Part shown: positions 1 through 64,000 of the stretch, in pieces | Layout: each line of letters opens with the position of its first letter | Numbering within the stretch: the first letter of the stretch is position 1 | From: Carnobacterium pleistocenium FTR1 | GTDB lineage: Bacteria > Bacillota > Bacilli > Lactobacillales > Carnobacteriaceae | Reading direction: 5' to 3' | NCBI RefSeq assembly: GCF_000744285.1 | Contig: NZ_JQLQ01000002.1 | Span: 620,001-684,000, forward strand | Length of the DNA: 64,000 nucleotides | Translations under genes and position numbers: made by a program | Notes under the pieces: generated by a model | What the model was told of the DNA's origin: nothing | Database searches by the model: none | The model's input: only the letters and a program-made list of their open reading frames with translations

Positions 1-60
1 ACATTAATGGACTAAAAATATCCAAAAAATGACTAGGATATAACTAGCTGAACATAAGAA

Positions 61-109
61 GAAGGATCTTTTTATCAGGAAACTGATGAGAAGATCCTTT
101 TTTATTTTC
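61..109 (+). terminator. Intrinsic terminator of an upstream gene
   Basis: A GGATCTT / AAGATCC stem is followed by a T run. It closes a transcription unit that begins left of the window. Confidence 0.75.
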
Positions 110-160
110 TACCTATCCATTATTTTAAAAAGGTATTTAGTCAAATAATTTGAATAATTT

Positions 161-389
161 AAAAAGAAATTTCTTCTGGCATAACGGCTTTGCTTGTGGA
201 GAACCCTGGAAGCATCGGAAGCCTAAAAGGAAGTTGTCATGGTTGTTGCTTTAACAGCTTACAAACATGATACACTTGGGCATTATTTGCCCACAGTGCT
301 TCATTTCAGGCTGCAAGCAACCCTTATTCAGCCAGAAATCTCAAATAAGTGATTTAAACTAACTTATTGATACTAAAATTTATAGACCC
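161..389 (-). repeat. Dispersed structured repeat, copy A (divergent)
   Basis: This is the most diverged of four copies of an intergenic element (others near 21101, 46852 and 54814). It reads on the minus strand. The shared ends are a TTGCTTG block at one side and CACAAGCAA with GAAATTTCTT at the other. These ends can pair, and the outer pairs differ from the other copies yet stay complementary (GGC with GCC, ATAA with TTAT). No ORF lies inside. The rest of the gene-free stretch 1-625 holds two terminators and a promoter. Confidence 0.6.
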
Positions 390-517
390 TATATCTCTGA
401 ATCATAAATTGAAGAGTACATTTATATGCATGTAGATTTTTAATAAAAAGAGTTAAAGGTTTGATAGCTAATTACAGTCTCATTTCTTATAGATGATTCC
501 CTTTAAAACCAATAGTT

Positions 518-558
518 GAATAGGCAATGAGGATTAGATCTATGGCCTATTCTTTTTT
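518..558 (+). terminator. Intrinsic terminator
   Basis: GAATAGGC (518-525) pairs with GCCTATTC (545-552) and TTTTTT follows. No gene was found just upstream, so it may end a short untranslated transcript. Confidence 0.6.
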
Positions 559-575
559 AGATAGAGATAGAATAG

Positions 576-605
576 TTGCTCAATTGAATGCATTCTCATT
601 ATAAT
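576..605 (+). promoter_or_regulatory. Promoter of the NAD(P)-binding gene
   Basis: TTGCTC at 576-581, an 18-bp spacer and a perfect TATAAT at 600-605. AAAGGAGG follows a few bases before the ATG at 626. Confidence 0.65.
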
Positions 606-625
606 GAATAAAAGGAGGTAATCTA

Positions 626-1264
626 ATGAAAATCGGAATTATCGGAGCAACAGGTAAATCAGGTTCAAAAATTTCAGCAGAGGCATTAATCAGAGGGCAT
701 GAAGTTGTTCCTTTGGTTCGAAATGCTGCCAAACTACCAGACAATGAGGATATTTTTTATATTGAAAAAGATTTATATGATTTAACATATAAAGATATAG
801 AAAATTTAGATGTAGTAGTCGATGCATTTAACGCTCCAGTTGGAAAAGAAGAATTACATCAAACGAGTTTGGACTATATTGTATCTTTAGTGCAAGGCCA
901 TGAAACACCGCGTTTAATCGTTGTTGGTGGAGCAGGAAGTTTATACGTAGATGATGCAATGACAACACAGTTGATGGATACTCCAAATTTCCCTGAAGAA
1001 GCTAAACCGACAGCCTTTAACATGGGAAAAGCGCTTGATCGCTTAAAATTGGTTGAAGATACCAATTGGACTTATATTAGCCCATCTGCTTTTTTTAATT
1101 TTAAAGGATCAAGAACTGGAAAGTATCAAGTAGGCCAAGATCAGTTGTTAACCAATAGTAAGGGAGAAAGCGAAGTGAGCTATGCTGATTTTGCTCTTGC
1201 GCTGGTTGATGAGATTGAAAATCAGCAATTCATTAATCAACGGATAACGATATGCAGTGAATAA
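626..1264 (+). CDS. NAD(P)H-binding oxidoreductase, NmrA/YwnB-like SDR
   Basis: The 212-residue protein starts with a Rossmann dinucleotide motif, GIIGATGKSG (residues 4-13), typical of atypical short-chain dehydrogenases of the NmrA/YwnB group. These bind NAD(P) and act as oxidoreductases or redox sensors. A second conserved stretch, LIVVGGAGSLYVDD (near residue 100), matches the family. The ATG has a strong AAGGAGG site. It is a single-gene unit with its own promoter. The substrate cannot be told from sequence. Confidence 0.8.
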   Translation: MKIGIIGATGKSGSKISAEALIRGHEVVPLVRNAAKLPDNEDIFYIEKDLYDLTYKDIENLDVVVDAFNAPVGKEELHQTSLDYIVSLVQGHETPRLIVVGGAGSLYVDDAMTTQLMDTPNFPEEAKPTAFNMGKALDRLKLVEDTNWTYISPSAFFNFKGSRTGKYQVGQDQLLTNSKGESEVSYADFALALVDEIENQQFINQRITICSE

Positions 1265-1346
1265 AGAGTTAGAAAAAAGAATGTTAAAGTTAAAACAATT
1301 ATTTTAGCTACACTCAAAATAATGTTTTAGGATATGCTCCATAAAA

Positions 1347-1385
1347 GGCTCGAAGCCCTAAAGGGATTCGGGCCAAACTGTTTTT
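1347..1385 (+). terminator. GC-rich hairpin, probable terminator
   Basis: GGCTCGAAGCCC pairs imperfectly with GGGATTCGGGCC; TTTTT follows seven bases after the stem. It lies between the 626-1264 gene and tsaE. Confidence 0.45.
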
Positions 1386-1465
1386 GTCGTACTTCATAGA
1401 ATTTTGTTTGGCTATTTTTAAATACTTGAATTACAATAAAACATAAATGAGTAGAGGAGTATGAC

Positions 1466-1945
1466 ATGAAACACATTAGAGCAAAAAATGAAGAAGAAAC
1501 AAAAACAGTGGCTGCCAAGCTAGCAAAATTTCTTGAACCTGGAGATCTTATTCTTTTAGAAGGGAATCTAGGGGCTGGGAAAACAACTTTCACAAAAGGT
1601 TTAGCTGAAGGACTTGGGATCAGCAAAGTCATTAAAAGCCCTACTTATACGATCATCAGAGAATACCTAGAAGGAAGATTGCCTTTGTATCATATGGATG
1701 TTTACCGACTAGAAGAGACTGGAGCAATGGATCTAGGCTTAGAGGAATATTTTGAGGGAGATGGAGTATCAATCGTCGAGTGGGCAACGTTTATTCCGGA
1801 AGACTTACCGCAAGAGTATTTACAAATCAAACTTGTCCCTATTGGAGATGATTTAACGGAACGTGAGTTGAATTTTTATCCTATTGGGGAAAGGTATGAA
1901 GAATTGATGCGAAAATTTGAAGATAAGTTAGGTGAAAATAAATGA
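1466..1945 (+). CDS. tsaE: tRNA threonylcarbamoyladenosine biosynthesis ATPase TsaE
   Basis: The 159-residue protein has the TsaE core: a P-loop GNLGAGKTTFTKG (residues 33-45), then SPTYTIIREY and HMDVYRLEE. TsaE is the ATPase of the TsaB-TsaD-TsaE complex that makes t6A at position 37 of ANN-decoding tRNAs in the cytoplasm. Full length. The ATG follows GAGGAG. The stop overlaps the start of the acetyltransferase (ATGA), so the two are translated together. Confidence 0.95.
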   Translation: MKHIRAKNEEETKTVAAKLAKFLEPGDLILLEGNLGAGKTTFTKGLAEGLGISKVIKSPTYTIIREYLEGRLPLYHMDVYRLEETGAMDLGLEEYFEGDGVSIVEWATFIPEDLPQEYLQIKLVPIGDDLTERELNFYPIGERYEELMRKFEDKLGENK

Positions 1946-2466
1946 TAGGTACGATACAAATACGAGAAGCCATTCCTAGTGATGCGGAAAATCTATTGAA
2001 TCATTTACAAAAAATCGCTGTTGAAACAGGTTTTATGACGATGGGGGCTGAGGGACCAGGCAAAACTGTTGAAGCCAAACAAAAAGAACTCGAGTCTATT
2101 CTTGAGTCTGATGTGACCGTTTTGTTAGTTGCTCTGGATGAAAAGGAAATTATTGGAATTGCTGAAATTCATGGGAATGAAAGTCCAAAACTGAAACATA
2201 TAGGGGATATCAGTATTTCTATCGCAAAAGACTATTGGGGAATAAGATTAGGCACAACGATGATGGAACGATTGATTGAATGGGCAAATGGTCCAACAAG
2301 TCAGTTGAAAAGATTAGAATTAACCGTTCAAGCTCGTAATGAGCGCGCGCGACACCTTTATGAAAAAATGGGTTTCAAACTTGAAGCAATCATGCCTAGA
2401 GGAGTCAAAGACGAAGGTGATTACCTAGATGTTTGTTTGATGAGTATGATGATTGGTGAAATTTAA
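1942..2466 (+). CDS. GNAT family N-acetyltransferase
   Basis: A 174-residue GNAT protein. The acetyl-CoA-binding region is WGIRLGTTMMERLIEWA (near residue 93), followed by the usual end ARNERARHLYEKMGFKLEA (near 133). The ATG overlaps the tsaE stop by four bases. The length and the central D-Y-L-D-V ending resemble the Spd/RimJ-type side of the family, but the acceptor is unknown. Confidence 0.85.
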   Translation: MIGTIQIREAIPSDAENLLNHLQKIAVETGFMTMGAEGPGKTVEAKQKELESILESDVTVLLVALDEKEIIGIAEIHGNESPKLKHIGDISISIAKDYWGIRLGTTMMERLIEWANGPTSQLKRLELTVQARNERARHLYEKMGFKLEAIMPRGVKDEGDYLDVCLMSMMIGEI

Positions 2467-2507
2467 AAAGACTTTACAAAAGTTATCTTTTGTAAAGTCT
2501 TTTTTCT
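2466..2507. terminator. Bidirectional terminator
   Basis: A long perfect stem AAAAGACTTTACAAAAG / CTTTTGTAAAGTCTTTT with an A run on the left and a T run on the right. It serves the convergent acetyltransferase and exonuclease genes. Confidence 0.85.
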
Positions 2508-2517
2508 TATTCTTTAA

Positions 2518-3051
2518 TTAGACATGTTTAACTAGTTTTTTTAGAGGATCAGTTCCAAAATGCTCTTCAAGATAAAGCAGAATAGCTGCACAAGCATTAC
2601 TATCTTCGAGGGCATTGTGATGATTATCTAGACGGATGCCTAAGTGATCACAGACGGTATTTAATTTATGATTAGGAATTTCTGTGATTAATTTTCGACT
2701 ACTTTGAACAGTACACAAGGTTTGAAAGTGTGGTTGTTGCAAGTCATAGTAATCAAGACAACCTTGTAAAACACCACGATCAAAAGGTAGATTATGTGCG
2801 ACAATCAATTTTTTTTCTGTGAAGTAAGGCATGATTTTCCCCCAAACTTCTGGAAATGAAGGAGCATTTTGTACATCCTTTTCGGTAATGCCATGAACTT
2901 GTACATTACGCCAAAAAAATTCGGTTTCTGGTTTAATCAGTGAGTAATAATGATCAACAATCTGGCTTTTTCGAACAACGGTCAGTGCAACTGAACAGGC
3001 ACTATGGCGTTGATGATTAGCCGTTTCAAAATCTAATGCAACAAAATTCAT
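2518..3051 (-). CDS. 3'-5' exonuclease, DnaQ/DEDDh type
   Basis: A 177-residue single-domain exonuclease. Exo I is VALDFETA (residues 4-11, D7 and E9). Exo II is IVAHNLPFDRGVL (near residue 83), and Exo III is HHNALEDSNA with the catalytic His and Asp (near residue 143). It lacks polymerase parts, so it resembles the small proofreading or RNA-trimming DnaQ proteins of Firmicutes rather than PolC. The ATG sits behind GAGGAGGG. A second DnaQ-like gene lies at 45198-45956. Confidence 0.88.
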   Translation of the reverse strand: MNFVALDFETANHQRHSACSVALTVVRKSQIVDHYYSLIKPETEFFWRNVQVHGITEKDVQNAPSFPEVWGKIMPYFTEKKLIVAHNLPFDRGVLQGCLDYYDLQQPHFQTLCTVQSSRKLITEIPNHKLNTVCDHLGIRLDNHHNALEDSNACAAILLYLEEHFGTDPLKKLVKHV

Positions 3052-3187
3052 CTTTTCCCTCCTCGAACGAGTATTCGCTTAATAGTATAAAGGAATTAAG
3101 TAGAAGTTACTAGTAATTTTCCAATAAAAAGAAATAGAGACCTAAATTTAAGCCTTATCTTTAAATAATCGAGATGTATAGTACAAA

Positions 3188-3230
3188 AAAGATCTGTTTA
3201 TCAATTTCCTGATAAACAGATCTTTTTATA
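3188..3230. terminator. Terminator of the P-type ATPase gene
   Basis: AAAGATCTGTTTATCA and its complement TGATAAACAGATCTTT form a perfect stem with A and T runs on either side. It stops leftward transcription from the ATPase gene. Confidence 0.85.
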
Positions 3231-3282
3231 TGCTTGGCTAGTTATAGACTAGCCACATGTTTTCATAATAAATCAGCTAGTT

Positions 3283-5928
3283 TTAAGCTTCTTTTTTATG
3301 AGGGATAAATTTAGCTAATTCCATTAGGATAACGGCAACTACAGCTAAACCTGCAGCAATTCCCCATTGTTCCCAACCAAATGAAGCCGGAATATTAAAG
3401 ACCGAACGGACACCTGGAAGAACTGTGATACCATACAAAACAGAACAGAATAGAACTGCGTAAATAGCATAGATATTAGAGAAGAAACCTGCTCCAATAG
3501 CTGTTTGCGTATTTGAACGTGCTGGGAATGTTTGTAATGTACGAGCTAAGATAAGTGTTGTAAAGGCCATAGCAACACTCATTTGATTTGAATAACCTAA
3601 TCCAATATATTGTGAAATAATAACCGCAATACCAATTAACGTACCACGATAAAGAACAGATCTTAAAGTGTCACCTGCAAAGATGCCCTCATTTGGATCT
3701 CTAGGGTCACGTTCCATCACGTTTGGCTCACCTTTTTCCATTCCTAATGCAATAGCAGGAACAGAATCATTTACTAAGTTAATAAATAGTAATTGTAAAG
3801 CTGTAAAAGGATTTACCCAATTCATAATCAAAGCAGCTATGATTGCGATAATAGCCCCAAGGTTACCAGCGAATAGGTAAGCAATTGCTTTCTTGATGTT
3901 ATCAAATACGTTACGTCCAACTTCAACGGCACTGATGATTGAAACAAAGTTATCGTCAGTCAAAACCATAGCCGCTGCATCTTTAGCAACGTCAGTCCCA
4001 CTACCCATTGCAATTCCGATATCTGCTTGTTTTAAGGCTGGAGCATCGTTAACGCCGTCTCCGGTCATAGCAGAAACCTTGCCTTTATTTTGCCAAGCAC
4101 GGACGATTCTAATTTTATTTTCAGGAGAAACACGAGCATAAACAGAAATTTTTTCTAATTTAGCATTTAATTCTTCTTCACTTAGAGCATCTAATTCTTG
4201 ACCAGTCAAAGCTATATCATCTGGTTCTGAGATTCCAATATCACGAGCAATTGCACGTGCAGTTGTCTTATGGTCTCCTGTGATCATGACCGTCTTGATT
4301 CCGGCTTTTTTAGCTTCTTCTACAGCGCCATAAACAGCTTCACGAGGTGGATCGATCATAGCCACTAAACCAACTAAAATCAAATCATTTTCATCTTCAA
4401 ATTCAATGATTTGTCCTTCAGAAACTGGTTTATATGCGAAAGCCAATACACGTAGAGCACGATCTGAAAAAATTTCATTTTGATCGGATAAAGTTTTTAA
4501 TCTTTCATCTGTTAAAGGAACAACTTCTCCATCAATAAATATTTTTGAACTGCGACCAAAAACGACATCTGGACCACCTTTGGTTAACATAAGGTTTTCG
4601 CCGTCAATCTCATGAACAGTAGACATTAACTTACGATCTGAGTCAAATGGCAACTCAGCTAATCTAGGGTAAGCATTACGCAATTCGTGGTAAGGTTTGT
4701 TTACTTTGTTACTGAAAGCAATCATAGCAACCTCAGTAGGGTCACCAAGTTCTTGTCCTTCTTCATTAATATTTGAGTCATTTGCTAAAACAGCGATCTG
4801 CATTAAACGAGCTTCGTCTTTTGTCCAAGTTTCAGGAGCAGAATTAAATTCGCCAGTTTGTTTATTTGGCAAAAAGTAATCAACGATCGTCATTTTATTT
4901 TGTGTTAATGTACCGGTTTTATCTGTACAAATAACACTTGTCGAACCTAAAGTTTCAACAGCTGGAAGTTTACGGATAATAGCATGTTTTTTAGCCATTT
5001 TATTTGTTCCTGTAGAAAGAACGATTGTAACGATTGATTGTAAAGCTTCAGGAATAGCAGCTACTGCAACCGCAACGGCGAACATAAAGGCATTTAATAA
5101 TTCTGTATTCACATCTGTTGCACCACCAAAGAAAATGCGAGCTGCTTGAATAGCAAAGATAAGAATGGAAAGAATAAGAATACCAAAACCTAATTTTTTA
5201 CTAAAATCATCTAGTTTTCTTTGTAATGGAGTTTGTTTAGCCACGGCACTATCAATCAAATCAGCAACTTTACCAATTTCAGTGTTATTACCAGTACCTG
5301 TAATAATGACTAATCCGCGACCATATGTTACTAAAGTTCCACTATGAACCATATTTGAACGGTCACCAATGGGTACTTCTTTTTCAACAATAGCAATGTC
5401 TTTATCTGCAGGAACAGATTCACCAGTGAGCATTCCTTCATTGATTTGAAGCGATCCAGCTTCTAACAGTCGTCCATCAGCTGGAACATAGTCTCCAGCA
5501 TCTAAAATCACGATGTCTCCCACAACTAGTTCCTTTGCGGGAATCGTTATTTTAATCCCGTTCCGAATTACTTTTGATTCGGGGGCTGAAAGACTGGACA
5601 AAGCATCGAGAGAGCTTTCAGCTTTCTTTGTTTGAATAACACTGATGACAGAGTTGATCATTAAGACGGCGAAAATGATCAATGATTCGACCACTGAACC
5701 TAGGGCCATTTGTATGACCGCCACAATTAACAATACAATAACCATAGCATCTTTAAAAGTTGCTAAAAATAACTTAAGCACGGAATCTTTTGCTTTTTGT
5801 TTTAATTCATTTAAACCATCACGTTCTTGGCGCTTTTTGACTTCGGATTCCTGTAATCCTTCAGGTGAAGTTTGTAATTCTTTTAATAATGTTTCTTGAT
5901 CTTTTTGATAATTTTCCAACTGATACAC
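3283..5928 (-). CDS. P2-type cation-transporting ATPase, probable Mn2+ exporter
   Basis: An 881-residue P-type ATPase of the Ca2+/PMCA class. In order it has the actuator motif TGES (about residue 170), PEAL in M4, the phosphorylation site DKTGTLT (about D335), TGDGVNDAP (about 620) and NLVNDSVPA in M6. M5 has Asn but Ala in place of the second-site Glu of SERCA, so one metal site is expected. A yybP-ykoY Mn2+ riboswitch heads the transcript. This setting matches the YoaB/MgtA Mn2+ exporters of lactococci and streptococci, so manganese efflux is a better guess than calcium. The GTG at 5928 touches its AAAGGG site; a TTG at 5919 (MENYQKD) has better spacing. Confidence 0.9.
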   Translation of the reverse strand: MYQLENYQKDQETLLKELQTSPEGLQESEVKKRQERDGLNELKQKAKDSVLKLFLATFKDAMVIVLLIVAVIQMALGSVVESLIIFAVLMINSVISVIQTKKAESSLDALSSLSAPESKVIRNGIKITIPAKELVVGDIVILDAGDYVPADGRLLEAGSLQINEGMLTGESVPADKDIAIVEKEVPIGDRSNMVHSGTLVTYGRGLVIITGTGNNTEIGKVADLIDSAVAKQTPLQRKLDDFSKKLGFGILILSILIFAIQAARIFFGGATDVNTELLNAFMFAVAVAVAAIPEALQSIVTIVLSTGTNKMAKKHAIIRKLPAVETLGSTSVICTDKTGTLTQNKMTIVDYFLPNKQTGEFNSAPETWTKDEARLMQIAVLANDSNINEEGQELGDPTEVAMIAFSNKVNKPYHELRNAYPRLAELPFDSDRKLMSTVHEIDGENLMLTKGGPDVVFGRSSKIFIDGEVVPLTDERLKTLSDQNEIFSDRALRVLAFAYKPVSEGQIIEFEDENDLILVGLVAMIDPPREAVYGAVEEAKKAGIKTVMITGDHKTTARAIARDIGISEPDDIALTGQELDALSEEELNAKLEKISVYARVSPENKIRIVRAWQNKGKVSAMTGDGVNDAPALKQADIGIAMGSGTDVAKDAAAMVLTDDNFVSIISAVEVGRNVFDNIKKAIAYLFAGNLGAIIAIIAALIMNWVNPFTALQLLFINLVNDSVPAIALGMEKGEPNVMERDPRDPNEGIFAGDTLRSVLYRGTLIGIAVIISQYIGLGYSNQMSVAMAFTTLILARTLQTFPARSNTQTAIGAGFFSNIYAIYAVLFCSVLYGITVLPGVRSVFNIPASFGWEQWGIAAGLAVVAVILMELAKFIPHKKEA

Positions 5929-6150
5929 CCTTTCATAAAAAAATTAGCCGCCTTACTCACAAATAAGTATTTGTTTGTAAAATCGGTTGTTAAGAAGAAA
6001 TAATACATTTACCAAAAATAGTAGCATATACACTTGCATCAAACAAGTTTTATTGACTAGAAATGATCAGTATAGAGAACAACAAAAATCATTAACTAAG
6101 CTTGTTTTTGTTCGTCTAATAGCCTCCTTTAATTGATATTAGTAAATTTG

Positions 6151-6298
6151 ATAAAAAAAGAGACGTATGCAAAATTGTCCTTATAGAGGACAATGTGCAT
6201 AAGTCTCACTATTTAAGACAACACCAGAAGATTGTTGCAAATCTACTTGTTGGTGATGTTGCCACAGCTATTGCTGCCAGTTACTCCCTTATGGAAAA
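6151..6298 (-). ncRNA. yybP-ykoY manganese riboswitch with terminator
   Basis: On the minus strand from about 6298 to 6198: CATAAGGGAGTAACTGGC opens the aptamer and TAGTGAGACTTATG closes it. This is the P1 pairing and the two conserved internal-loop strands of the yybP-ykoY family. The 3' P1 strand is also part of a strong terminator (6207-6151): GAGACTTATGCACATTGTCC pairs with GGACAAT...GCATACGTCTC, then TTTTTTT. The two folds exclude each other, as expected for an Mn2+-ON switch that lets the ATPase gene be read. The leader continues to 5929. The remaining 220 bases hold an AAAGGAGG near 6122 with no ATG, GTG or TTG start at usable spacing. Confidence 0.85.
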
Positions 6299-6318
6299 CT
6301 ATTGATTTCATCTTTGAT

Positions 6319-6347
6319 AGTATATAATTTATAAAATAATTTTGCAA
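6319..6347 (-). promoter_or_regulatory. Promoter of the Mn riboswitch-ATPase unit
   Basis: On the minus strand TTGCAA (6347-6342), a 17-bp spacer and TATACT (6324-6319). The transcript would start a few bases before the aptamer. Confidence 0.7.
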
Positions 6348-6398
6348 CAATATTCTCTTACATCTAGGCTAACTGATAATTTTAAAGTGAAAAAGGGT

Positions 6399-7160
6399 TT
6401 AAACTAAATCTTTTAGAGTCAGTTCTACTGGACAATGATCTGATCCAACTATGTCATCAAGGATTTTAGCATCTTGTAATTGATCTTGCAGACGCTCAGA
6501 AACACAAAAGTAATCAATTCGCCAGCCAGCATTCGTTTTACGAGCGTTAAAGCGATAGTTCCACCAAGTATAAGCACCTGTTAAATCAGGGTAAAAGTAC
6601 CGGAAAGTGTCAATAAATCCATTGTCTAATAAGATGGAAAATTTTAGGCGCTCTTCATTGCTAAAACCAGCACTTAGCTGATTTGTTTTCCAATTTTTTA
6701 AATCGATATTTTCATGAGCTACATTTAAATCACCGCAAAGAATGACAGGTTTTTCGGAATCTAATATTTTTAAATAAGATAGAAAGTCATCTTCCCATTG
6801 CATTCTGTAATCCAGACGCTCCAATTCGCTTTGAGCATTAGGTGTGTAACAGGTGACAATATAGTAATTAGGATAGCTTAAAGTGAGGACACGTCCTTCT
6901 TGATCGTGTTCTGGTTTGCCGATACCGTAAGTTACAGATAAAGGTTTGTGTTTTGTGAAAATAGCTGTTCCTGAATAGCCTTTTTTTTCTGCATAATTCC
7001 AGTAAGCATAGTATCCTGGTAATTCCAGTTCAATTTGACCTTCTTGGAGTTTAGTTTCTTGTAAACAGAAGAAGTCAGCATCTAAATCTTCGAAAATTTC
7101 CATGAATCCTTTTTTAATAATAGCTCGCAAACCGTTGACGTTCCATGAGATAAATTTCAT
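6399..7160 (-). CDS. exoA: Exodeoxyribonuclease III / AP endonuclease
   Basis: A 253-residue member of the ExoIII/APE1 family for base-excision repair at abasic sites. Visible motifs are the start KFISWNVNGLRA, the metal-binding LQETKLQ, LCGDLNVAH, TWWNYRFNARKTNAGWRIDYF and the catalytic end SDHCPVEL. The start is the ATG at 7160 after AGGAGGA; a TTG codon lies directly upstream. Monocistronic. Confidence 0.95.
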   Translation of the reverse strand: MKFISWNVNGLRAIIKKGFMEIFEDLDADFFCLQETKLQEGQIELELPGYYAYWNYAEKKGYSGTAIFTKHKPLSVTYGIGKPEHDQEGRVLTLSYPNYYIVTCYTPNAQSELERLDYRMQWEDDFLSYLKILDSEKPVILCGDLNVAHENIDLKNWKTNQLSAGFSNEERLKFSILLDNGFIDTFRYFYPDLTGAYTWWNYRFNARKTNAGWRIDYFCVSERLQDQLQDAKILDDIVGSDHCPVELTLKDLV

Positions 7161-7310
7161 CAATTGATTCCTCCTAAATTAACTGTTTAACCTTATTGTA
7201 CAAAACTAAAAAGAATAGTAAACTCTCATGCATATAAACAGAGTAAAAAGATATTAAATATGATAGGATATGAGGTGAAAATGAAAATGAGAAGAAAGAA
7301 GGTCCAAATA

Positions 7311-8228
7311 ATGAAAATAGGAATCATTGGGTTAGGAAATATTTCTCAAAAAGCTTATCTTCCAGTAATGATGGCCATGGATGAGGAAATAGACTGGCAT
7401 TTATTCACACGAAATCAAGAAAAATTGACGACTATTGGTAAAAAATACCGCATAAAAAATCTATATGCTTCTATAGAAGAATTACTCATCAGTGGTATCG
7501 AAGCTGTTTTTATACATACTGCTACTCACACTCATGAAGCTCTCATCAGACAATGCATTGAAAAAGGGATCCATGTCTATGTAGATAAACCAATCAGCGA
7601 AAATATTGATGAAGTAAAATCACTAATGGGCTTAGCGCAAGAAAGAAACGTTTTACTAATCACCGGTTTTAATCGTCGTTTTGCTCCAATGATTCAAAAA
7701 CTGAAGAACGTTTCCGATAAAAATATGATCTTGGTTCAAAAAACGAAACCGAATAGTTTAGGCAGCGTAAAGTATGCCATTTATGATTTATTTATTCATG
7801 TTGTTGATACAGCGCTATTTTTATTAGATGAACCGATTATCAAAACTTCTTTTAATATAAAAGAAGAAAATGGCGATTTGAAAACGTGCGTATTACACCT
7901 GACGACAGAACATACGGATTGTATCGCCACAATGAATTACGTTTCTGGGGCAAATACTGAATCTATTGAAGTTCAGTCTTTGACAGGGACTCATCGTGTA
8001 AGAAACCTAACCGATTATGAAGTTGAAACCGTTGAACAAAAACAAGTCTTTTCATTTGGGGACTGGGAACAAACACTTGAAAAAAGAGGTTTTGCGCCTT
8101 TGATTCGTTCAACAATAGCTGGATTCCAAAGTAAAGAAAATCCTGTCAGTATGGAATCTTCTTTAGAAAGCCATCGCATATGCCAACTGATGGTGGACGA
8201 GTATGAAAAAAGCAGTAATAATAAATAA
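7311..8228 (+). CDS. Gfo/Idh/MocA family NAD(P)-dependent oxidoreductase
   Basis: About 305 residues. The N-terminal Rossmann fold begins KIGIIGLGNISQKAYLPVM. The family's EKGIHVYVDKPIS stretch follows near residue 85, with the lysine that sits at the active site. The C-terminal half is the alpha/beta substrate domain. The start at 7311 is chosen because AGAAAGAAGG precedes it and the Rossmann strand begins at once; upstream ATGs at 7260 and 7281 only add a basic tail. Substrate unknown, likely a sugar or inositol derivative. Confidence 0.85.
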   Translation: MKIGIIGLGNISQKAYLPVMMAMDEEIDWHLFTRNQEKLTTIGKKYRIKNLYASIEELLISGIEAVFIHTATHTHEALIRQCIEKGIHVYVDKPISENIDEVKSLMGLAQERNVLLITGFNRRFAPMIQKLKNVSDKNMILVQKTKPNSLGSVKYAIYDLFIHVVDTALFLLDEPIIKTSFNIKEENGDLKTCVLHLTTEHTDCIATMNYVSGANTESIEVQSLTGTHRVRNLTDYEVETVEQKQVFSFGDWEQTLEKRGFAPLIRSTIAGFQSKENPVSMESSLESHRICQLMVDEYEKSSNNK

Positions 8229-8326
8229 GTTTGAAAATTTTTTTATAACCAAAATAAGGCTTTACTTTTACGTACTAAAGAATATAATACATTCGTATAT
8301 GAAAATGAAAGAAAGAGGAGAAAAGA

Positions 8327-9706
8327 ATGTTCTCGAAAAAGCTTAGAAGTATTCCTCCGGCTGTAAAAATAGCCGTTAGTTTTATAAGTGTAATCGTTAT
8401 AGGATCGCTTTTATTATCATTGCCTATAAGTAATCTTGAAATTTCAGAAACAACGTACTTTGATAATTTATTTACGGCAGTTTCCATGGTTTGTGTAACT
8501 GGGCTGTTCACATTACCTGTAGCAACGTCGTATACTGTTTTTGGTCAAATCATCTGTATCATTCTCATGCAAATAGGCGGACTTGGCTTAATGACTATTC
8601 TGGCAACGTTGATTATGAGAATGGGAAAAAAAATGCATTATTCAAGCACTATTGCGGTTAGAGAAGCCCTTAACCGTAGTGAATTAGGTGATTTTAAAAT
8701 GTATTTAGTTTCCATTCTTAAATATACTTTTATTATCGAAGGAACAGGTATGTTTTTATTGGCTTTTAGATTTGTACCGGAATTTGGGTTCGCTAGTGGT
8801 CTATTTGTTGCTTTATTTTTAGCCGTTTCTGCATTTTGTAATGCAGGATTCGATAATATAGGTGCTTATAGCCTACAAGAGTATGTTCATGATCCTTTGG
8901 TGAATCTGGTGATTACGTCTTTAATTATTCTAGGAGGTATCGGTTTCTCCGTTTGGTTTGATGTGACTCATAATGTTCAATCCATTCTAAAAAATAAATT
9001 TAGAAAAGGATGGAAACAATCATATCGCATGTTGAAAATTCATACTCGATTGGCTATCAATATGACCGTAATTTTGATTGTGGTTGGAACACTTGTCTTT
9101 CTAATCGTTGAATGGAACAATCCTAATTCAATTGGGAATTTCACTTTTGGAGAAAAATTATTAGCTTCATTTTTCCAAACGGTAACTATGAGAACAGCAG
9201 GTTTTGCTACACTTGATTATGAATTAGTAGAACCTTTTTCATTATTATTTTTTATTGGTACGATGTTTATCGGTGGATCTCCCGGTGGAGCAGCGGGGGG
9301 AATCAAGACGACAACGTTTGCATTAATAGCGTTATTGATCGTAAGCGAAATAAAGGGACAAAAACATGTCAATTATGCTCGTCACACGATTCCATTTGAA
9401 ACTATTCGTCGCGCGATTGTTATTGTGGTAACCTTTACTTGCTTCCTATTAGCTGGCGTAGGCGCATTAATGTTAGTGGAAGATCAGCCATTCATAAATT
9501 TGCTGTTTGAAGCTGTGTCTGCGTTAGGAACAGTAGGAGTCAGTATGAATTTAACACCAGAATTATCACACATCAGTCAAGTCGTATTAATGATGTTGAT
9601 GTTTATCGGCAGAATCGGACCCATTACCATATTGTTAAGTTTGAGTCGCAAAAGTAGAAAAACAGCAGATCAATTATATGCAAAAACAACCATTTTAATT
9701 GGATAG
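8327..9706 (+). CDS. ktrB: Potassium uptake channel subunit, KtrB/TrkH type
   Basis: A 459-residue membrane protein with the four TrkH/KtrB half-repeats. Selectivity-filter stretches visible are VCVTGLFT, CNAGFDNIG, TMRTAGFATLD and SALGTVGVSMN, each centred on the conserved glycine. IGGSPGGAAGGIKTTTFA is the family signature. It carries K+ with Na+ or H+ coupling when bound to the RCK subunit encoded next, 12 bases downstream. Start has GAGGAG. Confidence 0.92.
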   Translation: MFSKKLRSIPPAVKIAVSFISVIVIGSLLLSLPISNLEISETTYFDNLFTAVSMVCVTGLFTLPVATSYTVFGQIICIILMQIGGLGLMTILATLIMRMGKKMHYSSTIAVREALNRSELGDFKMYLVSILKYTFIIEGTGMFLLAFRFVPEFGFASGLFVALFLAVSAFCNAGFDNIGAYSLQEYVHDPLVNLVITSLIILGGIGFSVWFDVTHNVQSILKNKFRKGWKQSYRMLKIHTRLAINMTVILIVVGTLVFLIVEWNNPNSIGNFTFGEKLLASFFQTVTMRTAGFATLDYELVEPFSLLFFIGTMFIGGSPGGAAGGIKTTTFALIALLIVSEIKGQKHVNYARHTIPFETIRRAIVIVVTFTCFLLAGVGALMLVEDQPFINLLFEAVSALGTVGVSMNLTPELSHISQVVLMMLMFIGRIGPITILLSLSRKSRKTADQLYAKTTILIG

Positions 9707-9718
9707 GAGAATAGTGAA

Positions 9719-10390
9719 ATGCCAGTAAAAACAATCGGTGTATTAGGACTTGGAGTCTTTGGATCATCAATTGCCAAAGAATTAAGTGAATTTAATTGTG
9801 AAATTATTGCGGTCGATATCGATTTAGACAATATTGAACGCATAGAACCTTATGTAACCCAGGCGGTTCAAGGAAATATTACAGATTTGAATTTTTTAAG
9901 AGGTATTGGATTAGAAAATTGTGATGTAGTAGTCGTTGCAACAGGTACGAGTCTAGAAGCTAGTGTTCTAGCTATCATGAACTGTAAAAAACTAGGAATA
10001 GCTTCTATTATTGCAAAAGCAAAAAATAAATCTTTTATGGAAGTTCTTTATGAAATCGGAGCAACCAAAGTCATACGCCCTGAAAAAGAAGCGGGAGCAC
10101 GGGTAGCTAAAAATTTTCTAAGAAAACACATCACTGATATTGTTGATTTAGATGAAGATTATGCAGTTATTGAATTTAAACCGCCCGTTCGTTGGATTGG
10201 AAAAACATTCGATGCATTAAATTTACGTCAAAAATATGAGATCAACATTATTGGAATCAGAAAAGCGGGTCAAAAACGGATGGACGTTTCTTTTAGCCCA
10301 GATTATCTTATAGAAGAAGGAACGATCCTGGTTGGAATAGCTGAATCAGAAGTATTTGAACGCTATGATTACTTGAATAAATTAAAATAA
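9719..10390 (+). CDS. ktrA: Ktr/Trk potassium uptake regulatory subunit (RCK_N/RCK_C)
   Basis: 223 residues. The NAD/ATP-binding RCK_N domain starts IGVLGLGVFGSSIAKEL, and DLNFLRGIGLENCDVVVVATG is typical of KtrA/KtrC. The C-terminal TrkA-C domain (about 140-223) may bind c-di-AMP in Firmicutes. It forms the gating ring of the channel encoded just upstream; the two genes form one operon. Confidence 0.92.
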   Translation: MPVKTIGVLGLGVFGSSIAKELSEFNCEIIAVDIDLDNIERIEPYVTQAVQGNITDLNFLRGIGLENCDVVVVATGTSLEASVLAIMNCKKLGIASIIAKAKNKSFMEVLYEIGATKVIRPEKEAGARVAKNFLRKHITDIVDLDEDYAVIEFKPPVRWIGKTFDALNLRQKYEINIIGIRKAGQKRMDVSFSPDYLIEEGTILVGIAESEVFERYDYLNKLK

Positions 10391-10423
10391 GAAAGCTAGT
10401 TGTCAAATAAGCATTTTAATAGG

Positions 10424-10462
10424 CAAAAAGGTTTGGGATAATTATCCCAAACCTTTTTTTAG
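10424..10462 (+). terminator. Terminator of the ktr operon
   Basis: AAAAAGGTTTGGGATAA pairs with TTATCCCAAACCTTTTT, then T residues. Confidence 0.85.
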
Positions 10463-10634
10463 AACGAAAGTTATGTTAAGAAATTACTAAATATTTTAAG
10501 AGAAAGACGTTCCAAACTACAAAAAAGAAACATTGCATGGTAAACTAAGAATGTTAAGGATAACCCCTTAGCTATTCAATCTATCAAAAAAGTTGAGCAG
10601 CAGGCTCAACTCATGCGAAAGGGTACTAAATACT

Positions 10635-11555
10635 ATGTTAATCAAAGAAATTAAGAAACAGTTCCCAAATCTAATGATAAAAGAAAATGAATCTTTGTCT
10701 TTTTATACTTATACAAAAACCGGTGGGCCAGCTGATATTTTAGTTTTTCCAAAAACAGCAGAAGAAGTTAAAGATGTTGTGATGTGGGTGAAAGAAGAAG
10801 ACTTGCCGTTAACGGTTATAGGCAAGGCCAGTAATCTAATCGTTAAAGACGGTGGAATAAATGGCGTTGTTATGATATTGACAGAAATGAAACAAATTAA
10901 AGTTGAAAATAAAAAAATGAGTGTTCAGAGTGGAGCACGTTTGATTGATGCATCTTATGCAGCTTATGAAAGCGAATTGACCGGATTGGAATTTGCATGT
11001 GGGATCCCTGGAAGTATCGGAGGAGCCGTTTATATGAATGCAGGCGCTTATGATGGCGAAGTGAGTGAAATCATTGAATCGGTCACTGTATTGACACGTG
11101 AAGGTGAATTAAAAACATTTGATAACCAAGATTTAGAATTTAGTTACCGCCATAGCCGAATACAAGAAATTCAAGACATCGTCTTAGAAGTTGTTTTCCA
11201 ATTGAAAAAAGGACATTCTGCGGATATAAAGGAAAGAATGGATGAATTGACTCTTTTAAGGGAATCAAAGCAGCCTTTAGAATACCCTTCATGTGGCAGT
11301 GTTTTCAAACGACCAACAGGTTATTTTACTGGGAAATTGATTCAAGAAGCTGGATTACAAGGGAAGATATGGGGTGGAGCTCAAGTTTCGATGAAGCATG
11401 CAGGATTTATTGTAAACATTAATCATGCAACAGCGACAGACTACATCGAATTGATCCACCATATCCAAACGGTTATTTTTGAAAAGAATAGCGTTAGGTT
11501 AGAAGCTGAAGTAAGAATTATCGGAGAAGAGCGATTCGTACAAAAAACAACTTAA
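10635..11555 (+). CDS. murB: UDP-N-acetylenolpyruvoylglucosamine reductase MurB
   Basis: 306 residues. FAD-binding YTKTGGPADILVFP and IGKASNLIVKDGGI lie in the first 75 residues; YMNAGAYDGE and YRHSRIQ are in the reductase domain; YPSCGSVFKRP carries the proton-donating serine of type II MurB and is followed by GKLIQEAGLQG. It completes UDP-MurNAc synthesis for peptidoglycan. The start at 10635 is preferred to 10593 because the extra 14 residues match nothing in the family and GAAAGGG precedes 10635. Confidence 0.95.
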   Translation: MLIKEIKKQFPNLMIKENESLSFYTYTKTGGPADILVFPKTAEEVKDVVMWVKEEDLPLTVIGKASNLIVKDGGINGVVMILTEMKQIKVENKKMSVQSGARLIDASYAAYESELTGLEFACGIPGSIGGAVYMNAGAYDGEVSEIIESVTVLTREGELKTFDNQDLEFSYRHSRIQEIQDIVLEVVFQLKKGHSADIKERMDELTLLRESKQPLEYPSCGSVFKRPTGYFTGKLIQEAGLQGKIWGGAQVSMKHAGFIVNINHATATDYIELIHHIQTVIFEKNSVRLEAEVRIIGEERFVQKTT

Positions 11556-11565
11556 TAAAGCAGTT

Positions 11566-11604
11566 AAAAATCGTATTCAGTTTCTAATGGATACGATTTT
11601 TTTG
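11566..11604 (+). terminator. Terminator of murB
   Basis: AAATCGTAT pairs with ATACGATTT, followed by a T run. Confidence 0.75.
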
Positions 11605-11605
11605 T

Positions 11606-11715
11606 TTGCTTTTTAGTTAAAAGGATTTATAATATAAAAGGTTGTAGTAAACATCGAGTTTACTAAAGGTAAACATTAGTGGTTCTTAGTTTACTAACAG
11701 TAAGCTAAGACGCTC
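11606..11715 (+). promoter_or_regulatory. Promoter and repeated operator of the pot regulon
   Basis: TTGCTT and TATAAT (11629-11634), 17 bp apart, precede a stretch with three overlapping dyads: TAGTAAAC...GTTTACTA, GTTTACTAAAGGTAAAC, and TAGTTTACTAACAGTAAGCTA. The repeats lie between promoter and gene, where a self-acting repressor would bind. They probably serve the XRE-cupin protein encoded next. Confidence 0.6.
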
Positions 11716-11729
11716 GAAGGAGAGTTTTC

Positions 11730-12272
11730 ATGGAAATTGGGAATCAAATTAAAAATTTAAGAATTCAAAAAAATTTGACGCAAGAAGAATTAGCAGAACG
11801 GACAAATGTAAGTAAAGGCTATATTTCTCAAGTCGAAAGAGATTTAAGTGTTCCATCAATGGAAGTCTTTTTTGATATTTTGGAAGTTTTAGGATGCAGT
11901 CCAAAAGACTTTTTTGATGAAAAGCAAGAAGAACAGCGCGTCGTTTACACAAAAGATGAGATGACTATCTATGAAGACAACGAAAGAGGATATGAGATCA
12001 AATGGCTTGTTCCTGAATCCAATGAGAATGAAATGGAACCTATTTTCCTGAAATTGACCGAGAAAGGCCAATTTAAAGAATTTAGTCCTTCGTTAGCTGA
12101 AACCTTTGGTTATGTATTAGAAGGAGAAATTTGTATCGAGATAGGTCTGAAACGGTATTTTGCTAAAAAGGGAGAATCCATTTATTTTCATGCTACACAA
12201 AGTCATCGTATTATTAATCAGTATAGCGGTGAGAGTTTATTATTAGTAGTAGTGACCGATTCATACCTTTGA
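11730..12272 (+). CDS. XRE-family regulator with C-terminal cupin, PuuR-like
   Basis: 180 residues. An N-terminal helix-turn-helix (LTQEELAERTNVSKGYISQVERD, residues 17-39) is joined to a C-terminal cupin_2 domain (about 105-180), whose glycine-rich strand is SPSLAETFGYVLEGE. XRE-cupin proteins next to potABCD typically sense polyamines and repress uptake. The gene lies 73 bases before potA, and inverted repeats in its own leader suggest self-regulation. Start has AAGGAG. Confidence 0.85.
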   Translation: MEIGNQIKNLRIQKNLTQEELAERTNVSKGYISQVERDLSVPSMEVFFDILEVLGCSPKDFFDEKQEEQRVVYTKDEMTIYEDNERGYEIKWLVPESNENEMEPIFLKLTEKGQFKEFSPSLAETFGYVLEGEICIEIGLKRYFAKKGESIYFHATQSHRIINQYSGESLLLVVVTDSYL

Positions 12273-12345
12273 TCAATTTGGACACTAAATTTTTATTAAA
12301 GATAGCTGGTAAAGAAGTGAAAATTCATATAAGGGAGCAAAAGAA

Positions 12346-13440
12346 ATGACAAATAATAGGATAATTACCTTTGAAAAAGTAAAAAAACAATACGATGATG
12401 ATGAACCGGTATTAAGAGATATCAATTTTGAAATCGAACGAGGAAAATTTTATACCTTACTTGGACCATCCGGTTGTGGAAAAACGACTATCTTAAATTT
12501 GATTGCTGGCTTTACTGAAGCCACTGAAGGGACCATTACTTTAAAAGGAAAAAAAGTGAATGATACTCCTGCAAACAAACGTAAAGTAAACACGGTTTTT
12601 CAAGATTATGCATTGTTTCCACATATGAATGTTTTTGAAAATGTAGCTTTTGGTTTACGAATCAAAAAATTAGATAAAAAAGTCATCAAAGATAAAGTAG
12701 AAGATGTGTTGAAAATGGTTCAATTATCGGGCTATGAAGATCGTGCAATCAGCGAAATGTCTGGTGGACAACGTCAGAGAGTAGCCATTGCACGTGCATT
12801 AGTAAATGAACCAGAAGTTTTGTTATTAGATGAGCCTTTATCGGCACTTGATTTAAAATTGCGAACTGAAATGCAGTATGAGCTGCGTGAATTGCAACAA
12901 CGTCTGGGCATCACATTCGTATTTGTCACGCACGATCAAGAAGAAGCTTTGGCTATGAGTGATGAGATTTTTGTAATGAAAAATGGCGAAATTATTCAAA
13001 GTGGCACACCAGTAGATATTTACGATGAACCAATCAATCGCTATGTCGCCGATTTTATCGGAGAGAGCAACATCATTAAAGGCACGATGGTTCAAGATTA
13101 TGAAGTATCTTTTGTGGGGCATACCTTTGAGTGTGTCGATGCAGGAATGAAGCCTAACGAAAAAGTTGAAATTGTTTTACGTCCAGAAGATTTAGTCTTA
13201 ACAACGGTCGAAAAAGGCAAATTAACGGTTAAAGTAGATACGCAATTGTTTCGTGGTGTGCACTATGAAATCATTGGATATGACCGAGATAACAATGAAT
13301 GGATGGTCCATTCAACTAAAAAAGCAATCGTTGGAGAGGAAGTCGGTTTGTACTTTGAACCTGAAAATATCCACGTTATGCGATTTAATGAAACAGAACA
13401 AGATTTTGATGCACGTCTTGAAAGTTACGAAGAAGAATAG
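12346..13440 (+). CDS. potA: Spermidine/putrescine ABC transporter ATP-binding protein
   Basis: 364 residues. Walker A is GPSGCGKTT, the Q-loop [11 protein letters not shown], the signature [15 protein letters not shown] and Walker [15 protein letters not shown]-terminal TOBE-like domain (about 245-350) is as in PotA. It powers polyamine import with PotB, PotC and PotD. First gene of potABCD; AAGGGAG precedes the ATG. Confidence 0.95.
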
Positions 13441-13450
13441 GGGGAGAAAA

Positions 13451-14266
13451 ATGACAAAAAAATCTAATGTGTTCTATTTTATACCGTACACCTTTTGGTT
13501 GCTCTTATTTGTTGTTGCTCCCTTGATTTTAATTGTCTATCAATCATTTTTCACCGTTGAGGGGCAATTTACTTTAGGAAATTACCAAACGTATTTTCAA
13601 TCAGGTACATACCTTAGAATGACCCTGAATTCATTTTGGTACGCGTTCCTTATCACTTTATTCACCTTGATCATTAGTTACCCAACGGCGTATTTATTAA
13701 ACAAGACAAAGCATAAACAATTGTGGCTGTTACTGATTATTCTGCCCACCTGGATCAATTTACTATTAAAAGCGTATGCTTTTATTGGGATTTTTAGTGC
13801 AAATGGAACAGTAAATGACTTCCTTTCTTTTGTGGGAATCGGAAGACAGCAAATTTTATTTACTGATGTTAGTTTCTTAGCTGTTGCGACATACATTCAA
13901 ATTCCATTTATGATTTTACCTATTTTCAATGCGCTTGAAGAAATGAATCCTTCATTTATCAGAGCTAGTCGCGATTTAGGTGCGAATAACTTGGAAACAT
14001 TTAAACGAGTGGTATTTCCGCTAACTTTAAATGGCGTTAAAAGTGGTGTCCAAGCGGTCTTTATTCCTTCTTTATCCCTCTTTATGCTGACACGCTTAAT
14101 CGGAGGAAATCGCGTTATCACACTAGGTACAGCTATTGAACAACATTTCTTAGTCACCCAAAATTGGGGGATGGGTTCAACGATTGGTGTTGTATTGATT
14201 ATTGCCATGATCCTCATCATGCTCTTTACAGGAGAAAAGAAAAAGAAAGGGGCCGTTCGTAAATGA
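13451..14266 (+). CDS. potB: Spermidine/putrescine ABC transporter permease PotB
   Basis: About 271 residues with six membrane segments. The EAA loop, SRDLGANNLETFKRVVFPL, contacts PotA. The ATG at 13451 is right after GGGGAG and ten bases after the potA stop. Its stop overlaps the potC start (ATGA). Confidence 0.95.
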   Translation: MTKKSNVFYFIPYTFWLLLFVVAPLILIVYQSFFTVEGQFTLGNYQTYFQSGTYLRMTLNSFWYAFLITLFTLIISYPTAYLLNKTKHKQLWLLLIILPTWINLLLKAYAFIGIFSANGTVNDFLSFVGIGRQQILFTDVSFLAVATYIQIPFMILPIFNALEEMNPSFIRASRDLGANNLETFKRVVFPLTLNGVKSGVQAVFIPSLSLFMLTRLIGGNRVITLGTAIEQHFLVTQNWGMGSTIGVVLIIAMILIMLFTGEKKKKGAVRK

Positions 14267-15096
14267 AAAAAAAGCAATTTAAATGGTCTAATCTCTACCT
14301 TATTTCTGTCTTTGGCGTTTTATATGCCCCAATCGCCTTCTTGATTTTCTATTCATTTAATGATGGTGGGACAATGAACAGTTTTACAGGTTTCACATTA
14401 GACAATTATATAGCCGTATTTGAAGATACCCGCTTGATTGGGATCGTTTTAGACACGCTTCTCATAGCGCTACTGTCTGCTTTGCTGGCTACGATTATTG
14501 GGACATTTGGAGCGATTGGGATCTATTTCTTGAAGAAAAGGAAAACAAGAAATGCCGTATTAAGTTTTAATAACATTTTACTGGTTTCACCTGATGTTAT
14601 TATTGGGGCAAGTTTTTTGATCTTGTTTACCTTTATCGGGTTTAGCTTAGGTTTTATGTCGGTGTTATTAGCTCATGTGGCCTTCAGTATTCCAATCGTC
14701 GTCTTAATGGTTTTGCCAAAATTACAAGAAATGAATGACACGATGATCAAAGCAGCTCGAGATCTAGGTGCAAATACTTGGCAAGTATTACTAAAAATAA
14801 TTTTCCCAAGTATCACTCCTGGTATTTTAGCCGGCTATTTCATGGCTTTCACTTACTCACTGGATGATTTTGCGGTGACTTTTTTCGTGACCGGAAATGG
14901 GTTTACAACGTTAGCAGTTGAAATCTACTCCAGAGCACGACAAGGAGTTAGTTTAGAAATCAATGCGTTAAGTGCTTTGATGTTCATTTTTGCCTTGATC
15001 CTTGTGATTGGTTATTACTTTATCCAACAACACAATATGACAAAAAAACAGAAAAATAAAAAAAATCAACATGCTGAGGCGGTGGGCATCCGATGA
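14263..15096 (+). CDS. potC: Spermidine/putrescine ABC transporter permease PotC
   Basis: 277 residues, six membrane segments, EAA loop ARDLGANTWQVLLKIIFPS. The LYAPIAFLIFYSFN start is typical of PotC. Overlaps potB and potD by four bases each, so the three are translationally coupled. The C-terminal tail is very basic. Confidence 0.95.
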   Translation: MKKKQFKWSNLYLISVFGVLYAPIAFLIFYSFNDGGTMNSFTGFTLDNYIAVFEDTRLIGIVLDTLLIALLSALLATIIGTFGAIGIYFLKKRKTRNAVLSFNNILLVSPDVIIGASFLILFTFIGFSLGFMSVLLAHVAFSIPIVVLMVLPKLQEMNDTMIKAARDLGANTWQVLLKIIFPSITPGILAGYFMAFTYSLDDFAVTFFVTGNGFTTLAVEIYSRARQGVSLEINALSALMFIFALILVIGYYFIQQHNMTKKQKNKKNQHAEAVGIR

Positions 15097-16166
15097 AAAA
15101 ATTAGGATTCATTGTTTTAGCTATTCTAGTAGTCTGTGGAGGGTTATATCTTGGAGCTAATCAGTTAGAAAAGTCCCAAGGAATTACTGGAGAAAATAGT
15201 TTGAATTTGTATAACTGGGGAGATTACATTGATCCAGAATTGATCACTAAATTTGAAGAGGAAACCGGTTATCGAGTAACCTATGAAACCTTCGACTCTA
15301 ATGAAGCAATGTATACAAAAATTGAACAAGGGGGAACGAATTATGATTTAGCCGTTCCTAGTGAATACATGATTGAACGAATGATCGATGAAAACTTGCT
15401 GATTGAATTGGATCACTCAAAGCTAAGCGGTCTTAATAATATTGATGCTCAATTTTTAGATCAACAGTTTGATCCAAACAACCAATACTCCATTCCTTAC
15501 TTTTGGGGGACTTTGGGAATTATTTATAATGATAAATTTGTAGAAGAAGATGTTATCCAGCATTGGGATGACTTATGGAGTGAAGAATTAACAAATGAAC
15601 TGATGTTGATCGATGGAGCACGTGAAGTTATCGGATTGGCATTAGATAGTGAAGGCCATTCTTTGAATTCAAAAGAGGATGACCAATTAGCTGCAGCAGC
15701 TGTAAAATTAGAAAGTTTAACACCCAACGTAAAAGCTATTGTTGCGGATGAAATCAAAATGTATATGATCCAAGAAGAAGCTTCAGTTGCGGTTACTTTT
15801 TCTGGAGAAGCCTCTGAAATGTTGTGGGAAAATGAAAATCTGCATTACGTGATTCCAAGTGAAGGCTCAAACTTATGGTTCGATAATTTTGTTATCCCAA
15901 AAACAGCTAAAAACTTTGATGCAGCATACGCCTTTATAAACTTTATGCTGGAAGCAGAAAATGCAGCTCAAAATGCGGAATACGTCGGCTATTCTACTCC
16001 TAACCAAGAGGCCATGAAACTTTTACCAGCTGAGATAACAGAAGATGAACAATTTTATCCAAATGATGAAACAATGGAAAATCTAGAAGTCTACGAAGAC
16101 CTCGGACCTGAATACATCAATATCTATAATGACTACTTCCTAGAATTCAAAATGCACAGAAAATAA
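15093..16166 (+). CDS. potD: Polyamine-binding protein PotD
   Basis: 357 residues. A single N-terminal hydrophobic segment with Cys15 (LVVCGG) may be a lipid anchor, though the residue before Cys is Val rather than Gly or Ala. The mature start NLYNWGDYIDPELITKFEEE is the PotD/PotF signature, and YDLAVPSEYMIERM follows. It captures spermidine or putrescine outside the membrane for PotABC. Last gene of the operon. Confidence 0.93.
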   Translation: MKKLGFIVLAILVVCGGLYLGANQLEKSQGITGENSLNLYNWGDYIDPELITKFEEETGYRVTYETFDSNEAMYTKIEQGGTNYDLAVPSEYMIERMIDENLLIELDHSKLSGLNNIDAQFLDQQFDPNNQYSIPYFWGTLGIIYNDKFVEEDVIQHWDDLWSEELTNELMLIDGAREVIGLALDSEGHSLNSKEDDQLAAAAVKLESLTPNVKAIVADEIKMYMIQEEASVAVTFSGEASEMLWENENLHYVIPSEGSNLWFDNFVIPKTAKNFDAAYAFINFMLEAENAAQNAEYVGYSTPNQEAMKLLPAEITEDEQFYPNDETMENLEVYEDLGPEYINIYNDYFLEFKMHRK

Positions 16167-16175
16167 GGATGCGAA

Positions 16176-16253
16176 GAGACCCCGAAAGACACGCAGTAAA
16201 AACAGGAAATCACAAAGAAGATGTTCCATCTTTTTTACAAAGTGTCTGGGTCT
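16176..16253 (+). terminator. Nested hairpins after potD with terminator
   Basis: An inner AAGATG-TTC-CATCTT hairpin with TTTT (16212-16238) looks like the operon terminator. It is enclosed by a longer stem, GAGACCC...GACAC with GTGTC.GGGTCTC (16176-16252). Confidence 0.65.
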
Positions 16254-16320
16254 CGTAGCTCAACTAATAAGGATGCGGAGTTCGACGTATAGGCTCGAAA
16301 GAAAAACAAAGAAAAATTAG

Positions 16321-16470
16321 TGGACAAGCAACAGGTGATTTAACGCTAGTTTGTCTCGTAAAGCTGATAAGTGGACAAGCAACAGGTGATTTAACGCTAG
16401 TTTGTCTCGTAAAGCTGATAAGTGGACAAGCAGCAAGCAATTTAGCACTAGTTTGTCCCGTTAAGTAATT
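16321..16470 (+). repeat. Tandem array of three 51-bp hairpin units
   Basis: Units begin with TGGACAAGC at 16321, 16372 and 16423. The first two are identical over their length; the third is diverged at its middle and end. Each has GACAAGC facing GCTAGTTTGTC, so each can fold as a hairpin, and each of the first two ends GTCTCGTAAAGCTGATAAG. A related end (GTCTCGTAGCTCAACTAATAAGG) follows the 16176-16252 stem, which may be an older unit. The stretch 16167-16600 has no gene. Confidence 0.8.
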
Positions 16471-16600
16471 TGTTAGTAAAAGCTGGAATAGGTAAGCTGT
16501 TCCAGCTTTTATTGTATTTTTTTGAATGTTAGCGCTCTATATATTTGGCATTATGCTATACTAATAGAGAATACAGGCATAAAGTAGGAGGAGTAAAATA

Positions 16601-17272
16601 ATGAATCTAAAACAACTTGTTGGAGAAAAAGCTGCAGAATATGTAAAAGAAGGCATGGTTGTAGGTCTGGGAACTGGATCAACGGCTTATTACTTGGTTG
16701 AAGCTTTAGGAAAGCGTGTTAAAGAGGGATTATCTATTACCGGAGTGACGACTTCAACTCAAACAAAGGAACAAGCGGATCACCTGGGCATTCCATTAAA
16801 AACCATTGATGAAGTTGAAACAGTGGATTTAACGATAGATGGTGCAGATGAGATTGATGCCAATTATCAAGGCGTCAAAGGTGGCGGTGGCGCTCTTTTA
16901 TTCGAAAAGATTGTTGCAGATTATTCAAAAAAAGTAATATGGATCGTTGATGAAAGTAAAATGGTCGAGACACTCGGTTCATTTCCTTTGCCAGTAGAAG
17001 TTATGACGTATGGCAGCCAACAGTTAGTACGTATTTTTGAAGAAAAAGGTTTCCATCCAACTATGAGAAAGAAGGCTGATGGGGAGAACTTTCTAACAGA
17101 TGGTGGGCATTACATTATTGATTTGCACATGGCTAAAATAGAAGATCCTCACTCATTAGCAACATGGTTAGATGGTTTGACCGGAGTTATGGAACACGGC
17201 TTATTCTTAGACCGAGTGAACACTATTATTGTAGGGCGTAAAGAAGGGCTAGAAATCATAGAAGCTCGTTGA
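16601..17272 (+). CDS. rpiA: Ribose-5-phosphate isomerase A
   Basis: 223 residues, full length. Motifs are [30 protein letters not shown] with the catalytic Asp, [13 protein letters not shown] and a C-terminal [10 protein letters not shown]. It interconverts ribose-5-phosphate and ribulose-5-phosphate. Pyrimidine-nucleoside phosphorylase follows, so the pair fits nucleoside salvage feeding the pentose phosphate pathway. AGGAGG before the ATG. Confidence 0.95.
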
Positions 17273-17353
17273 TTATTTGCTAGACTAAAAGAGTTTTATT
17301 AATAAGAGAAACGTCAGAAAAAAAATCTAATGTGAATAAGGGGTATCAGATAA

Positions 17354-18655
17354 ATGAGAATGGTTGATTTAATTACAAAAAAACAACATGGGAAAGCTTT
17401 AACAACCGAAGAAATCAATACTATGATTGCAGAATACACAGAAGGTAAGATTCCGGATTACCAAATGAGTGCAATGATGATGGCCATCTACTTTAAAGAC
17501 ATGGATGATCGCGAAAAAAGTGATTTAACCATGAGTATTGTCCATTCTGGAGAAGAAATTGATTTATCAGCCATTAAGGGAGTCAAGGTAGACAAACATT
17601 CAACAGGTGGAGTAGGCGATACGACAACACTTGTTCTAGCGCCTTTAGTTGCAAGTTTGGGAGTTCCAATTGCTAAGATGAGTGGACGTGGTCTAGGGCA
17701 TACTGGTGGAACAATCGATAAGCTAGAATCGATTCCAGGTTTTAACGTAGAGTTGACACAAGAAAAGTTTATTGAATTAGTGAATAAGAACAAAGTAGCT
17801 GTTGTCGGACAATCGGGCAATTTAACACCAGCTGACAAAAAATTGTATGCCTTAAGAGATGTGACCAGTACTGTCGAATCGATTCCGCTGATCGCAAGTT
17901 CAATTATGAGTAAAAAAATCGCAGCTGGTGCAGATGCCATTGTTTTAGATGTGAAAACTGGAGCAGGAGCTTTCATGAAAACAACTGAAGATGCTCGACT
18001 ACTGGCGCATGCTATGGTACAAATTGGAAATAGCGTCGGCCGTAATACGATGGCTGTTATTTCTGATATGAGCCAGCCTTTAGGTTTTGCAATCGGGAAT
18101 GCTCTAGAAGTTAAAGAAGCTATCGATACGCTAAAAGGCAAAGGTCCAGCTGATTTATTAGATTTATGCTTAACTTTAGGTAGCCAAATGGTTCATTTAG
18201 CTGGTATTGGAAAAGATTTAGATGAAGCAAGAGGGCTGTTAGAAGAAGCCATCGAGAGCGGAAAAGCGTTAGAAAAGTTCAAAACGTTTGTTGCTTCTCA
18301 AGGTGGAGATGTAAGAGTTATTGATGACCCAGAATTATTGCCAAAATCAGATCACCAAATCGATGTCTTGGCTAATAAAGATGGATTCGTATCTGAAATC
18401 ATTGCTGATGAACTAGGAATTGCTGCAATGATGCTAGGAGCTGGACGAGCTACAAAAGAAAGCAAAATTGATTTAGCCGTGGGAATCGTCTTGCTTAAAA
18501 AAGTTGGCGATCCTGTTAAAAAAGGGGAAGCACTCTTAACGATCCATACAAATAAAGAAGAAATTCCAGATGTTGAGAAAAAAATCTGGGAAGGTATAAC
18601 CATTGCGGATTCAGCTACACCAATCCCACTTATTCATGAAGTGATCATTGACTGA
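17354..18655 (+). CDS. pdp: Pyrimidine-nucleoside phosphorylase
   Basis: 433 residues of the thymidine/pyrimidine phosphorylase family. [20 protein letters not shown] (near residue 80) is the phosphate-binding signature, then [34 protein letters not shown] (nucleoside contact) and a C-terminal PYNP domain. Phosphorolysis of uridine or thymidine gives ribose-1-phosphate or deoxyribose-1-phosphate, in keeping with rpiA upstream. An ATG at 17360 is a possible alternative start. Confidence 0.94.
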
Positions 18656-18671
18656 GATTAAATCAACGGAT

Positions 18672-18708
18672 AAAAAGAGTATTGAGATTTTTCTCAATAC
18701 TCTTTTTG
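18672..18708. terminator. Bidirectional terminator
   Basis: AAAAAGAGTATTGAGA and TCTCAATACTCTTTTT form a perfect stem between the convergent pdp and small membrane-protein genes. Confidence 0.85.
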
Positions 18709-18710
18709 TC

Positions 18711-18926
18711 TTATTTTTTGGTTGGATCTGAAAATAAGTAGTGAAGTGTGAAAAGAACAATTCCAAAAACACCGACAATCAAAATGACGCCCATTAAGGC
18801 GTGTAAGATCGCCCAGAATCCGCCACTATAAACCGCATTTTTAAGTGCTGGCACAAAAAAGTAGATCAAAAAATAAAGAATGCTAATAAAAAAAGAGCTG
18901 AAAGAAATTCTTTTTAACACATACAT
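18711..18926 (-). CDS. Small two-helix membrane protein
   Basis: 71 residues with two strongly hydrophobic segments (about 10-26 and 38-65) and a short charged tail. No family recognised. The ATG at 18926 follows GAGGGG and is preferred to the TTG codon just upstream. Monocistronic. Confidence 0.6.
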   Translation of the reverse strand: MYVLKRISFSSFFISILYFLIYFFVPALKNAVYSGGFWAILHALMGVILIVGVFGIVLFTLHYLFSDPTKK

Positions 18927-19090
18927 CAACCCCTCTCATTATCTGTTCAATAGGTCTACATTAGCAAAAGTAAGGACGAGTTACAATCTAATTTGAGTTA
19001 AAAAATGACTTTTTATAGAGCAATTTAAAAGAAAAAAAGATTTAGCGTTATGATATAATAGCGGTTATATATCCGTTAGGAGGGAGAAAA

Positions 19091-19810
19091 ATGCAAAAAC
19101 AAGATTGGCTGACTGGCTTAAAAGTAATTTATCCAGTGCTTATTAGTTATGTACCATTAGGTCTAGCTGGAGGTATGGTTTTATATGATGCGGGATTTAA
19201 TGCTCCAAGTATTTTAGCGATGAGTTTACTCGTATTTGGAGGGGCCGCTCAATTTATGGCTGCTTCAATGGTCAGTATGGGTGCTTCTATTTCAGCCATT
19301 ATAACGATGACGTTCTTTTTGAATCTACGTCATTTATTAATGAGTTCTAGTATGTCTGGGTTTATTAAAAAGCCATCTTTACCTTTTGTATTGTTTTTTA
19401 GTCATACCCTCGCGGATGAATCATTTGCTATAAATTATAATCAATTCAACAATCATAAATGGACCGCTAACAAAGCGCTGTCGGTCAATCTCTTAGCTTA
19501 TTTGACTTGGGCATTAAGTACAGTTGCTGGTGGGTTGATCGGAAGTTCTTGGGAAATTGATACCACCATTGTAAATTATGTTTTGATTGCTATGTTTATT
19601 AGTTTATTGATCAGTCAATTTGTATCTAAGTTGTATGTTTTTGTTGGATTAACTGCAGGCGTACTAGCAGTAGCCTTTACGATCCTGTTGCAACATACGA
19701 TTGCATTAGTTCTAGCTGCGATTGTAGCTTCTTTTATCGGATACTTTACTGATGAATACTTGCTGAGCAGAAAAGAGCAAACACGAAATGAGGAGATGAA
19801 ATATGACTAG
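19091..19810 (+). CDS. azlC: AzlC family branched-chain amino acid exporter subunit
   Basis: 239 residues with the AzlC pattern: YVPLGLAGGMVLYDAGF, LVFGGAAQFMAASMV, and FLNLRHLLMSSSM. AzlC and AzlD together export branched-chain amino acids and analogues. An extended -10 (TGATATAAT, 19052-19060) lies upstream. AGGAGGG before the ATG. Overlaps azlD by eight bases. Confidence 0.9.
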   Translation: MQKQDWLTGLKVIYPVLISYVPLGLAGGMVLYDAGFNAPSILAMSLLVFGGAAQFMAASMVSMGASISAIITMTFFLNLRHLLMSSSMSGFIKKPSLPFVLFFSHTLADESFAINYNQFNNHKWTANKALSVNLLAYLTWALSTVAGGLIGSSWEIDTTIVNYVLIAMFISLLISQFVSKLYVFVGLTAGVLAVAFTILLQHTIALVLAAIVASFIGYFTDEYLLSRKEQTRNEEMKYD

Positions 19811-20126
19811 TCAACAATTGCTGCTGATCTTAGGTATGGCGGTGGTCACTTATCTGCCTCGCGTGTTGCCGCTACTTGTTTTAAGCAATCGCTCTATTCC
19901 AACAAAAGTTTCAAAATGGATGTCGTTTATTCCGGTATCTATATTTTCAGCTCTGATTTTTTCAAATATTTTCTTTTGGGAAAGCCAATTCAATGTAAAT
20001 CCACTCGTGAATATAAAACTAGTACCTTCTATTCTTGTGTTTTTTGTAGCTTATAAAACAAAAAATCTTTTATGGTCTATGGCAATTGGAATTGCAGCCA
20101 TTACATTAATGGTCTATTTGAGTTAA
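19803..20126 (+). CDS. azlD: AzlD family transport subunit
   Basis: 107 residues, three to four membrane segments. YLPRVLPLLVLSNRSIPTKVSKWMSFIPVSIFSAL contains the AzlD signature. It overlaps azlC and is the small subunit of the same exporter. Confidence 0.9.
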   Translation: MTSQQLLLILGMAVVTYLPRVLPLLVLSNRSIPTKVSKWMSFIPVSIFSALIFSNIFFWESQFNVNPLVNIKLVPSILVFFVAYKTKNLLWSMAIGIAAITLMVYLS

Positions 20127-20228
20127 TGCTAAAAATTTGCTATTTAAATCAGATGTAAAATGGTACAATTATTTTTCGAAAATAGTATAATAAAGAGATA
20201 CAGGTTGTTACTTGAGAGGACGAGCTAA

Positions 20229-21011
20229 ATGATTTATAAATGTGATGAAAATAATCGTGAAGAGTTGCTGAATTTTTTATATCAAGAACCAATCGTGAAT
20301 TTATTTGCTATTGGAGATATTGAAACCTATGGATTTGAACATTTTGATTTAGATGTTTGGGCTTATGTAAATGGCAGGGCTGAAATCGTTGGTGCATTGG
20401 TACGTTATAAAGAGAATATCATGCCTATTCATGGCGAAGAATTTGAAGGATTTGACACATTTTTACCTTTGATCCAAAGTTTAACCCCTTTATACATATC
20501 GGGAAGTGAAGAAGCGATTGTTCAATACGAAGCAGAATTTGAAGCATTTGAAAAAGAAGAGTCTTGTTTAGCTGAATGCCATGAGCTGAAAATGGAAGTT
20601 CCACTGATCAAACAGGTGCTGCCTTTAGAAAAAGACGATATTGCATCATACCTTGATTGTTTAAAAGAAATTGGGATGAAGAAGCAACAAACAATGGAAG
20701 AAATCACCAATGAATTGGATCTTAATCTAAATACGATTCAAATCATCAAAGATGAAACGGGTAAAATCATTTCAACAGGGAGAATTGCTGTTGAAACAAA
20801 GGATTCAGCGATGATAGTGGCTGTTGGTACAATTGAAAATTACCGCAATGAAGGGTATGCTACAGCTATAGTAGCTTCGTTAGTGAATTATTGTATTAAA
20901 AAAAATAAAAAGGCCTGTTTATTCTATTCCGATCCAAATGTAGGAAGAGTGTTTCAAAAATTAGGCTTTGAGGACACAAAAAAATGGATCATGCTAACAA
21001 GTAATGAATAG
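20229..21011 (+). CDS. GNAT family N-acetyltransferase, two-domain
   Basis: 260 residues. The N-terminal half (1-115) is an inactive-looking GNAT half, as in the FR47-like/DUF3445-type group. The C-terminal half holds acetyl-CoA contacts VGTIENYRNEGYATAIVASLVNYC and ends YSDPNVGRVFQKLGFEDT. Substrate unknown. Own promoter with TATAAT about 40 bases upstream, GAGAGGA site. Monocistronic. Confidence 0.8.
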   Translation: MIYKCDENNREELLNFLYQEPIVNLFAIGDIETYGFEHFDLDVWAYVNGRAEIVGALVRYKENIMPIHGEEFEGFDTFLPLIQSLTPLYISGSEEAIVQYEAEFEAFEKEESCLAECHELKMEVPLIKQVLPLEKDDIASYLDCLKEIGMKKQQTMEEITNELDLNLNTIQIIKDETGKIISTGRIAVETKDSAMIVAVGTIENYRNEGYATAIVASLVNYCIKKNKKACLFYSDPNVGRVFQKLGFEDTKKWIMLTSNE

Positions 21012-21039
21012 CTTGAAAATCAATAAAATAGAAACGAAA

Positions 21040-21083
21040 AAGAAGGTTAGAAATTCGCGAATGAATTTCTAGCCTTCTTTTTT
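21040..21083 (+). terminator. Intrinsic terminator
   Basis: AAGAAGGTTAGAAATT pairs with AATTTCTAGCCTTCTT, then T residues; ends the acetyltransferase transcript. Confidence 0.8.
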
Positions 21084-21100
21084 ATATGCTACAAATAAAG

Positions 21101-21364
21101 ACTGTATAATTTTTAGTGTGGATAAATAAATTAATTAAATGACTCATCCAAAAATTACTGGAGGAATAGAGTTGCTTGTAGTCATGTAAAGAATTCAATG
21201 TGAATTACACAGCATTAGCGCTTTAGCGATTAGGCTGTGTTTGAAGCTTGAAAGCCTGAAGACTTCTTTTCAGGCTTCAGGCGCTTCCATGACTCCACAA
21301 GTAAACCCGTCTATTCCAGAAGGAATTTTATCTTGAAGCATCCACACCATTTGACCTAGAGCCT
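21101..21364 (+). repeat. Dispersed structured repeat, copy B
   Basis: Plus-orientation copy. It opens TGTATAATTTTTAGTGT, then GGAGGAATAG and TTGCTTGTAG, and ends CCACAAGTAAACC, CTATTCC and CATCCACACCATTTGACC. The outer blocks are inverted repeats of each other. Two inner hairpins, one around GCGCTTTAGC and one GAAGCCTGAA / TTCAGGCTTC, are also present. No ORF inside. Confidence 0.75.
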
Positions 21365-21376
21365 AAATAAGTAAAT

Positions 21377-22447
21377 TTAACGATTTTGTGAAGAACGATT
21401 AGCAAAAAGCGACGCATCGATATTACGGGCGTCACACCAATCTTTTACTTCGCCTAACAGAATCACATCAGTTTGGTTTAAGTCATTGACCGTTTTTTTC
21501 CCAAGTAAAGTCATGATTGATGCAATTTGTTCTTTCCAAGCCATTACTTCTAAAATCGTAGCTTCTACGCCATCTCTTAAAGCCATGTGCAAGAAGAGTC
21601 CTGAGATCCCTACTGCACGTGCTCCTAAAGCTAAAGACTTAACAATATCTAAAGGGTTACGTATACCGCCTGAAGCAAGTATTTCAACTTTATCGATGAA
21701 AGGCTGCGCTTCTACTAATGAAATAACGGTCGATTGACCCCAATCTTCTAAGTAATCAAATTTTGCACTAGTGCGACGATAGTTTTCAATTTGAGCAAAG
21801 TTTGTGCCACCTTGGCCACTAATATCAATCGTTTTTACCCCAATGGAAGTTAATTGTTGGATTGTTTCGCGACTCATGCCAAATCCCACTTCTTTAACAA
21901 TGACCGGCACAGCTACTTGTTGAACGATTTTTTCTAAATCTGCTAACCAGTTTGAAAAATCACGGTCGCCTTCGGGCATGATGATTTCTTGAGGCGAGTT
22001 GATATGGATCTGTAAGGCGTCTGCTTGGATCAAATCAATTGCTTTTTTGGCATTTTCCAAAGTTTGACCGGCACCAAGATTGGCAAAAAGTTTACCAGTA
22101 GGATTGGTTTCTCGAATGATGGTAAAACTGTCTTTAACAGAAGGATCTTTAAGAGCAGCACTGATGGAACCAGTGGCCATAGCGATACCCGTTTCGCGAG
22201 CAATCAAAGCCAGTTTTTCATTCACCTTTTTTGTCCAAGTACTTCCGCCGGTCATGGCATTAATGTAAAAAGGGGAGTCCATATCTAATGTAGCAAAAGA
22301 AGTAGAAATACTTGCATCCGCTACACTCATTTCTGGAAAAGAATGATGGACAAAACGGAAAGAATCAAAATCAGACTTTCTGGTCTCTTTAGCAAACTTT
22401 TCGGCTAATGAAACATGTTCGTTTTTTCGATTATTCGTTGGTTTCAT
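21377..22447 (-). CDS. fni: Type 2 isopentenyl-diphosphate delta-isomerase
   Basis: About 356 residues, the FMN/NADPH-dependent IDI-2. Motifs: MKPTNNRKNEHVSLA at the N-terminus (substrate-binding RKxEH), NAMTGG, MATGSISAAL, VKEVGFGMS, DISGQGGTNFAQIE and LASGGIRNPLDI. It converts IPP to DMAPP, the last step of the mevalonate branch encoded just upstream. The ATG at 22447 is chosen because GGAGG lies eight bases before it. Confidence 0.95.
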   Translation of the reverse strand: MKPTNNRKNEHVSLAEKFAKETRKSDFDSFRFVHHSFPEMSVADASISTSFATLDMDSPFYINAMTGGSTWTKKVNEKLALIARETGIAMATGSISAALKDPSVKDSFTIIRETNPTGKLFANLGAGQTLENAKKAIDLIQADALQIHINSPQEIIMPEGDRDFSNWLADLEKIVQQVAVPVIVKEVGFGMSRETIQQLTSIGVKTIDISGQGGTNFAQIENYRRTSAKFDYLEDWGQSTVISLVEAQPFIDKVEILASGGIRNPLDIVKSLALGARAVGISGLFLHMALRDGVEATILEVMAWKEQIASIMTLLGKKTVNDLNQTDVILLGEVKDWCDARNIDASLFANRSSQNR

Positions 22448-22489
22448 AATGTGATCCTCCAAACTTTTTTATCTGTCAAGAACGAGTGA

Positions 22490-23566
22490 CTAAAGAGTTG
22501 TTTTTTTGTAGACATGTAAGGGTAAATTAATGATGCCTTCTTTTTCCCAATCTGTAATAAGTGACAATAAACCTTCTTTTCGATTGAAAATGACAATTCC
22601 ACAATCGCCACCACCAGCACCTGATGATTTAGCAGCTCCATTGAAAGCTTCTGCCATGCCACACAGCTTGGTTAAAGCCGGTGTCTCGATCGTAACAGAT
22701 GTGTCCTGACTCATTTGTAGTAAAAGTTGACGATTTTTTCGAATTTGACGTTGAATCTCGGTGACATTTCCTGCTTGAAAAGCAGCAATCATTGCATTGA
22801 CACATTGTTTGCTTTTTTCTAGGAAGGTTTCATAAGCCATGGCATCTTGGCTACGTTTATTGATGACTTCATCTACTAAATGGGAAGTAGATGCGGGTGA
22901 ACCTGTCCATCCGATAACGAGACGTAAGTCTTTTGGCGGAGTTAGTGGCGTAAATGATAGATGCGGCCACTCCATTTCGAGCAGTTCTTTTACGGTAGTG
23001 TGTTCATTTTGTTCTAGCACCCACTGAGGGTCAAATGTTGTAAAGGCCAACCAGCCACCATAAACGCTTGCGGCTACATCGCCACAAGATCCATTGCTTT
23101 TAACGGATAAATGAGCCAAAGCAGCTAGCTTGAATATAACATTTTTGCTGTCGGTAAGTTCATAAAAACGGCATAAGGCTGTTACGGTAGCGACTGTGAC
23201 AGCTGCACTTGAACCTAGACCATATTTTTTCCCTTTGGAGCTGTCCAATTCGCTATCCACCGTTAAGTGATAGAAAGACAGTTCTTTTCCTTGTTCTTTT
23301 GCGTATTCTTCGGTTAATCGAATAGCTGCTAAAATATAATGAAAAGGATTTTCCCGTTTGTCTAATACTAAGCGGTCATTTTCGCGTTTCCATAAAATAG
23401 GAAGATTCCCATACTGAAAAGAGGTGATGCTTCCAATGTGTTCAGATGTTTCAAGTGATACGGTAATAAATTGATCAACCGCTACTAAAATAGCTGGATA
23501 ACCTGGTTCAACAACAGCGTACTCGCCTGCAATATATAATTTACCTGGTGCAGAAGCTTCAATCAT
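22490..23566 (-). CDS. mvaK2: Phosphomevalonate kinase
   Basis: 358-residue GHMP kinase. The start IEASAPGKLYIAGEYAVVEPG and the ATP-binding KYGLGSSAAVTVATV are diagnostic of the bacterial ERG8-type enzyme; SSGAGGGDCGIVI is GHMP motif 3. It makes mevalonate diphosphate from phosphomevalonate. Third gene of the operon; AGGAGG before the ATG. Confidence 0.95.
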   Translation of the reverse strand: MIEASAPGKLYIAGEYAVVEPGYPAILVAVDQFITVSLETSEHIGSITSFQYGNLPILWKRENDRLVLDKRENPFHYILAAIRLTEEYAKEQGKELSFYHLTVDSELDSSKGKKYGLGSSAAVTVATVTALCRFYELTDSKNVIFKLAALAHLSVKSNGSCGDVAASVYGGWLAFTTFDPQWVLEQNEHTTVKELLEMEWPHLSFTPLTPPKDLRLVIGWTGSPASTSHLVDEVINKRSQDAMAYETFLEKSKQCVNAMIAAFQAGNVTEIQRQIRKNRQLLLQMSQDTSVTIETPALTKLCGMAEAFNGAAKSSGAGGGDCGIVIFNRKEGLLSLITDWEKEGIINLPLHVYKKTTL

Positions 23567-23608
23567 AGTGTCATTCCTCCTAAATAATAAAAAACAGTTT
23601 CAAAAATT

Positions 23609-24595
23609 TTAGAACGTTATTTCTTTTAAGTCACTTCCGGGACCAGAAATAATGAGCTGTTCTTCTTTAAAGTAATGAGAGAACGCTGTTTTGATTTTCT
23701 CGCTATCAGATAAGCGGCAGAGCACTTTAACATTTGGACCGGCATCCATTGTGAAATAACAAGGAATCCCGTTTTTCCGTAATTGTCTTACCAGTTGCAT
23801 CGCCAACACACTATCGGGTTCCCAATAAGAAATCGGCGGATTAGCTCCTAACATTGTAGCATGCATTTTCATGCCATTGCTCTCTGTAAGCTCTCCAACC
23901 TGTTCAAAATCCTGTTGGCGGATAGCTTTCTTGATATTAATCAAATCGATAGCTGTACTTTCAACCCATCCTGAATAAAAAGGGGAGGTTGCGACGGTTT
24001 GTTTCATTCCTTCACGGCTGGAAAGTTCTTTTTGGTTTTTGTTCACGACGACGACGACCATGCCGATATCCCAAGCTGCTTCATCTACTTTGACAGCGTA
24101 AGAATCTGCTGAAGAAGTTCCTTTTTGCCATTCTACAAATCCGCCATAAATACTGCGGGTAGCTGACCCAGAACCTTGTCTGGCAAAAATAGAAAGTTCC
24201 TGCGGAGAAAGATTCAAGCCAGTTGCTAAATTAGCGGCTCCGGCTAAGGCTGCCATCCCAGAGGCAGAAGAAGCTAGGCCAGCAGCTGTTGGCACATAAT
24301 TGGTACTTCTGATGATTGCGGGTGTTTTTAAACCCGCTGTGTCTCTGAACAAATTTAAGAAGCGGCTAACTTTTAAAGTAGCAGCTTCATCTTGGATTTT
24401 GTCATTTAAATAAAACGTATCTTTTTCAACAGATTCATCAAAAGATACGGCAGTTTCTGTGTAAAACGCATCTAAAGTGAGCGATAAACTGCTACTTGTA
24501 GGCAAGATAAGAGCGTCGTCTCGCTTTCCCCAATACTTAATCAAGGCAATATTTGTATAGGCACGTACTTTTCTTGCATTACTCAACTTTGTCAT
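23609..24595 (-). CDS. mvaD: Diphosphomevalonate decarboxylase
   Basis: 328 residues. NIALIKYWGKRD (residues 16-27) and TAAGLASSASGMAALAGA are the MvaD signatures, and MDAGPNVKVL is the C-terminal GHMP motif. It forms isopentenyl diphosphate. The ATG overlaps the end of mvaK1 by 17 bases and sits directly on its AGGAG; a TTG nine bases downstream has better spacing. Confidence 0.95.
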   Translation of the reverse strand: MTKLSNARKVRAYTNIALIKYWGKRDDALILPTSSSLSLTLDAFYTETAVSFDESVEKDTFYLNDKIQDEAATLKVSRFLNLFRDTAGLKTPAIIRSTNYVPTAAGLASSASGMAALAGAANLATGLNLSPQELSIFARQGSGSATRSIYGGFVEWQKGTSSADSYAVKVDEAAWDIGMVVVVVNKNQKELSSREGMKQTVATSPFYSGWVESTAIDLINIKKAIRQQDFEQVGELTESNGMKMHATMLGANPPISYWEPDSVLAMQLVRQLRKNGIPCYFTMDAGPNVKVLCRLSDSEKIKTAFSHYFKEEQLIISGPGSDLKEITF

Positions 24596-25532
24596 CTCCT
24601 AATGGGTGTGTCCATGTATTTACGGCACCAGCATCTGATAAAGCGGCTGAAATCCGTGCGGCAGTGTCTTTGTCAGCGGCTAAAGCAATCATACAGCCTC
24701 CGCGTCCACCGCCTGTTAGTTTTGCTCCTAGAGCTCCATTTAGTCGTGCTGTGCGCACTAAATGATTTAATGTCTCATTGCTTACCCCTAAAAAGGAAAG
24801 TGTTTCATGAGCTGTATCCATAACTGACCCTAATAGTACAGGAAGATTGGATTCAATTGCAAGTTTGGCTTGTTTGGCTAAATCCCCTAATTGATGGATA
24901 GCGTTCATCGTTTTATCTTGATTTTCGCGATTTAATTGAGCAATACTAGCAACGGCATCTCTTGTTTGGCCTTTTAAACCAGTATCCGCCACTATCAAAT
25001 AAGCAGACAGCGACAAATGAAAGGGTACAAAAGGTTTGCCTTTTATATAGTAAAGCGGGTGTCTACCGCTTGTCATAGCTGCATCCAAACCGCTTGGATT
25101 TCCATGAGCAATCGTTTCAGACACATTTGCTAACGCTAACAGTTGGTTGTCTGGGAGGGGAGTTGAAAAATAGGCGAACAAAGCACGGACCATTGCAATG
25201 GCTACTGCAGCGCTTGAACCCATGCCCCTCTCAACAGGAATCGTACTTTTGATGGTTAATTTGAAATCCTTTAATTCTTGCTTCAATTCACTCATCGTTG
25301 ATTCTACAACAGCCATCAGGTTTTCTAAGTGTGTAGGTGCGGAAGCTAAATTTCCTTGATAATAAACACAGTCTAATTGAACTGGACCTTCAACTGCTGT
25401 AATGGTCACTTGAATGTGTGTGGCAGGAAAAGGAATGGCTATGGCAGGTTCTCCATAAACCACAGAATGTTCCCCCATTAAAATGATTTTTCCATTGGCA
25501 GTTCCGGTTGTACTTTGACTTATATTCAACAT
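24579..25532 (-). CDS. mvaK1: Mevalonate kinase
   Basis: 317-residue GHMP kinase. GKIILMGEHSVVYGEPAIA is the mevalonate-kinase start, PVERGMGSSAAVAIAMVRA the ATP loop and KLTGGGRGGCMIAL motif 3. It phosphorylates mevalonate at the head of the mvaK1-mvaD-mvaK2-fni operon. Start follows AAGGAG. Confidence 0.95.
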   Translation of the reverse strand: MLNISQSTTGTANGKIILMGEHSVVYGEPAIAIPFPATHIQVTITAVEGPVQLDCVYYQGNLASAPTHLENLMAVVESTMSELKQELKDFKLTIKSTIPVERGMGSSAAVAIAMVRALFAYFSTPLPDNQLLALANVSETIAHGNPSGLDAAMTSGRHPLYYIKGKPFVPFHLSLSAYLIVADTGLKGQTRDAVASIAQLNRENQDKTMNAIHQLGDLAKQAKLAIESNLPVLLGSVMDTAHETLSFLGVSNETLNHLVRTARLNGALGAKLTGGGRGGCMIALAADKDTAARISAALSDAGAVNTWTHPLGDDKVE

Positions 25533-25586
25533 GTTGTAACTCCTTTATTCCATAGGAAATTTTTATTTGATTCAATTTGCTATCAG

Positions 25587-26945
25587 TTAGAATTGAGCGA
25601 TCTTTTCAACTAACCAAGGAGCAGCGTATAACGTCATAAACTGAATACCATAATTCATGCCCAATTTATTTAACGTTCCACTCGTAATACCAATCAACAA
25701 AACCCCAAAGATATTAAGCAACCCAGCATCCATATAAGCTAACAGTAAAATAAAGGAAATAAATAATCCTAGAATAGCTTCATGCGGAATTTTTTGTAAA
25801 ACAAATCGTGAAATTATCCCAGCGTATCGATTGATCACGATGTAGCTAGTAAAAGCTGCAAGAATTGAACCAATTAGAATAGCAAAAGTGAATTCACTCT
25901 TACTCAGTATATGATGCAAGTTATGTTCGATGGTAAAAACTGGCGGAGCATTGAACAAAGGGCTTCCAGGTCCAATAGACGTTGGCGATAAAGGAATCCC
26001 TAAAGCCACTAAAGGAATAATTATCCCGGAAAGGTAAGTTGATTGTGCTAAAGCACTCATGGTAATAATAGCTGTAGAAGCCTTTTTAACGGGATCTTTT
26101 ATTTTATTTGCTACAAATTCACCAAATAGAATAATCAATCCAACCGGACTTAATACAAAAATGAAATTTGAAATCAGGGCTGAAAGAGAGGCTGCTTTTA
26201 GTTCGCTTTTAGACAGTAGTTTAAAAGGATTGATTGTTTGATGGGCCGTTGGACTTTTTGGCAATGTAATTTTTTTGAACTCATCGGTCAGCATTTTTTC
26301 ACGACTGGCTTTATTAAACAATGAGAGGATCGAGATGATCAAAGGACCGATCGTTATGCCTAAAAAGAATGAAGTTGTAATATTAACATCTTCCGGCACG
26401 ACACCCATTCCCCAATATAAATGACGCAATCCTTGGAAAAGGATTGCCAAAGGAAGGATGCTAACTAAAGATAAAATTTTATTCTTTCCTAATAAAGAAA
26501 GAAAAATAGCCCCAATTACGAATAATAGAGAAGAATAGGGCTGAATGATTTCAGCAAAAGGTGTTAACAGCTCAGCTAGCAATAAAGCAGTAGGAACGGA
26601 TATCAGTGTTCCTATTAAAGATCCAGAGGTCATTTTTTTAATCGTGATCTCAGACATGCCACGATTTTTTAAGTATAACGCATGTCCAATCATTGGGCTA
26701 GAAAGAACGCCACCCGGAAGTCCAACTAAAGCAGTTGGCATTGAATTTGTTAGATTTAGCGTAACAATTGCTGCTATAAAAAAGGTTAACACAACAACCG
26801 GTTCTGTTCCTGCCAAAATGACAGCTAACGTAACGGGCATCAAAACAGATGTTTCATCGGTACCAGGGATGAAACCTATAAAAGTATATAAAACAATGGC
26901 TGCAAGGGCAGCTATAACCATTTGAACCAACAATAACATTTCCAT
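25587..26945 (-). CDS. TctA-like membrane permease
   Basis: 452 residues with about ten to twelve membrane segments. GFIPGTDETSVLMPVTLAV and the repeated glycine/proline pattern VGLPGGVLSSPMIGHALYLK resemble the large permease (TctA) of tripartite tricarboxylate transporters. No TctB or TctC partner is seen, but a 79-residue two-helix protein lies just upstream. Only 54 bases without a terminator separate it from mvaK1, so read-through into the mevalonate operon is possible. Substrate unknown. Confidence 0.65.
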   Translation of the reverse strand: MEMLLLVQMVIAALAAIVLYTFIGFIPGTDETSVLMPVTLAVILAGTEPVVVLTFFIAAIVTLNLTNSMPTALVGLPGGVLSSPMIGHALYLKNRGMSEITIKKMTSGSLIGTLISVPTALLLAELLTPFAEIIQPYSSLLFVIGAIFLSLLGKNKILSLVSILPLAILFQGLRHLYWGMGVVPEDVNITTSFFLGITIGPLIISILSLFNKASREKMLTDEFKKITLPKSPTAHQTINPFKLLSKSELKAASLSALISNFIFVLSPVGLIILFGEFVANKIKDPVKKASTAIITMSALAQSTYLSGIIIPLVALGIPLSPTSIGPGSPLFNAPPVFTIEHNLHHILSKSEFTFAILIGSILAAFTSYIVINRYAGIISRFVLQKIPHEAILGLFISFILLLAYMDAGLLNIFGVLLIGITSGTLNKLGMNYGIQFMTLYAAPWLVEKIAQF

Positions 26946-26973
26946 ATTTTTTTGTTCTCTCCAATGCTAATTC

Positions 26974-27213
26974 TTACTTTTGTTCGTCTTCAATCGTAAT
27001 AACTCTTTTGGGCTTAATGAAGATAGTAGAAAGAGTAAAACCAATAACTGCACCAGCTAGACCAAAGAATAGTTGTTTTGTTTTGTCATCACTTGGGGCT
27101 AAAAAATAGGCTCCCATCGTACAACTGCTAGACAGAAGGACCGCAATGATCAAATCTTTTAGGTCAACGACGTCTCCCCAAATTTCAATCTTTTCTTGTT
27201 TATCCTTTTTCAT
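26974..27213 (-). CDS. Small two-helix membrane protein
   Basis: 79 residues: a charged N-terminus, two hydrophobic segments (about 19-37 and 48-66) and a charged tail. It lies 28 bases before the TctA-like gene on the same strand. It could stand in for the small TctB-type subunit, but there is no sequence match to that family. AAGGAG before the ATG. Confidence 0.6.
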   Translation of the reverse strand: MKKDKQEKIEIWGDVVDLKDLIIAVLLSSSCTMGAYFLAPSDDKTKQLFFGLAGAVIGFTLSTIFIKPKRVITIEDEQK

Positions 27214-27431
27214 ACCGTTCTCCTTTACCGTTTTTTTTCATTTATAGTCAACTTTAAACTAGATAGTTCTATACCAGGTAATATTTTACACTATAAATAA
27301 GAGATATGGCTAGTTAAGTTTCTTTTAAGACAGGTGTTTTCTCTCGAAATGACTAATAAAAAACTATAAAAAGGGGAGGAAATTTGGTACAATAGTTCGG
27401 AAGTCTAGGAACTCGGGGGTCTTATAATAAT

Positions 27432-28355
27432 ATGAAAGAGTCTGCTACATTTCATATCATTGAACGTGAAGAATGGAAAAAATTAAATAGTGAAGGCATT
27501 GCGCCATTGTCTTCAAAAGAATTAGATGAGTTAAAAGGATTAAATGACCAGATTTCCATTACGGATGTTGAAGAAATTTATATACCAATCGTTCATGTGT
27601 TGGACGTATACTTAAAAAATTATGAGCAATTACAAGTTAAGAAAAATAAATTTTTAAAGAATGAAACCAGTCAGAATACTTATATTATCGGGATCGCCGG
27701 AAGTGTGGCTGTTGGAAAAAGCACGACAGCGCGGTTATTACAAACGATGCTTTCAAGAGTGTACAAAGATAAATCGGTTGAAATGATCACAACAGACGGG
27801 TTCTTGTACCCCAATAAAATATTGCAGAAAAAAGGAATCATGAACCGTAAAGGATTCCCAGAAAGTTATGACATGAACCGCTTGATCGCTTTTCTAGGGG
27901 ATGTCAAAAACGGGAAACCAGCAGTGGTTTCTCCGGTCTATTCTCATGAATACTATGACATTATTCAAGGTGAAGAACATGTCTTAAAACAACCAGATAT
28001 TTTGATCGTTGAAGGTATCAATGTGTTGCAACTTCCTGCCAATCAGCAGATCTATATCAGTGATTTTTTTGATTTTTCTATTTTTGTAGATGCTGAAGCA
28101 AAATTAATAGAAAAATGGTACCTAGAACGATTTGGCCTACTATTAGGAACGGCGTTTAAAGAACCAGGAAATTATTATTATTCTTATGCACAAGGCAATC
28201 GAGAAGATGCATTTGAAATGGCTCGTGGCGTATGGGAAAATGTGAATCTGAAAAATTTGAAAGAATATATTTCGCCGACTAAAAATAGAGCAGAATTAAT
28301 TATTCATAAAACAGAGAATCATTACATTGATCAGCTTTTATTAAAGAAATATTAA
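27432..28355 (+). CDS. coaA: Pantothenate kinase, type I
   Basis: 307 residues. P-loop GIAGSVAVGKSTTARLLQ (near 88), TTDGFLYPN, RKGFPESYD and IVEGINVLQ match prokaryotic type I CoaA. It starts coenzyme A synthesis. A TACAAT -10 lies near 27384. The ribosome site GGGGG is 13 bases before the ATG, longer than usual. Confidence 0.94.
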   Translation: MKESATFHIIEREEWKKLNSEGIAPLSSKELDELKGLNDQISITDVEEIYIPIVHVLDVYLKNYEQLQVKKNKFLKNETSQNTYIIGIAGSVAVGKSTTARLLQTMLSRVYKDKSVEMITTDGFLYPNKILQKKGIMNRKGFPESYDMNRLIAFLGDVKNGKPAVVSPVYSHEYYDIIQGEEHVLKQPDILIVEGINVLQLPANQQIYISDFFDFSIFVDAEAKLIEKWYLERFGLLLGTAFKEPGNYYYSYAQGNREDAFEMARGVWENVNLKNLKEYISPTKNRAELIIHKTENHYIDQLLLKKY

Positions 28356-28466
28356 AGTAGAAAAGGGATACATCAATAATGCGGTTGATTAATGGTAGAA
28401 TAGCCGTTAAACTTAAAAATAGATGTCAATAGATTTGAAAATAATAATATGGGGTGGACTACGTTT

Positions 28467-30017
28467 ATGATTACAGATTTAGCAAATGTTGAAAAAATGG
28501 TGGTATTAGATTTTGGAAGTCAATACAACCAACTCATTACAAGACGTATCCGTGAATTCGGAGTGTACTCTGAATTGCTTTCTCATAAAGTAACAGCTGA
28601 AGAATTAAAAGCAATGAACGTTAAAGGAATCATCTTTTCTGGTGGTCCGATGAGCGTCTATGATGAAGGCTCTTTTTCTGTCGATCCTGAAATTTTTAAC
28701 ATGGGGATTCCTATTTTAGGTATTTGTTACGGAATGCAACTAATGACAACTGCATTAGGCGGAAAAGTCGCAGGCAGTGAAAATAGAGAATATGGTAAAG
28801 CTAGCATTACGATCAATGATCAAAAAGCACCTTTATTTAATTCATTAGCTAAAGATGAAACGGTTTGGATGAGCCATGGAGATTTAGTTACACAAGTGCC
28901 AGAAGGTTTTGTGGTTTCTGCAACGAGTCCACATTGTCCGATTGCGTCAATGTTTAATCCACAAAAGAATTTCCATGCCGTTCAATTTCACCCTGAAGTA
29001 CGTCATTCAGAACATGGAAATGAAATGCTAAAAAACTTTACCTTTGATGTCTGTGAATGTGAAGGAAACTGGAGTATTGCTGATTTTATCGATTCAGAAA
29101 CAGCAAAAATCCGTGAAACAGTTGGCGATAGAAGAGTATTGCTTGGCTTATCAGGCGGAGTAGACTCAAGTGTCGTAGGTGTGCTTTTACAAAAAGCTAT
29201 CGGCGATCAATTGACGTGTATCTTTGTCGACCATGGTCTATTGCGTAAAGGCGAAAGCGAACAAGTAATGGAAAGCCTAGTTGGTAAGTTTGGCTTGAAT
29301 ATTATTCGTGTCGATGCAAAAGAACGTTTTATGGCTAAATTAAGTGGCGTTAGTGATCCAGAGCAAAAACGGAAAATCATTGGTAATGAATTTGTCTATC
29401 TCTTTGATGATGAAGCAACGAAGCTTAAAGGCGTTGATTTCTTAGCACAAGGAACCCTTTACACTGATGTGATTGAAAGTGGAACAGACACTGCTCAAAT
29501 GATCAAATCACACCACAATGTCGGTGGACTTCCTGATGACATGCAATTCAAATTGATTGAACCGTTAAATACGTTATTTAAAGATGAAGTTCGTGAATTA
29601 GGAATCCAATTAGGAATGCCTGAAAGCCTTGTCTGGCGTCAACCATTCCCAGGCCCTGGTCTAGGAATTCGTGTTATTGGCGAAATAACAGAAGAAAAAT
29701 TAGAAATCGTGCGCGATAGCGACTTTATTCTAAGAGAAGAAATTGCAGCTGCCGGTCTTGACCGTGACATCTGGCAATATTTCACCGTTCTTCCTGGTTT
29801 CCGCAGCGTCGGAGTAATGGGAGATGGCCGTACGTATGACTACACTATTGGAATTCGTGCCGTTACATCTATTGATGGTATGACAAGTGACTTTGCCCGC
29901 ATTCCTTGGGATGTCTTGCAAAAAATCTCTGTCCGTATCGTAAATGAAGTAAAACACGTTAACCGAATCGTGTATGACATTACCAGCAAGCCACCATCAA
30001 CTATTGAGTGGGAATAA
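28467..30017 (+). CDS. guaA: GMP synthase (glutamine-hydrolysing)
   Basis: 516 residues. The class I amidotransferase has [10 protein letters not shown] with the nucleophile Cys and [11 protein letters not shown]. The ATP-pyrophosphatase loop is [16 protein letters not shown]; the GMPS dimer domain ends PPSTIEWE. The start at 28467 has GGGGTGG upstream; the ATG at 28449 has none. The last five codons form the attachment core of the island, so the gene stays intact after insertion. Confidence 0.96.
30003..30017 (+). other. Attachment site, left copy (attL core)
   Basis: ATTGAGTGGGAATAA, the last four sense codons and stop of guaA, repeated exactly at 44828-44842. Confidence 0.85.
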
Positions 30018-30022
30018 TTGCT

Positions 30023-30068
30023 AAAAGACTAAGAAGTGCCTATATAAAGGCTTTTCTTAGTCTTTTTA
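30023..30068 (+). terminator. Terminator downstream of guaA, island-borne
   Basis: AAAAGACTAAGAA pairs with TTCTTAGTCTTTT. It lies inside the island and replaces the native guaA terminator that now sits beyond attR. Confidence 0.8.
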
Positions 30069-30098
30069 TTTTTATTAAGTACATAAAACGTACACTTT

Positions 30099-31169
30099 CT
30101 ATTTTTTGTGTAATTCTTCAAGTTTTGAAGCCACTTCATTTTGTTTGTTTGGATATAGATGAGAATAAACAGAAAGGGTAGTTTCTACTTTTTCATGTCC
30201 AAGTCTTTCTGCAATTAATAAAGGTGAAAAGCCCAATTCAATTAAATAAGATGCATGTGAATGTCTTAAATCGTGGACGCGTATTTTTTTAACTCCTGAA
30301 TGTTTACATCCACGTTTCATTTCATGCCATAAATAATATTTAGTTGTTGGAAATAAGCGCTGGTTAGGTTCATAATCGTATAATTTACCAACATAGTTTT
30401 TTATAATTTCAGCAAGAAAATCTGGTATATTAATAATCCGTTTGCTTTTTGGGGTTTTTGGTTCCAATACCAAATCTTCACCATTCAATCTGGAAAAATT
30501 TTTATTAACTGAAACAGATTTTACCTCACCTTCTAAAATGAAATCATTTAGAGTTAATGCTAATAATTCACCTGAACGCATACCAGTCCAGAAGAGTAAT
30601 TCAAAAATAACTTTGGATGTAGGCTTACTTTCTACAATAGCTATAAATCTTTCAAATTCATCAACAGTCCAAAATTGCATTGAATCAGCATTCTTTTTAC
30701 CCATACTTCCACACTTTGCAGCTGGATTTTCAGTTAGATTATAATATTTTACTGCATAATTGAAAATAGCAGACAGTTGATTGTGAATCGTTTTCAAATA
30801 CGTTTGACTATAATTATTCTCGTCATCTATCAACTTATTTTGCCATGTTCTAACTGTAGTTACAGATATCGTATTCAATGGCATTTTTCCGAAATATGGA
30901 AGGATTTTATTGTTGATGATATATTGTTTATTATTGAAAGTTGTAGGTTTTAATCTAGTTTTTGAATCCTCATAGTAATATTCTATTAAATTAGAAAATG
31001 ATATATCCACATCCGCTTTAACTTTGTTCAAAAATTTCCGTTCAAATTCTTTTGCTTCACGTTGAGTTTTGAATCCTTCTTTTTTCTTTTGTTTGGTTTC
31101 ACCTTGCCAATCTTTGTAATTAAATTTCGTGAACCAATTTCCTTTTGTTTTATTTTTATAAACAGGCAT
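30099..31169 (-). CDS. int: Tyrosine recombinase/integrase of the island
   Basis: 356 residues. An N-terminal arm-binding region (1-55) is followed by a SAM-like core-binding domain (about 60-155) and the catalytic domain. Catalytic residues: Arg near 198 (TGMRSGELL), His299 and Arg302 (HDLRHSH), His325 (LGHEKVETTLS) and Tyr335 (VYSH). It integrates and excises the island at guaA. Its 3' end lies 82 bases from attL, the usual place. AGAAGGGA before the ATG. Confidence 0.94.
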   Translation of the reverse strand: MPVYKNKTKGNWFTKFNYKDWQGETKQKKKEGFKTQREAKEFERKFLNKVKADVDISFSNLIEYYYEDSKTRLKPTTFNNKQYIINNKILPYFGKMPLNTISVTTVRTWQNKLIDDENNYSQTYLKTIHNQLSAIFNYAVKYYNLTENPAAKCGSMGKKNADSMQFWTVDEFERFIAIVESKPTSKVIFELLFWTGMRSGELLALTLNDFILEGEVKSVSVNKNFSRLNGEDLVLEPKTPKSKRIINIPDFLAEIIKNYVGKLYDYEPNQRLFPTTKYYLWHEMKRGCKHSGVKKIRVHDLRHSHASYLIELGFSPLLIAERLGHEKVETTLSVYSHLYPNKQNEVASKLEELHKK

Positions 31170-31206
31170 TAAATCATATCCCTTCTTATTCTATTTATGA
31201 ACAGAA

Positions 31207-31298
31207 GTATGATATAATTTCACTGATGGGTGGACTATATCATACGGTGTAGTTCATTTTCAAAGTCCTTTGTGTTGGTAGCACAGAGGGCTTTTTTT
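31207..31298 (+). ncRNA. Candidate small RNA upstream of int
   Basis: Between two leftward genes, the plus strand has an extended -10 (TGATATAAT, 31210-31218), then about 80 bases, then a terminator (CCTTTGTG / CACAGAGG, 31262-31290) with TTTTTTT. GTATGATATA at 31207 has a perfect inverted copy at 31236-31245, which may be an operator. The T run points rightwards, so it does not serve the flanking genes. Expression is not shown by sequence alone. Confidence 0.5.
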
Positions 31299-31301
31299 GT
31301 C

Positions 31302-31943
31302 TTACATGCTAAGTAATTCAGCTTTTTTCATATCGAATTCTTTTTGATTGATAATTTCCAGATCCAATAATTCTTTATATTCTTTCAATTGTTCGGTAGG
31401 AGAAGAATTGAAAGAAATACTATTCGAATTTTCCATCAAGGGAACGGTGGGAATCATCTTGTATTTTCTCATTTGTTTTTTATCACATTTAAAACTGAAC
31501 GTTCTAACTTCTTTAGTTTCTGTATTTTGCATTATTAGAATGGCAGTAGATTTATCTTTGGTTTTATTTTTACCAGACAGACCTCCAACAATCATTCCAG
31601 ATGGTCCAGCTAACCCCAAACCAATAATAGAGCGACTTAAAACCTTTTTACCTTTAACTTGAATATTTTCCAACCATTCGAATTCAATCATGTTGTAGGC
31701 TTCCATTTCGTTTGTGTGCTTAGTTAAGCTACCAGGTTGCGAATATCTTAAGTAGGTTCTTCCATCTGAATGAATATTCATTGTCATTATAGAATGATTC
31801 GCTTTATTAAATAAATCTTCTGAAATTTGGATCACATAGGTCGAAGCGCCTTTTGTTAACTCATTGAATTGATTATCAAGTTTTTTCTGGTTTTTCTTTT
31901 CTTCAAGTTTTTCTTTTGATTTTCCGCTACCAAATAATCCCAC
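31302..31943 (-). CDS. Unknown protein with SHOCT-like C-terminal segment
   Basis: 213 residues. A charged, probably coiled start (1-30) precedes a beta-rich domain resembling bacterial PH-like folds. A glycine-rich stretch GLGLAGPSGMIVGGLSG lies near 105-121, and the last 28 residues (EYKELLDLEIINQKEFDMKK) have the SHOCT pattern. GTG start after AAAGGAAG. It lies between repressor and integrase, a common place for superinfection or maintenance genes. Function unknown. Confidence 0.6.
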   Translation of the reverse strand: MGLFGSGKSKEKLEEKKNQKKLDNQFNELTKGASTYVIQISEDLFNKANHSIMTMNIHSDGRTYLRYSQPGSLTKHTNEMEAYNMIEFEWLENIQVKGKKVLSRSIIGLGLAGPSGMIVGGLSGKNKTKDKSTAILIMQNTETKEVRTFSFKCDKKQMRKYKMIPTVPLMENSNSISFNSSPTEQLKEYKELLDLEIINQKEFDMKKAELLSM

Positions 31944-31948
31944 TAAGG

Positions 31949-32365
31949 TTAACTTCCTTTCTTTTTTTTATTTATCAGTTTTACCATTTCATAAGTAACA
32001 TTCAATGAACTCCTTAATAATTCCTTTTTTTCATCATCTAAGGCTTCCCCGTCAAACAGTAAGGTATGATTATCTGATTTTAACTGACTCACAATAAATT
32101 TCATCAATAATCCAACATCGGAATTAAAGTAATGGTCAAACTGTTCATATTTTTTGACCTCAATAGCCAATTTGTAAACTAGTTCACCTGGATCAACTTT
32201 TAAACCATCTGCAATCTTGTTTATAGTTTCCAGTGTTGGATTAGATTGTTCACCAGACTCCAATTTACTTATCATACTAAAACTTAAACCAGTTAATTCG
32301 GCCAACTCACGTTGGTTTATTTTTTTCTCTTTTCTGATACGCTTCAAATTTTCACGAAAATACAT
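31949..32365 (-). CDS. XRE-family repressor, CI/Stl-like
   Basis: 138 residues. N-terminal helix-turn-helix INQRELAELTGLSFSMISKLESGE (17-40), then a helical C-terminal region without a LexA-type protease. Short, protease-free repressors are usual in satellites that are freed by a helper protein rather than by RecA. It is read leftwards from the shared operator region. AGGAGG before the ATG. Confidence 0.8.
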   Translation of the reverse strand: MYFRENLKRIRKEKKINQRELAELTGLSFSMISKLESGEQSNPTLETINKIADGLKVDPGELVYKLAIEVKKYEQFDHYFNSDVGLLMKFIVSQLKSDNHTLLFDGEALDDEKKELLRSSLNVTYEMVKLINKKKKGS

Positions 32366-32526
32366 ATCACACCTCCTATATGAATATATAGTACCACTAT
32401 AAATGGTATAAATACAACATTAACACTTAAAAGTACCATTATTATTTGACTAATTCCACTGCTAGTGGTAATATAAACGTGTTGAAGGAATAAACGACCA
32501 TTATTAATGGTATAAGAGGTGAAAAA
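32366..32526. promoter_or_regulatory. Divergent lysogeny operator region
   Basis: Three 13-bp dyads share the form CCAYT...ARTGG: CCACTATAAATGG (32394), CCACTGCTAGTGG (32456) and CCATTATTAATGG (32498); a degenerate fourth begins CCATTATTA (32436). Rightward promoter: TTGACT (32446-32451), 17-bp spacer filled by the second dyad, TAATAT (32469-32474). A leftward promoter reads TTGTAT, 18 bp, TACTAT with the first dyad in its spacer. This is a classical CI/Cro switch. Confidence 0.8.
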
Positions 32527-32730
32527 ATGAATATCAATCTTAAAGTTGCAAGAGTAAAGAAAAATCTTACACAAAAGGACCTCGCAAAAAAAGTAGGTGT
32601 AACAAATAAATATCTATCACAAATTGAAAATGGAGTTTCGAATAATCCAAGTAATGATTTGATGATTAGGTTGGCGAAAGAACTTGGTTGTTCTGTGCAA
32701 GAACTATTTTTTGAAGGCGTAAATAAATGA
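32527..32730 (+). CDS. Cro-like XRE regulator
   Basis: 67 residues, almost only a helix-turn-helix: LTQKDLAKKVGVTNKYLSQIENGV (13-36). First gene of the rightward operon, opposite the repressor. AGAGGTG before the ATG. Confidence 0.8.
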   Translation: MNINLKVARVKKNLTQKDLAKKVGVTNKYLSQIENGVSNNPSNDLMIRLAKELGCSVQELFFEGVNK

Positions 32731-32774
32731 TTGAAGATACCAAATAAGCAACTTTTGTTGAAAGGATGATGAAA

Positions 32775-33050
32775 ATGTTTAAAGATCACATCATGATTGA
32801 AAAAAATATCATTCAAATTAATGTTGATGTTTTAGATGCTGCAAGTGTCATAAAGAATAAACGAAATAATGATGAGAATAATGGTTTGACGGTGGAAGAA
32901 ATTAATTCAATAACTTATAGAATAATCTTCCCTGATGGATTTGTCGTTACTAGTTGGGAAAACAGAAAACTAATTCAAGAAATTTGGGAACCGAAAAATA
33001 AGAAAGGAATGATGATGGATGGGGGAAGTACAATACACGATTCCGAGTAA
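32775..33050 (+). CDS. Unknown small island protein
   Basis: About 91 residues, mixed charge, no hydrophobic segment or recognised motif. Start at 32775 is preferred to the nearby ATGs because AAAGGA is ten bases upstream. It overlaps the next gene by 32 bases. Confidence 0.55.
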   Translation: MFKDHIMIEKNIIQINVDVLDAASVIKNKRNNDENNGLTVEEINSITYRIIFPDGFVVTSWENRKLIQEIWEPKNKKGMMMDGGSTIHDSE

Positions 33051-33213
33051 TCGTTTTTATGCTGCTGAAGATGTTGCTGAGATTTTAGGAGTTTCAAAAG
33101 CAAAAGCATATAAAGTAATCAAAGAGTTAAATACTGAACTTTCAAAAAATGGAAAAATTGTAATTGCCGGTAAAATTTCACGCAAATACTTTGAAGAAAA
33201 AGTTTATTTATAA
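33019..33213 (+). CDS. xis: Excisionase-like winged-helix protein
   Basis: 64 residues. FYAAEDVAEILGVSKAKAYK followed by VIKELN and a basic end is the HTH_17/Xis pattern that bends DNA at att sites. It sits in the early operon where satellites carry xis. It could instead be an AlpA-like activator. Confidence 0.65.
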   Translation: MGEVQYTIPSNRFYAAEDVAEILGVSKAKAYKVIKELNTELSKNGKIVIAGKISRKYFEEKVYL

Positions 33214-33228
33214 AAAGGGAGAATGAAA

Positions 33229-33453
33229 ATGAAAAAAATTATGAAGCTTACGGAAGAAATTGAACAAACACAAACTGAAATTGATGTATTGGTAAGAGTT
33301 TTGGAAGAAGAAGATTTTAGTACAAATTTTAAAGCATTTCACTTAAGTGTAATTCGCAATATGCTGAGGGAAAAGGTAGATAAACTGAAACGTCAAACTG
33401 AACAGCTCAATACAATGCTACGCGGACATGAAGATGATAGTAGTAAATCTTAA
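33229..33453 (+). CDS. Small coiled-coil protein
   Basis: About 75 residues with heptad-like leucine and isoleucine spacing, no known domain. AAAGGGAGAATGAAA precedes; starts at 33223 or 33229 are both possible. Confidence 0.5.
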   Translation: MKKIMKLTEEIEQTQTEIDVLVRVLEEEDFSTNFKAFHLSVIRNMLREKVDKLKRQTEQLNTMLRGHEDDSSKS

Positions 33454-33487
33454 CATATCAAATGCAATCGGAAAAGGGTGAAGCTAA

Positions 33488-35407
33488 TTGTTTTATAAGG
33501 GGTACATCATAATAAAAAATAAAAAGTCAATAGAAAAAATAAAAGGGAGAGACGAGTTCAAAACCTTTGAACAAGTTCAATCTCTACCTGATTATGCTGG
33601 AATATTGGCAAATGAAACGATTCTAATTGATGTTGATAATTATGAACAATCAGAAATATTGATGGATATTGTTGAAAATAAGCAGCTACGTTGTCGAGTT
33701 TATGAAACAACAAGAGGGAAACATTTTCTTTTTAAAAAACCAGATGAGATTGAACATAATCGAACTGATGCAACGTTAGCAGTAGGGATAAAAGCGGATA
33801 TTAAATTGGGTTCCAAAAATAGTTATGAGGTATTAAAACATAACGGAATTGGAAGAGAAATCATTTATGATTTGTTTGATTATGAAGAATCTGAAGTAGC
33901 TCCAAAATGGATGTTTCCAATGCAAAAAGAGTCCGATTTCTTTTCACTTGGTGAAGGTGATGGGAGAAATCAAACTCTATTCAACTACATTTTAACGCTT
34001 CAAAGTGAAGGATTTACCAAAGAAGAATCCAAAGAAACAATTAACCTTATTAATAAGTATATTATATCACAACCACTTGATGAAAGTGAGTTGGAAGTCA
34101 TTTTAAGAGATGGTGCCTTTCAAAAAGAACTATTTTTTAAGAAGAATCAGTTTTTGTTTGATAAATTTGCAGTGTTCCTTAAAAACAATGCACATGTAAA
34201 ACGAATTAGTGATCAACTTCATATATACCAGGATGGTATTTATACTCAAAACCGTGCAAGAATTGAAGGTGAGATGGTAAAACACATTCCTATTTTGGCA
34301 AATGCCAAAAGAAAGGAAGTTATGAGCTACTTAGAAATTATCAATCCAGAAAATGAAAAGGTAAGTTCACCCGAATATATTCTATTCAGAAATGGTGTTT
34401 TGAATATTCAAACGAGTGAACTGACTGCTTTTAGCCCAGAATATATCATAACGAATCAAGTACCATGGGATTACAACCCAAATGCTTATGACGAAATAAC
34501 AGATCAGACATTGAATAAAATGGCCTGTAACGATCCGGCTATTCGCTACTTATTAGAGGAGTTAGCAGGATATACTTTATATAGAAGAAATGAATTGGGT
34601 AAAGCCTTCATTTTAACTGGTGAAAAATCAAATGGGAAATCAACTTTTATTGATGTTTTGAAAAATATGCTTGGTGAAAAAAATACTGTTTCATTGGACT
34701 TGAATGAATTAGGTGAGCGGTTCAAAACGGCTGAACTTTACGGAAAACTTGCTAACATTGGTGATGATATTGAATCAGAATTTATAAAGAACACGGGCAT
34801 ATTTAAGAAACTAGTGACAGGTGAGCGATTGAATGCAGAAAGAAAAGGACAAGATCCATTCGATTTTAACAATTATTCTAAAATGATTTTCAGTGCTAAT
34901 AACATTCCCAGGCTTGGTGGTGGTAAAGACACTGCAGCAATCGCAAGAAGATTAGTTATTATTCCATTTGATGCAAAATTCAGTTCTGATGATTCCGATT
35001 TTGACCCTTACATCAAGGATAAGTTAATTACACAACGAGCAATGGAATACTTAATCAAAATTGCAATCGAAGGATTAAAACGGGTCCTAGATAATAATAA
35101 ATTTACGACCTCAAAGCGAATTAATAAAGAAGTGCGAGAATATGAGTTGAGTAATGACCCGTTATTAGGATTCATACAACATTGTGAAGATGAAGAAATG
35201 AATATCATTCATGAAGTACTGGATGATGTTTACCTCAGGTACACGATTTATTGCAGTGATGGGAATTATGGAACACTATCAAGAAATGAATTCTCAAAAC
35301 AAATTCAAAAACATTTGAATATAACGACAATCCAGAAGCGAATGGCTGATTACGGCGGCAAACAAAAACGGATTTTCATACCGATTGATACAACTGAAAC
35401 GACTTAA
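33488..35407 (+). CDS. Primase-helicase for island replication
   Basis: 639 residues. The N-terminal 150 have a primase/polymerase-like core (ILIDVDN near residue 45, TTRGKHFLFK near 73). A PriCT-like helical region follows (about 155-220), then a D5-type region and an SF3 helicase: Walker A GEKSNGKST (about 378), Walker B ANIGDDIE (about 422) and sensor FSANNIPRL. A winged-helix end follows. TTG start after AAAAGGGTG. It is the replication protein typical of phage satellites; a gene-free AT-rich stretch right behind it is the likely origin. Confidence 0.85.
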   Translation: MFYKGYIIIKNKKSIEKIKGRDEFKTFEQVQSLPDYAGILANETILIDVDNYEQSEILMDIVENKQLRCRVYETTRGKHFLFKKPDEIEHNRTDATLAVGIKADIKLGSKNSYEVLKHNGIGREIIYDLFDYEESEVAPKWMFPMQKESDFFSLGEGDGRNQTLFNYILTLQSEGFTKEESKETINLINKYIISQPLDESELEVILRDGAFQKELFFKKNQFLFDKFAVFLKNNAHVKRISDQLHIYQDGIYTQNRARIEGEMVKHIPILANAKRKEVMSYLEIINPENEKVSSPEYILFRNGVLNIQTSELTAFSPEYIITNQVPWDYNPNAYDEITDQTLNKMACNDPAIRYLLEELAGYTLYRRNELGKAFILTGEKSNGKSTFIDVLKNMLGEKNTVSLDLNELGERFKTAELYGKLANIGDDIESEFIKNTGIFKKLVTGERLNAERKGQDPFDFNNYSKMIFSANNIPRLGGGKDTAAIARRLVIIPFDAKFSSDDSDFDPYIKDKLITQRAMEYLIKIAIEGLKRVLDNNKFTTSKRINKEVREYELSNDPLLGFIQHCEDEEMNIIHEVLDDVYLRYTIYCSDGNYGTLSRNEFSKQIQKHLNITTIQKRMADYGGKQKRIFIPIDTTETT

Positions 35408-35755
35408 TTAAGAAGCTGTTTCACTCTTCAAACATTACTATATCAAGTGTTCAAGATGGTGAAACGACTGACACGGCTCAATATGAGTTCTTAATTAAAA
35501 GATAAGATAAATATCCTATTTATTACTTATATATACTAAATAATATAAGAATAGGGAAAAGCCGGCTCAGCTGTAACACTTAATAAATAAAAGTACTTTG
35601 AATCATTGATATGAGTGAGTTTTCAGGGTGTGACAGCTTAATTTTTTCAATAGTTTATAAACGACAAAAAAAATACACCACTCTCTCCTACCAAAGTTCG
35701 AGTGATGTATTTCGATTAAGCAGTGCACTTGATATATAAAAACAAATAAGGAGTG
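35408..35755. other. Probable replication origin of the island
   Basis: About 350 bases without a gene right behind the primase-helicase. It has AGCTGTAACAC (35568) facing GTGTGACAGCT (35628), an AT-only core with CCTATT facing AATAGG (about 35515-35557), and TGAAACGACT twice (about 35396 and 35462). Satellites keep their origin just after the replication gene. No experiment-free proof is possible. Confidence 0.5.
35664..35720 (-). terminator. Leftward terminator in the origin region
   Basis: On the minus strand AAATACATCACTC pairs with GAGTGGTGTATTT, then TTTTT. It would stop leftward transcription entering the origin region. Confidence 0.55.
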
Positions 35756-35761
35756 AATGAA

Positions 35762-36115
35762 ATGAACGGAAAAGAATTCTTAGAATTTTATGATCAAATT
35801 GAAGAGATTAAAAATATTGAATGGCTAGTTACAGATGAATACGATTTAAGTAAAGGTGAAAATGGGATGAGTGTTATATTTACGATTGATGACAAACAAC
35901 TCACATTAGATTATCCGAACCCAACACTTCCATTTGAAAAACGGGAAATGAATTACGTAGCCATTGTTATGTTGGTGAATAGGTGTATTCGTCAGTTGAC
36001 AGGTCATGACTCGCTAATGATGAGCATACACGGTAATGGTGTGACAGCTGGAAGTACTATTTCATCAACAATCAATTATGCTCGCCACCTTTTAAGAGAA
36101 AAACGAGGTGAATGA
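35762..36115 (+). CDS. Unknown island protein
   Basis: 117 residues, acidic N-terminus, mixed alpha/beta by pattern, no known motif. AAGGAG precedes the ATG at 35762. Overlaps the Mor-like gene by four bases, so the two are coupled. Confidence 0.55.
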   Translation: MNGKEFLEFYDQIEEIKNIEWLVTDEYDLSKGENGMSVIFTIDDKQLTLDYPNPTLPFEKREMNYVAIVMLVNRCIRQLTGHDSLMMSIHGNGVTAGSTISSTINYARHLLREKRGE

Positions 36116-36387
36116 ATTTGGTTTCTATTGCTCACGACTATGTTATTGAAGTTATTGGTGAAGATAAATTTAACGAACTATGTGAGAAATACGCTGGTCA
36201 TACTCTCTATTTCCCAAAGAAAAGGAATCCATTCAACACTACTAATGAACGTAATGAATGGATATTTAAGGCCTTTATGAGTGGAAGAGGGTACGAATTC
36301 ATTGCAAATGAGGTAGGTTTACAACGAGATACGGTTATTAGAATCATAAAAGAGTGTACGAAAACAAAAAAAGAATCCTTGAAATGA
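36112..36387 (+). CDS. Mor-family transcription activator
   Basis: 91 residues matching the Mor pattern: IEVIGEDKFNELCEKYAGHTLYFPKK, a short dimer segment with the conserved GxxLYxPK, then a helix-turn-helix GYEFIANEVGLQRDTVIRIIK. Mor proteins switch on phage promoters with poor -35 elements. The promoter before terS, 78 bases downstream, has an extended -10 and no clear -35. Confidence 0.75.
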   Translation: MNLVSIAHDYVIEVIGEDKFNELCEKYAGHTLYFPKKRNPFNTTNERNEWIFKAFMSGRGYEFIANEVGLQRDTVIRIIKECTKTKKESLK

Positions 36388-36401
36388 GGGTTCTTTTTTT
36401 A
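36368..36401 (+). terminator. Terminator of the early operon
   Basis: AAAGAATCCTT pairs with AGGGTTCTTT, then T residues. It overlaps the last codons of the Mor-like gene and separates the early genes from terS. Confidence 0.7.
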
Positions 36402-36439
36402 GTCGGAAAATGTTTATAAAATCCGAGGAACCTTGTTAA

Positions 36440-36472
36440 ATCAACATTTAAAGTGAGGTTATTGATATAATT
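36440..36472 (+). promoter_or_regulatory. Promoter of terS and the late island genes
   Basis: TTGATATAAT (36462-36471) is an extended -10; the -35 region (ACATTT) is poor. This is what an activator-dependent promoter looks like, and a Mor-type gene lies just upstream. Confidence 0.55.
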
Positions 36473-36517
36473 AAGGTATGAAATATTAATGATTGAACGA
36501 GAAAGAGAGGTGAAACC

Positions 36518-36946
36518 ATGGTTAAATTGACTTTAAAGCAGCAACGTTTTGTAGATGAATATCTTATTACAGGAAACGCAACGGACTCGGCTATTGTTGC
36601 CGGATATAGTAAAAAATATGCTGGTCAGAATGCAGATAAATTACTAAAAAATACTAAAATCAAAACCTATATAGATGAACGATTGAAGGAACTCGGAGAT
36701 GAGAAAATCGCCAAACAAGAAGAGATTTTGCAATATCTAACATCAATTATGCGCGGTGAACAAACAGAACAAATTTTACGCGGTATGGGTGAGGGATACC
36801 AACAACTCATTGATATTGAAGTAGGAGCAAAAGACCGCATCAAAGCAGCAGAACTATTAGGTAAGCGTTACGGAATGTGGACCGATAAAGTTGATATCTT
36901 TGGTGAAGTAGTATTTATTACTGGAGATGATGAAATTGAAGAATAG
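36518..36946 (+). CDS. terS: Terminase small subunit
   Basis: 142 residues. The N-terminal DNA-binding helix set LTLKQQRFVDEYLITGNATDSAIVAGYSKKYAG is the terminase_2/TerS family signature; helical oligomerisation follows and the tail is acidic. TerS recognises the packaging site and hands DNA to the large subunit. No terL exists in the island, so it must use a helper phage's large terminase, as in pac-type satellites. AGAGGTG before the ATG. Confidence 0.88.
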   Translation: MVKLTLKQQRFVDEYLITGNATDSAIVAGYSKKYAGQNADKLLKNTKIKTYIDERLKELGDEKIAKQEEILQYLTSIMRGEQTEQILRGMGEGYQQLIDIEVGAKDRIKAAELLGKRYGMWTDKVDIFGEVVFITGDDEIEE

Positions 36947-37040
36947 AAATGCTAAGAGCCTAACAAAACCTAACCTTAGAGCCGAAATCAAATGCTCATG
37001 TGCTTATGGTAAATCATGGTATTTGAAATAGCTATAAACC

Positions 37041-37130
37041 CTTGCTAAACGTGGTAGTAGATTGCTTGCAAATGATAAGGTTAGAGAAGAGATCAAACGA
37101 CTGAAAGAGTATCTTATCAGTAGTTTGTAA
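37041..37130 (+). pseudogene. Remnant of a second terS-like gene
   Basis: The frame ending at 37130 encodes LAKRGSRLLANDKVREEIKR and a short tail, similar in form to the TerS stretch AGQNADKLLKNTKIKTYIDERL. Stops in all nearby upstream codons prevent a full gene. It sits between terS and the next ORF. Confidence 0.4.
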
Positions 37131-37220
37131 AAGAATGAATGCAACAAAACGCAACGCAAAGTGATGCAGAGTAATATGGAGATTAGAGTAAAAATACCAA
37201 TAGAAAGAAGGAAATATAAA

Positions 37221-37778
37221 ATGACAAATGAAGAGATTTTAGCTTTAGGAGAAAAAGAATTTAAAAATTATATTGGAACGGAAAGAAATAAAGCAATAAA
37301 TCAAAATTTAAAGCTTAAATTGAATGGATTGAAAAATCAAAAGAATTATTTAGGAAAATCTGTTGCAACGCTAATACAAGAATCAAATGATGCTTTAGAT
37401 GATGCAAATACTGAAATAGCTATTACAAAAGGTAATGAGATTAAAGCTTTGGAAAATGAAATTAGTATTTTGGATAAAGTAATGGAACGTCTATTGGCAA
37501 ATAATGAAACACTGGTAGTTATTGATCGCGAACGTTTTGATGAACTAAGTAGACTAGTAAGAATATATTATGCTGAAAAAATTAATACTACTCGAAATGA
37601 ATTTGATGAAAAATTACATGATGTTCTTCCAATAAAGAATGAAGGAGATAGATTATTGAAGGAACAAAAAAGTTTATTTACAGGGTTTGATAATGCTTTA
37701 GGATTAAGAAATGTTTATAAGGATTCAGTGTTGAGTATTGATGAAAGAAATGCCTTAAGTATCTTATTGGCTAAATAA
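37221..37778 (+). CDS. Unknown helical island protein
   Basis: 185 residues, almost all predicted helix from its charge pattern, with a coiled-coil-like centre (about 30-85). No family recognised. AAGAAGGA is seven bases before the ATG at 37221. Its place after terS is where scaffold or head genes sit in phages; this is position only. Confidence 0.6.
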   Translation: MTNEEILALGEKEFKNYIGTERNKAINQNLKLKLNGLKNQKNYLGKSVATLIQESNDALDDANTEIAITKGNEIKALENEISILDKVMERLLANNETLVVIDRERFDELSRLVRIYYAEKINTTRNEFDEKLHDVLPIKNEGDRLLKEQKSLFTGFDNALGLRNVYKDSVLSIDERNALSILLAK

Positions 37779-37779
37779 T

Positions 37780-38031
37780 ATGGATGATTCCATCAATGAA
37801 AATTTTAAAAAGTTGGCTTTGATTCAGAAATATCGTAATAAGGAATTAAAAGAAGCTGTATATCCTATCAAACCATGGTTAACTTTTCGGCGATTAAAAA
37901 CGCAAGAAGAAATACAAGAAGCAGTTACTGCTATTAATCGAAATTATGATGAAGCAGCCAAAACAATCTATAAGGATTTAAATAAAGATCTGGAATCAAA
38001 TGGATTACAGACTTATAAAAAAGGAGAGTAA
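37780..38031 (+). CDS. Unknown small island protein
   Basis: 83 residues, helical, charged, one W-L-T-F-R-R stretch near 35. The ATG follows the preceding stop by one base and has no good ribosome site, so it relies on coupling. Function unknown. Confidence 0.55.
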   Translation: MDDSINENFKKLALIQKYRNKELKEAVYPIKPWLTFRRLKTQEEIQEAVTAINRNYDEAAKTIYKDLNKDLESNGLQTYKKGE

Positions 38032-38035
38032 TAAA

Positions 38036-38725
38036 ATGGGTGAATTTGTAGAAACTTTAAAGAAAAATATTGAGGTGTATCAAGCTTTTCTTGAAAAACT
38101 AAATGCTGATTCAAATGCAGCAATCAATAACATGGTTGAAACAGGAAGTATTTATACGGATGAAGGTTTTGTTCAAGTTTTAAGGGGTCAAGTAGATGGC
38201 TTGAAAAGTGAGTTTCAAACACACGTAGAATCATTGAATTTTAAAGTAAAAGAAACCATTAAAAATGAAAAAAGCAAATATTTCGAACAGAAGAAAACAA
38301 AGACCACTGACTATACTATGCAAGTTAGCAATGCATTGAAGTTTTTAGAAATAGAAGGTGAAACTATTACTGATGAAAAAGCTTTCTTAATTCTGAAAGA
38401 TTTCATGGGTGATGATGAGACAATTCATTTATTTAAAAATGTCATCGAAAAACAACTTAAGCCAATGAATGCATACCGGATTACTAGCTTCAAGAAAACA
38501 TTTGGTGAAGAACCTGAAAAAGAAGCACTTTTAAATACTTTTGAACAAATGGAGTCAACCGCTAAAAATTTATTCATTCGTCCATTAACAAAACAAAATT
38601 CATCTATCCTAAGTGGCCAAGAATTTATTTCCAAATATATGGGAGGATATGAAGATCTTGCGGGTCCAATAAACTTGTTGAATTTGGCTGAAATTGTAGA
38701 GAATCTAGTGCATGAAGATAACTAA
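38036..38725 (+). CDS. Unknown helical island protein
   Basis: 229 residues with an extended helical N-terminal half rich in Glu and Lys (about 5-110) and a second helical half. No membrane segment and no known motif. AAAAGGAG precedes the ATG at 38036. Length and helical character are compatible with a scaffold or structural protein, but nothing in the sequence proves this. Confidence 0.6.
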   Translation: MGEFVETLKKNIEVYQAFLEKLNADSNAAINNMVETGSIYTDEGFVQVLRGQVDGLKSEFQTHVESLNFKVKETIKNEKSKYFEQKKTKTTDYTMQVSNALKFLEIEGETITDEKAFLILKDFMGDDETIHLFKNVIEKQLKPMNAYRITSFKKTFGEEPEKEALLNTFEQMESTAKNLFIRPLTKQNSSILSGQEFISKYMGGYEDLAGPINLLNLAEIVENLVHEDN

Positions 38726-38761
38726 ACTTATTATATTGATTTTATTGAAGGTGGTGATTAG

Positions 38762-39256
38762 TTGATCTCAGACGAAGATTTGATTTCACAATACTTTTAT
38801 TTACACAAAAGAATTGAAACAACCAAGAAAAGAATGCAGTGGTATGAAAATAATTTTTGGAGTAAAAATCTTTATACATCTATTCAGGAAAGAGACGGGA
38901 AATTGATAACAAACGCATTCGATATTGAAAATCAAGTAATCAGTTACCTTTCCACAGTAGTGAGTGCAGAAGAACATCTTTTGTTATTGAAATTCAAGTA
39001 TGAACACTTTATGCGTTACCTGGACAAGTTATCCAGTAATAAAAGATACTACTTAGTTCAACGATATAAATACAATGAAAATGTTATCAATGATGAGTTA
39101 GATAATGAAATTATGGATGAAGTATCTGAAATTGAAACAGCGGTTCACTTTCGATTTGAATCAACTATTGAAGAGGAAAAAGTGGATTCAAACATACTAG
39201 ATGAAGATCCACAAGAGTATTTTAAAAAGATGATGGAGTTGATCAGTGTTGAATAA
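38762..39256 (+). CDS. Unknown acidic island protein
   Basis: 164 residues, acidic, with KRYYLVQRYKYNENVINDEL near 95-114 that recalls the helix preceding the DNA-binding end of ArpU/RinA-type phage regulators. No clear helix-turn-helix follows. TTG start after AAGGTGG. Overlaps the next gene by eleven bases. Confidence 0.5.
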   Translation: MISDEDLISQYFYLHKRIETTKKRMQWYENNFWSKNLYTSIQERDGKLITNAFDIENQVISYLSTVVSAEEHLLLLKFKYEHFMRYLDKLSSNKRYYLVQRYKYNENVINDELDNEIMDEVSEIETAVHFRFESTIEEEKVDSNILDEDPQEYFKKMMELISVE

Positions 39257-39923
39257 AAAATACTCGTATGCGATTAACTTGCTTGGAAATTGGAAGCTGT
39301 ATTCTGAACGAATGGATGATGAGGACGAAGAAAATTTAAAAATACTTTTTGCTGGATTAAAAACTTTAGCTAAAAATGAAAGAGATTTAGTATGGAATAT
39401 TTATTATTTAGAAAGAACAACGCATGAAGACTTAACTAAAAATCATTCTATTTCTCTTACGGAATTTAGAAAAAAACATACAGCTATTTTGGATAAAATG
39501 ACAAAAGCTATTAAAGACAAAGAAGAGAAAGAAAGAATATTAACTGAAGAGTTAATGAGTGAAGCTAAATTCTACTTACTTAGATTTCAAATTTTGAGAG
39601 CTGCTACTTTACAAGACAGAATTAAAGTGCTAACTGAATTGGAAAAATATCCGTGGACGGTAAAATCTCCCCTTAATAAAATTATTTTGGGCGGAGATAC
39701 AACACGAGATAGAATCGAAGTTTTAACTGAGTGTGTAGAATGTCTATCTAAAGTGAAATATCCCATTGATAGAATCATTTTGAGAGGTAGATACAGTATG
39801 AATAAATCTTGGGATGAAATTGGTCGCATTGTGGGATTAAGTGGAAAACAAATGTCGAGAAAAGAAGAACATGCGTTGATAGAATTCGGGAAAATATTAC
39901 GTCAAGAAAAAGAAGGTAATTAA
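39246..39923 (+). CDS. Sigma-70-region-4-like regulator, ArpU-type
   Basis: 225 residues. The C-terminal end RGRYSMNKSWDEIGRIVGLS then GKQMSRKEEHALIEFG reads as a sigma-4-type helix-turn-helix, the pattern of late phage regulators ArpU and RinA. An internal duplication (DRIKVLTELEKYPWTVKSPL and DRIEVLTECVECLSKVKYPI, with NKIILGG and DRIILRG) is visible. GTG start overlapping the previous gene. Could control the tail-gene part. Confidence 0.6.
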   Translation: MLNKKYSYAINLLGNWKLYSERMDDEDEENLKILFAGLKTLAKNERDLVWNIYYLERTTHEDLTKNHSISLTEFRKKHTAILDKMTKAIKDKEEKERILTEELMSEAKFYLLRFQILRAATLQDRIKVLTELEKYPWTVKSPLNKIILGGDTTRDRIEVLTECVECLSKVKYPIDRIILRGRYSMNKSWDEIGRIVGLSGKQMSRKEEHALIEFGKILRQEKEGN

Positions 39924-39924
39924 T

Positions 39925-40371
39925 GTGAATCAAAATATTGAAGTGATAAATGAAAATCTATGGTTGGTTAATTTTCACTATATTGATCAAGGATATATTC
40001 CTGAGTTGAAAGATGTAAGTAGAAATCACACTGATTATAAAATCATTACCAAAGAAGGAACCTTGATATTAGACAAGGGCTACAAAGAAGGTTCTGAACT
40101 AGTTCCAATTTTCAGTTACGTGATGAACCTTGATGATAAACGTTTAAAGGAAAACCAAGCTTTTAAATCATTTTTAGCCGAAAGTAATCCTAAAATAGCA
40201 AACTGGGATGAAAAACTAATGGATACCTATATTGGTTACCATCATTTAGAAGCAGCATTAAAAATGTTCAATGAAATTTCCGTGCTTGAGCAAACTAGAC
40301 GAAAAGTAAAAAAAGAGTATAAAAACAGTCCAAAATCATTCGTTAGAAAGCTTTTCAATAGGAAAGGGTGA
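39925..40371 (+). CDS. Unknown protein, possible tail assembly chaperone (first of pair)
   Basis: 148 residues with a basic C-terminus. Its end ALKMFNEISVLEQTRRKVKK aligns with AECVFNHLCTFELKRRRLVK of the next protein, so the two look paralogous. In siphophages the two genes before the tape measure make tail chaperones (gpG/gpGT). Position suggests that role; no sequence match supports it. GTG start. Confidence 0.5.
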   Translation: MNQNIEVINENLWLVNFHYIDQGYIPELKDVSRNHTDYKIITKEGTLILDKGYKEGSELVPIFSYVMNLDDKRLKENQAFKSFLAESNPKIANWDEKLMDTYIGYHHLEAALKMFNEISVLEQTRRKVKKEYKNSPKSFVRKLFNRKG

Positions 40372-40772
40372 AGTATAACTTGCAAAAGATATTGAAACAG
40401 CTTTATGTGGCTAATTTTGACGAATTAGATACTATACCTGAAGAAAAGAAAGAAACTTTTTATTATTTGGAATCGAATGGAACGGTATTTATTAATAATA
40501 AAGATAAAAGCTTTGTTGGAAGTGTAAGTATTATGAAACATTTGATGCTACAACCAAAACAGGCTTTTGATAATAAATATATGTTTCACATTTTTTTAAA
40601 GAACTATTATCCAGAACACGAAAATATTAAATATCCTTCTTTCTGGAAGGAACTCATTATTGAAAATAACCATCAAGTTGCGGAATGTGTTTTTAATCAT
40701 TTATGCACTTTTGAATTAAAAAGAAGAAGATTAGTAAAGAATTACCAAAATAATAAATTACAAAAAAGGTAG
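40368..40772 (+). CDS. Unknown protein, possible tail assembly chaperone (second of pair)
   Basis: Up to 134 residues. GTG at 40368 overlaps the previous stop but lies on the AAAGGG site; TTG at 40380 has better spacing. Related in its C-terminal 25 residues to the preceding protein. Lies directly before the tape-measure gene. Confidence 0.5.
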   Translation: MKYNLQKILKQLYVANFDELDTIPEEKKETFYYLESNGTVFINNKDKSFVGSVSIMKHLMLQPKQAFDNKYMFHIFLKNYYPEHENIKYPSFWKELIIENNHQVAECVFNHLCTFELKRRRLVKNYQNNKLQKR

Positions 40773-40781
40773 GTGAAAAAC

Positions 40782-43700
40782 ATGGCCCACATAGGAACAA
40801 CACTAGAATTATATGACCAAATGACCGGACCACTTCAAAGTATCACAGGTTCACTATATACGGCGGTTAGTGCTTTTGAAGAGATGCAAAATTCAGCAAA
40901 TACACAATTTGATACTTCCAGTTACGACAATCTTAGAAGTGAATTGGATAATGTATCTAAAACATTTGCAAAAATGCGTGGAGATCTTTCAAATGATATA
41001 CCACCAATTACGATTCCAACAGAATTGGAACCAATTGATAAATTAAAACTTCCAGAACCAGAACCAGTTATCATACCGATAAATTGGCAAGTGGATGAAA
41101 TAGATGTGTTTAAAACGAGCGGTATTGATCGATTTCAACAAGAAGTTGGATCAGCCAATTCAATGTTAGGGAAGTTAGCAAATACGCAGTCAGATATAGC
41201 TAGTCGAGCAGCAACAATGGATATCCTTCCATACAATGCAGTGAACGACTTAGGCATGATGAGTAATAGAATAGGTGATATAAGAACTCAAATCCAACAG
41301 TTAGAACAAAATCCTGTAGATTTAGACGTAGATTCGGTAAATAATCAATTGGAAACATTAAGACGTTCATTGCAACAAGCTGAAATGCAACAGAATGAAT
41401 TGAATGAAGCAATGCAACGAATGGATGTGATAAATGCTAATTCGGCTTACAAGAAGTTGAATACTACTATAAGTGGTACAGAACGCTACTTAAGAGATAA
41501 TATCGATACACAAGACCAATTCAATAAAGAGATAAGAGCAGGGACCAGTGAAGCTAGTAATTTAGGTAGGACACTAGGACGAGTTGCAGCGACCTATGTC
41601 TCTATTCAATCTATGGGCAGTATCATCAACTTGTCAGATGAATTAACTCAATCAACCGCGAGATTAAACTTAATGAATGATAATCTTCAAACAACTGAAG
41701 AATTACAAAATAAGATTTTTGCAGCTGCAGAACGTTCACGAGGATCTTATCTTGATATGATTGGAACGGTTGCATCATTGGGACAACGCGCCGGTGATAT
41801 ATTTTCAAATAATGATGAAACTATTGCTTTTGCAGAGAACTTAAATAAAGCTTTTGTAGTTGCAGGGGCAAATGCAGAAGAGGTGGGTTCTGCTACTTTA
41901 CAGCTTACGCAAGGCTTAGGAGCTGGAGTATTACGCGGTGAAGAATTAAATGCGGTATTTGACGCTGCACCAAATATTATTCAGACCATTGCAGACTACA
42001 TTGATGTTCCTATTGGAAAGATTCGAGAAATGGCTAGTGAAGGACAAATCACTGCTGAAATTGTAAAAAATGCAATGCTTTCGGCAACGGATGCCATTAA
42101 TGCTAATCTTGAAAAAATGCCTATGACTTTCGGTCAGATTTGGCAAAGTTTTAAAAATCATGCATTGATGGCTTTTCAACCCGTTTTGCAACAATTGAAT
42201 CAATTGGCAAATACACCCGCTTTTCAAAATTTCGTTAACAATGGAATTCAAGCTGTTGCAGTACTCGCATCTGTCGTAATGGCAGCATTTCAAGGAATGG
42301 TAAATGTCGGTCAATTTGTAGCGGATAATTGGGGTACAATTTCGCCAATTATTTACGGTATAGCCGCAGCACTTGGATTTTACTTAGGAGTATTAGCAGT
42401 ATATCGAACCGCTTTGGCTATTACCACCGGAATCGAAGCTGTATCGGCGGCAATTAAAGGAGTTCATGCAGCAGCAAGTTTCTTGCAAGCGGGGAATACA
42501 TGGGCGGCGACCGCTGCACAATATGGATTGAATGCTGCACTATTGGCAAGCCCAATTACTTGGGTGATTTTAGGAATTATCGCAATTATCGCTGTACTCT
42601 ATGCGGTAGTTGGAGCAATCAATCATTTTGCGGGTACGTCAATAAGTGCCACTGGATTGATAGCTGGAGCATTTGCATGGTTAGGTGTTCTGATTTGGAA
42701 CATCCTTATTTTAGTTGCGAATATCGGGATTGCCGTAATTGAATGGATCGTTAATGCATGGAACTTTGGTATTTGGGCTTTACAATTAGTATTTATTGGA
42801 TTGGCCGTCATTGTGGCAGTAGTGATGGATGTCATTTTGTCAATCGGAATATCAGTTGCTGCTTTCTTTGTGAATGCATGGAATTTGGGTGTTTGGTTGA
42901 TTCAAATGGCATTCATCATTTTAGCAACTTTAGTATTGCTCATTCTTGATGCCATTTTGAATATGGGGATTTCAACCGCTGAATTTTTCGCGAATGCTTG
43001 GAACTTGAGTATTTGGGCCATTCAGATGGGATTCATATTATTTAACACCTTTGTTTTGACCATTTTGGATGCCATTTTAAACGGTGGTATAAGTACAGCT
43101 GAATCATTTGCTAACGCTTGGAATTCTGGAGTTTTTGGAGTACAAACGGCTTTTTATCAAATGCAAGTATTTGGTGCAAAAGTTATGCAGACATTAGGTC
43201 AAGGGGCCATTGGAGTTGTAAATTCCATTTTGAGTGGGATTTCTGCTTTGATTAATGGCGCAGCAAATGGATTGAATAAATTAATTGGTATGGCCAATAA
43301 CATTCCAGGAGTTAATATTGGAACTGTTGGTACAGTCGATTTAAGTGTTGGTTCAGGTGTCCAGAGTTTCGTTGATAATATCGGTTCAGGACTTTCCGGA
43401 CCAACTAGGGCACAAAACGTATCACTTCAACGGTCAAATTTAGCAGGACAATATTCAAACTCAGTACAAACACCTTCCAGACCAGAAACAGTTTCGTTTG
43501 ATCGTTCAAGTATGGTGAGTGGTTTCTTGGATACGATTAATATTCCAAAAGTACCAGAATCAGTTATGTTTGATACACCAAGTCTTACAAAAGACCTTGT
43601 TTCTAGTATTGAACTTCCTAAAATGCCTGAAGTAACGAAATATGACAAATTCGAATATGCAGACATGACAGATGCATTTGATGCCGGTTATGACTGGGGT

Positions 43701-44204
43701 GAAAATCTAGTTGACAGTGCAAAAGACTTTGACTTGATGGATATGCTCGGTTTCGATATGCCTGACATTCCAACTGAAGCCGATTACGCTGATGTATTGG
43801 AGCAACTAGGTTCTGGCAATATCCCAACTTTAGAAGAAATGGGAGGGATACCTGGAGCAGAAGATGGTGGTGGAGCTGGAGATTTAGGTGGTTCCGCGGC
43901 TGATAAAACTGGTGGAGCTGGAAGTGGTAGCGACTCTGCTGGGGATGCGTTAGATGAAATAGCAGATAATACAGGTGATATGAAAGATGCACTTGATATG
44001 TCTCAAGAAGATCTAAAATATTTAAGAGATTTAGCCGCAAGAAATATCGTTAATCGCAATACTGTTAACCAAGAATATAATGTTAATTTAGGTGGAGTAA
44101 ATAATACAGTAAGTAAAGAACAAGATTTAGATGGTGTCGTAGATTATATTGTTGGTGGTTTACAAGATGCTATGATGAAATCAGCGGAAGGGGTGCATGA
44201 CTAA
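40782..44204 (+). CDS. Phage tail tape-measure protein
   Basis: 1140 residues. The N-terminal part (1-250) is coiled coil. A tape-measure domain follows (about 265-480; [59 protein letters not shown]). Then a long hydrophobic part (about 505-800) and a glycine/serine-rich, acidic end. Four NAWN repeats occur exactly 40 residues apart (658, 698, 738, 778). The tape measure sets tail length in siphophages and helps DNA delivery. The ATG at 40782 follows AGGTAGG. It is complete, without frameshift, in an element lacking other tail genes. Confidence 0.9.
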
Positions 44205-44223
44205 TGGCCTTCAAGTGAAATAA
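44197..44223 (+). pseudogene. Eight-codon stub after the tape measure
   Basis: ATG at 44197 behind GGAAGGGG overlaps the tape-measure stop and ends after eight codons (MTNGLQVK). In phages the distal tail gene starts in just this overlap. This looks like the broken start of that gene. Confidence 0.4.
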
Positions 44224-44237
44224 TATCGGTACAGCTA

Positions 44238-44266
44238 AAAAGAAGCCCTTGAGGCTTCTTTTTTTG
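44238..44266 (+). terminator. Terminator of the late island operon
   Basis: AGAAGCC-cttga-GGCTTCT followed by T residues. Confidence 0.85.
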
Positions 44267-44319
44267 ATGTTTAGTAGTTATACTAGTTACAAATATAGAA
44301 TGGTGCTAGGGGATAAAAA

Positions 44320-44709
44320 ATGAGCTATAATCAAGAACTCAAAAAATTAATGGATCGTAAAGAAATTACTCAAAAACAATTAGCTGATTTGACTGGACTA
44401 GGTAAGTCCTCAATTAGTCAGTACATTTCAGGTAAAAATGAACCATCTGAAAGAAATAAAAAAATATTGATGAATGCACTGGAGGTAGAAGCAGATTTTT
44501 TAGAAGAATCCGAATCAATGCCCTATGAGTATGGAAATGTGCCCATAGAGACAGCTGCTAAATTAATGGGTAAATCTAAACAATTCATAAGAGTCGGCTT
44601 ACAGCAAGGAGTGTTTGAGTTTGGTTATGCTGTAAAGATGATTGGTCGCTATTCTTATCATATTAGTCCTAAAAAATTCTATGAATATATTGGAATGAAA
44701 TTGAAATAA
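44320..44709 (+). CDS. XRE regulator fused to an excisionase-like domain
   Basis: 129 residues. The first half is a helix-turn-helix (ITQKQLADLTGLGKSSISQYISGK). The second half, VPIETAAKLMGKSKQFIRVGL and GRYSYHISPKKFYEYIG, resembles a MerR/Xis winged helix. It is the last gene before attR and has its own ribosome site (AGGGG). May set excision direction or act as a second repressor. Confidence 0.65.
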   Translation: MSYNQELKKLMDRKEITQKQLADLTGLGKSSISQYISGKNEPSERNKKILMNALEVEADFLEESESMPYEYGNVPIETAAKLMGKSKQFIRVGLQQGVFEFGYAVKMIGRYSYHISPKKFYEYIGMKLK

Positions 44710-44827
44710 ACGTACATTTTCCGTACAGATAATTTCAAGAAAGCTTATTTTTAATAAATAATGTGTATAATAAGAATAGCAAAACGCTTTAAAATCAACG
44801 TAATATAATAGAAGAAACATTTACTTG

Positions 44828-44842
44828 ATTGAGTGGGAATAA
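44828..44842 (+). other. Attachment site, right copy (attR core)
   Basis: Exact copy of the guaA 3' end ATTGAGTGGGAATAA; marks the right border of the island. Confidence 0.85.
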
Positions 44843-44850
44843 CAAACGAA

Positions 44851-44892
44851 AAGCCTGTAAGTATTGGAAACAATACTTACAGGCTTTTTTTT
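44851..44892 (+). terminator. Original guaA terminator, displaced
   Basis: AAGCCTGTAAGTATTG-gaaa-CAATACTTACAGGCTT and T residues, nine bases after attR. Before insertion it would have followed the guaA stop directly. Confidence 0.8.
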
Positions 44893-44976
44893 ATGTTTTA
44901 ATTCCGTTTGTTTAATAAATCTATTTTTATCTGCCATCTCTTTTGCTTATTTTGGTAAGGGTATGGATGTTCTTTT

Positions 44977-45180
44977 TTATTTTTTAAACCAATTAAATAT
45001 TGAAAAAGAAGTTTTTTTGTAAACTTTATTATAAATAGCTCTTTTAGGATTCTTTACATATTCCATCCCTTTTTTACCGTAACCAGGAACTACAGCTTTT
45101 TTAACTGCTCTTTTAGCTTTACCAGTAGTTCGTGCTGAAAAAGATTTTTTTATACTAGGTTTCCTCATACCAAATTTCAT
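44977..45180 (-). CDS. Small basic phage-type protein
   Basis: 67 residues, very basic, with KPSIKKSFSARTTGKAKR and GYGKKGMEYVKNPKRAIYNK. Proteins of this form are common as hypothetical phage-associated genes in lactic acid bacteria and staphylococci. It probably binds nucleic acid or membrane surfaces; function is not known. Confidence 0.6.
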   Translation of the reverse strand: MKFGMRKPSIKKSFSARTTGKAKRAVKKAVVPGYGKKGMEYVKNPKRAIYNKVYKKTSFSIFNWFKK

Positions 45181-45197
45181 TTTGTCACTGCTTTTAT

Positions 45198-45956
45198 TTA
45201 AATAGTATTCTCTTCAAGTGCTTTACAGTGATAATATAATTTTCCAGTTACAAAACAATCTTCTATTGCATCATGAGAATTAGCTTCTATTTCTAAATAT
45301 TTTTTAAGAGTAGGTAGTTTATGATTTTCTATTTCTGTAATATGTCTTCTAGCTAGACTTAGTGTATCAATGACCCTATATTTCTCATGAAGGATATCAA
45401 ATTTATTTAAGTTTTCTAGAAGAAATTTCATATCAAAAGAAGCATTATGGGCGACAATTGTTTCTTTTTCTAAAAAGAGAACAAATTCTTTTAGGGTTTT
45501 TACTATAGGAGGAGCGGTTTTAACAGTTTCATCTGAGATTCCTGTTAACTTTGATATTCTTGATGAAATAGATTCGCTAGGTTTGACATATTTAATAAAC
45601 CGTTCAGATTCAATTCCGTTTATGTATTTAATTGCCCCAACTTGGATAATTTCGTTTTTTATTGGATCGAATCCCGTAGTTTCAAAATCAATAACTGTTA
45701 CATTATCACTTAGTTTTCTTGCTTTAGTGTAATCATATTTCTTAAGTTTCTTTTTCTGACTAACTTTTTTCTGGAAATTTGGCGCTTCAATTGATACACT
45801 ATATTTTATCTGGTCTTTTATTGTATTTTTCTTTATTTTTTCTGAATTGTATTCCAAGTTATTCTTGGCGGTAATATCTTTATCCTGTTCTTCAAATTGG
45901 TGTGATTTTTTATTAAAAAACAAGGATCGCATAGTAGCTAAAATTTTATTAAACAT
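45198..45956 (-). CDS. DNA polymerase III epsilon-like exonuclease
   Basis: 252 residues. A charged leader of about 90 residues precedes an exonuclease domain: VIDFETTGFDP (Exo I, near 93), VAHNASFDMKFLLE (Exo II) and SHDAIEDCFVTGKLYYH (Exo III with catalytic His and Asp). It is 17 bases upstream, in reading direction, of the small basic gene, so the two form one unit. The extended start distinguishes it from the 177-residue enzyme at 2518. Confidence 0.82.
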   Translation of the reverse strand: MFNKILATMRSLFFNKKSHQFEEQDKDITAKNNLEYNSEKIKKNTIKDQIKYSVSIEAPNFQKKVSQKKKLKKYDYTKARKLSDNVTVIDFETTGFDPIKNEIIQVGAIKYINGIESERFIKYVKPSESISSRISKLTGISDETVKTAPPIVKTLKEFVLFLEKETIVAHNASFDMKFLLENLNKFDILHEKYRVIDTLSLARRHITEIENHKLPTLKKYLEIEANSHDAIEDCFVTGKLYYHCKALEENTI

Positions 45957-46271
45957 ATATACTCCTCCATTTTATGAAATTATTATCGCGAGTCCACTTC
46001 ACGATAAATTTCAGCATGATATAATATAATTATACTAATATTACTACTTCTAGTTACTTTTACCCTAAGTAGCCAGGACTTTTTTATTTAATGTTACAGT
46101 TATTAATCGATATCAATAACCAATAACGATTAATTTAATTATATACTTTTAAAAAAATAACGCTATCATTATTTAATAACTAGCGGTTTATTATTAATAA
46201 GAACAACAAGAGAGGGTCAGGCAAGGATCTAACTCCCAAATTAAATATGCTTATAAAGATGTTTAAACAAA
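45957..46271. other. AT-rich intergenic stretch
   Basis: Just over 300 bases without a gene. Apart from ATTAATCG facing CGATTAAT (about 46101-46132) nothing is recognisable. Confidence 0.4.
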
Positions 46272-46772
46272 TTAGATAGATAGATCATTTAGTATCCTAT
46301 TCAGTACATTTTCTTGGCTTAGTGTTTTATCAAGTATTTTCTCGTTTTCAAGATGGAGGTAGTCTTTCTCTAGCCACCACTCTTTCATTTTATCAGGGCC
46401 GAAATCATTTGCCTTGTCCCTGGTAGAATGACGTAAGACGGTTTCTTCAAATGGAATATCGTAGTAATAAGTATGAATATGATAGTCAAAACTATCGGCT
46501 AATTCGAAAAAAAGTTCTTTATATATTTTTGAATTAAAAATACCTTCAATAATGATATAGTCATATTTGTCTTTGCCAAATGTAGCAATCATTTTTACTA
46601 GATCAACAGTTGGATTACCCATGCGGTCTTTCGTATTTAAAATTTCTAATCTAAGGGTGTCTTGTGCGATAAGCATAACTTGTCCACGTTCAAAATGATT
46701 TCGCAGCAATTGCGCAATCGTCGTTTTTCCACTTCCAGAATTACCTCTTATGATTATCAGTTTAGAGTTCAT
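46272..46772 (-). CDS. P-loop kinase of unknown substrate
   Basis: 166 residues. Walker A RGNSGSGKTTIAQLL (9-23); DYIIIEGIFNSKIYKEL is the Walker-B-like part; an R-rich lid HSTRDKANDFG follows. It resembles small-molecule or zeta-toxin-like kinases that occur singly in Firmicutes. No antitoxin-like neighbour is seen. Substrate unknown. Confidence 0.7.
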   Translation of the reverse strand: MNSKLIIIRGNSGSGKTTIAQLLRNHFERGQVMLIAQDTLRLEILNTKDRMGNPTVDLVKMIATFGKDKYDYIIIEGIFNSKIYKELFFELADSFDYHIHTYYYDIPFEETVLRHSTRDKANDFGPDKMKEWWLEKDYLHLENEKILDKTLSQENVLNRILNDLSI

Positions 46773-46851
46773 AGGTTTCTCCCATCTGGCTTTATCGTTA
46801 CCAAGATTATAGCACTACGATAAAATGAAATACATTATGACGAACAAAAAA

Positions 46852-47114
46852 GGCTGTATAATTTTTGGTGTTGATAGACTTAATTACATTACTTACCCAA
46901 AATTTATGGAGGAATAGGATTGCTTGTAGCCATGTAGAGGATTCAATGAGAATTACATAACGTTGGCGCTTCAGCGATTACGGTGTGTTTGAAGCTTGAA
47001 AGCCGGAAGACTTTCTTTTAGGCTTCAGGCGTTCCCTTGGCTCTCCACAAGCAAACCCGTCCATTCCAGAAGAAATTTTTTTGGAAGCATCCACACCATT
47101 TGCTGTAGAACCAC
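46852..47114 (+). repeat. Dispersed structured repeat, copy C
   Basis: Plus-orientation copy closest to copy B. Order: TGTATAATTTTTGGTGTTG, GGAGGAATAGGATTGCTTG, a hairpin around GCGCTTCAGC, GAAGCTTGAAAGCC...AGGCTTC, CCACAAGCAAACC, CCATTCC and CATCCACACCATTTG. The end blocks pair. It fills most of the gene-free stretch 46773-47180. Confidence 0.75.
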
Positions 47115-47180
47115 AAAAAATAGTAGGATGATAAAATTATTGTTATACTCAATAAATAAACGAGTCAAAGGGGGATACTA

Positions 47181-47801
47181 ATGATCATCGGAGCTACTAA
47201 AAAAGCACAACCTTTATTTTCAGCCTTACCAAGTATAGAGGATAAAGAATATGGACAACAGTTTGCACAAATTAATCCGTTATTTTCATGGCACGCAAAT
47301 TACATTAATGTAAACCGAAAAAAAGTAATCATTCTGCTCAATGATCAGACGTTAACGCCGATTATCCTGCAAGATATTAATGCACAAAAGAAAAAGCAGT
47401 TGTCAAAGTTAATACCTGAAGCTATTCGGATTGCATTTGAGATTGCAGGAATCTCATCTAAAAAAACTGACGAATATTTAAAACTTGCTGGAGATATCCA
47501 AGTGACCATTACCTCTAATCGTTCAGTATTAGGAAGCGTCAATTTAGTGGCAGAAGAATTAAGTGATTTTAGATTAAATATCAATCAGACGATAAATAGA
47601 GAAGTGATGACCTATTTCAGCAATTATATTCATAGTAAATTGACTAAACAAGGGTACTTTAGTAGTGCAGAAGCGTTGCGAGAGGCGTTAAATAAATCGC
47701 TTGAAGTGTTAGAAAGTGTTGAAACGGAGCCGTATTTGATTGAAAAGACCTGGGATTACAGCAAGTTTTCTCAAGTAGATACTTCAAAATTTTCTTCGTA
47801 G
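47181..47801 (+). CDS. DUF6933-like protein, first part of an amber-split gene
   Basis: 206 residues. FSWHANYINVNRKKVIILLND and the rest of the N-terminal domain resemble DUF6933 proteins. The ORF ends at a TAG (47799) and the same frame continues open for another 130 codons. Full form would be 336-337 residues. AAGGGGG before the ATG. Confidence 0.6.
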   Translation: MIIGATKKAQPLFSALPSIEDKEYGQQFAQINPLFSWHANYINVNRKKVIILLNDQTLTPIILQDINAQKKKQLSKLIPEAIRIAFEIAGISSKKTDEYLKLAGDIQVTITSNRSVLGSVNLVAEELSDFRLNINQTINREVMTYFSNYIHSKLTKQGYFSSAEALREALNKSLEVLESVETEPYLIEKTWDYSKFSQVDTSKFSS

Positions 47802-48191
47802 CAATGGGAGACACATATAGAAGCGTCAATTAAAAATAATGAAAAATTGTTAGCAGCTTTTAAAGAGTATACGATAGCTGTAAAAGGTTTAAGTGAAAAA
47901 ACGATAGAACGCCATATTGAAAACCTAGATTATTATTTAAACATTTATTTAATAGAGTATGAACAAGCAACTCCTATAAACTCTACTGAGTCGGCAGGGA
48001 ATTTTCTTAGTAATTTTTTTGTAGAGAAAAATTTAGCAAGTTCAAGTGCTTCACTTAAGCAATGTGGCTCATCTTTGAAAAAACTTTACCAATTTTTATA
48101 CGAAGCTGGTGAAATTTCTAAAACTGATCTTGCTGAAGTCAACGAGTTCATTAAATTGGACGTTCAAGAAGGCGTCGAGTACTTAGATTAG
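47802..48191 (+). pseudogene. Second part of the amber-split gene, recombinase-type N domain
   Basis: In frame with the ORF that stops at 47799. LAAFKEYTIAVKGLSEKTIERHI is the SAM-like core-binding pattern of tyrosine recombinases, and ASLKQCGSSLKKLYQFLYE follows; there is no catalytic domain. A TTG at 47847 lacks a ribosome site, so separate translation is doubtful. Either a broken gene or one that relies on read-through. Confidence 0.55.
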
Positions 48192-48614
48192 GTTATACTG
48201 AAGCTGGCGGATAGTGGTTTTAAAAGTTAAAAAGTATAGCGAAAAGTTAAAAGATAATTTACTGCATATAAGTTATTCACCATATTGAGCCAATATTTCG
48301 CTACTAATTTGATACTCTATTTCATTGCGTCTGCTAACAATATTTGCTACACTGTACCTAACAAATCGAAAGGTTGTGCCTAAATGGACACTATCTAAAC
48401 AAATCGGAATTGAAGAAGAAATTTTTTTCTGCTATTAAGGTGGGTTTCTTTGTAACGGTTTTTTAGATAAATCATTTAAACAACTTTCGAATCGGAAATG
48501 GCGCTATTGTTAGAAATAGACCATCATCGTTCTATCTGTTTAATTGAAACTAACGGACCGTCTGCAGAAACTTGCTGGCGGTCATTTTTTATGGAGTAGA
48601 CAGGAGGAATCAGT
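48192..48614 (+). promoter_or_regulatory. Leader of the ABC-F gene, possible attenuator
   Basis: A 423-base leader with no clear gene. A hairpin ending in a T run (GACCGTCTGC / GCTGGCGGTC, 48556-48589) lies just before the ribosome site. Upstream are two tiny ORFs: MDTI at 48383 behind GAAAGG, and a GTG-started eight-codon frame at 48441. This layout recalls ribosome-sensing attenuators of antibiotic-resistance ABC-F genes. Confidence 0.4.
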
Positions 48615-50153
48615 ATGTTACAAGTGAAAAATTTAACCTTGCATCATTTAGGGGATTTGAAAGAAATCATTAAGGATTTGAGTTTTACAATTAATCCTGG
48701 AGAAAAAGTAGCCATCATCGGTGAAGAGGGAAATGGTAAGTCAACATTATTGAAATGGATCCTAAGAGATAAAAGTATTGAATCTTATATTCAAGCGGAA
48801 GGAGAATTAATCAATCAGTTTAGCCGCACCGTTTATTTGCCGCAATCCTTGCCGCAAAAATATCTGGAGTGCACGGTTGATCAGTATTTCTTCGGTCAAG
48901 AAGATGTTATGGATATTGATTACCAAAAGCTTTATCAATTAGTGGGGCAATTGGGATTTGATGCAGACCGGTTAACAAGCTCACAACAGGTAGGCAGTCT
49001 ATCTGGTGGTGAAAAAATCAAAGTTCAACTTTTAAAAGCACTTTCGACAGATCCTGATTTGCTATTGCTTGATGAGCCTTCCAACGACTTGGATCTCGAT
49101 ACGGTCAAATGGCTAGAGCACTTCATCAAAACGACGCCACTAACCATCATTTTTATCTCGCATGACGAAGCGTTGCTTACAGCGACAGCGACTAAGGTCA
49201 TTCAGATAGAGCTGTTACAACATAAGACGCTACCAGTCGCTACAGTATCTAATTTACCGTATAAAGCATATATCGAGCAAAAAGAAGCTAGATATGAACA
49301 CCAATCTCAAGTCGGCAACAAACAGCGTGAAGAGCACCAAAAGCAAATGGAAAAATACCGACAAGTTGAGAGCAGTGTCCACCATGCACAAGGGGCTATT
49401 TCAAGACAAGATCCAGCGGGAGCACGCTTACTCAAAAAGAAAATGCATGCAGTAAAATCGATGGGGAGACGTTTTGAGCGCGAAAAAGAAAATTTCGAAG
49501 AGATTCCACTAAAAGCAGATGCGATCTTAGTGAAATTCTCAAACACTAAACCCCTTCCTGCAAACAAAGTGATTCTCCATTTGGAAGATGAGCGTGTGAA
49601 ACTGGGAGATGAAATTCTAGCGCACTCACTGAATTTGTTGGTTAGAACTCCACAAAAAATAGGAATCATCGGACAAAATGGGGTAGGCAAAAGTACCCTA
49701 TTAAAAAAAATGTGGGCAGAATTAAGCCAACGGACAGATATTGTGGCTGGCTATATGCCACAAAACTATGCGGATTATTTGCGAATGGACGAAACACCGG
49801 TTGAATTCCTTAGTGTGACTGGCGACAGTGAGGAACGAACGCAAGTGATGACTTATTTAGGCAGCATGCGGTTTACCACAGATGAAATGCATCACGCAAT
49901 CCAATCCTTATCAGGAGGGCAACAAGCCAAATTGTTGTTGTTAAAAATAGATTTAGCAGGACAGAACGTGTTGCTGCTAGATGAGCCTACACGGAATTTT
50001 TCACCGCTATCTCAACCAGAACTTAGAACATTATTTAAAAATTTCGCAGGTTCAATCATTACTATTTCACATGATCGGATGTTTTTAAAAGAAGTTTGCG
50101 ATTATGTGTATGAATTGAAAAAAGATGGCTTCGTTAGAGTAGAGATGGAATAG
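48615..50153 (+). CDS. ABC-F family ATPase
   Basis: 512 residues with two ABC domains and no membrane segments. The first has Walker A GEEGNGKST, signature LSGGEKIKVQLLKAL and Walker B LLLLDEPSNDLD; the second GQNGVGKST, LSGGQQAKLLLLK and VLLLDEPTRNFSP. A charged linker (about 215-290) is the ribosome-reaching P-site tip motif. ABC-F proteins act on ribosomes, some protect from antibiotics. Which subgroup is not clear. AGGAGG before the ATG. Confidence 0.88.
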   Translation: MLQVKNLTLHHLGDLKEIIKDLSFTINPGEKVAIIGEEGNGKSTLLKWILRDKSIESYIQAEGELINQFSRTVYLPQSLPQKYLECTVDQYFFGQEDVMDIDYQKLYQLVGQLGFDADRLTSSQQVGSLSGGEKIKVQLLKALSTDPDLLLLDEPSNDLDLDTVKWLEHFIKTTPLTIIFISHDEALLTATATKVIQIELLQHKTLPVATVSNLPYKAYIEQKEARYEHQSQVGNKQREEHQKQMEKYRQVESSVHHAQGAISRQDPAGARLLKKKMHAVKSMGRRFEREKENFEEIPLKADAILVKFSNTKPLPANKVILHLEDERVKLGDEILAHSLNLLVRTPQKIGIIGQNGVGKSTLLKKMWAELSQRTDIVAGYMPQNYADYLRMDETPVEFLSVTGDSEERTQVMTYLGSMRFTTDEMHHAIQSLSGGQQAKLLLLKIDLAGQNVLLLDEPTRNFSPLSQPELRTLFKNFAGSIITISHDRMFLKEVCDYVYELKKDGFVRVEME

Positions 50154-50218
50154 TCTTTGTAAGCAAGCTAGATGCTGTCAAGCTATCCATAACGGCTAGC
50201 GTTGGCAAATTGATTTAG

Positions 50219-50256
50219 GAGCTTTTACATTTTTAGGTAAAGCTTCTATTTCAATT
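50219..50256 (+). terminator. Probable terminator of the ABC-F gene
   Basis: GAGCTTTTAC pairs with GTAAAGCTTC, followed by a T-rich stretch. Confidence 0.5.
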
Positions 50257-50352
50257 TTTCATATCGACCCTTTCTTTTGTTTATTACAACAAATAAAGGT
50301 GTATACTATAAGTGATAGCGGTTTAATGAGTATAAAAAGAGGGGGAGTTTTT

Positions 50353-50679
50353 ATGAAAATAAATATCTCTATACTTTTAATATGTTCAAGCTTATTACTT
50401 TTGGGATGTCAAAATGAAGCGAATAGCTCTTCAGAAGAGAGCAACACTACTATAGCAGAAGATGGGACAGTCGTTAAGATCGTTCCAGAAGGTCAAAAAA
50501 TTTATGTTGATGAAGATACCTTTATTTATGGAACAGGCTTTTACAAAGCAACCGAAAATAAAGCTGATAAAATGAATCAAAAAGATGAAATAAAAGTTGA
50601 CGGAAAAAAGTATTCTTTATTATATGTTTTCTCAACTGCAAATGATGAGTCTAAAATAGACTTATATTACGAAGAATAG
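50353..50679 (+). CDS. Small lipoprotein
   Basis: 108 residues. The signal peptide SILLICSSLLLLGC has a lipobox at Cys19, so the protein is lipid-anchored outside. The mature part is acidic and about 88 residues long. No family recognised. The ATG at 50353 has AGAGGGGGAG; the 18 upstream codons of the open frame are not needed. Confidence 0.75.
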   Translation: MKINISILLICSSLLLLGCQNEANSSSEESNTTIAEDGTVVKIVPEGQKIYVDEDTFIYGTGFYKATENKADKMNQKDEIKVDGKKYSLLYVFSTANDESKIDLYYEE

Positions 50680-50711
50680 TAATAAATGATACCGTTAAGG
50701 GAGTGATGAAA

Positions 50712-50960
50712 ATGTCCATCGAAACAGGTATGAGTATTGATGTAAACGTTTATGAGGTAGCCGATTTTTACGCTGACGTGTTTGAGGTAGAAAAAAATGA
50801 AGAGATAGTCAGTGAAGAGATTACCAATGATGAAAATATGTTCAACGCCGATGTGGTGCTTTTTAATAATGAAGTAAACCGATACGATAAGCTTAGAGAA
50901 AACGGCCAGCTAGAAATGGAAAAAAGACTCAAAGATATTTATCAGACTGAAATACATTGA
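50712..50960 (+). CDS. Unknown small acidic protein
   Basis: 82 residues, acidic, no hydrophobic segment, no motif known. AAGGGAG precedes the ATG. Lies 32 bases after the lipoprotein gene and may share its transcript. Confidence 0.55.
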   Translation: MSIETGMSIDVNVYEVADFYADVFEVEKNEEIVSEEITNDENMFNADVVLFNNEVNRYDKLRENGQLEMEKRLKDIYQTEIH

Positions 50961-51087
50961 ATTTCTTGACATGTATCCAGAACCTTGATAGAGCAAGGTT
51001 CTTTTTTTGATGCTGTTGCTAGTTTCTTTAAAACAACTAAGTCTGTTCATCTTTGAAATACTAAAAATAATAGAGGGGTTAGCAACT

Positions 51088-51285
51088 ATGAAAAAAGAAA
51101 ATAAAATAGATAAATCAACAGGAGAATTATCTGCAAAATGGTCTAACCTGTTTTACATAGCTTCGTTACTGATTTTATCAATCTACCAATACATTAAAAC
51201 GGGTACTTTAGGAACTGAATTTATCATACTGATGATTGGTTTGGTATTATTTTTTCTAACATACTTTATAAAAAATAAATCATGA
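51088..51285 (+). CDS. Small two-helix membrane protein
   Basis: 65 residues with two hydrophobic segments (about 20-34 and 43-60). GAGGGG precedes the ATG at 51088. No family recognised. Confidence 0.55.
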   Translation: MKKENKIDKSTGELSAKWSNLFYIASLLILSIYQYIKTGTLGTEFIILMIGLVLFFLTYFIKNKS

Positions 51286-51441
51286 TTCATTCACTTATGA
51301 TTATCTGAAACTCCGTAGAATCGTGGAGCAGAAAAATAGTTAAAACCAAGTATTCTTAATCTTTTTACTCTCTTCAATGAAAAATAGGGTTACCAAATCC
51401 CTCCTAATAACATATGCTAAACACAAAGTGAGGTGTTCCAA

Positions 51442-51636
51442 ATGGGTGCAAAAATTAAGAAAATAGTAGGATTAGTCATACTAGTTTTGCTCATAATGAT
51501 CATTGTCCAATATATAAGTTACCAAAGTATCGATCTAGAACAAATTGTAACGATGACAAGTATTGCCGCAATCGGTATTTCTCTAGGTGTACTAACTCGA
51601 AACAAATCTACTCTGAAAAAAGATAAAAATGATTAA
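51442..51636 (+). CDS. Small two-helix membrane protein
   Basis: 64 residues; hydrophobic 6-25 and 36-52, basic tail. GAGGTG precedes the ATG at 51442. Function unknown. Confidence 0.55.
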   Translation: MGAKIKKIVGLVILVLLIMIIVQYISYQSIDLEQIVTMTSIAAIGISLGVLTRNKSTLKKDKND

Positions 51637-51748
51637 GGACCAAGCAGTTAGATAAGGTCATCTAGGGAAATTAAAAAGACAGCAAGCCGTTTTCACATGG
51701 AATTTTTGAGAAAGCACATGAAAAATAGATCAAGGAGGAATCTTTTTA

Positions 51749-52027
51749 TTGAAACATTTAAAAACTACAAAAATAAGTTTTTTAGTTGTCCAAATTTGTA
51801 TGATTGGGTATTTTATAATCAGACCGACTGATTATAATAAGCTAACAGGAGCAGTCTGGTTGCTCATGAGTTGTATTGGTTTGTTCATCGTTGCCTTTTC
51901 AATGTCAAATATTCCAATGGATAAAAAAAGTAGGTTAGTAATATTTGGAATATTTATCTTAGCTATTGTCTCTATTGTTTTAGTAATATCATTTGTAATA
52001 ATAACCGCTATTACCAGTAGCATGTAG
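51749..52027 (+). CDS. Small three-helix membrane protein
   Basis: 92 residues with three membrane segments (about 9-24, 34-51 and 64-88). TTG start behind AAGGAGG. One of a run of four small genes of unknown role. Confidence 0.55.
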   Translation: MKHLKTTKISFLVVQICMIGYFIIRPTDYNKLTGAVWLLMSCIGLFIVAFSMSNIPMDKKSRLVIFGIFILAIVSIVLVISFVIITAITSSM

Positions 52028-52094
52028 TGGGATTATGAATACATAAAATTCCTTGGAATCATGTATCCACAACAGTAAATGACTATGTGTTTTT

Positions 52095-52123
52095 TTGACT
52101 TGTATGATAAAAAAATATATAGT
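52095..52123 (+). promoter_or_regulatory. Promoter of the fluoride operon
   Basis: TTGACT (52095-52100), 17-bp spacer, TATAGT (52118-52123). The start of transcription falls just before the aptamer. Confidence 0.7.
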
Positions 52124-52137
52124 ATCATTGTAATATA

Positions 52138-52233
52138 TTTGGGAATGAGTGTCTCCCTAAGCAAATTGCTTGAACCGCTTGTTAAAGCTGATGACTTCTG
52201 CGCATAGGCCGCAGTCTGTCTTCAGCTTTTTTT
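52138..52233 (+). ncRNA. Fluoride riboswitch (crcB motif) with terminator
   Basis: GGGAATGAGTGTCTCCC opens the aptamer; AACCGCTTGTTAAAGC and TGATGACTTCTGC complete the helix junction and pseudoknot strands of the fluoride motif. The 3' part (AAAGCTGATGACTTCTGCG) also pairs with CGCAGTCTGTCTTCAGCTTT to form a terminator with seven T. Fluoride binding would free downstream transcription of an antiporter and a CLC-F channel. Identification rests on recalled consensus plus the gene context, which agrees fully. Confidence 0.87.
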
Positions 52234-52282
52234 GTGGTAAATAATTAAGTGTTTTTTTATTAAACTGGAGGTAGGAAAAAGA

Positions 52283-53458
52283 ATGCTTTTAAGTATAGCT
52301 TTAATATTGATTGTTGGTTTTATATTTAGTTCAATTTTTAGTCGGTTACGTTTACCAGGTTTACTGGGTCTCATTTTAACAGGGATTATTCTAGGTCCCT
52401 ATGGTTTAGATCTTCTAGATCCGAAGATATTGGCTATATCAGCTGATATCCGTCAAATTGCATTGATTGTTATTTTATTTAGAGCAGGATTGACGATGAA
52501 TATTAGCGATTTGAAAAAGAATGGTCGTCCGGCTATTTTAATGACTTTCTTGCCGGCTACATTTGAAATCATAACCGTAACGATACTAGCCCCGTTATTA
52601 TTTGGCATTAGTATTTTAGAAGCTGCTATTCTAGGGGCTGTTTTAGGCGCTGTTTCGCCAGCAATTGTGGTTCCACGAATGATAGGACTTATTGAAAATG
52701 GTTATGGAAAAGCTAAAGGGATTCCCCAGATGATTTTAGCAGGAGCTTCTGTAGATGATGTTTTTGTCATCGTTTTATTCACGTCATTTTTAGGGATGTT
52801 TCAAGGCAGTGGGTTTGATTTCTTTTCATTGCTCTCTGTACCTGTAGCAATTTTCTTTGGTCTTTTGTTAGGAGTGCTAGTAGGCTATATCATGGTTAAA
52901 CTATTCAAATATCTCCATATTCGTGATACCGTAAAAGTGTTCTTAATATTAAGTATTTGTTTCTTAATGGTTGCTTTAGAAGAAAGCTTAAAAGGATCTT
53001 TTCCTATCTCAGGCTTATTAGGTGTTATGGCTTTAGGAGGAATCATATTGAAGCTGTACCCCATTTTAGCTAAACGGATAAATACTAAGTTTTCAAAGGT
53101 CTGGTTAGGCGCAGAAGTGTTTTTATTTGTTTTGGTAGGATCAGTAACGGATATAACCGCGCTTAGTGAAGCAGGAGTGGCTGTTGTTTTCTTAATCTTG
53201 ATTTCTTTGATTTTCCGTATGATAGCAGTATTTATAAGTGTAGCTGGGACAAAGTTAACCTTCAAAGAAAAATTATTTACAGCAGGCGCATATACGCCAA
53301 AAGCCACAGTGCAAGCTGCAATTGGTTCTCTTCCGCTTGCAATGGGAGTGCCAGCAGGTAGTCTTATTCTAACTGTCGCCGTCCTCGCTATCATCATAAC
53401 AGCTCCACTAGGGGCAACATTTATAGACCTTTCCTACAGAAAACTGTTAGAAAAGTAA
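52283..53458 (+). CDS. Cation/proton antiporter of the fluoride operon
   Basis: 391 residues with about twelve membrane segments. LRLPGLLGLILTGIILGPYG, LFRAGLTMN and GASVDDVFVIVLF (paired Asp in the transport site) are CPA1/NhaP-like motifs. Antiporters of this group are among the genes controlled by fluoride riboswitches; they may offset the proton load brought by HF. GGAGGTAGG before the ATG; 84 bases before the CLC gene. Confidence 0.85.
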   Translation: MLLSIALILIVGFIFSSIFSRLRLPGLLGLILTGIILGPYGLDLLDPKILAISADIRQIALIVILFRAGLTMNISDLKKNGRPAILMTFLPATFEIITVTILAPLLFGISILEAAILGAVLGAVSPAIVVPRMIGLIENGYGKAKGIPQMILAGASVDDVFVIVLFTSFLGMFQGSGFDFFSLLSVPVAIFFGLLLGVLVGYIMVKLFKYLHIRDTVKVFLILSICFLMVALEESLKGSFPISGLLGVMALGGIILKLYPILAKRINTKFSKVWLGAEVFLFVLVGSVTDITALSEAGVAVVFLILISLIFRMIAVFISVAGTKLTFKEKLFTAGAYTPKATVQAAIGSLPLAMGVPAGSLILTVAVLAIIITAPLGATFIDLSYRKLLEK

Positions 53459-53542
53459 GGTCATAAACGGTCTCTCACTAAATGATAAGTGAATATAGGG
53501 AAAGTATAATGAGTTCTTATTATCTAAGAAGGGAACAAAGGC

Positions 53543-54745
53543 ATGAGCAAATATATAGTAGAGTATAAAGAAATTGGACTATACGCAGCAATTGCGGTAT
53601 TTATTGGATTGGTTGTTGGAATGCTAGATGCTTTATTTGGGGAAGTTCTTATTCTTATCGGTAGTTTTAGAGATAGTTATTCTGAGTACTTGATTCCTCT
53701 TCTTCCTTTAGCAGGTTTGATTATCGTATATATGTACAAAAGAGTAGGGAAAAATACGAATAAAGGCATGAGTTTAATTTTTGCAGCAGGTAACGAAGAA
53801 TTGCAAGAAATCCCTAAACGAATGATTCCTTTAACGATTATCGGCACATGGATAACGCACTTATTTGGCGGTAGCGCCGGTCGTGAAGGCGTTGCAGTTC
53901 AAATTGGTGCAACCTTTTCACATGCGATCGGTCGGAAATTACCTTATAAAAATGCTTCAAAAATAATGTTGATCACAGGAATGGCAGCAGGATTTGGTGG
54001 ATTATTTGAAACACCATTTGCTGCTACATTTTTTGCATTAGAGGTATTAGTGGTCGGTAAATTAGAGTATTTAGCTTTGTTTCCTGCTCTAATTGCAGCT
54101 TTTGTGGCCAGTTATGTATCTCACTTTTTAGGCTTAGAGAAATTTGCAATCAATTTAGATGTTGCTGTAGATATGGATGGTCAAACCATTTTTAAAATGA
54201 TCCTCTTAGGTATAATATTTGGCGTCGTGGGTGGGTTTTTTGCTTATATTTTGGGTCACACAAAACAATTTATAGGAAGAAAAATCCCTGATCTAAGTAA
54301 GCGGATTTTCTTTGTCGGGATTTTAACTAGTTTGTTGCTTTTAATTTTCCATTTGGGCAGATATTCAGGTCTAGGAACTAATTTAATTGAGGCTAGTTTT
54401 AGTGGAGAAAGTATTTATGGATATGATTGGGTCATAAAACTTCTTTTAACGATCCTAACATTGGCAGCAGGTTTTCAAGGTGGAGAAGTAACACCTATCT
54501 TTTCAATTGGTGCTAGTTTAGGCGTTTGGATTGCTCCCTTATTCGGTTTGCCTATAGAGTTTGTAGCTGCACTCGGGTATGCAAGTGTATTTTCTTCTGC
54601 TACAAATACGCTTATTGCACCCGCACTAATCGGAGCAGAAGTTTTTGGCTTCAATTATTTGCCTTATTTTCTTTTAACTGTTTGTATTTCTTATGTTTTT
54701 AATGGCAATCATTCGATTTATAAAGGACAAAAGTCTATCTTTTAA
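53543..54745 (+). CDS. eriC: CLC-F type fluoride/proton antiporter
   Basis: 400 residues of the CLC family. The usual GSGIP is replaced by a methionine-bearing KGMSLIFAAG. The gating-glutamate loop reads GSAGREGVAVQIG with Val where chloride CLCs have Pro. Both features mark the fluoride-selective CLC-F clade. FGGLFETPFAATFFALEV is another conserved family stretch. It exports F-, and the riboswitch upstream supports this. AGAAGGGA before the ATG. Confidence 0.9.
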   Translation: MSKYIVEYKEIGLYAAIAVFIGLVVGMLDALFGEVLILIGSFRDSYSEYLIPLLPLAGLIIVYMYKRVGKNTNKGMSLIFAAGNEELQEIPKRMIPLTIIGTWITHLFGGSAGREGVAVQIGATFSHAIGRKLPYKNASKIMLITGMAAGFGGLFETPFAATFFALEVLVVGKLEYLALFPALIAAFVASYVSHFLGLEKFAINLDVAVDMDGQTIFKMILLGIIFGVVGGFFAYILGHTKQFIGRKIPDLSKRIFFVGILTSLLLLIFHLGRYSGLGTNLIEASFSGESIYGYDWVIKLLLTILTLAAGFQGGEVTPIFSIGASLGVWIAPLFGLPIEFVAALGYASVFSSATNTLIAPALIGAEVFGFNYLPYFLLTVCISYVFNGNHSIYKGQKSIF

Positions 54746-54813
54746 AATAAATGAACTTAAATGCGTGCAAAGGCTTATTGATTGATTTAAACTTATTTAC
54801 TGTTCGCCTTTAA

Positions 54814-55120
54814 CGGCTCTAGGTCAAATGGTGTGGATGAGTTTTACCAAAAGTGGGTTTAGGATAAATAATGTTTATACTTCAAAAAGAAATTTCTTAT
54901 GGAATAGACGTTTTTGCTTGTATAGCCATGGGACCACCTTAAGCCTGAAAACCATAGTCTTAAGGCTTTCAAGCCTCAACAGATCGTAATCGCTGAAGCA
55001 TTAACGCTCTGTTATTCGCATTGAATCCAATGCACGGCTACAAGCAAATCCTATTCCTCCAGAATTTTCAAGTATGTGATTAGATTAAATCTATCAACAC
55101 TAAAAATTATAAACCCCTTT
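54814..55120 (-). repeat. Dispersed structured repeat, copy D
   Basis: Minus-orientation copy. It starts (reading left) with GGTCAAATGGTGTGGATG and ends with TCCTATTCCTCC, CAACACTAAAAATTATA. Inner parts and the pairing end blocks agree with copies B and C; an extra block of about 36-40 bases sits near the GGTGTGGATG end. It separates the CLC-F gene from the enolase remnant. Confidence 0.75.
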
Positions 55121-55147
55121 TAACTATCATAAATAGTAGATAGGATT

Positions 55148-55207
55148 AATGACACTTGCCTAAATAAACGTAATTTCCTGCGTTTATTTAGGTAGATGTC
55201 ATTTTTG
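55148..55207 (+). terminator. Long-stem terminator
   Basis: GCCTAAATAAACG pairs with CGTTTATTTAGG and outer ATGACA with TGTCAT, followed by T residues. It lies before the decayed enolase gene. Confidence 0.75.
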
Positions 55208-55233
55208 TTGTTAAAATTAAAGGAGAAAACAGT

Positions 55234-55540
<307 letters not shown>

Positions 55541-55578
55541 GAAATTTTTTGTTGTTTCCAAATAACAGTACTTAAAAT

Positions 55579-55642
55579 ACTTCTATCATACCAAATTAAT
55601 TAAAAGGTAGTAAGTTTTTAATTAATTTGGTATGATAGAAGT
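55579..55642. repeat. Perfect 27-bp inverted repeat
   Basis: The arm 55579-55605 (ACTTCTATCATACC then an AT-rich part) is fully complementary to 55616-55642, with a ten-base loop. The right arm ends 21 bases before the lipoprotein ATG, and TATGAT within it could be a -10. The whole can also form a cruciform or a leader hairpin. Confidence 0.85.
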
Positions 55643-55663
55643 TCAATAAGAGGAGATGATACG

Positions 55664-56251
55664 ATGTTATCGACAGTAAAAATAGGATTGGTCAGCGGGA
55701 GTGCGCTAATACTTTTAGCAGCATGTGGCAGCACAGAAGCCCCTACTAATAATTCAACAAGTTCAACTACGACAGGAACAGATTCTTCTAGTTCTGTGTC
55801 AGAAAACTTTGAAGGGAAGAGCTTTTCAGTTACATATGAACAAGCTATTGCTGATTTTCAAGAAGCATATCCAACAGCAGTTATTTCTTCAATTGATTTT
55901 GACAAAGATTTTGGCGAATATACTTTTGAAATTAGTGGATTCGATGATACTCAAGAAATTGAATGGGAAATAAATGCTGAAAACGGAGAAGAAACAAAAA
56001 ACAAAACGGAAATGAAAGATTCAGACAATGATGAGCAAGAATTAATGGTAGATGCTTTAATGACTATTGATGAATTGATTACGAAATCTGAGGAAGAAGC
56101 TCCAAATGCGGTACTTACTTCATGGAATTTAGAAGCAGATGAAGACACAAATACACCTTTGTTCACAGGAGAATTTAAAGAAGGAATGAACGAAGTAGAT
56201 GTTCATTTAAATGCTGAAACTGGCGAACTTTTATCTGTTGAAAATGACTAA
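55664..56251 (+). CDS. PepSY-domain lipoprotein
   Basis: 195 residues. Lipobox LLAAC at Cys21, a Thr/Ser-rich linker (22-48), then two PepSY-like repeats: SVTYEQAIADFQEAYPTAVI with FDKDFGEYTFEISG, and TIDELITKSEEEAPNAVL with FTGEFKEGMNEVD. Each ends in an INAENGE or LNAETGE strand. PepSY proteins sit at the cell surface and are thought to inhibit proteases or bind ligands. AGAGGAG before the ATG. Confidence 0.85.
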   Translation: MLSTVKIGLVSGSALILLAACGSTEAPTNNSTSSTTTGTDSSSSVSENFEGKSFSVTYEQAIADFQEAYPTAVISSIDFDKDFGEYTFEISGFDDTQEIEWEINAENGEETKNKTEMKDSDNDEQELMVDALMTIDELITKSEEEAPNAVLTSWNLEADEDTNTPLFTGEFKEGMNEVDVHLNAETGELLSVEND

Positions 56252-56261
56252 TTAATCTAAA

Positions 56262-56311
56262 CTAAACTGTCTGCCTTTTATACTAGGTCATACAGTTTTT
56301 TTTTTTGCTAA
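56262..56311 (+). terminator. Terminator of the PepSY lipoprotein gene
   Basis: AAACTGT and ACAGTTT enclose a 25-base loop with weak inner pairs; nine or more T follow. Confidence 0.6.
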
Positions 56312-56518
56312 ATTTAATGAGGGATCTTAAATGATTCACATTTTTTAAATGGATTATTTTCCAAGGGAACAAAGGAATTAGATTTAAAACAGAAAAGTAT
56401 ATATGAAATTACGTATTGCTAAAAAAAGATAGTCTCTTGTTCTTATCGGTACTTCTCATAAATTATTCCTGTAAAAATTCAATTATATAAAAATCATTTT
56501 ATCTTATTTACTACTGGG

Positions 56519-56836
56519 TTAGAAGAAGATAGCAAAAATAATAATTGGTAGACCAATTCCTAAAATAAGCAGTTCAATTATATCTTCTGAAGCCATTTTA
56601 GAAATAGAGTCTAAAAAAAGTGCAGTTGCTTTTTTTGGTGGAGTGTTATTAAGTAATTCGTCTATAGAAAAATTATAAAATTCACTCAGTAGTTGAATCA
56701 TCTCCAAATCAGGATTACTTTTACCTAACTCCCAGCTAGATAATAATTGTATAGGAATATTTAGTTCTTTCGCAACAAAAGACTGGGACATTTTTCTTTC
56801 TTCACGTTCATGTTTTAATCTTTCAGCTAACTCCAT
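56519..56836 (-). CDS. Membrane-anchored XRE regulator
   Basis: 105 residues. Helix-turn-helix MSQSFVAKELNIPIQLLSSWELGK (17-40) and a C-terminal membrane segment (IIELLILGIGLPIIIFAIFF, residues 86-105). DNA-binding proteins tied to the membrane this way often sense envelope state. AGGAGG before the ATG. Confidence 0.75.
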   Translation of the reverse strand: MELAERLKHEREERKMSQSFVAKELNIPIQLLSSWELGKSNPDLEMIQLLSEFYNFSIDELLNNTPPKKATALFLDSISKMASEDIIELLILGIGLPIIIFAIFF

Positions 56837-57071
56837 GATTCATCCTCCTAGTTTATTAAGTAAGATATGCTTACTTAATGGTTTTTCTTAAATGAACTAG
56901 CTCTGCAAGCAAAGAATTGGAGCGGCCATGCCATACATACTATGTTCAATTTAGCCTTTGTGTATTTTAAAAGTAGTAATACCATTCTTAATAATACCAT
57001 TTCAATTGATTTACATGGTAAAATGTTAACAATAAGTAACAAGAGAAGGTGATAATATAAAAACTGGAGAA

Positions 57072-57926
57072 GTGGTTAAATACATTCGGCTATCTAAAAA
57101 AATAAAATCAGGAAATGTCTATACTGGTATTTTAAGTCGGCCAGCAATATCTAGATTTGAAAAAGGTTTGAGCGATACTACAACTGTAAAATTATTCAAA
57201 ATAATAAGTAATTTAAATGTGTCTTTAGATGAATTCTATTATATTTATAATAAAAAGAATAATATGGATAATGACTACAATTTCTATAATGAGTATACTC
57301 ATTCTTTTTATTTAAATGATTTAGAAAGTCTAAAATTACTAAGAAACACTGCTATTGAAGCATATAAAAGTACTAATAAAATAAAACATTTACACTATTC
57401 CTCGCTAACGGACCTTACAATTAGTTATATTTTGAAAGAAAAAAATAATATAGAAAGTTTAAAAATATTAAAAGATTATCTTCTTGAATGCGACGAATGG
57501 ACATACTATGAGCTAGTATTATTTACTAATTCGTTAGATTTTTTTCCAGAAGAGTTGCTTTTATTGTTGCATAAAAAAGCAAAAGAAAAGTTAGAGTACT
57601 TTTCTCAATTAAGAAGATATAGCAATGAGGTATTTTCATTACTTACAAATATTTTAGTGGTCTTTATAACTAAAAATGATATTGAAAAAAGCACTTATTT
57701 TTACAAGGAATTAAAGAAAAGTATGTCTGAAACTAACAATAAAATGTATGAAAAAGTTATGCTGTCTTTCTTTAAAGAATTAATAGGTATAATTGATACA
57801 AAAAAAAGCGACGCTCAAACTATTGAACAAATAATCATATTATTTGATTATTTAGAAATGCCAGTAAAGAAAAATCAATGTGTTCATTTATATGAAAATG
57901 TGAAAAGCAACAATCAAATAGAGTAA
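57072..57926 (+). CDS. Rgg/GadR/MutR-type transcription regulator
   Basis: 284 residues from the GTG. An N-terminal HTH (LSRPAISRFEKGLSDTT near 23-39) and a long all-helical C-terminal part (70-284) are the Rgg pattern, where a peptide pheromone usually binds. Family members begin with a residue run like KTGEVVKYIRLSKKI; here that run extends five codons upstream of GTG to an ATA behind AGAAGGTGATAAT. So the start is either a non-standard ATA or the shorter GTG. Confidence 0.75.
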   Translation: MVKYIRLSKKIKSGNVYTGILSRPAISRFEKGLSDTTTVKLFKIISNLNVSLDEFYYIYNKKNNMDNDYNFYNEYTHSFYLNDLESLKLLRNTAIEAYKSTNKIKHLHYSSLTDLTISYILKEKNNIESLKILKDYLLECDEWTYYELVLFTNSLDFFPEELLLLLHKKAKEKLEYFSQLRRYSNEVFSLLTNILVVFITKNDIEKSTYFYKELKKSMSETNNKMYEKVMLSFFKELIGIIDTKKSDAQTIEQIIILFDYLEMPVKKNQCVHLYENVKSNNQIE

Positions 57927-57947
57927 TACAGAAGTTACTTAAGCCAC

Positions 57948-57985
57948 GTATCCAACACCTTGTCAAAAGAGGTGCTGGATACTTT
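57948..57985 (+). terminator. Terminator of the Rgg-like gene
   Basis: GTATCCAACACCT pairs with AGGTGCTGGATAC; TTTTT follows. Confidence 0.8.
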
Positions 57986-58165
57986 TTGAAAAGAATTTGC
58001 AAAAAAATCACAAGAAAAATAGAAATGAATATAGAAAATAAATGTCTTACATATCAACCTAATAAATAGTGTCATTTAAATCTTAATATAAACATAACAA
58101 TAATTATATAAGATTAAAAGGTATACTTCATTCAGAAATAAAGATAAAAGAAAGTAGGAGATAGA

Positions 58166-58363
58166 ATGGGTTTTTGGTATTTTTTAATCCTCTTTATAGG
58201 TGTTGCTCTTCTTGTAGCAGGTATGCTAAACAAAGACGTTTCACGTTCAGTTAAAATTGTAAGTATGTCGCTTATTATAGGGGTTTTGTTTATTGTCATC
58301 TCGTTAATTATGCTACTACCGGGTAGTTCTGAAATAATTGCTCAATTGCTCCTACTTAATTAA
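58166..58363 (+). CDS. Small two-helix membrane protein
   Basis: 65 residues, two hydrophobic segments with a short charged loop (NKDVSRSVK). GTAGGAG before the ATG. Near the Rgg-like gene but no link is shown. It is too hydrophobic and long for a typical Rgg pheromone. Confidence 0.55.
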   Translation: MGFWYFLILFIGVALLVAGMLNKDVSRSVKIVSMSLIIGVLFIVISLIMLLPGSSEIIAQLLLLN

Positions 58364-58458
58364 TATTCTTTCTATATGAATCTGTAAATTGTCTAGAGTT
58401 TATCGTTAAGTAAAATTTAGTATTATAGAATTAAGTAAGTTTGAAGAGGATTGAAATA

Positions 58459-58920
58459 ATGAATTATATTAAATGGATTAGAAATTATGTGGGGCATAAA
58501 GAAATAATTTTAAATTTTTCAGGTGGCATAGTTACCAATGAAAAAAATGAAGTTCTATTGCAATTAAGAGCTGATAAGCAGTTATGGGGTTTACCTGGTG
58601 GAGCAGTTGAAAAAGGGGAAAGTGTGGAGCAAGCAGCTAAAAGAGAGGTAACTGAAGAAACTGGATTACAGGTCGAAGTTGATTCTCTATTAGGCATTTA
58701 TTCAGCTTACTTTGATACTTATCCTAACGGAGATAAAGCACAGACTATCACAACAATGTTTATCTTCAAAGTAATTAGAGGAGAATTAGTTGCTGGAGAT
58801 ATAGAAGAGACTTTAGAGTTGAAATTTTTTTCTCAAAAAAATCTTCCGGAAATTGCTAATAAACAACATAAAGATGCTATTCAAGATTTCTTTTCTAATA
58901 AAAGAGCGATTTATAGATGA
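58459..58920 (+). CDS. Nudix hydrolase
   Basis: 153 residues. The Nudix box is GGAVEKGESVEQAAKREVTEETG (about residues 47-69 from this start), with all catalytic Glu and Gly residues. It hydrolyses a nucleoside diphosphate linked to another group, substrate unknown. The ATG at 58459 is eight bases after AAGAGGA. Confidence 0.88.
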   Translation: MNYIKWIRNYVGHKEIILNFSGGIVTNEKNEVLLQLRADKQLWGLPGGAVEKGESVEQAAKREVTEETGLQVEVDSLLGIYSAYFDTYPNGDKAQTITTMFIFKVIRGELVAGDIEETLELKFFSQKNLPEIANKQHKDAIQDFFSNKRAIYR

Positions 58921-59025
58921 AATTTCCGCTATTCTACAAGTGAAAACTGCAGAATATAAGTAGTTAGTTTTCAATATTATGTTTAGAGAATAAGATCAAA
59001 GTGTTTTCAGGAAAGGAATGAAGAG

Positions 59026-59403
59026 ATGGCAGTTACAATAAAACGAAATACTGGTTGGTTGGGTATGGGTTCAAAAATCTCACTGAAAATGAATGGAGAA
59101 AAAGTATTAAAGATTGCAGATTCTCAAAAAATAGAACTTACTATTCAAAATGATGAATCATATTTGCAGGCAACTCACTTTGGTTCTAAAAGTAATGAAA
59201 TAAACGTCAAAGATGGCGATACAGTTGAGATCACGTCGACGAAGTCGGGCTATATCCTTTATTATTCTCTACTTGCTTTTGGGCCTATAATGAATCTTAG
59301 CGCGTCTTTAACGTCACTTACATTTGCAATATATATGACTCTGCTTATTTTGGGGTTCATCATAATTATTGGTAGTTTCTTTTTTTTAATAGTTATCGGC
59401 TAA
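59026..59403 (+). CDS. Unknown membrane protein with beta-rich N-terminus
   Basis: 125 residues. Residues 1-75 form a probable small beta domain (KRNTGWLGMGSKISLKMNGE, GDTVEITSTKSG); two membrane segments follow (about 77-120). Such proteins are common as hypotheticals in Lactobacillales. AAAGGAATG before the ATG. Confidence 0.6.
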   Translation: MAVTIKRNTGWLGMGSKISLKMNGEKVLKIADSQKIELTIQNDESYLQATHFGSKSNEINVKDGDTVEITSTKSGYILYYSLLAFGPIMNLSASLTSLTFAIYMTLLILGFIIIIGSFFFLIVIG

Positions 59404-59620
59404 AAAATTTAGCTAATAAGAGTAAATGAAATTGTCTAAAGATGCGTACTAAGAAGCTTATTAATACGAGGTATTCTTGTGAAATACTAGCTTTCCTTAA
59501 AGAAAAACAGTAACTAGTATCAGTAAAATATATTTATGCGTAAGAAAATAAGTACATAAGTGCTATTAAAATACACAACCTTTGAAAAGAATGGTAGGGA
59601 GAAAACGTTAATTTATAAGA

Positions 59621-59788
59621 CTATTTTGAGAAGAATTTATTTTTCAATGCATGAACTAATTGAATTTTTATTGGAATTCCTACTGCTCTCTTAGTTTTTA
59701 TCATATTTCCAAGTACGTTGATCCCAACTTCTGATAAAATGAACAGAATACTAATAGCAATTCCGCTAATGACTATATAATTTAACAT
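59621..59788 (-). CDS. Small single-helix membrane protein
   Basis: 55 residues. Hydrophobic 4-20, then a basic tail. Start at 59788 is chosen because AAGGAG lies 12 bases upstream. Function unknown. Confidence 0.5.
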   Translation of the reverse strand: MLNYIVISGIAISILFILSEVGINVLGNMIKTKRAVGIPIKIQLVHALKNKFFSK

Positions 59789-59918
59789 TGGACATTTCTC
59801 CTTATTGTCAAATTTAGAAAACACTTCACTACATAATTATTTTAACACTGCTAAAAATTTTCTTAAGGGAATATAATTAACATTGTATTTATTATAGGTT
59901 TGATAAGGAGTTTAGTTA

Positions 59919-60038
59919 ATGAAATCTAAATTAAACAAATTAAAGATAAGAATGAAAACTAATTATACAAATAGAAAATGGACTATTTGGGCGCTAATTA
60001 TTTTTGCCATACTTAGACATATATGGGGCTATTTGTAA
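59919..60038 (+). CDS. Very small basic membrane peptide
   Basis: 39 codons behind AAGGAG: a strongly basic first half (MKSKLNKLKIRMK) and a hydrophobic second half (WTIWALIIFAILRHIWGYL). This layout is seen in small toxins and in membrane-active peptides. No antitoxin or precursor-processing gene is next to it. Confidence 0.5.
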   Translation: MKSKLNKLKIRMKTNYTNRKWTIWALIIFAILRHIWGYL

Positions 60039-60180
60039 TTTTCCATAAAAGTGTGTGTAAATAATTTTATTGGAGCATGTTGATTCTTATCTATTAACCA
60101 CTATATAAGCAGTTTGCGAATCCAAAAATCTGCTGTATCTGCAGAAGTACAGCGTAGTCTTTCTACAAAATAGCTATTAA

Positions 60181-60540
60181 TTAATTTGAAAATAGTTGTA
60201 TATAAGGTGGTATTCCGGCTTCAGGTAAAAGAAATATAAGAACTGTAAAGAGAATTAATAAAAAAGAGAATAGTATTAGTAAGTAAGGAACTTCTCGTTT
60301 TCCTTTTCCACTAATGGACAAAATTGATAGAATAAATCCTCCAACAGATAGAAAAACAGATAATGAAAATGCAAACCATATGTTATATGTCCCTATCTTA
60401 TCTAAACCAGTTGATAAAAATAGGATAATATAAATTGATATAAAGGTGGTGCTTAATGTTGAAAAACGTTTTTGTTTTTTAATCAAATATAAGCTCTCCA
60501 TTTCATTTTTTATATGATTATCACTGAACCAATAATTCAA
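60181..60540 (-). CDS. Unknown membrane protein
   Basis: Up to 119 residues with three membrane segments. TTG at 60540 has a poor ribosome site; ATG further in (MESLYLIKK) is a possible start. No family recognised. Confidence 0.5.
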   Translation of the reverse strand: MNYWFSDNHIKNEMESLYLIKKQKRFSTLSTTFISIYIILFLSTGLDKIGTYNIWFAFSLSVFLSVGGFILSILSISGKGKREVPYLLILFSFLLILFTVLIFLLPEAGIPPYIQLFSN

Positions 60541-60594
60541 CTTTTTATGTATTTAAAATCTATAATAATTAACGTCCGCCAAGAATAAGTACAA

Positions 60595-60632
60595 AAATAA
60601 AAAAGTTCCTTTTTATCGGGACTTTTTTTATT
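60595..60632. terminator. Bidirectional terminator
   Basis: AAAAAGTTCC / GGGACTTTTTT stem with A and T runs, between the two leftward membrane-protein genes. Confidence 0.6.
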
Positions 60633-60677
60633 TCTCAAGAAAAAATTAAGAAGGAAATAAACCAATTTGAGTTTTTT

Positions 60678-61001
60678 TTAATAATGAATAATTACTTTTT
60701 TAGTTTTCTTAAAGGTATAAAAAATTTGTATTAAAAACAAAATTCCTGAATAAAATGTTAGTATAAGTAACAGGTTATCTGTTGCTAAGTTAAATTGATC
60801 ATACAGTACTCCTGAAAATAAATTAGCAGAAACTAATAAAAATAATATTCCTAAGGATATTACTAAATCAACTAGTTTTAAATTAAAAGAGAGGTCTTTC
60901 TTAAAACTAATTACTTTTATTAAATTCAAAGTAATTAAAATACTAGCCATAATAAATATTCCTGAAAACATCCACCAATAAGAACTAAAGAAATGAGCCA
61001 T
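60678..61001 (-). CDS. Unknown membrane protein
   Basis: 107 residues with three to four membrane segments and a basic C-terminal end (FKKTKKVIIHY). No family recognised. AAGGTGG about eleven bases before the ATG. Confidence 0.5.
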   Translation of the reverse strand: MAHFFSSYWWMFSGIFIMASILITLNLIKVISFKKDLSFNLKLVDLVISLGILFLLVSANLFSGVLYDQFNLATDNLLLILTFYSGILFLIQIFYTFKKTKKVIIHY

Positions 61002-61248
61002 TATTAAAAACCACCTTTTCTATTTTTTTCTTACAATTATATTGAACCAATAAATCATATTTATTACAATAGTAATCGTTACCAAAAGCCTAATGTTAAA
61101 GAAAAATTAATATAATATAACACGCATTTTATAATACTTAATGAATACACGAAATTAGATAAAGTTGTGTATAAAGAACCTTTTCAAGACAAGTCATATT
61201 TTCAACTTACAGTCATTCTTTTAAATAAGCATTGAGGAGTAATTCAAT

Positions 61249-61698
61249 ATGGATTTAACTTTAGATACAAATTTGGGAAAGCTAAACATCAGAGTAGCGG
61301 CATGGTTAGAAAGTCAGAACAGGATATTAGTTTCAAAATTTCCTGGAGGAATAATTTCTTTACCTGGTGGCAGAGTGAAATTTTCTGAGACTACCATAGA
61401 GGCAATAAAACGTGAAGTTTTTGAAGAAACAGGAGAAGTTTTTTACGAAATAGAATTATTTTCAATAATTGAAAATTTTTTCTTTGAAAAACAATCTAAA
61501 AAAGATTATCATGAATTTCTTTTTGTGTACAAAGGGAAAATAAAAGTACAGCGAAATTATTATGGCGTAGATAAAAATAATCAGAACATTGCTTGGGAAC
61601 CTTTAGAAATCATAAAGGAATTAAAGCCAAGTATTTTTAGTCAACTAGTTGGTTATAAAAATAGAAATAATATTATTCACTTAATAAATAATGATTAG
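61249..61698 (+). CDS. Nudix hydrolase
   Basis: 149 residues. Nudix box GGRVKFSETTIEAIKREVFEETG near residues 40-62. NFFFEKQSKKDYHEFLFVYK follows, as in ADP-ribose or nucleotide pyrophosphatases of this size. Unlike the 58459 enzyme in sequence, so not a recent copy. TGAGGAG before the ATG. Confidence 0.87.
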   Translation: MDLTLDTNLGKLNIRVAAWLESQNRILVSKFPGGIISLPGGRVKFSETTIEAIKREVFEETGEVFYEIELFSIIENFFFEKQSKKDYHEFLFVYKGKIKVQRNYYGVDKNNQNIAWEPLEIIKELKPSIFSQLVGYKNRNNIIHLINND

Positions 61699-61723
61699 AC
61701 TAAGTGAGGGTGGGGTATTTAAA

Positions 61724-62002
61724 ATGATCAAAATAATTGACAATCAGGAACTCGAGTTACAATACAAAGAAGGATTTGGAACATGGACACACCATCTTAG
61801 ACTCCCAGGAACAGCTTGTATTAAAGGAAGATGGGGACACCTAAAAGTTTCTGGTACAATTGATGATTTTGAAGTAAATAACATTTTTTTAGCTCCAAGA
61901 AAAAATGAAGACAAAATCATCTCAATTAATAAGGAAATTAGAGATGCAATAGGAAAAAGTGGTGGAGATATGGTAATGGTAACTTTATATCTGCATGATT
62001 AG
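61724..62002 (+). CDS. DUF1905-like protein
   Basis: 92 residues. GTWTHHLRLPG, GHLKVSGTIDDFEV, ISINKEIRDAIGKSGGDMVMV and TLYLHD fit the small DUF1905 beta-barrel. The ATG at 61724 follows GAGGGTGGGG. Lies 25 bases after the Nudix gene and is likely co-transcribed. Confidence 0.7.
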   Translation: MIKIIDNQELELQYKEGFGTWTHHLRLPGTACIKGRWGHLKVSGTIDDFEVNNIFLAPRKNEDKIISINKEIRDAIGKSGGDMVMVTLYLHD

Positions 62003-62298
62003 TTTAATTAATAAACTCAAAGTTTTTTAATACGAAATTAAAAATTAGATAGAAACTTTTACTAATTTATGAGCTTGAATAGAATCATGTGTTGAACTAG
62101 AACAAGAATTTAATGCTTAAAAAGCAATAGATTCTTGTTTTAAATTGGTTACATAAAACAAACAGTAGAGATATTTTGATTTTTGATAACTTCTATATTA
62201 TCATGAGCTTATAAAGAATAAACCTATATTCAAGTATAAAAACAGCTAGATGGCAATGTTCACGAGTGCAATCATTACGAAAAAGAAAGGAGAAAATT

Positions 62299-63156
62299 AT
62301 GATTAGAATTCAAATTGAAAGGGCTTTTAATGTCGGTCCAGAACTGCTTTGGGAACTTGTGGTTGATCCGGATCATTATCATTTTTGGACAGAAACTTTC
62401 TCTGAAGGCTCAGACTTTGATGGAGATTGGACTAAGGGTAGTACTATTCGTTTTGTGGCTGAAGATGAACATGGAATAGAGAGTGGCATGGTATCGGAAA
62501 TTGTAGAAAGTCAATGGCCAGAGTTTATATCAATCAGGCATCTAGGCTTGGTGGTAAATGGTGTCAATGACTATGAATCCCCTTTGGCTCATGAATGGGC
62601 ACCAGCCTTCGAGAATTATAGATTTATCCCGAAGGAAGATGGTAGGTGTATCTTTGCAGTAGAGCAAGATTTGCCAGAGGAACAAGCCGAAGAGTTTAAG
62701 GTTAACTGGGAAAAATCTTTTGACCGTATGGCGATTCTACTTGAAACTAGTGCAAACGTTGGGAAGGTGATAACCCTTCGCGAAAGATCACACAATCGTC
62801 CTGAGGTGATTTGGGAAAAGCTTGTCACGCCTGAAAAAGTAATGTCTTGGAATTATGCTAGCGATGATTGGTATTGTCCAAGCGCTAAAAGTAATTTAGA
62901 GATTGGAGGCGAATTTCACTACGAAATGGCTGCTAAGGATGGCAGTTCGTCTTTTGATTTTTGGGGTACCTATACGGAAATTGAACCTGCTAAAAGATTG
63001 TGTTTTGTGTTGGGTGATGGGCGCAATGTGCGTATCAACATCTTTGAGAAACCTTATGGTTGCTTGATAGAAGAACGCTTTGAGGTAGAACAGCAAAATA
63101 CTTTGGACCTTCAACGCCAAGGGTGGCAAAATATTTTGAAAAATTTGGCTCGATAA
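62299..63156 (+). CDS. Tandem SRPBCC (AHSA1/START-like) protein
   Basis: 285 residues, two copies of a START-like ligand-binding fold. The first begins RIQIERAFNVGPELLWELVV (near 3), the second ITLRERSHNRPEVIWEKLVT (near 158). The pattern W-x-x-W then G-G-x-F is that of AHSA1-type proteins, which bind hydrophobic ligands or chaperone clients. AAAGGAG before the ATG at 62299. Confidence 0.8.
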   Translation: MIRIQIERAFNVGPELLWELVVDPDHYHFWTETFSEGSDFDGDWTKGSTIRFVAEDEHGIESGMVSEIVESQWPEFISIRHLGLVVNGVNDYESPLAHEWAPAFENYRFIPKEDGRCIFAVEQDLPEEQAEEFKVNWEKSFDRMAILLETSANVGKVITLRERSHNRPEVIWEKLVTPEKVMSWNYASDDWYCPSAKSNLEIGGEFHYEMAAKDGSSSFDFWGTYTEIEPAKRLCFVLGDGRNVRINIFEKPYGCLIEERFEVEQQNTLDLQRQGWQNILKNLAR

Positions 63157-63301
63157 TGTAAAGCTGTTGCAGCATGAAAATGAACCAGTCAGTTTTTAAA
63201 ATAAATTCTGTGAATTAACAAATATATATATGATATTGGATAGAATCATATCTCCAAGGTGGGGATAAAACAGTGAATTTTTTTGTGAATTAGCCAAATA
63301 G

Positions 63302-63355
63302 AAAAAAAGCGCATAAAATCAACGTTTCTCAGTTTGATTTTATGCGCTTTTTTGT
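63302..63355. terminator. Bidirectional terminator
   Basis: AAAAAGCGCATAAAATCA pairs with TGATTTTATGCGCTTTTT, with A and T runs on the two sides. Downstream of both the SRPBCC and the KAS III-like gene. Between it and 63449 is an 11-bp inverted repeat (ACTTTACAAGT, 63378, and ACTTGTAAAGT, 63412) without a T run. Confidence 0.85.
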
Positions 63356-63448
63356 TTTTAATACTTCTGTCCCAGCCACTTTACAAGTGTTTAAGTTCTA
63401 TAGGACATAAAACTTGTAAAGTAGTGTTACTATACCTTAATTGTTTTT

Positions 63449-64000
63449 TTAATACTGGTAAAGAACAGCAATTAAGTTATAACCTACACCAACAGTCCAT
63501 AATAATACTTTATCTCCACGTTTAATTGTGCCTTGTTCAATTCCTTCGTAGAAAGCCAATAAGGGACTTGAAGTTCCGGAATACCCATATTTGTCACCTA
63601 TATAAATCATTTTTTCTTTTTCTAAACCATAGTGTTCTTGCATTCTATTAACATTTGCAATTGAAAATTGTGATAAACAGTAAGCTTTTATTTCATTAGG
63701 TGTTAAATTATTACGTTCTAGCAGTTCGTCGATGATCTTGTATGCAGGAGGCATAGCAATTCCGCCGTCAAAAGGTAACCATTGTACGTATTTGACACCC
63801 TCTTGACTTTTAAGTGCTTTAGATAAACCATTTTTTGGGAAAGTAACCATATCAGAATGACTTGAAGTTGTATGATAAATAGAATCAATTAAACCAGTAT
63901 TTTCTTCTTCTACACGTTCTAAAATAAGTGCAACAGCTATATCACCGAATGCTGGATATGTAAGACTATCTGTTGGGTTCATAATTAAGGATGCATGGTC
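63449..64000 (-). CDS. KAS III-like condensing enzyme, C-terminal part
   Basis: The open frame enters from beyond the right edge, so at least 184 residues of the C-terminal half are seen. YPAFGDIAVALILERVE and DKVLLWTVGVGYNLIAVLY match the FabH/KAS III fold. The usual catalytic His (in HQAN) is absent: the site reads SQFSIANVNRM. The Asn (in GNTS) is replaced within KYGYSGTSS. So it is a divergent KAS III, not the housekeeping FabH. The active-site Cys would lie outside the window. Confidence 0.8.
   Translation of the reverse strand, partial: DHASLIMNPTDSLTYPAFGDIAVALILERVEEENTGLIDSIYHTTSSHSDMVTFPKNGLSKALKSQEGVKYVQWLPFDGGIAMPPAYKIIDELLERNNLTPNEIKAYCLSQFSIANVNRMQEHYGLEKEKMIYIGDKYGYSGTSSPLLAFYEGIEQGTIKRGDKVLLWTVGVGYNLIAVLYQY

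Follow-up and report, generated by a model that had tools for sequence, protein, structure and literature searches.

A Mor-type activator gene stands before the terS promoter in a family of phage satellites and may act as their own late switch

The window, meaning the whole 64,000-nucleotide stretch of Carnobacterium pleistocenium FTR1 DNA that was analyzed (34% G+C), contains a 14.8 kb phage satellite of PICI-like build inserted in the end of guaA (Table 1). The assignment follows from an integrase, att repeats, divergent regulators, a primase and terS, all within about 15 kb. Twenty island proteins were scanned against Pfam and PHROGs, other short ORFs lying outside the scan; no capsid, portal or large terminase family is among the matches listed for these 20 proteins, nor are the P4-like satellite genes psu, sid and delta, and the capsid-forming genes that define cf-PICIs are absent from the scanned set. 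No Rfam family was found in the island. Mor and the tape measure protein (TMP) are each present in one copy in the genome. From g185 (37221) onward the genes are close-packed, and the largest break is a 274-nt gap 3' of terS, where a second promoter is possible.

Table 1. Features of the island, with window coordinates.
Feature	Position	Strand	Evidence or remark
att repeat at guaA 3' end (ATTGAGTGGGAATAA)	30003..30017	none	15-bp exact repeat
Tyrosine integrase	30099..31169	-	PF00589 E 1.1e-21, phrog_1
CI-like repressor	31949..32365	-	HTH_3 E 7.3e-17
Cro-like regulator	32527..32730	+	HTH_3 E 3e-18
D5-type primase/helicase	33488..35407	+	phrog_864 E 1.5e-192
118-aa protein, overlapping Mor start	35759..36115	+	no Pfam/PHROG family at or above cut-off
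Mor-type transcription activator	36112..36387	+	PF08765 E 7.2e-8, above cut-off; phrog_836/532; family profile vs Mu Mor 1rr7 E 0.0021
Terminator hairpin, mor end	36366..36400	+	-17.6 kcal/mol, z -4.5
Candidate dyad TTAAAT-CAAC-ATTTAA, centre -34.5	36436..36451	none	estimated no better than chance
Extended -10 of terS promoter; predicted start ~36478	36463..36471	+	TGATATAAT
terS, small terminase subunit	36518..36946	+	Terminase_2 E 7.6e-35, phrog_51 E 4.5e-48
Sigma-region-4-like regulator	39246..39923	+	phrog_248 E 7.4e-8; Sigma70_r4 E 0.002, below cut-off
148-aa protein, N-terminal motif NIEVIN..LW.VN, adjoins TMP in satellite family	39925..40371	+	alignment and scan
Tape measure protein (TMP), 1143 aa	40773..44204	+	TMP_3 E 1.2e-46, phrog_1068 E 5.1e-209
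att repeat, opposite island end	44828..44842	none	15-bp exact repeat

Identity of the TMP is 46% with that of another satellite, L098 (L numbers designate the loci and elements of the surveys below), and about 42%, along part of the protein, with that of the myophage phiC2. No second copy was found in the genome at E 1e-5, so the genome shows no sign of a resident helper whose TMP is close to this one. By analogy with PLE, the island TMP may let the satellite set the length of its tail or form a chimeric one. Behind the primase lies a non-coding stretch (35560-35715) in which positions 35671-35712 form an inverted repeat. The 12-bp sequence GGTGTGACAGCT stands at 35627 and again, unchanged, at 36038 (36038-36049), with an inverted partner at 35568; this repeat-bearing stretch is a candidate replication origin.

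The gene directly ahead of terS, which the first-pass annotation of this DNA had called Mor-like, runs from an ATG at 36112 to a stop at 36385-36387 and encodes 91 amino acids. It belongs to the Pfam Mor family with 32.8 bits against a cut-off of 24.9, and it also matches two PHROG families of late transcriptional activators, phrog_836 (E 7.7e-7) and phrog_532 (E 4.5e-6). When a profile built from ten satellite Mor proteins was compared with solved structures, Mu Mor ranked first, and entries for Mu C were found at E 0.07-0.09. An AlphaFold2 model (pLDDT 86.8) searched with Foldseek placed Mu C bound to RNA polymerase (9l0x_I) at rank 1, with an E of only 0.093, and Mu Mor (1rr7) at rank 9; the structural match covers mainly Mor residues 42-91, and the Mu C alignment over 88 residues has an rmsd of 7.3. 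Identity to the nine other aligned Mor proteins is 21-31%. Among seven relatives compared with the Pfam cut-off, L224, L133 and L213 exceed it; L195, L189 and L190 fall below it and were joined to the family by the satellite Mor profile. The seventh, L200, encodes a truncated protein of 66 aa (L200:5184-5384) without the HTH half and without a Pfam match, and the next gene overlaps its end.

The terminator at the end of mor and the promoter elements ahead of terS, proposed from the letters alone, are both present. None of 200 shuffles was as stable as the fold that contains the hairpin; the stem covers the last Mor codons, and the U-run belongs to the stem. The extended -10 is a perfect match, and the best -35 hexamer has one of six matches at spacers 16-18 and reaches four of six (TCAACA) at spacer 19 only. 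Across the whole window TGNTATAAT occurs at chance level (6 observed vs 5.98 expected), a rate from which ~0.006 occurrences are expected by chance on the plus strand within the 130-nt mor-terS gap. A generic promoter and terminator scan omits both sites because its rules demand a better -35 and an unpaired T-run, and the hairpin script used on the relatives, which also demands an unpaired T-run, likewise passes over this terminator. The suggested contrast with LexA control agrees with the sequence: the LexA-like box GAACNNNNGTTC (at most one mismatch) occurs at 20 places in the window and at none in the gap (36388-36517), and the island lacks the LexA box at the packaging operon that marks control of the SaPI operon I type. 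The sole dyad in the window's promoter region with arms of at least 5 and a spacer of up to 12 is TTAAAT-N4-ATTTAA, which by a rough estimate is probably a chance find. The dyad of the relatives described below, ACTAAATRTNGT-like, is absent from the window's terS promoter, and no relative is close enough for footprinting the window's own Mor site by sequence comparison.

To trace the family we surveyed phage, plasmid, genome and viral-contig collections. The window Mor sequence found no relatives in 50,697 phage records or 72,556 plasmid records and only itself in 18 genomes of the family and 395 of the order; one viral contig carries it, apparently the same element. Pfam Mor matches occur in 57 of the 395 order genomes, and among 30 order Mor loci (L004-L033, ~1.5 kb on each side, the window's own included) only the window's own adjoins homologues of other island proteins. 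A scan of IMG/VR with the window's terS gave 80 loci (the best 80 of 333), 63 of them with at least 1 kb upstream; the satellite Mor profile matched upstream of terS in three of these 63, namely the window's own contig, L094 and L098. An alignment search with the TMP gave 12 loci from genome contigs and 47 from IMG/VR, and in a marker scan of these 59 loci, 50 carry myophage tail genes, eight carry satellite genes (one being the window's own contig) and one is unclassed. Mor is present in all six satellite loci that cover the region, the window included, the other two of the eight being too short; it was found in none of the 50 myophage-tail loci within the stretch available, where early regions are mostly uncovered. 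When the 148-aa protein served as the query, L190, L192, L193, L195 and L200 came to light along with partial ones. In 397 genomes of one family (apparently Lachnospiraceae), Mor occurs at E 1e-9 or better in three, L212, L213 and L214, the last without satellite genes around it.

These surveys, together with a promoter scan described below, yielded ten distinct elements with an intact Mor apart from the window (L157, L189, L190, L153, L192, L133, L193, L195, L213 and L224) and an eleventh, L200, with the truncated one. L212 was merged with the L189 type, and L160 and L191 with the L192 type. The counts leave out L126-L128, where the HTH end alone matched; L214; L161, which was not classed; L158, L159, L194, L196, L197 and L199, where the region lies outside the available sequence; and L116, a match of a broad Mor profile whose seed already included it.

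In the window and in all ten relatives with an intact Mor, mor stands directly before the terS operon. The arrangement of the window, HTH genes followed by primase, Mor, terS and TMP, is found again in L094 and L098, and the integrase gene is seen in L173 and L157, longer loci from these contigs; the L193 sequence ends before integrase and primase. A reduced build of integrase, primase, Mor, a terS-like gene, the 148-aa protein and TMP recurs across distinct elements. The gene next after mor encodes a Terminase_2 protein in the window, L157, L189 and L213; a short protein that weakly matches terS families in L190 (phrog_51, 6.2e-5) and L133 (phrog_2538, 3.1e-6); a homologue of the L190 protein in L153 (by eye; E 0.003 to a terS profile); and in L192 a protein with no family match that resembles, by eye, the second small protein of L157. 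A terS-like gene comes after one or two small genes in L193, L195 and L224, and is of half length in L224. The promoter thus stays in place although the gene that it precedes differs between elements. By eye, small proteins resembling the 118-aa protein are encoded upstream of Mor in L153, L190 and L213.

The kinship of the primases is different. The nearest to the window's are in nine loci, L036-L044 (56-59% identity), in which profiles found no Mor, TMP or 148-aa protein; among these loci, L036 has genes for terS and a portal. Identity between the window and L098 primases is about 38%, and the L098 and L094 primases are more distant than those of the Mor-less loci. Judged by these sequences, primase kinship would speak against the island having descended as one unit from a single ancestor.

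The slot upstream of the 148-aa gene holds the sigma-like gene in the window (39246-39923, phrog_248), full sigma-70 factors (phrog_351) in L133 (L133:8181-9179), L213 (L213:8018-8986) and L200 (L200:7575-8450), and phrog_36 regulators in L157 and L153. A further virion part, an HK97-gp10-like tail-component protein (PF04883, E 3e-13 to 2.5e-12), is encoded at L193:4059-4550, L194:1007-1543 and L200:8668-9120. At L199:1-2642, the 148-aa protein and TMP follow a portal gene (PF05133) and one for a Mu-F-like head protein (PF04233); a relative with head genes thus exists, and the sigma-like and 148-aa markers occur beyond capsid-less elements too. The L189/L212 element has a DDE transposase gene (PF01609) between primase and Mor (L189:6040-6870).

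The promoters behind mor were aligned for eight elements (L157, L189, L190, L153, L192, L133, L193 and L213), anchored on the -10; the 91% identity of the -10 itself is therefore by construction. The window stands outside this alignment, as it could not be aligned with the relatives; L224 was discovered later, L195 shows no -10 by the criteria used and is left out of the promoter counts, and L200 is outside the intact-Mor count. Mean pairwise identity among the eight is 62% from -13 to -24 (vs 40% shuffled), 68% from -37 to -60 (vs 43%) and 49% from -61 to -84 (vs 39%); from -25 to -36 there is little conservation (47% vs 40%), and beyond -85 none (33% vs 31%). CTAAAT, the left half of a ACTAAATRTNGT-like dyad, starts 41-42 bp upstream of the -10 in seven of the eight aligned elements and 42 bp upstream in L224, which makes eight elements in total, and a ninth, L133, has the variant ACAATATATTGT at the same place, measured from a -10 chosen by hand among five candidates. 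The dyad is perfect in L190 and L224 (TACTA-AATA-TAGTA) and in L193 (CACTA-AATG-TAGTG). Its summed symmetry of 31 of 40 pairs, with one base of slack, was reached by none of 1000 shuffles, and the value observed for four diverse sequences by 17 of 1000, figures whose significance the shuffles overstate since the sequences are related. Each of L157, L189, L190, L153 and L192 has a single occurrence of the 22-bp block when up to four mismatches are allowed. A palindrome near -42 in L192 was considered as a Mor site and rejected, the shared dyad being centred near -49. Presence of the dyad tracks the Mor subgroup, since it is missing from the two elements whose Mor proteins are more distant, the window and L195.

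The relatives depart from the window in their -35 region. In seven of nine, the hexamer has four or five of six matches to TTGACA at spacer 16, a level of four being reached by ~15% of random positions, and the promoters of the relatives are therefore not free of a -35. Behind Mor, seven of the ten relatives tested have a terminator-like hairpin (z -3.3 or lower); in L192, L213 and L195 the script found no convincing one, though inspection by eye shows one in L192. A loop motif like ATATGACCGTTATATRAGGTCA is shared by hairpins behind Mor at L189:7328-7367 and in L190, L153, L192 and L195.

All of IMG/VR was also searched with a promoter pattern, TACTAAATRTNGTATN{28,29}TAKAAT, built from L189, L190, L153 and L192. 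Twelve contigs matched, six of which are contigs of the design elements. A seventh led to L224, a new satellite with integrase, Mor ending 34 bp before the match, a terS-like gene, the 148-aa protein and TMP; a chance match just behind a Mor gene is unlikely, although this is one case. The other five non-design contigs (four distinct sequences) are unrelated and have no Mor by profile.

Collectively, these observations support well a self-encoded Mor switch for a packaging and tail operon as the design of the family, and for the island itself we consider it reasonably probable that the satellite has its own late switch, with Mor activating the gene run from terS to TMP. Early transcription would pass through the primase and the 118-aa gene into mor and end at the hairpin in the mor end. 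Mor, probably as a dimer, would then bind just upstream of the terS promoter and recruit the host's main RNA polymerase to a -10 without a usable -35, and the run would be switched on as one operon, from terS, for packaging of the satellite's own DNA, through the sigma-like gene to TMP, a tail part of its own. The early-to-late switch proposed at first pass thus gains from the recurrence of Mor, promoter and terS in a satellite family and from the relatives' dyad at a fixed distance from the -10, and its original argument does not carry over, in that an extended -10 with a poor -35 is by itself no mark of activator dependence (PMC4390567). Counting against a Mor switch are the absence of the relatives' dyad from the window, the position of that dyad near -49 and not at -43.5, and the fair -35 of the relatives.

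A simpler reading, which we regard as unlikely, is that terS has a common extended -10 promoter in need of no activator, the island being controlled by the CI/Cro-like pair or by copy number after replication, with Mor acting elsewhere or a relic. Extended -10 promoters are described as driving transcription without a -35 or an activator, so that a perfect TGnTATAAT can work alone (PMC4390567), the window has no dyad beyond chance, and L200 retains the gene order despite a Mor without its HTH half; but this reading leaves aside the position of mor directly before the terS operon throughout the elements with an intact Mor and the upstream dyad conserved at fixed spacing in the relatives. Less probable still is that a late activator of the helper phage drives the terS promoter, and that Mor acts mainly in trans on helper late genes, as P4 delta does in promoting late genes of both P2 and P4 (PMC8628076). 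The presence of the sigma-like gene within this run hints at additional late control and would suit such an arrangement, but none of the 12 contigs of the promoter scan (one pattern, one collection) is a recognized helper with this promoter, and the related myophage loci lack Mor in the stretches available, mostly short of the early regions.

A decayed prophage that kept its late activator beside terS by chance is very improbable. The phage-type integrase, repressor, terS and TMP, the missing head genes, and a primase nearer to Mor-less loci, including the one with terS and portal, than to L098 and L094 would fit such decay, yet the same reduced build recurs in distinct elements and the 15-bp att repeats are intact. 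The Mor-driven late switch remains our preferred reading. A wider version of it, in which an apparently undescribed Firmicutes satellite family times terS and TMP through a two-step self-encoded cascade, Mor and then a sigma-type factor from the same run, so that turning on packaging and chimeric tails would need no late activator from the helper and late transcription of the helper might itself be redirected, is speculative, and we think it rather doubtful.

The closest known parallel in protein terms is phage Mu, whose Mor and C are established activators (PMC4287176, PMC4390567) of the same family, PF08765, acting at Pm and at the late promoters respectively. As far as the cited accounts describe it, Pm has neither an extended -10 (PMC4287176) nor a -35 (PMC4287176, PMC4390567), and its dyad is centred at -43.5 (PMC4390567). 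The shared features are therefore the protein family, the lack of a -35 in Pm and, through the relatives, a dyad upstream of the -10. Unlike Mu, a transposing phage, the element here is a satellite, the window has the extended -10 that Pm is without, the relatives' dyad is centred near -49 and usually accompanied by a fair -35, and the genes controlled would be terS and TMP. A Mor-family gene in a mobile element of Firmicutes is also carried by phi13delta of Clostridia, which is described as a full Mu-like prophage with a transposase (PMC11318856). In SaPIs, as proposed for the island, a Gram-positive satellite has one operon of packaging function, SaPI operon I, and its packaging genes are reported to be under LexA (PMC5052747), whereas the island has a Mor gene and no LexA-like box in the gap. 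The tails that PLE satellites make contain a TMP of the satellite, that of PLE11 replacing the helper's in virions, and tmp genes are also described in other satellites, including cf-PICIs (PMC12987554). The island likewise has its own TMP, a likeness that concerns the presence of such a gene; PLEs are Vibrio elements, whereas here a primase, Mor and terS build with a myophage-related TMP occurs in a low-G+C Gram-positive bacterium, and unlike cf-PICIs the island has no capsid genes.

The delta protein of P4 is of the zinc-finger type, from another family than Mor. As an Ogr homologue encoded by a satellite and activating late genes (PMC8628076), it is nonetheless a precedent for what Mor would do here; delta acts on helper late genes too. 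The parts, namely Mu Mor and C, P4 delta and the PLE TMP, are known; their combination was not found in print, and no description of a Mor-controlled satellite family with terS and TMP was found in the open-licence literature.

Gram-positive satellites other than SaPIs are usually taken to depend on factors of their helpers. If the preferred reading is true, a Mor-type activator tied to terS and TMP would give such satellites their own late clock, Mor beside terS would be a marker for finding them, and the dyad of the relatives makes a binding test simple. Taken together, late control of this kind would be linked with the newly described building of chimeric tails by satellites.
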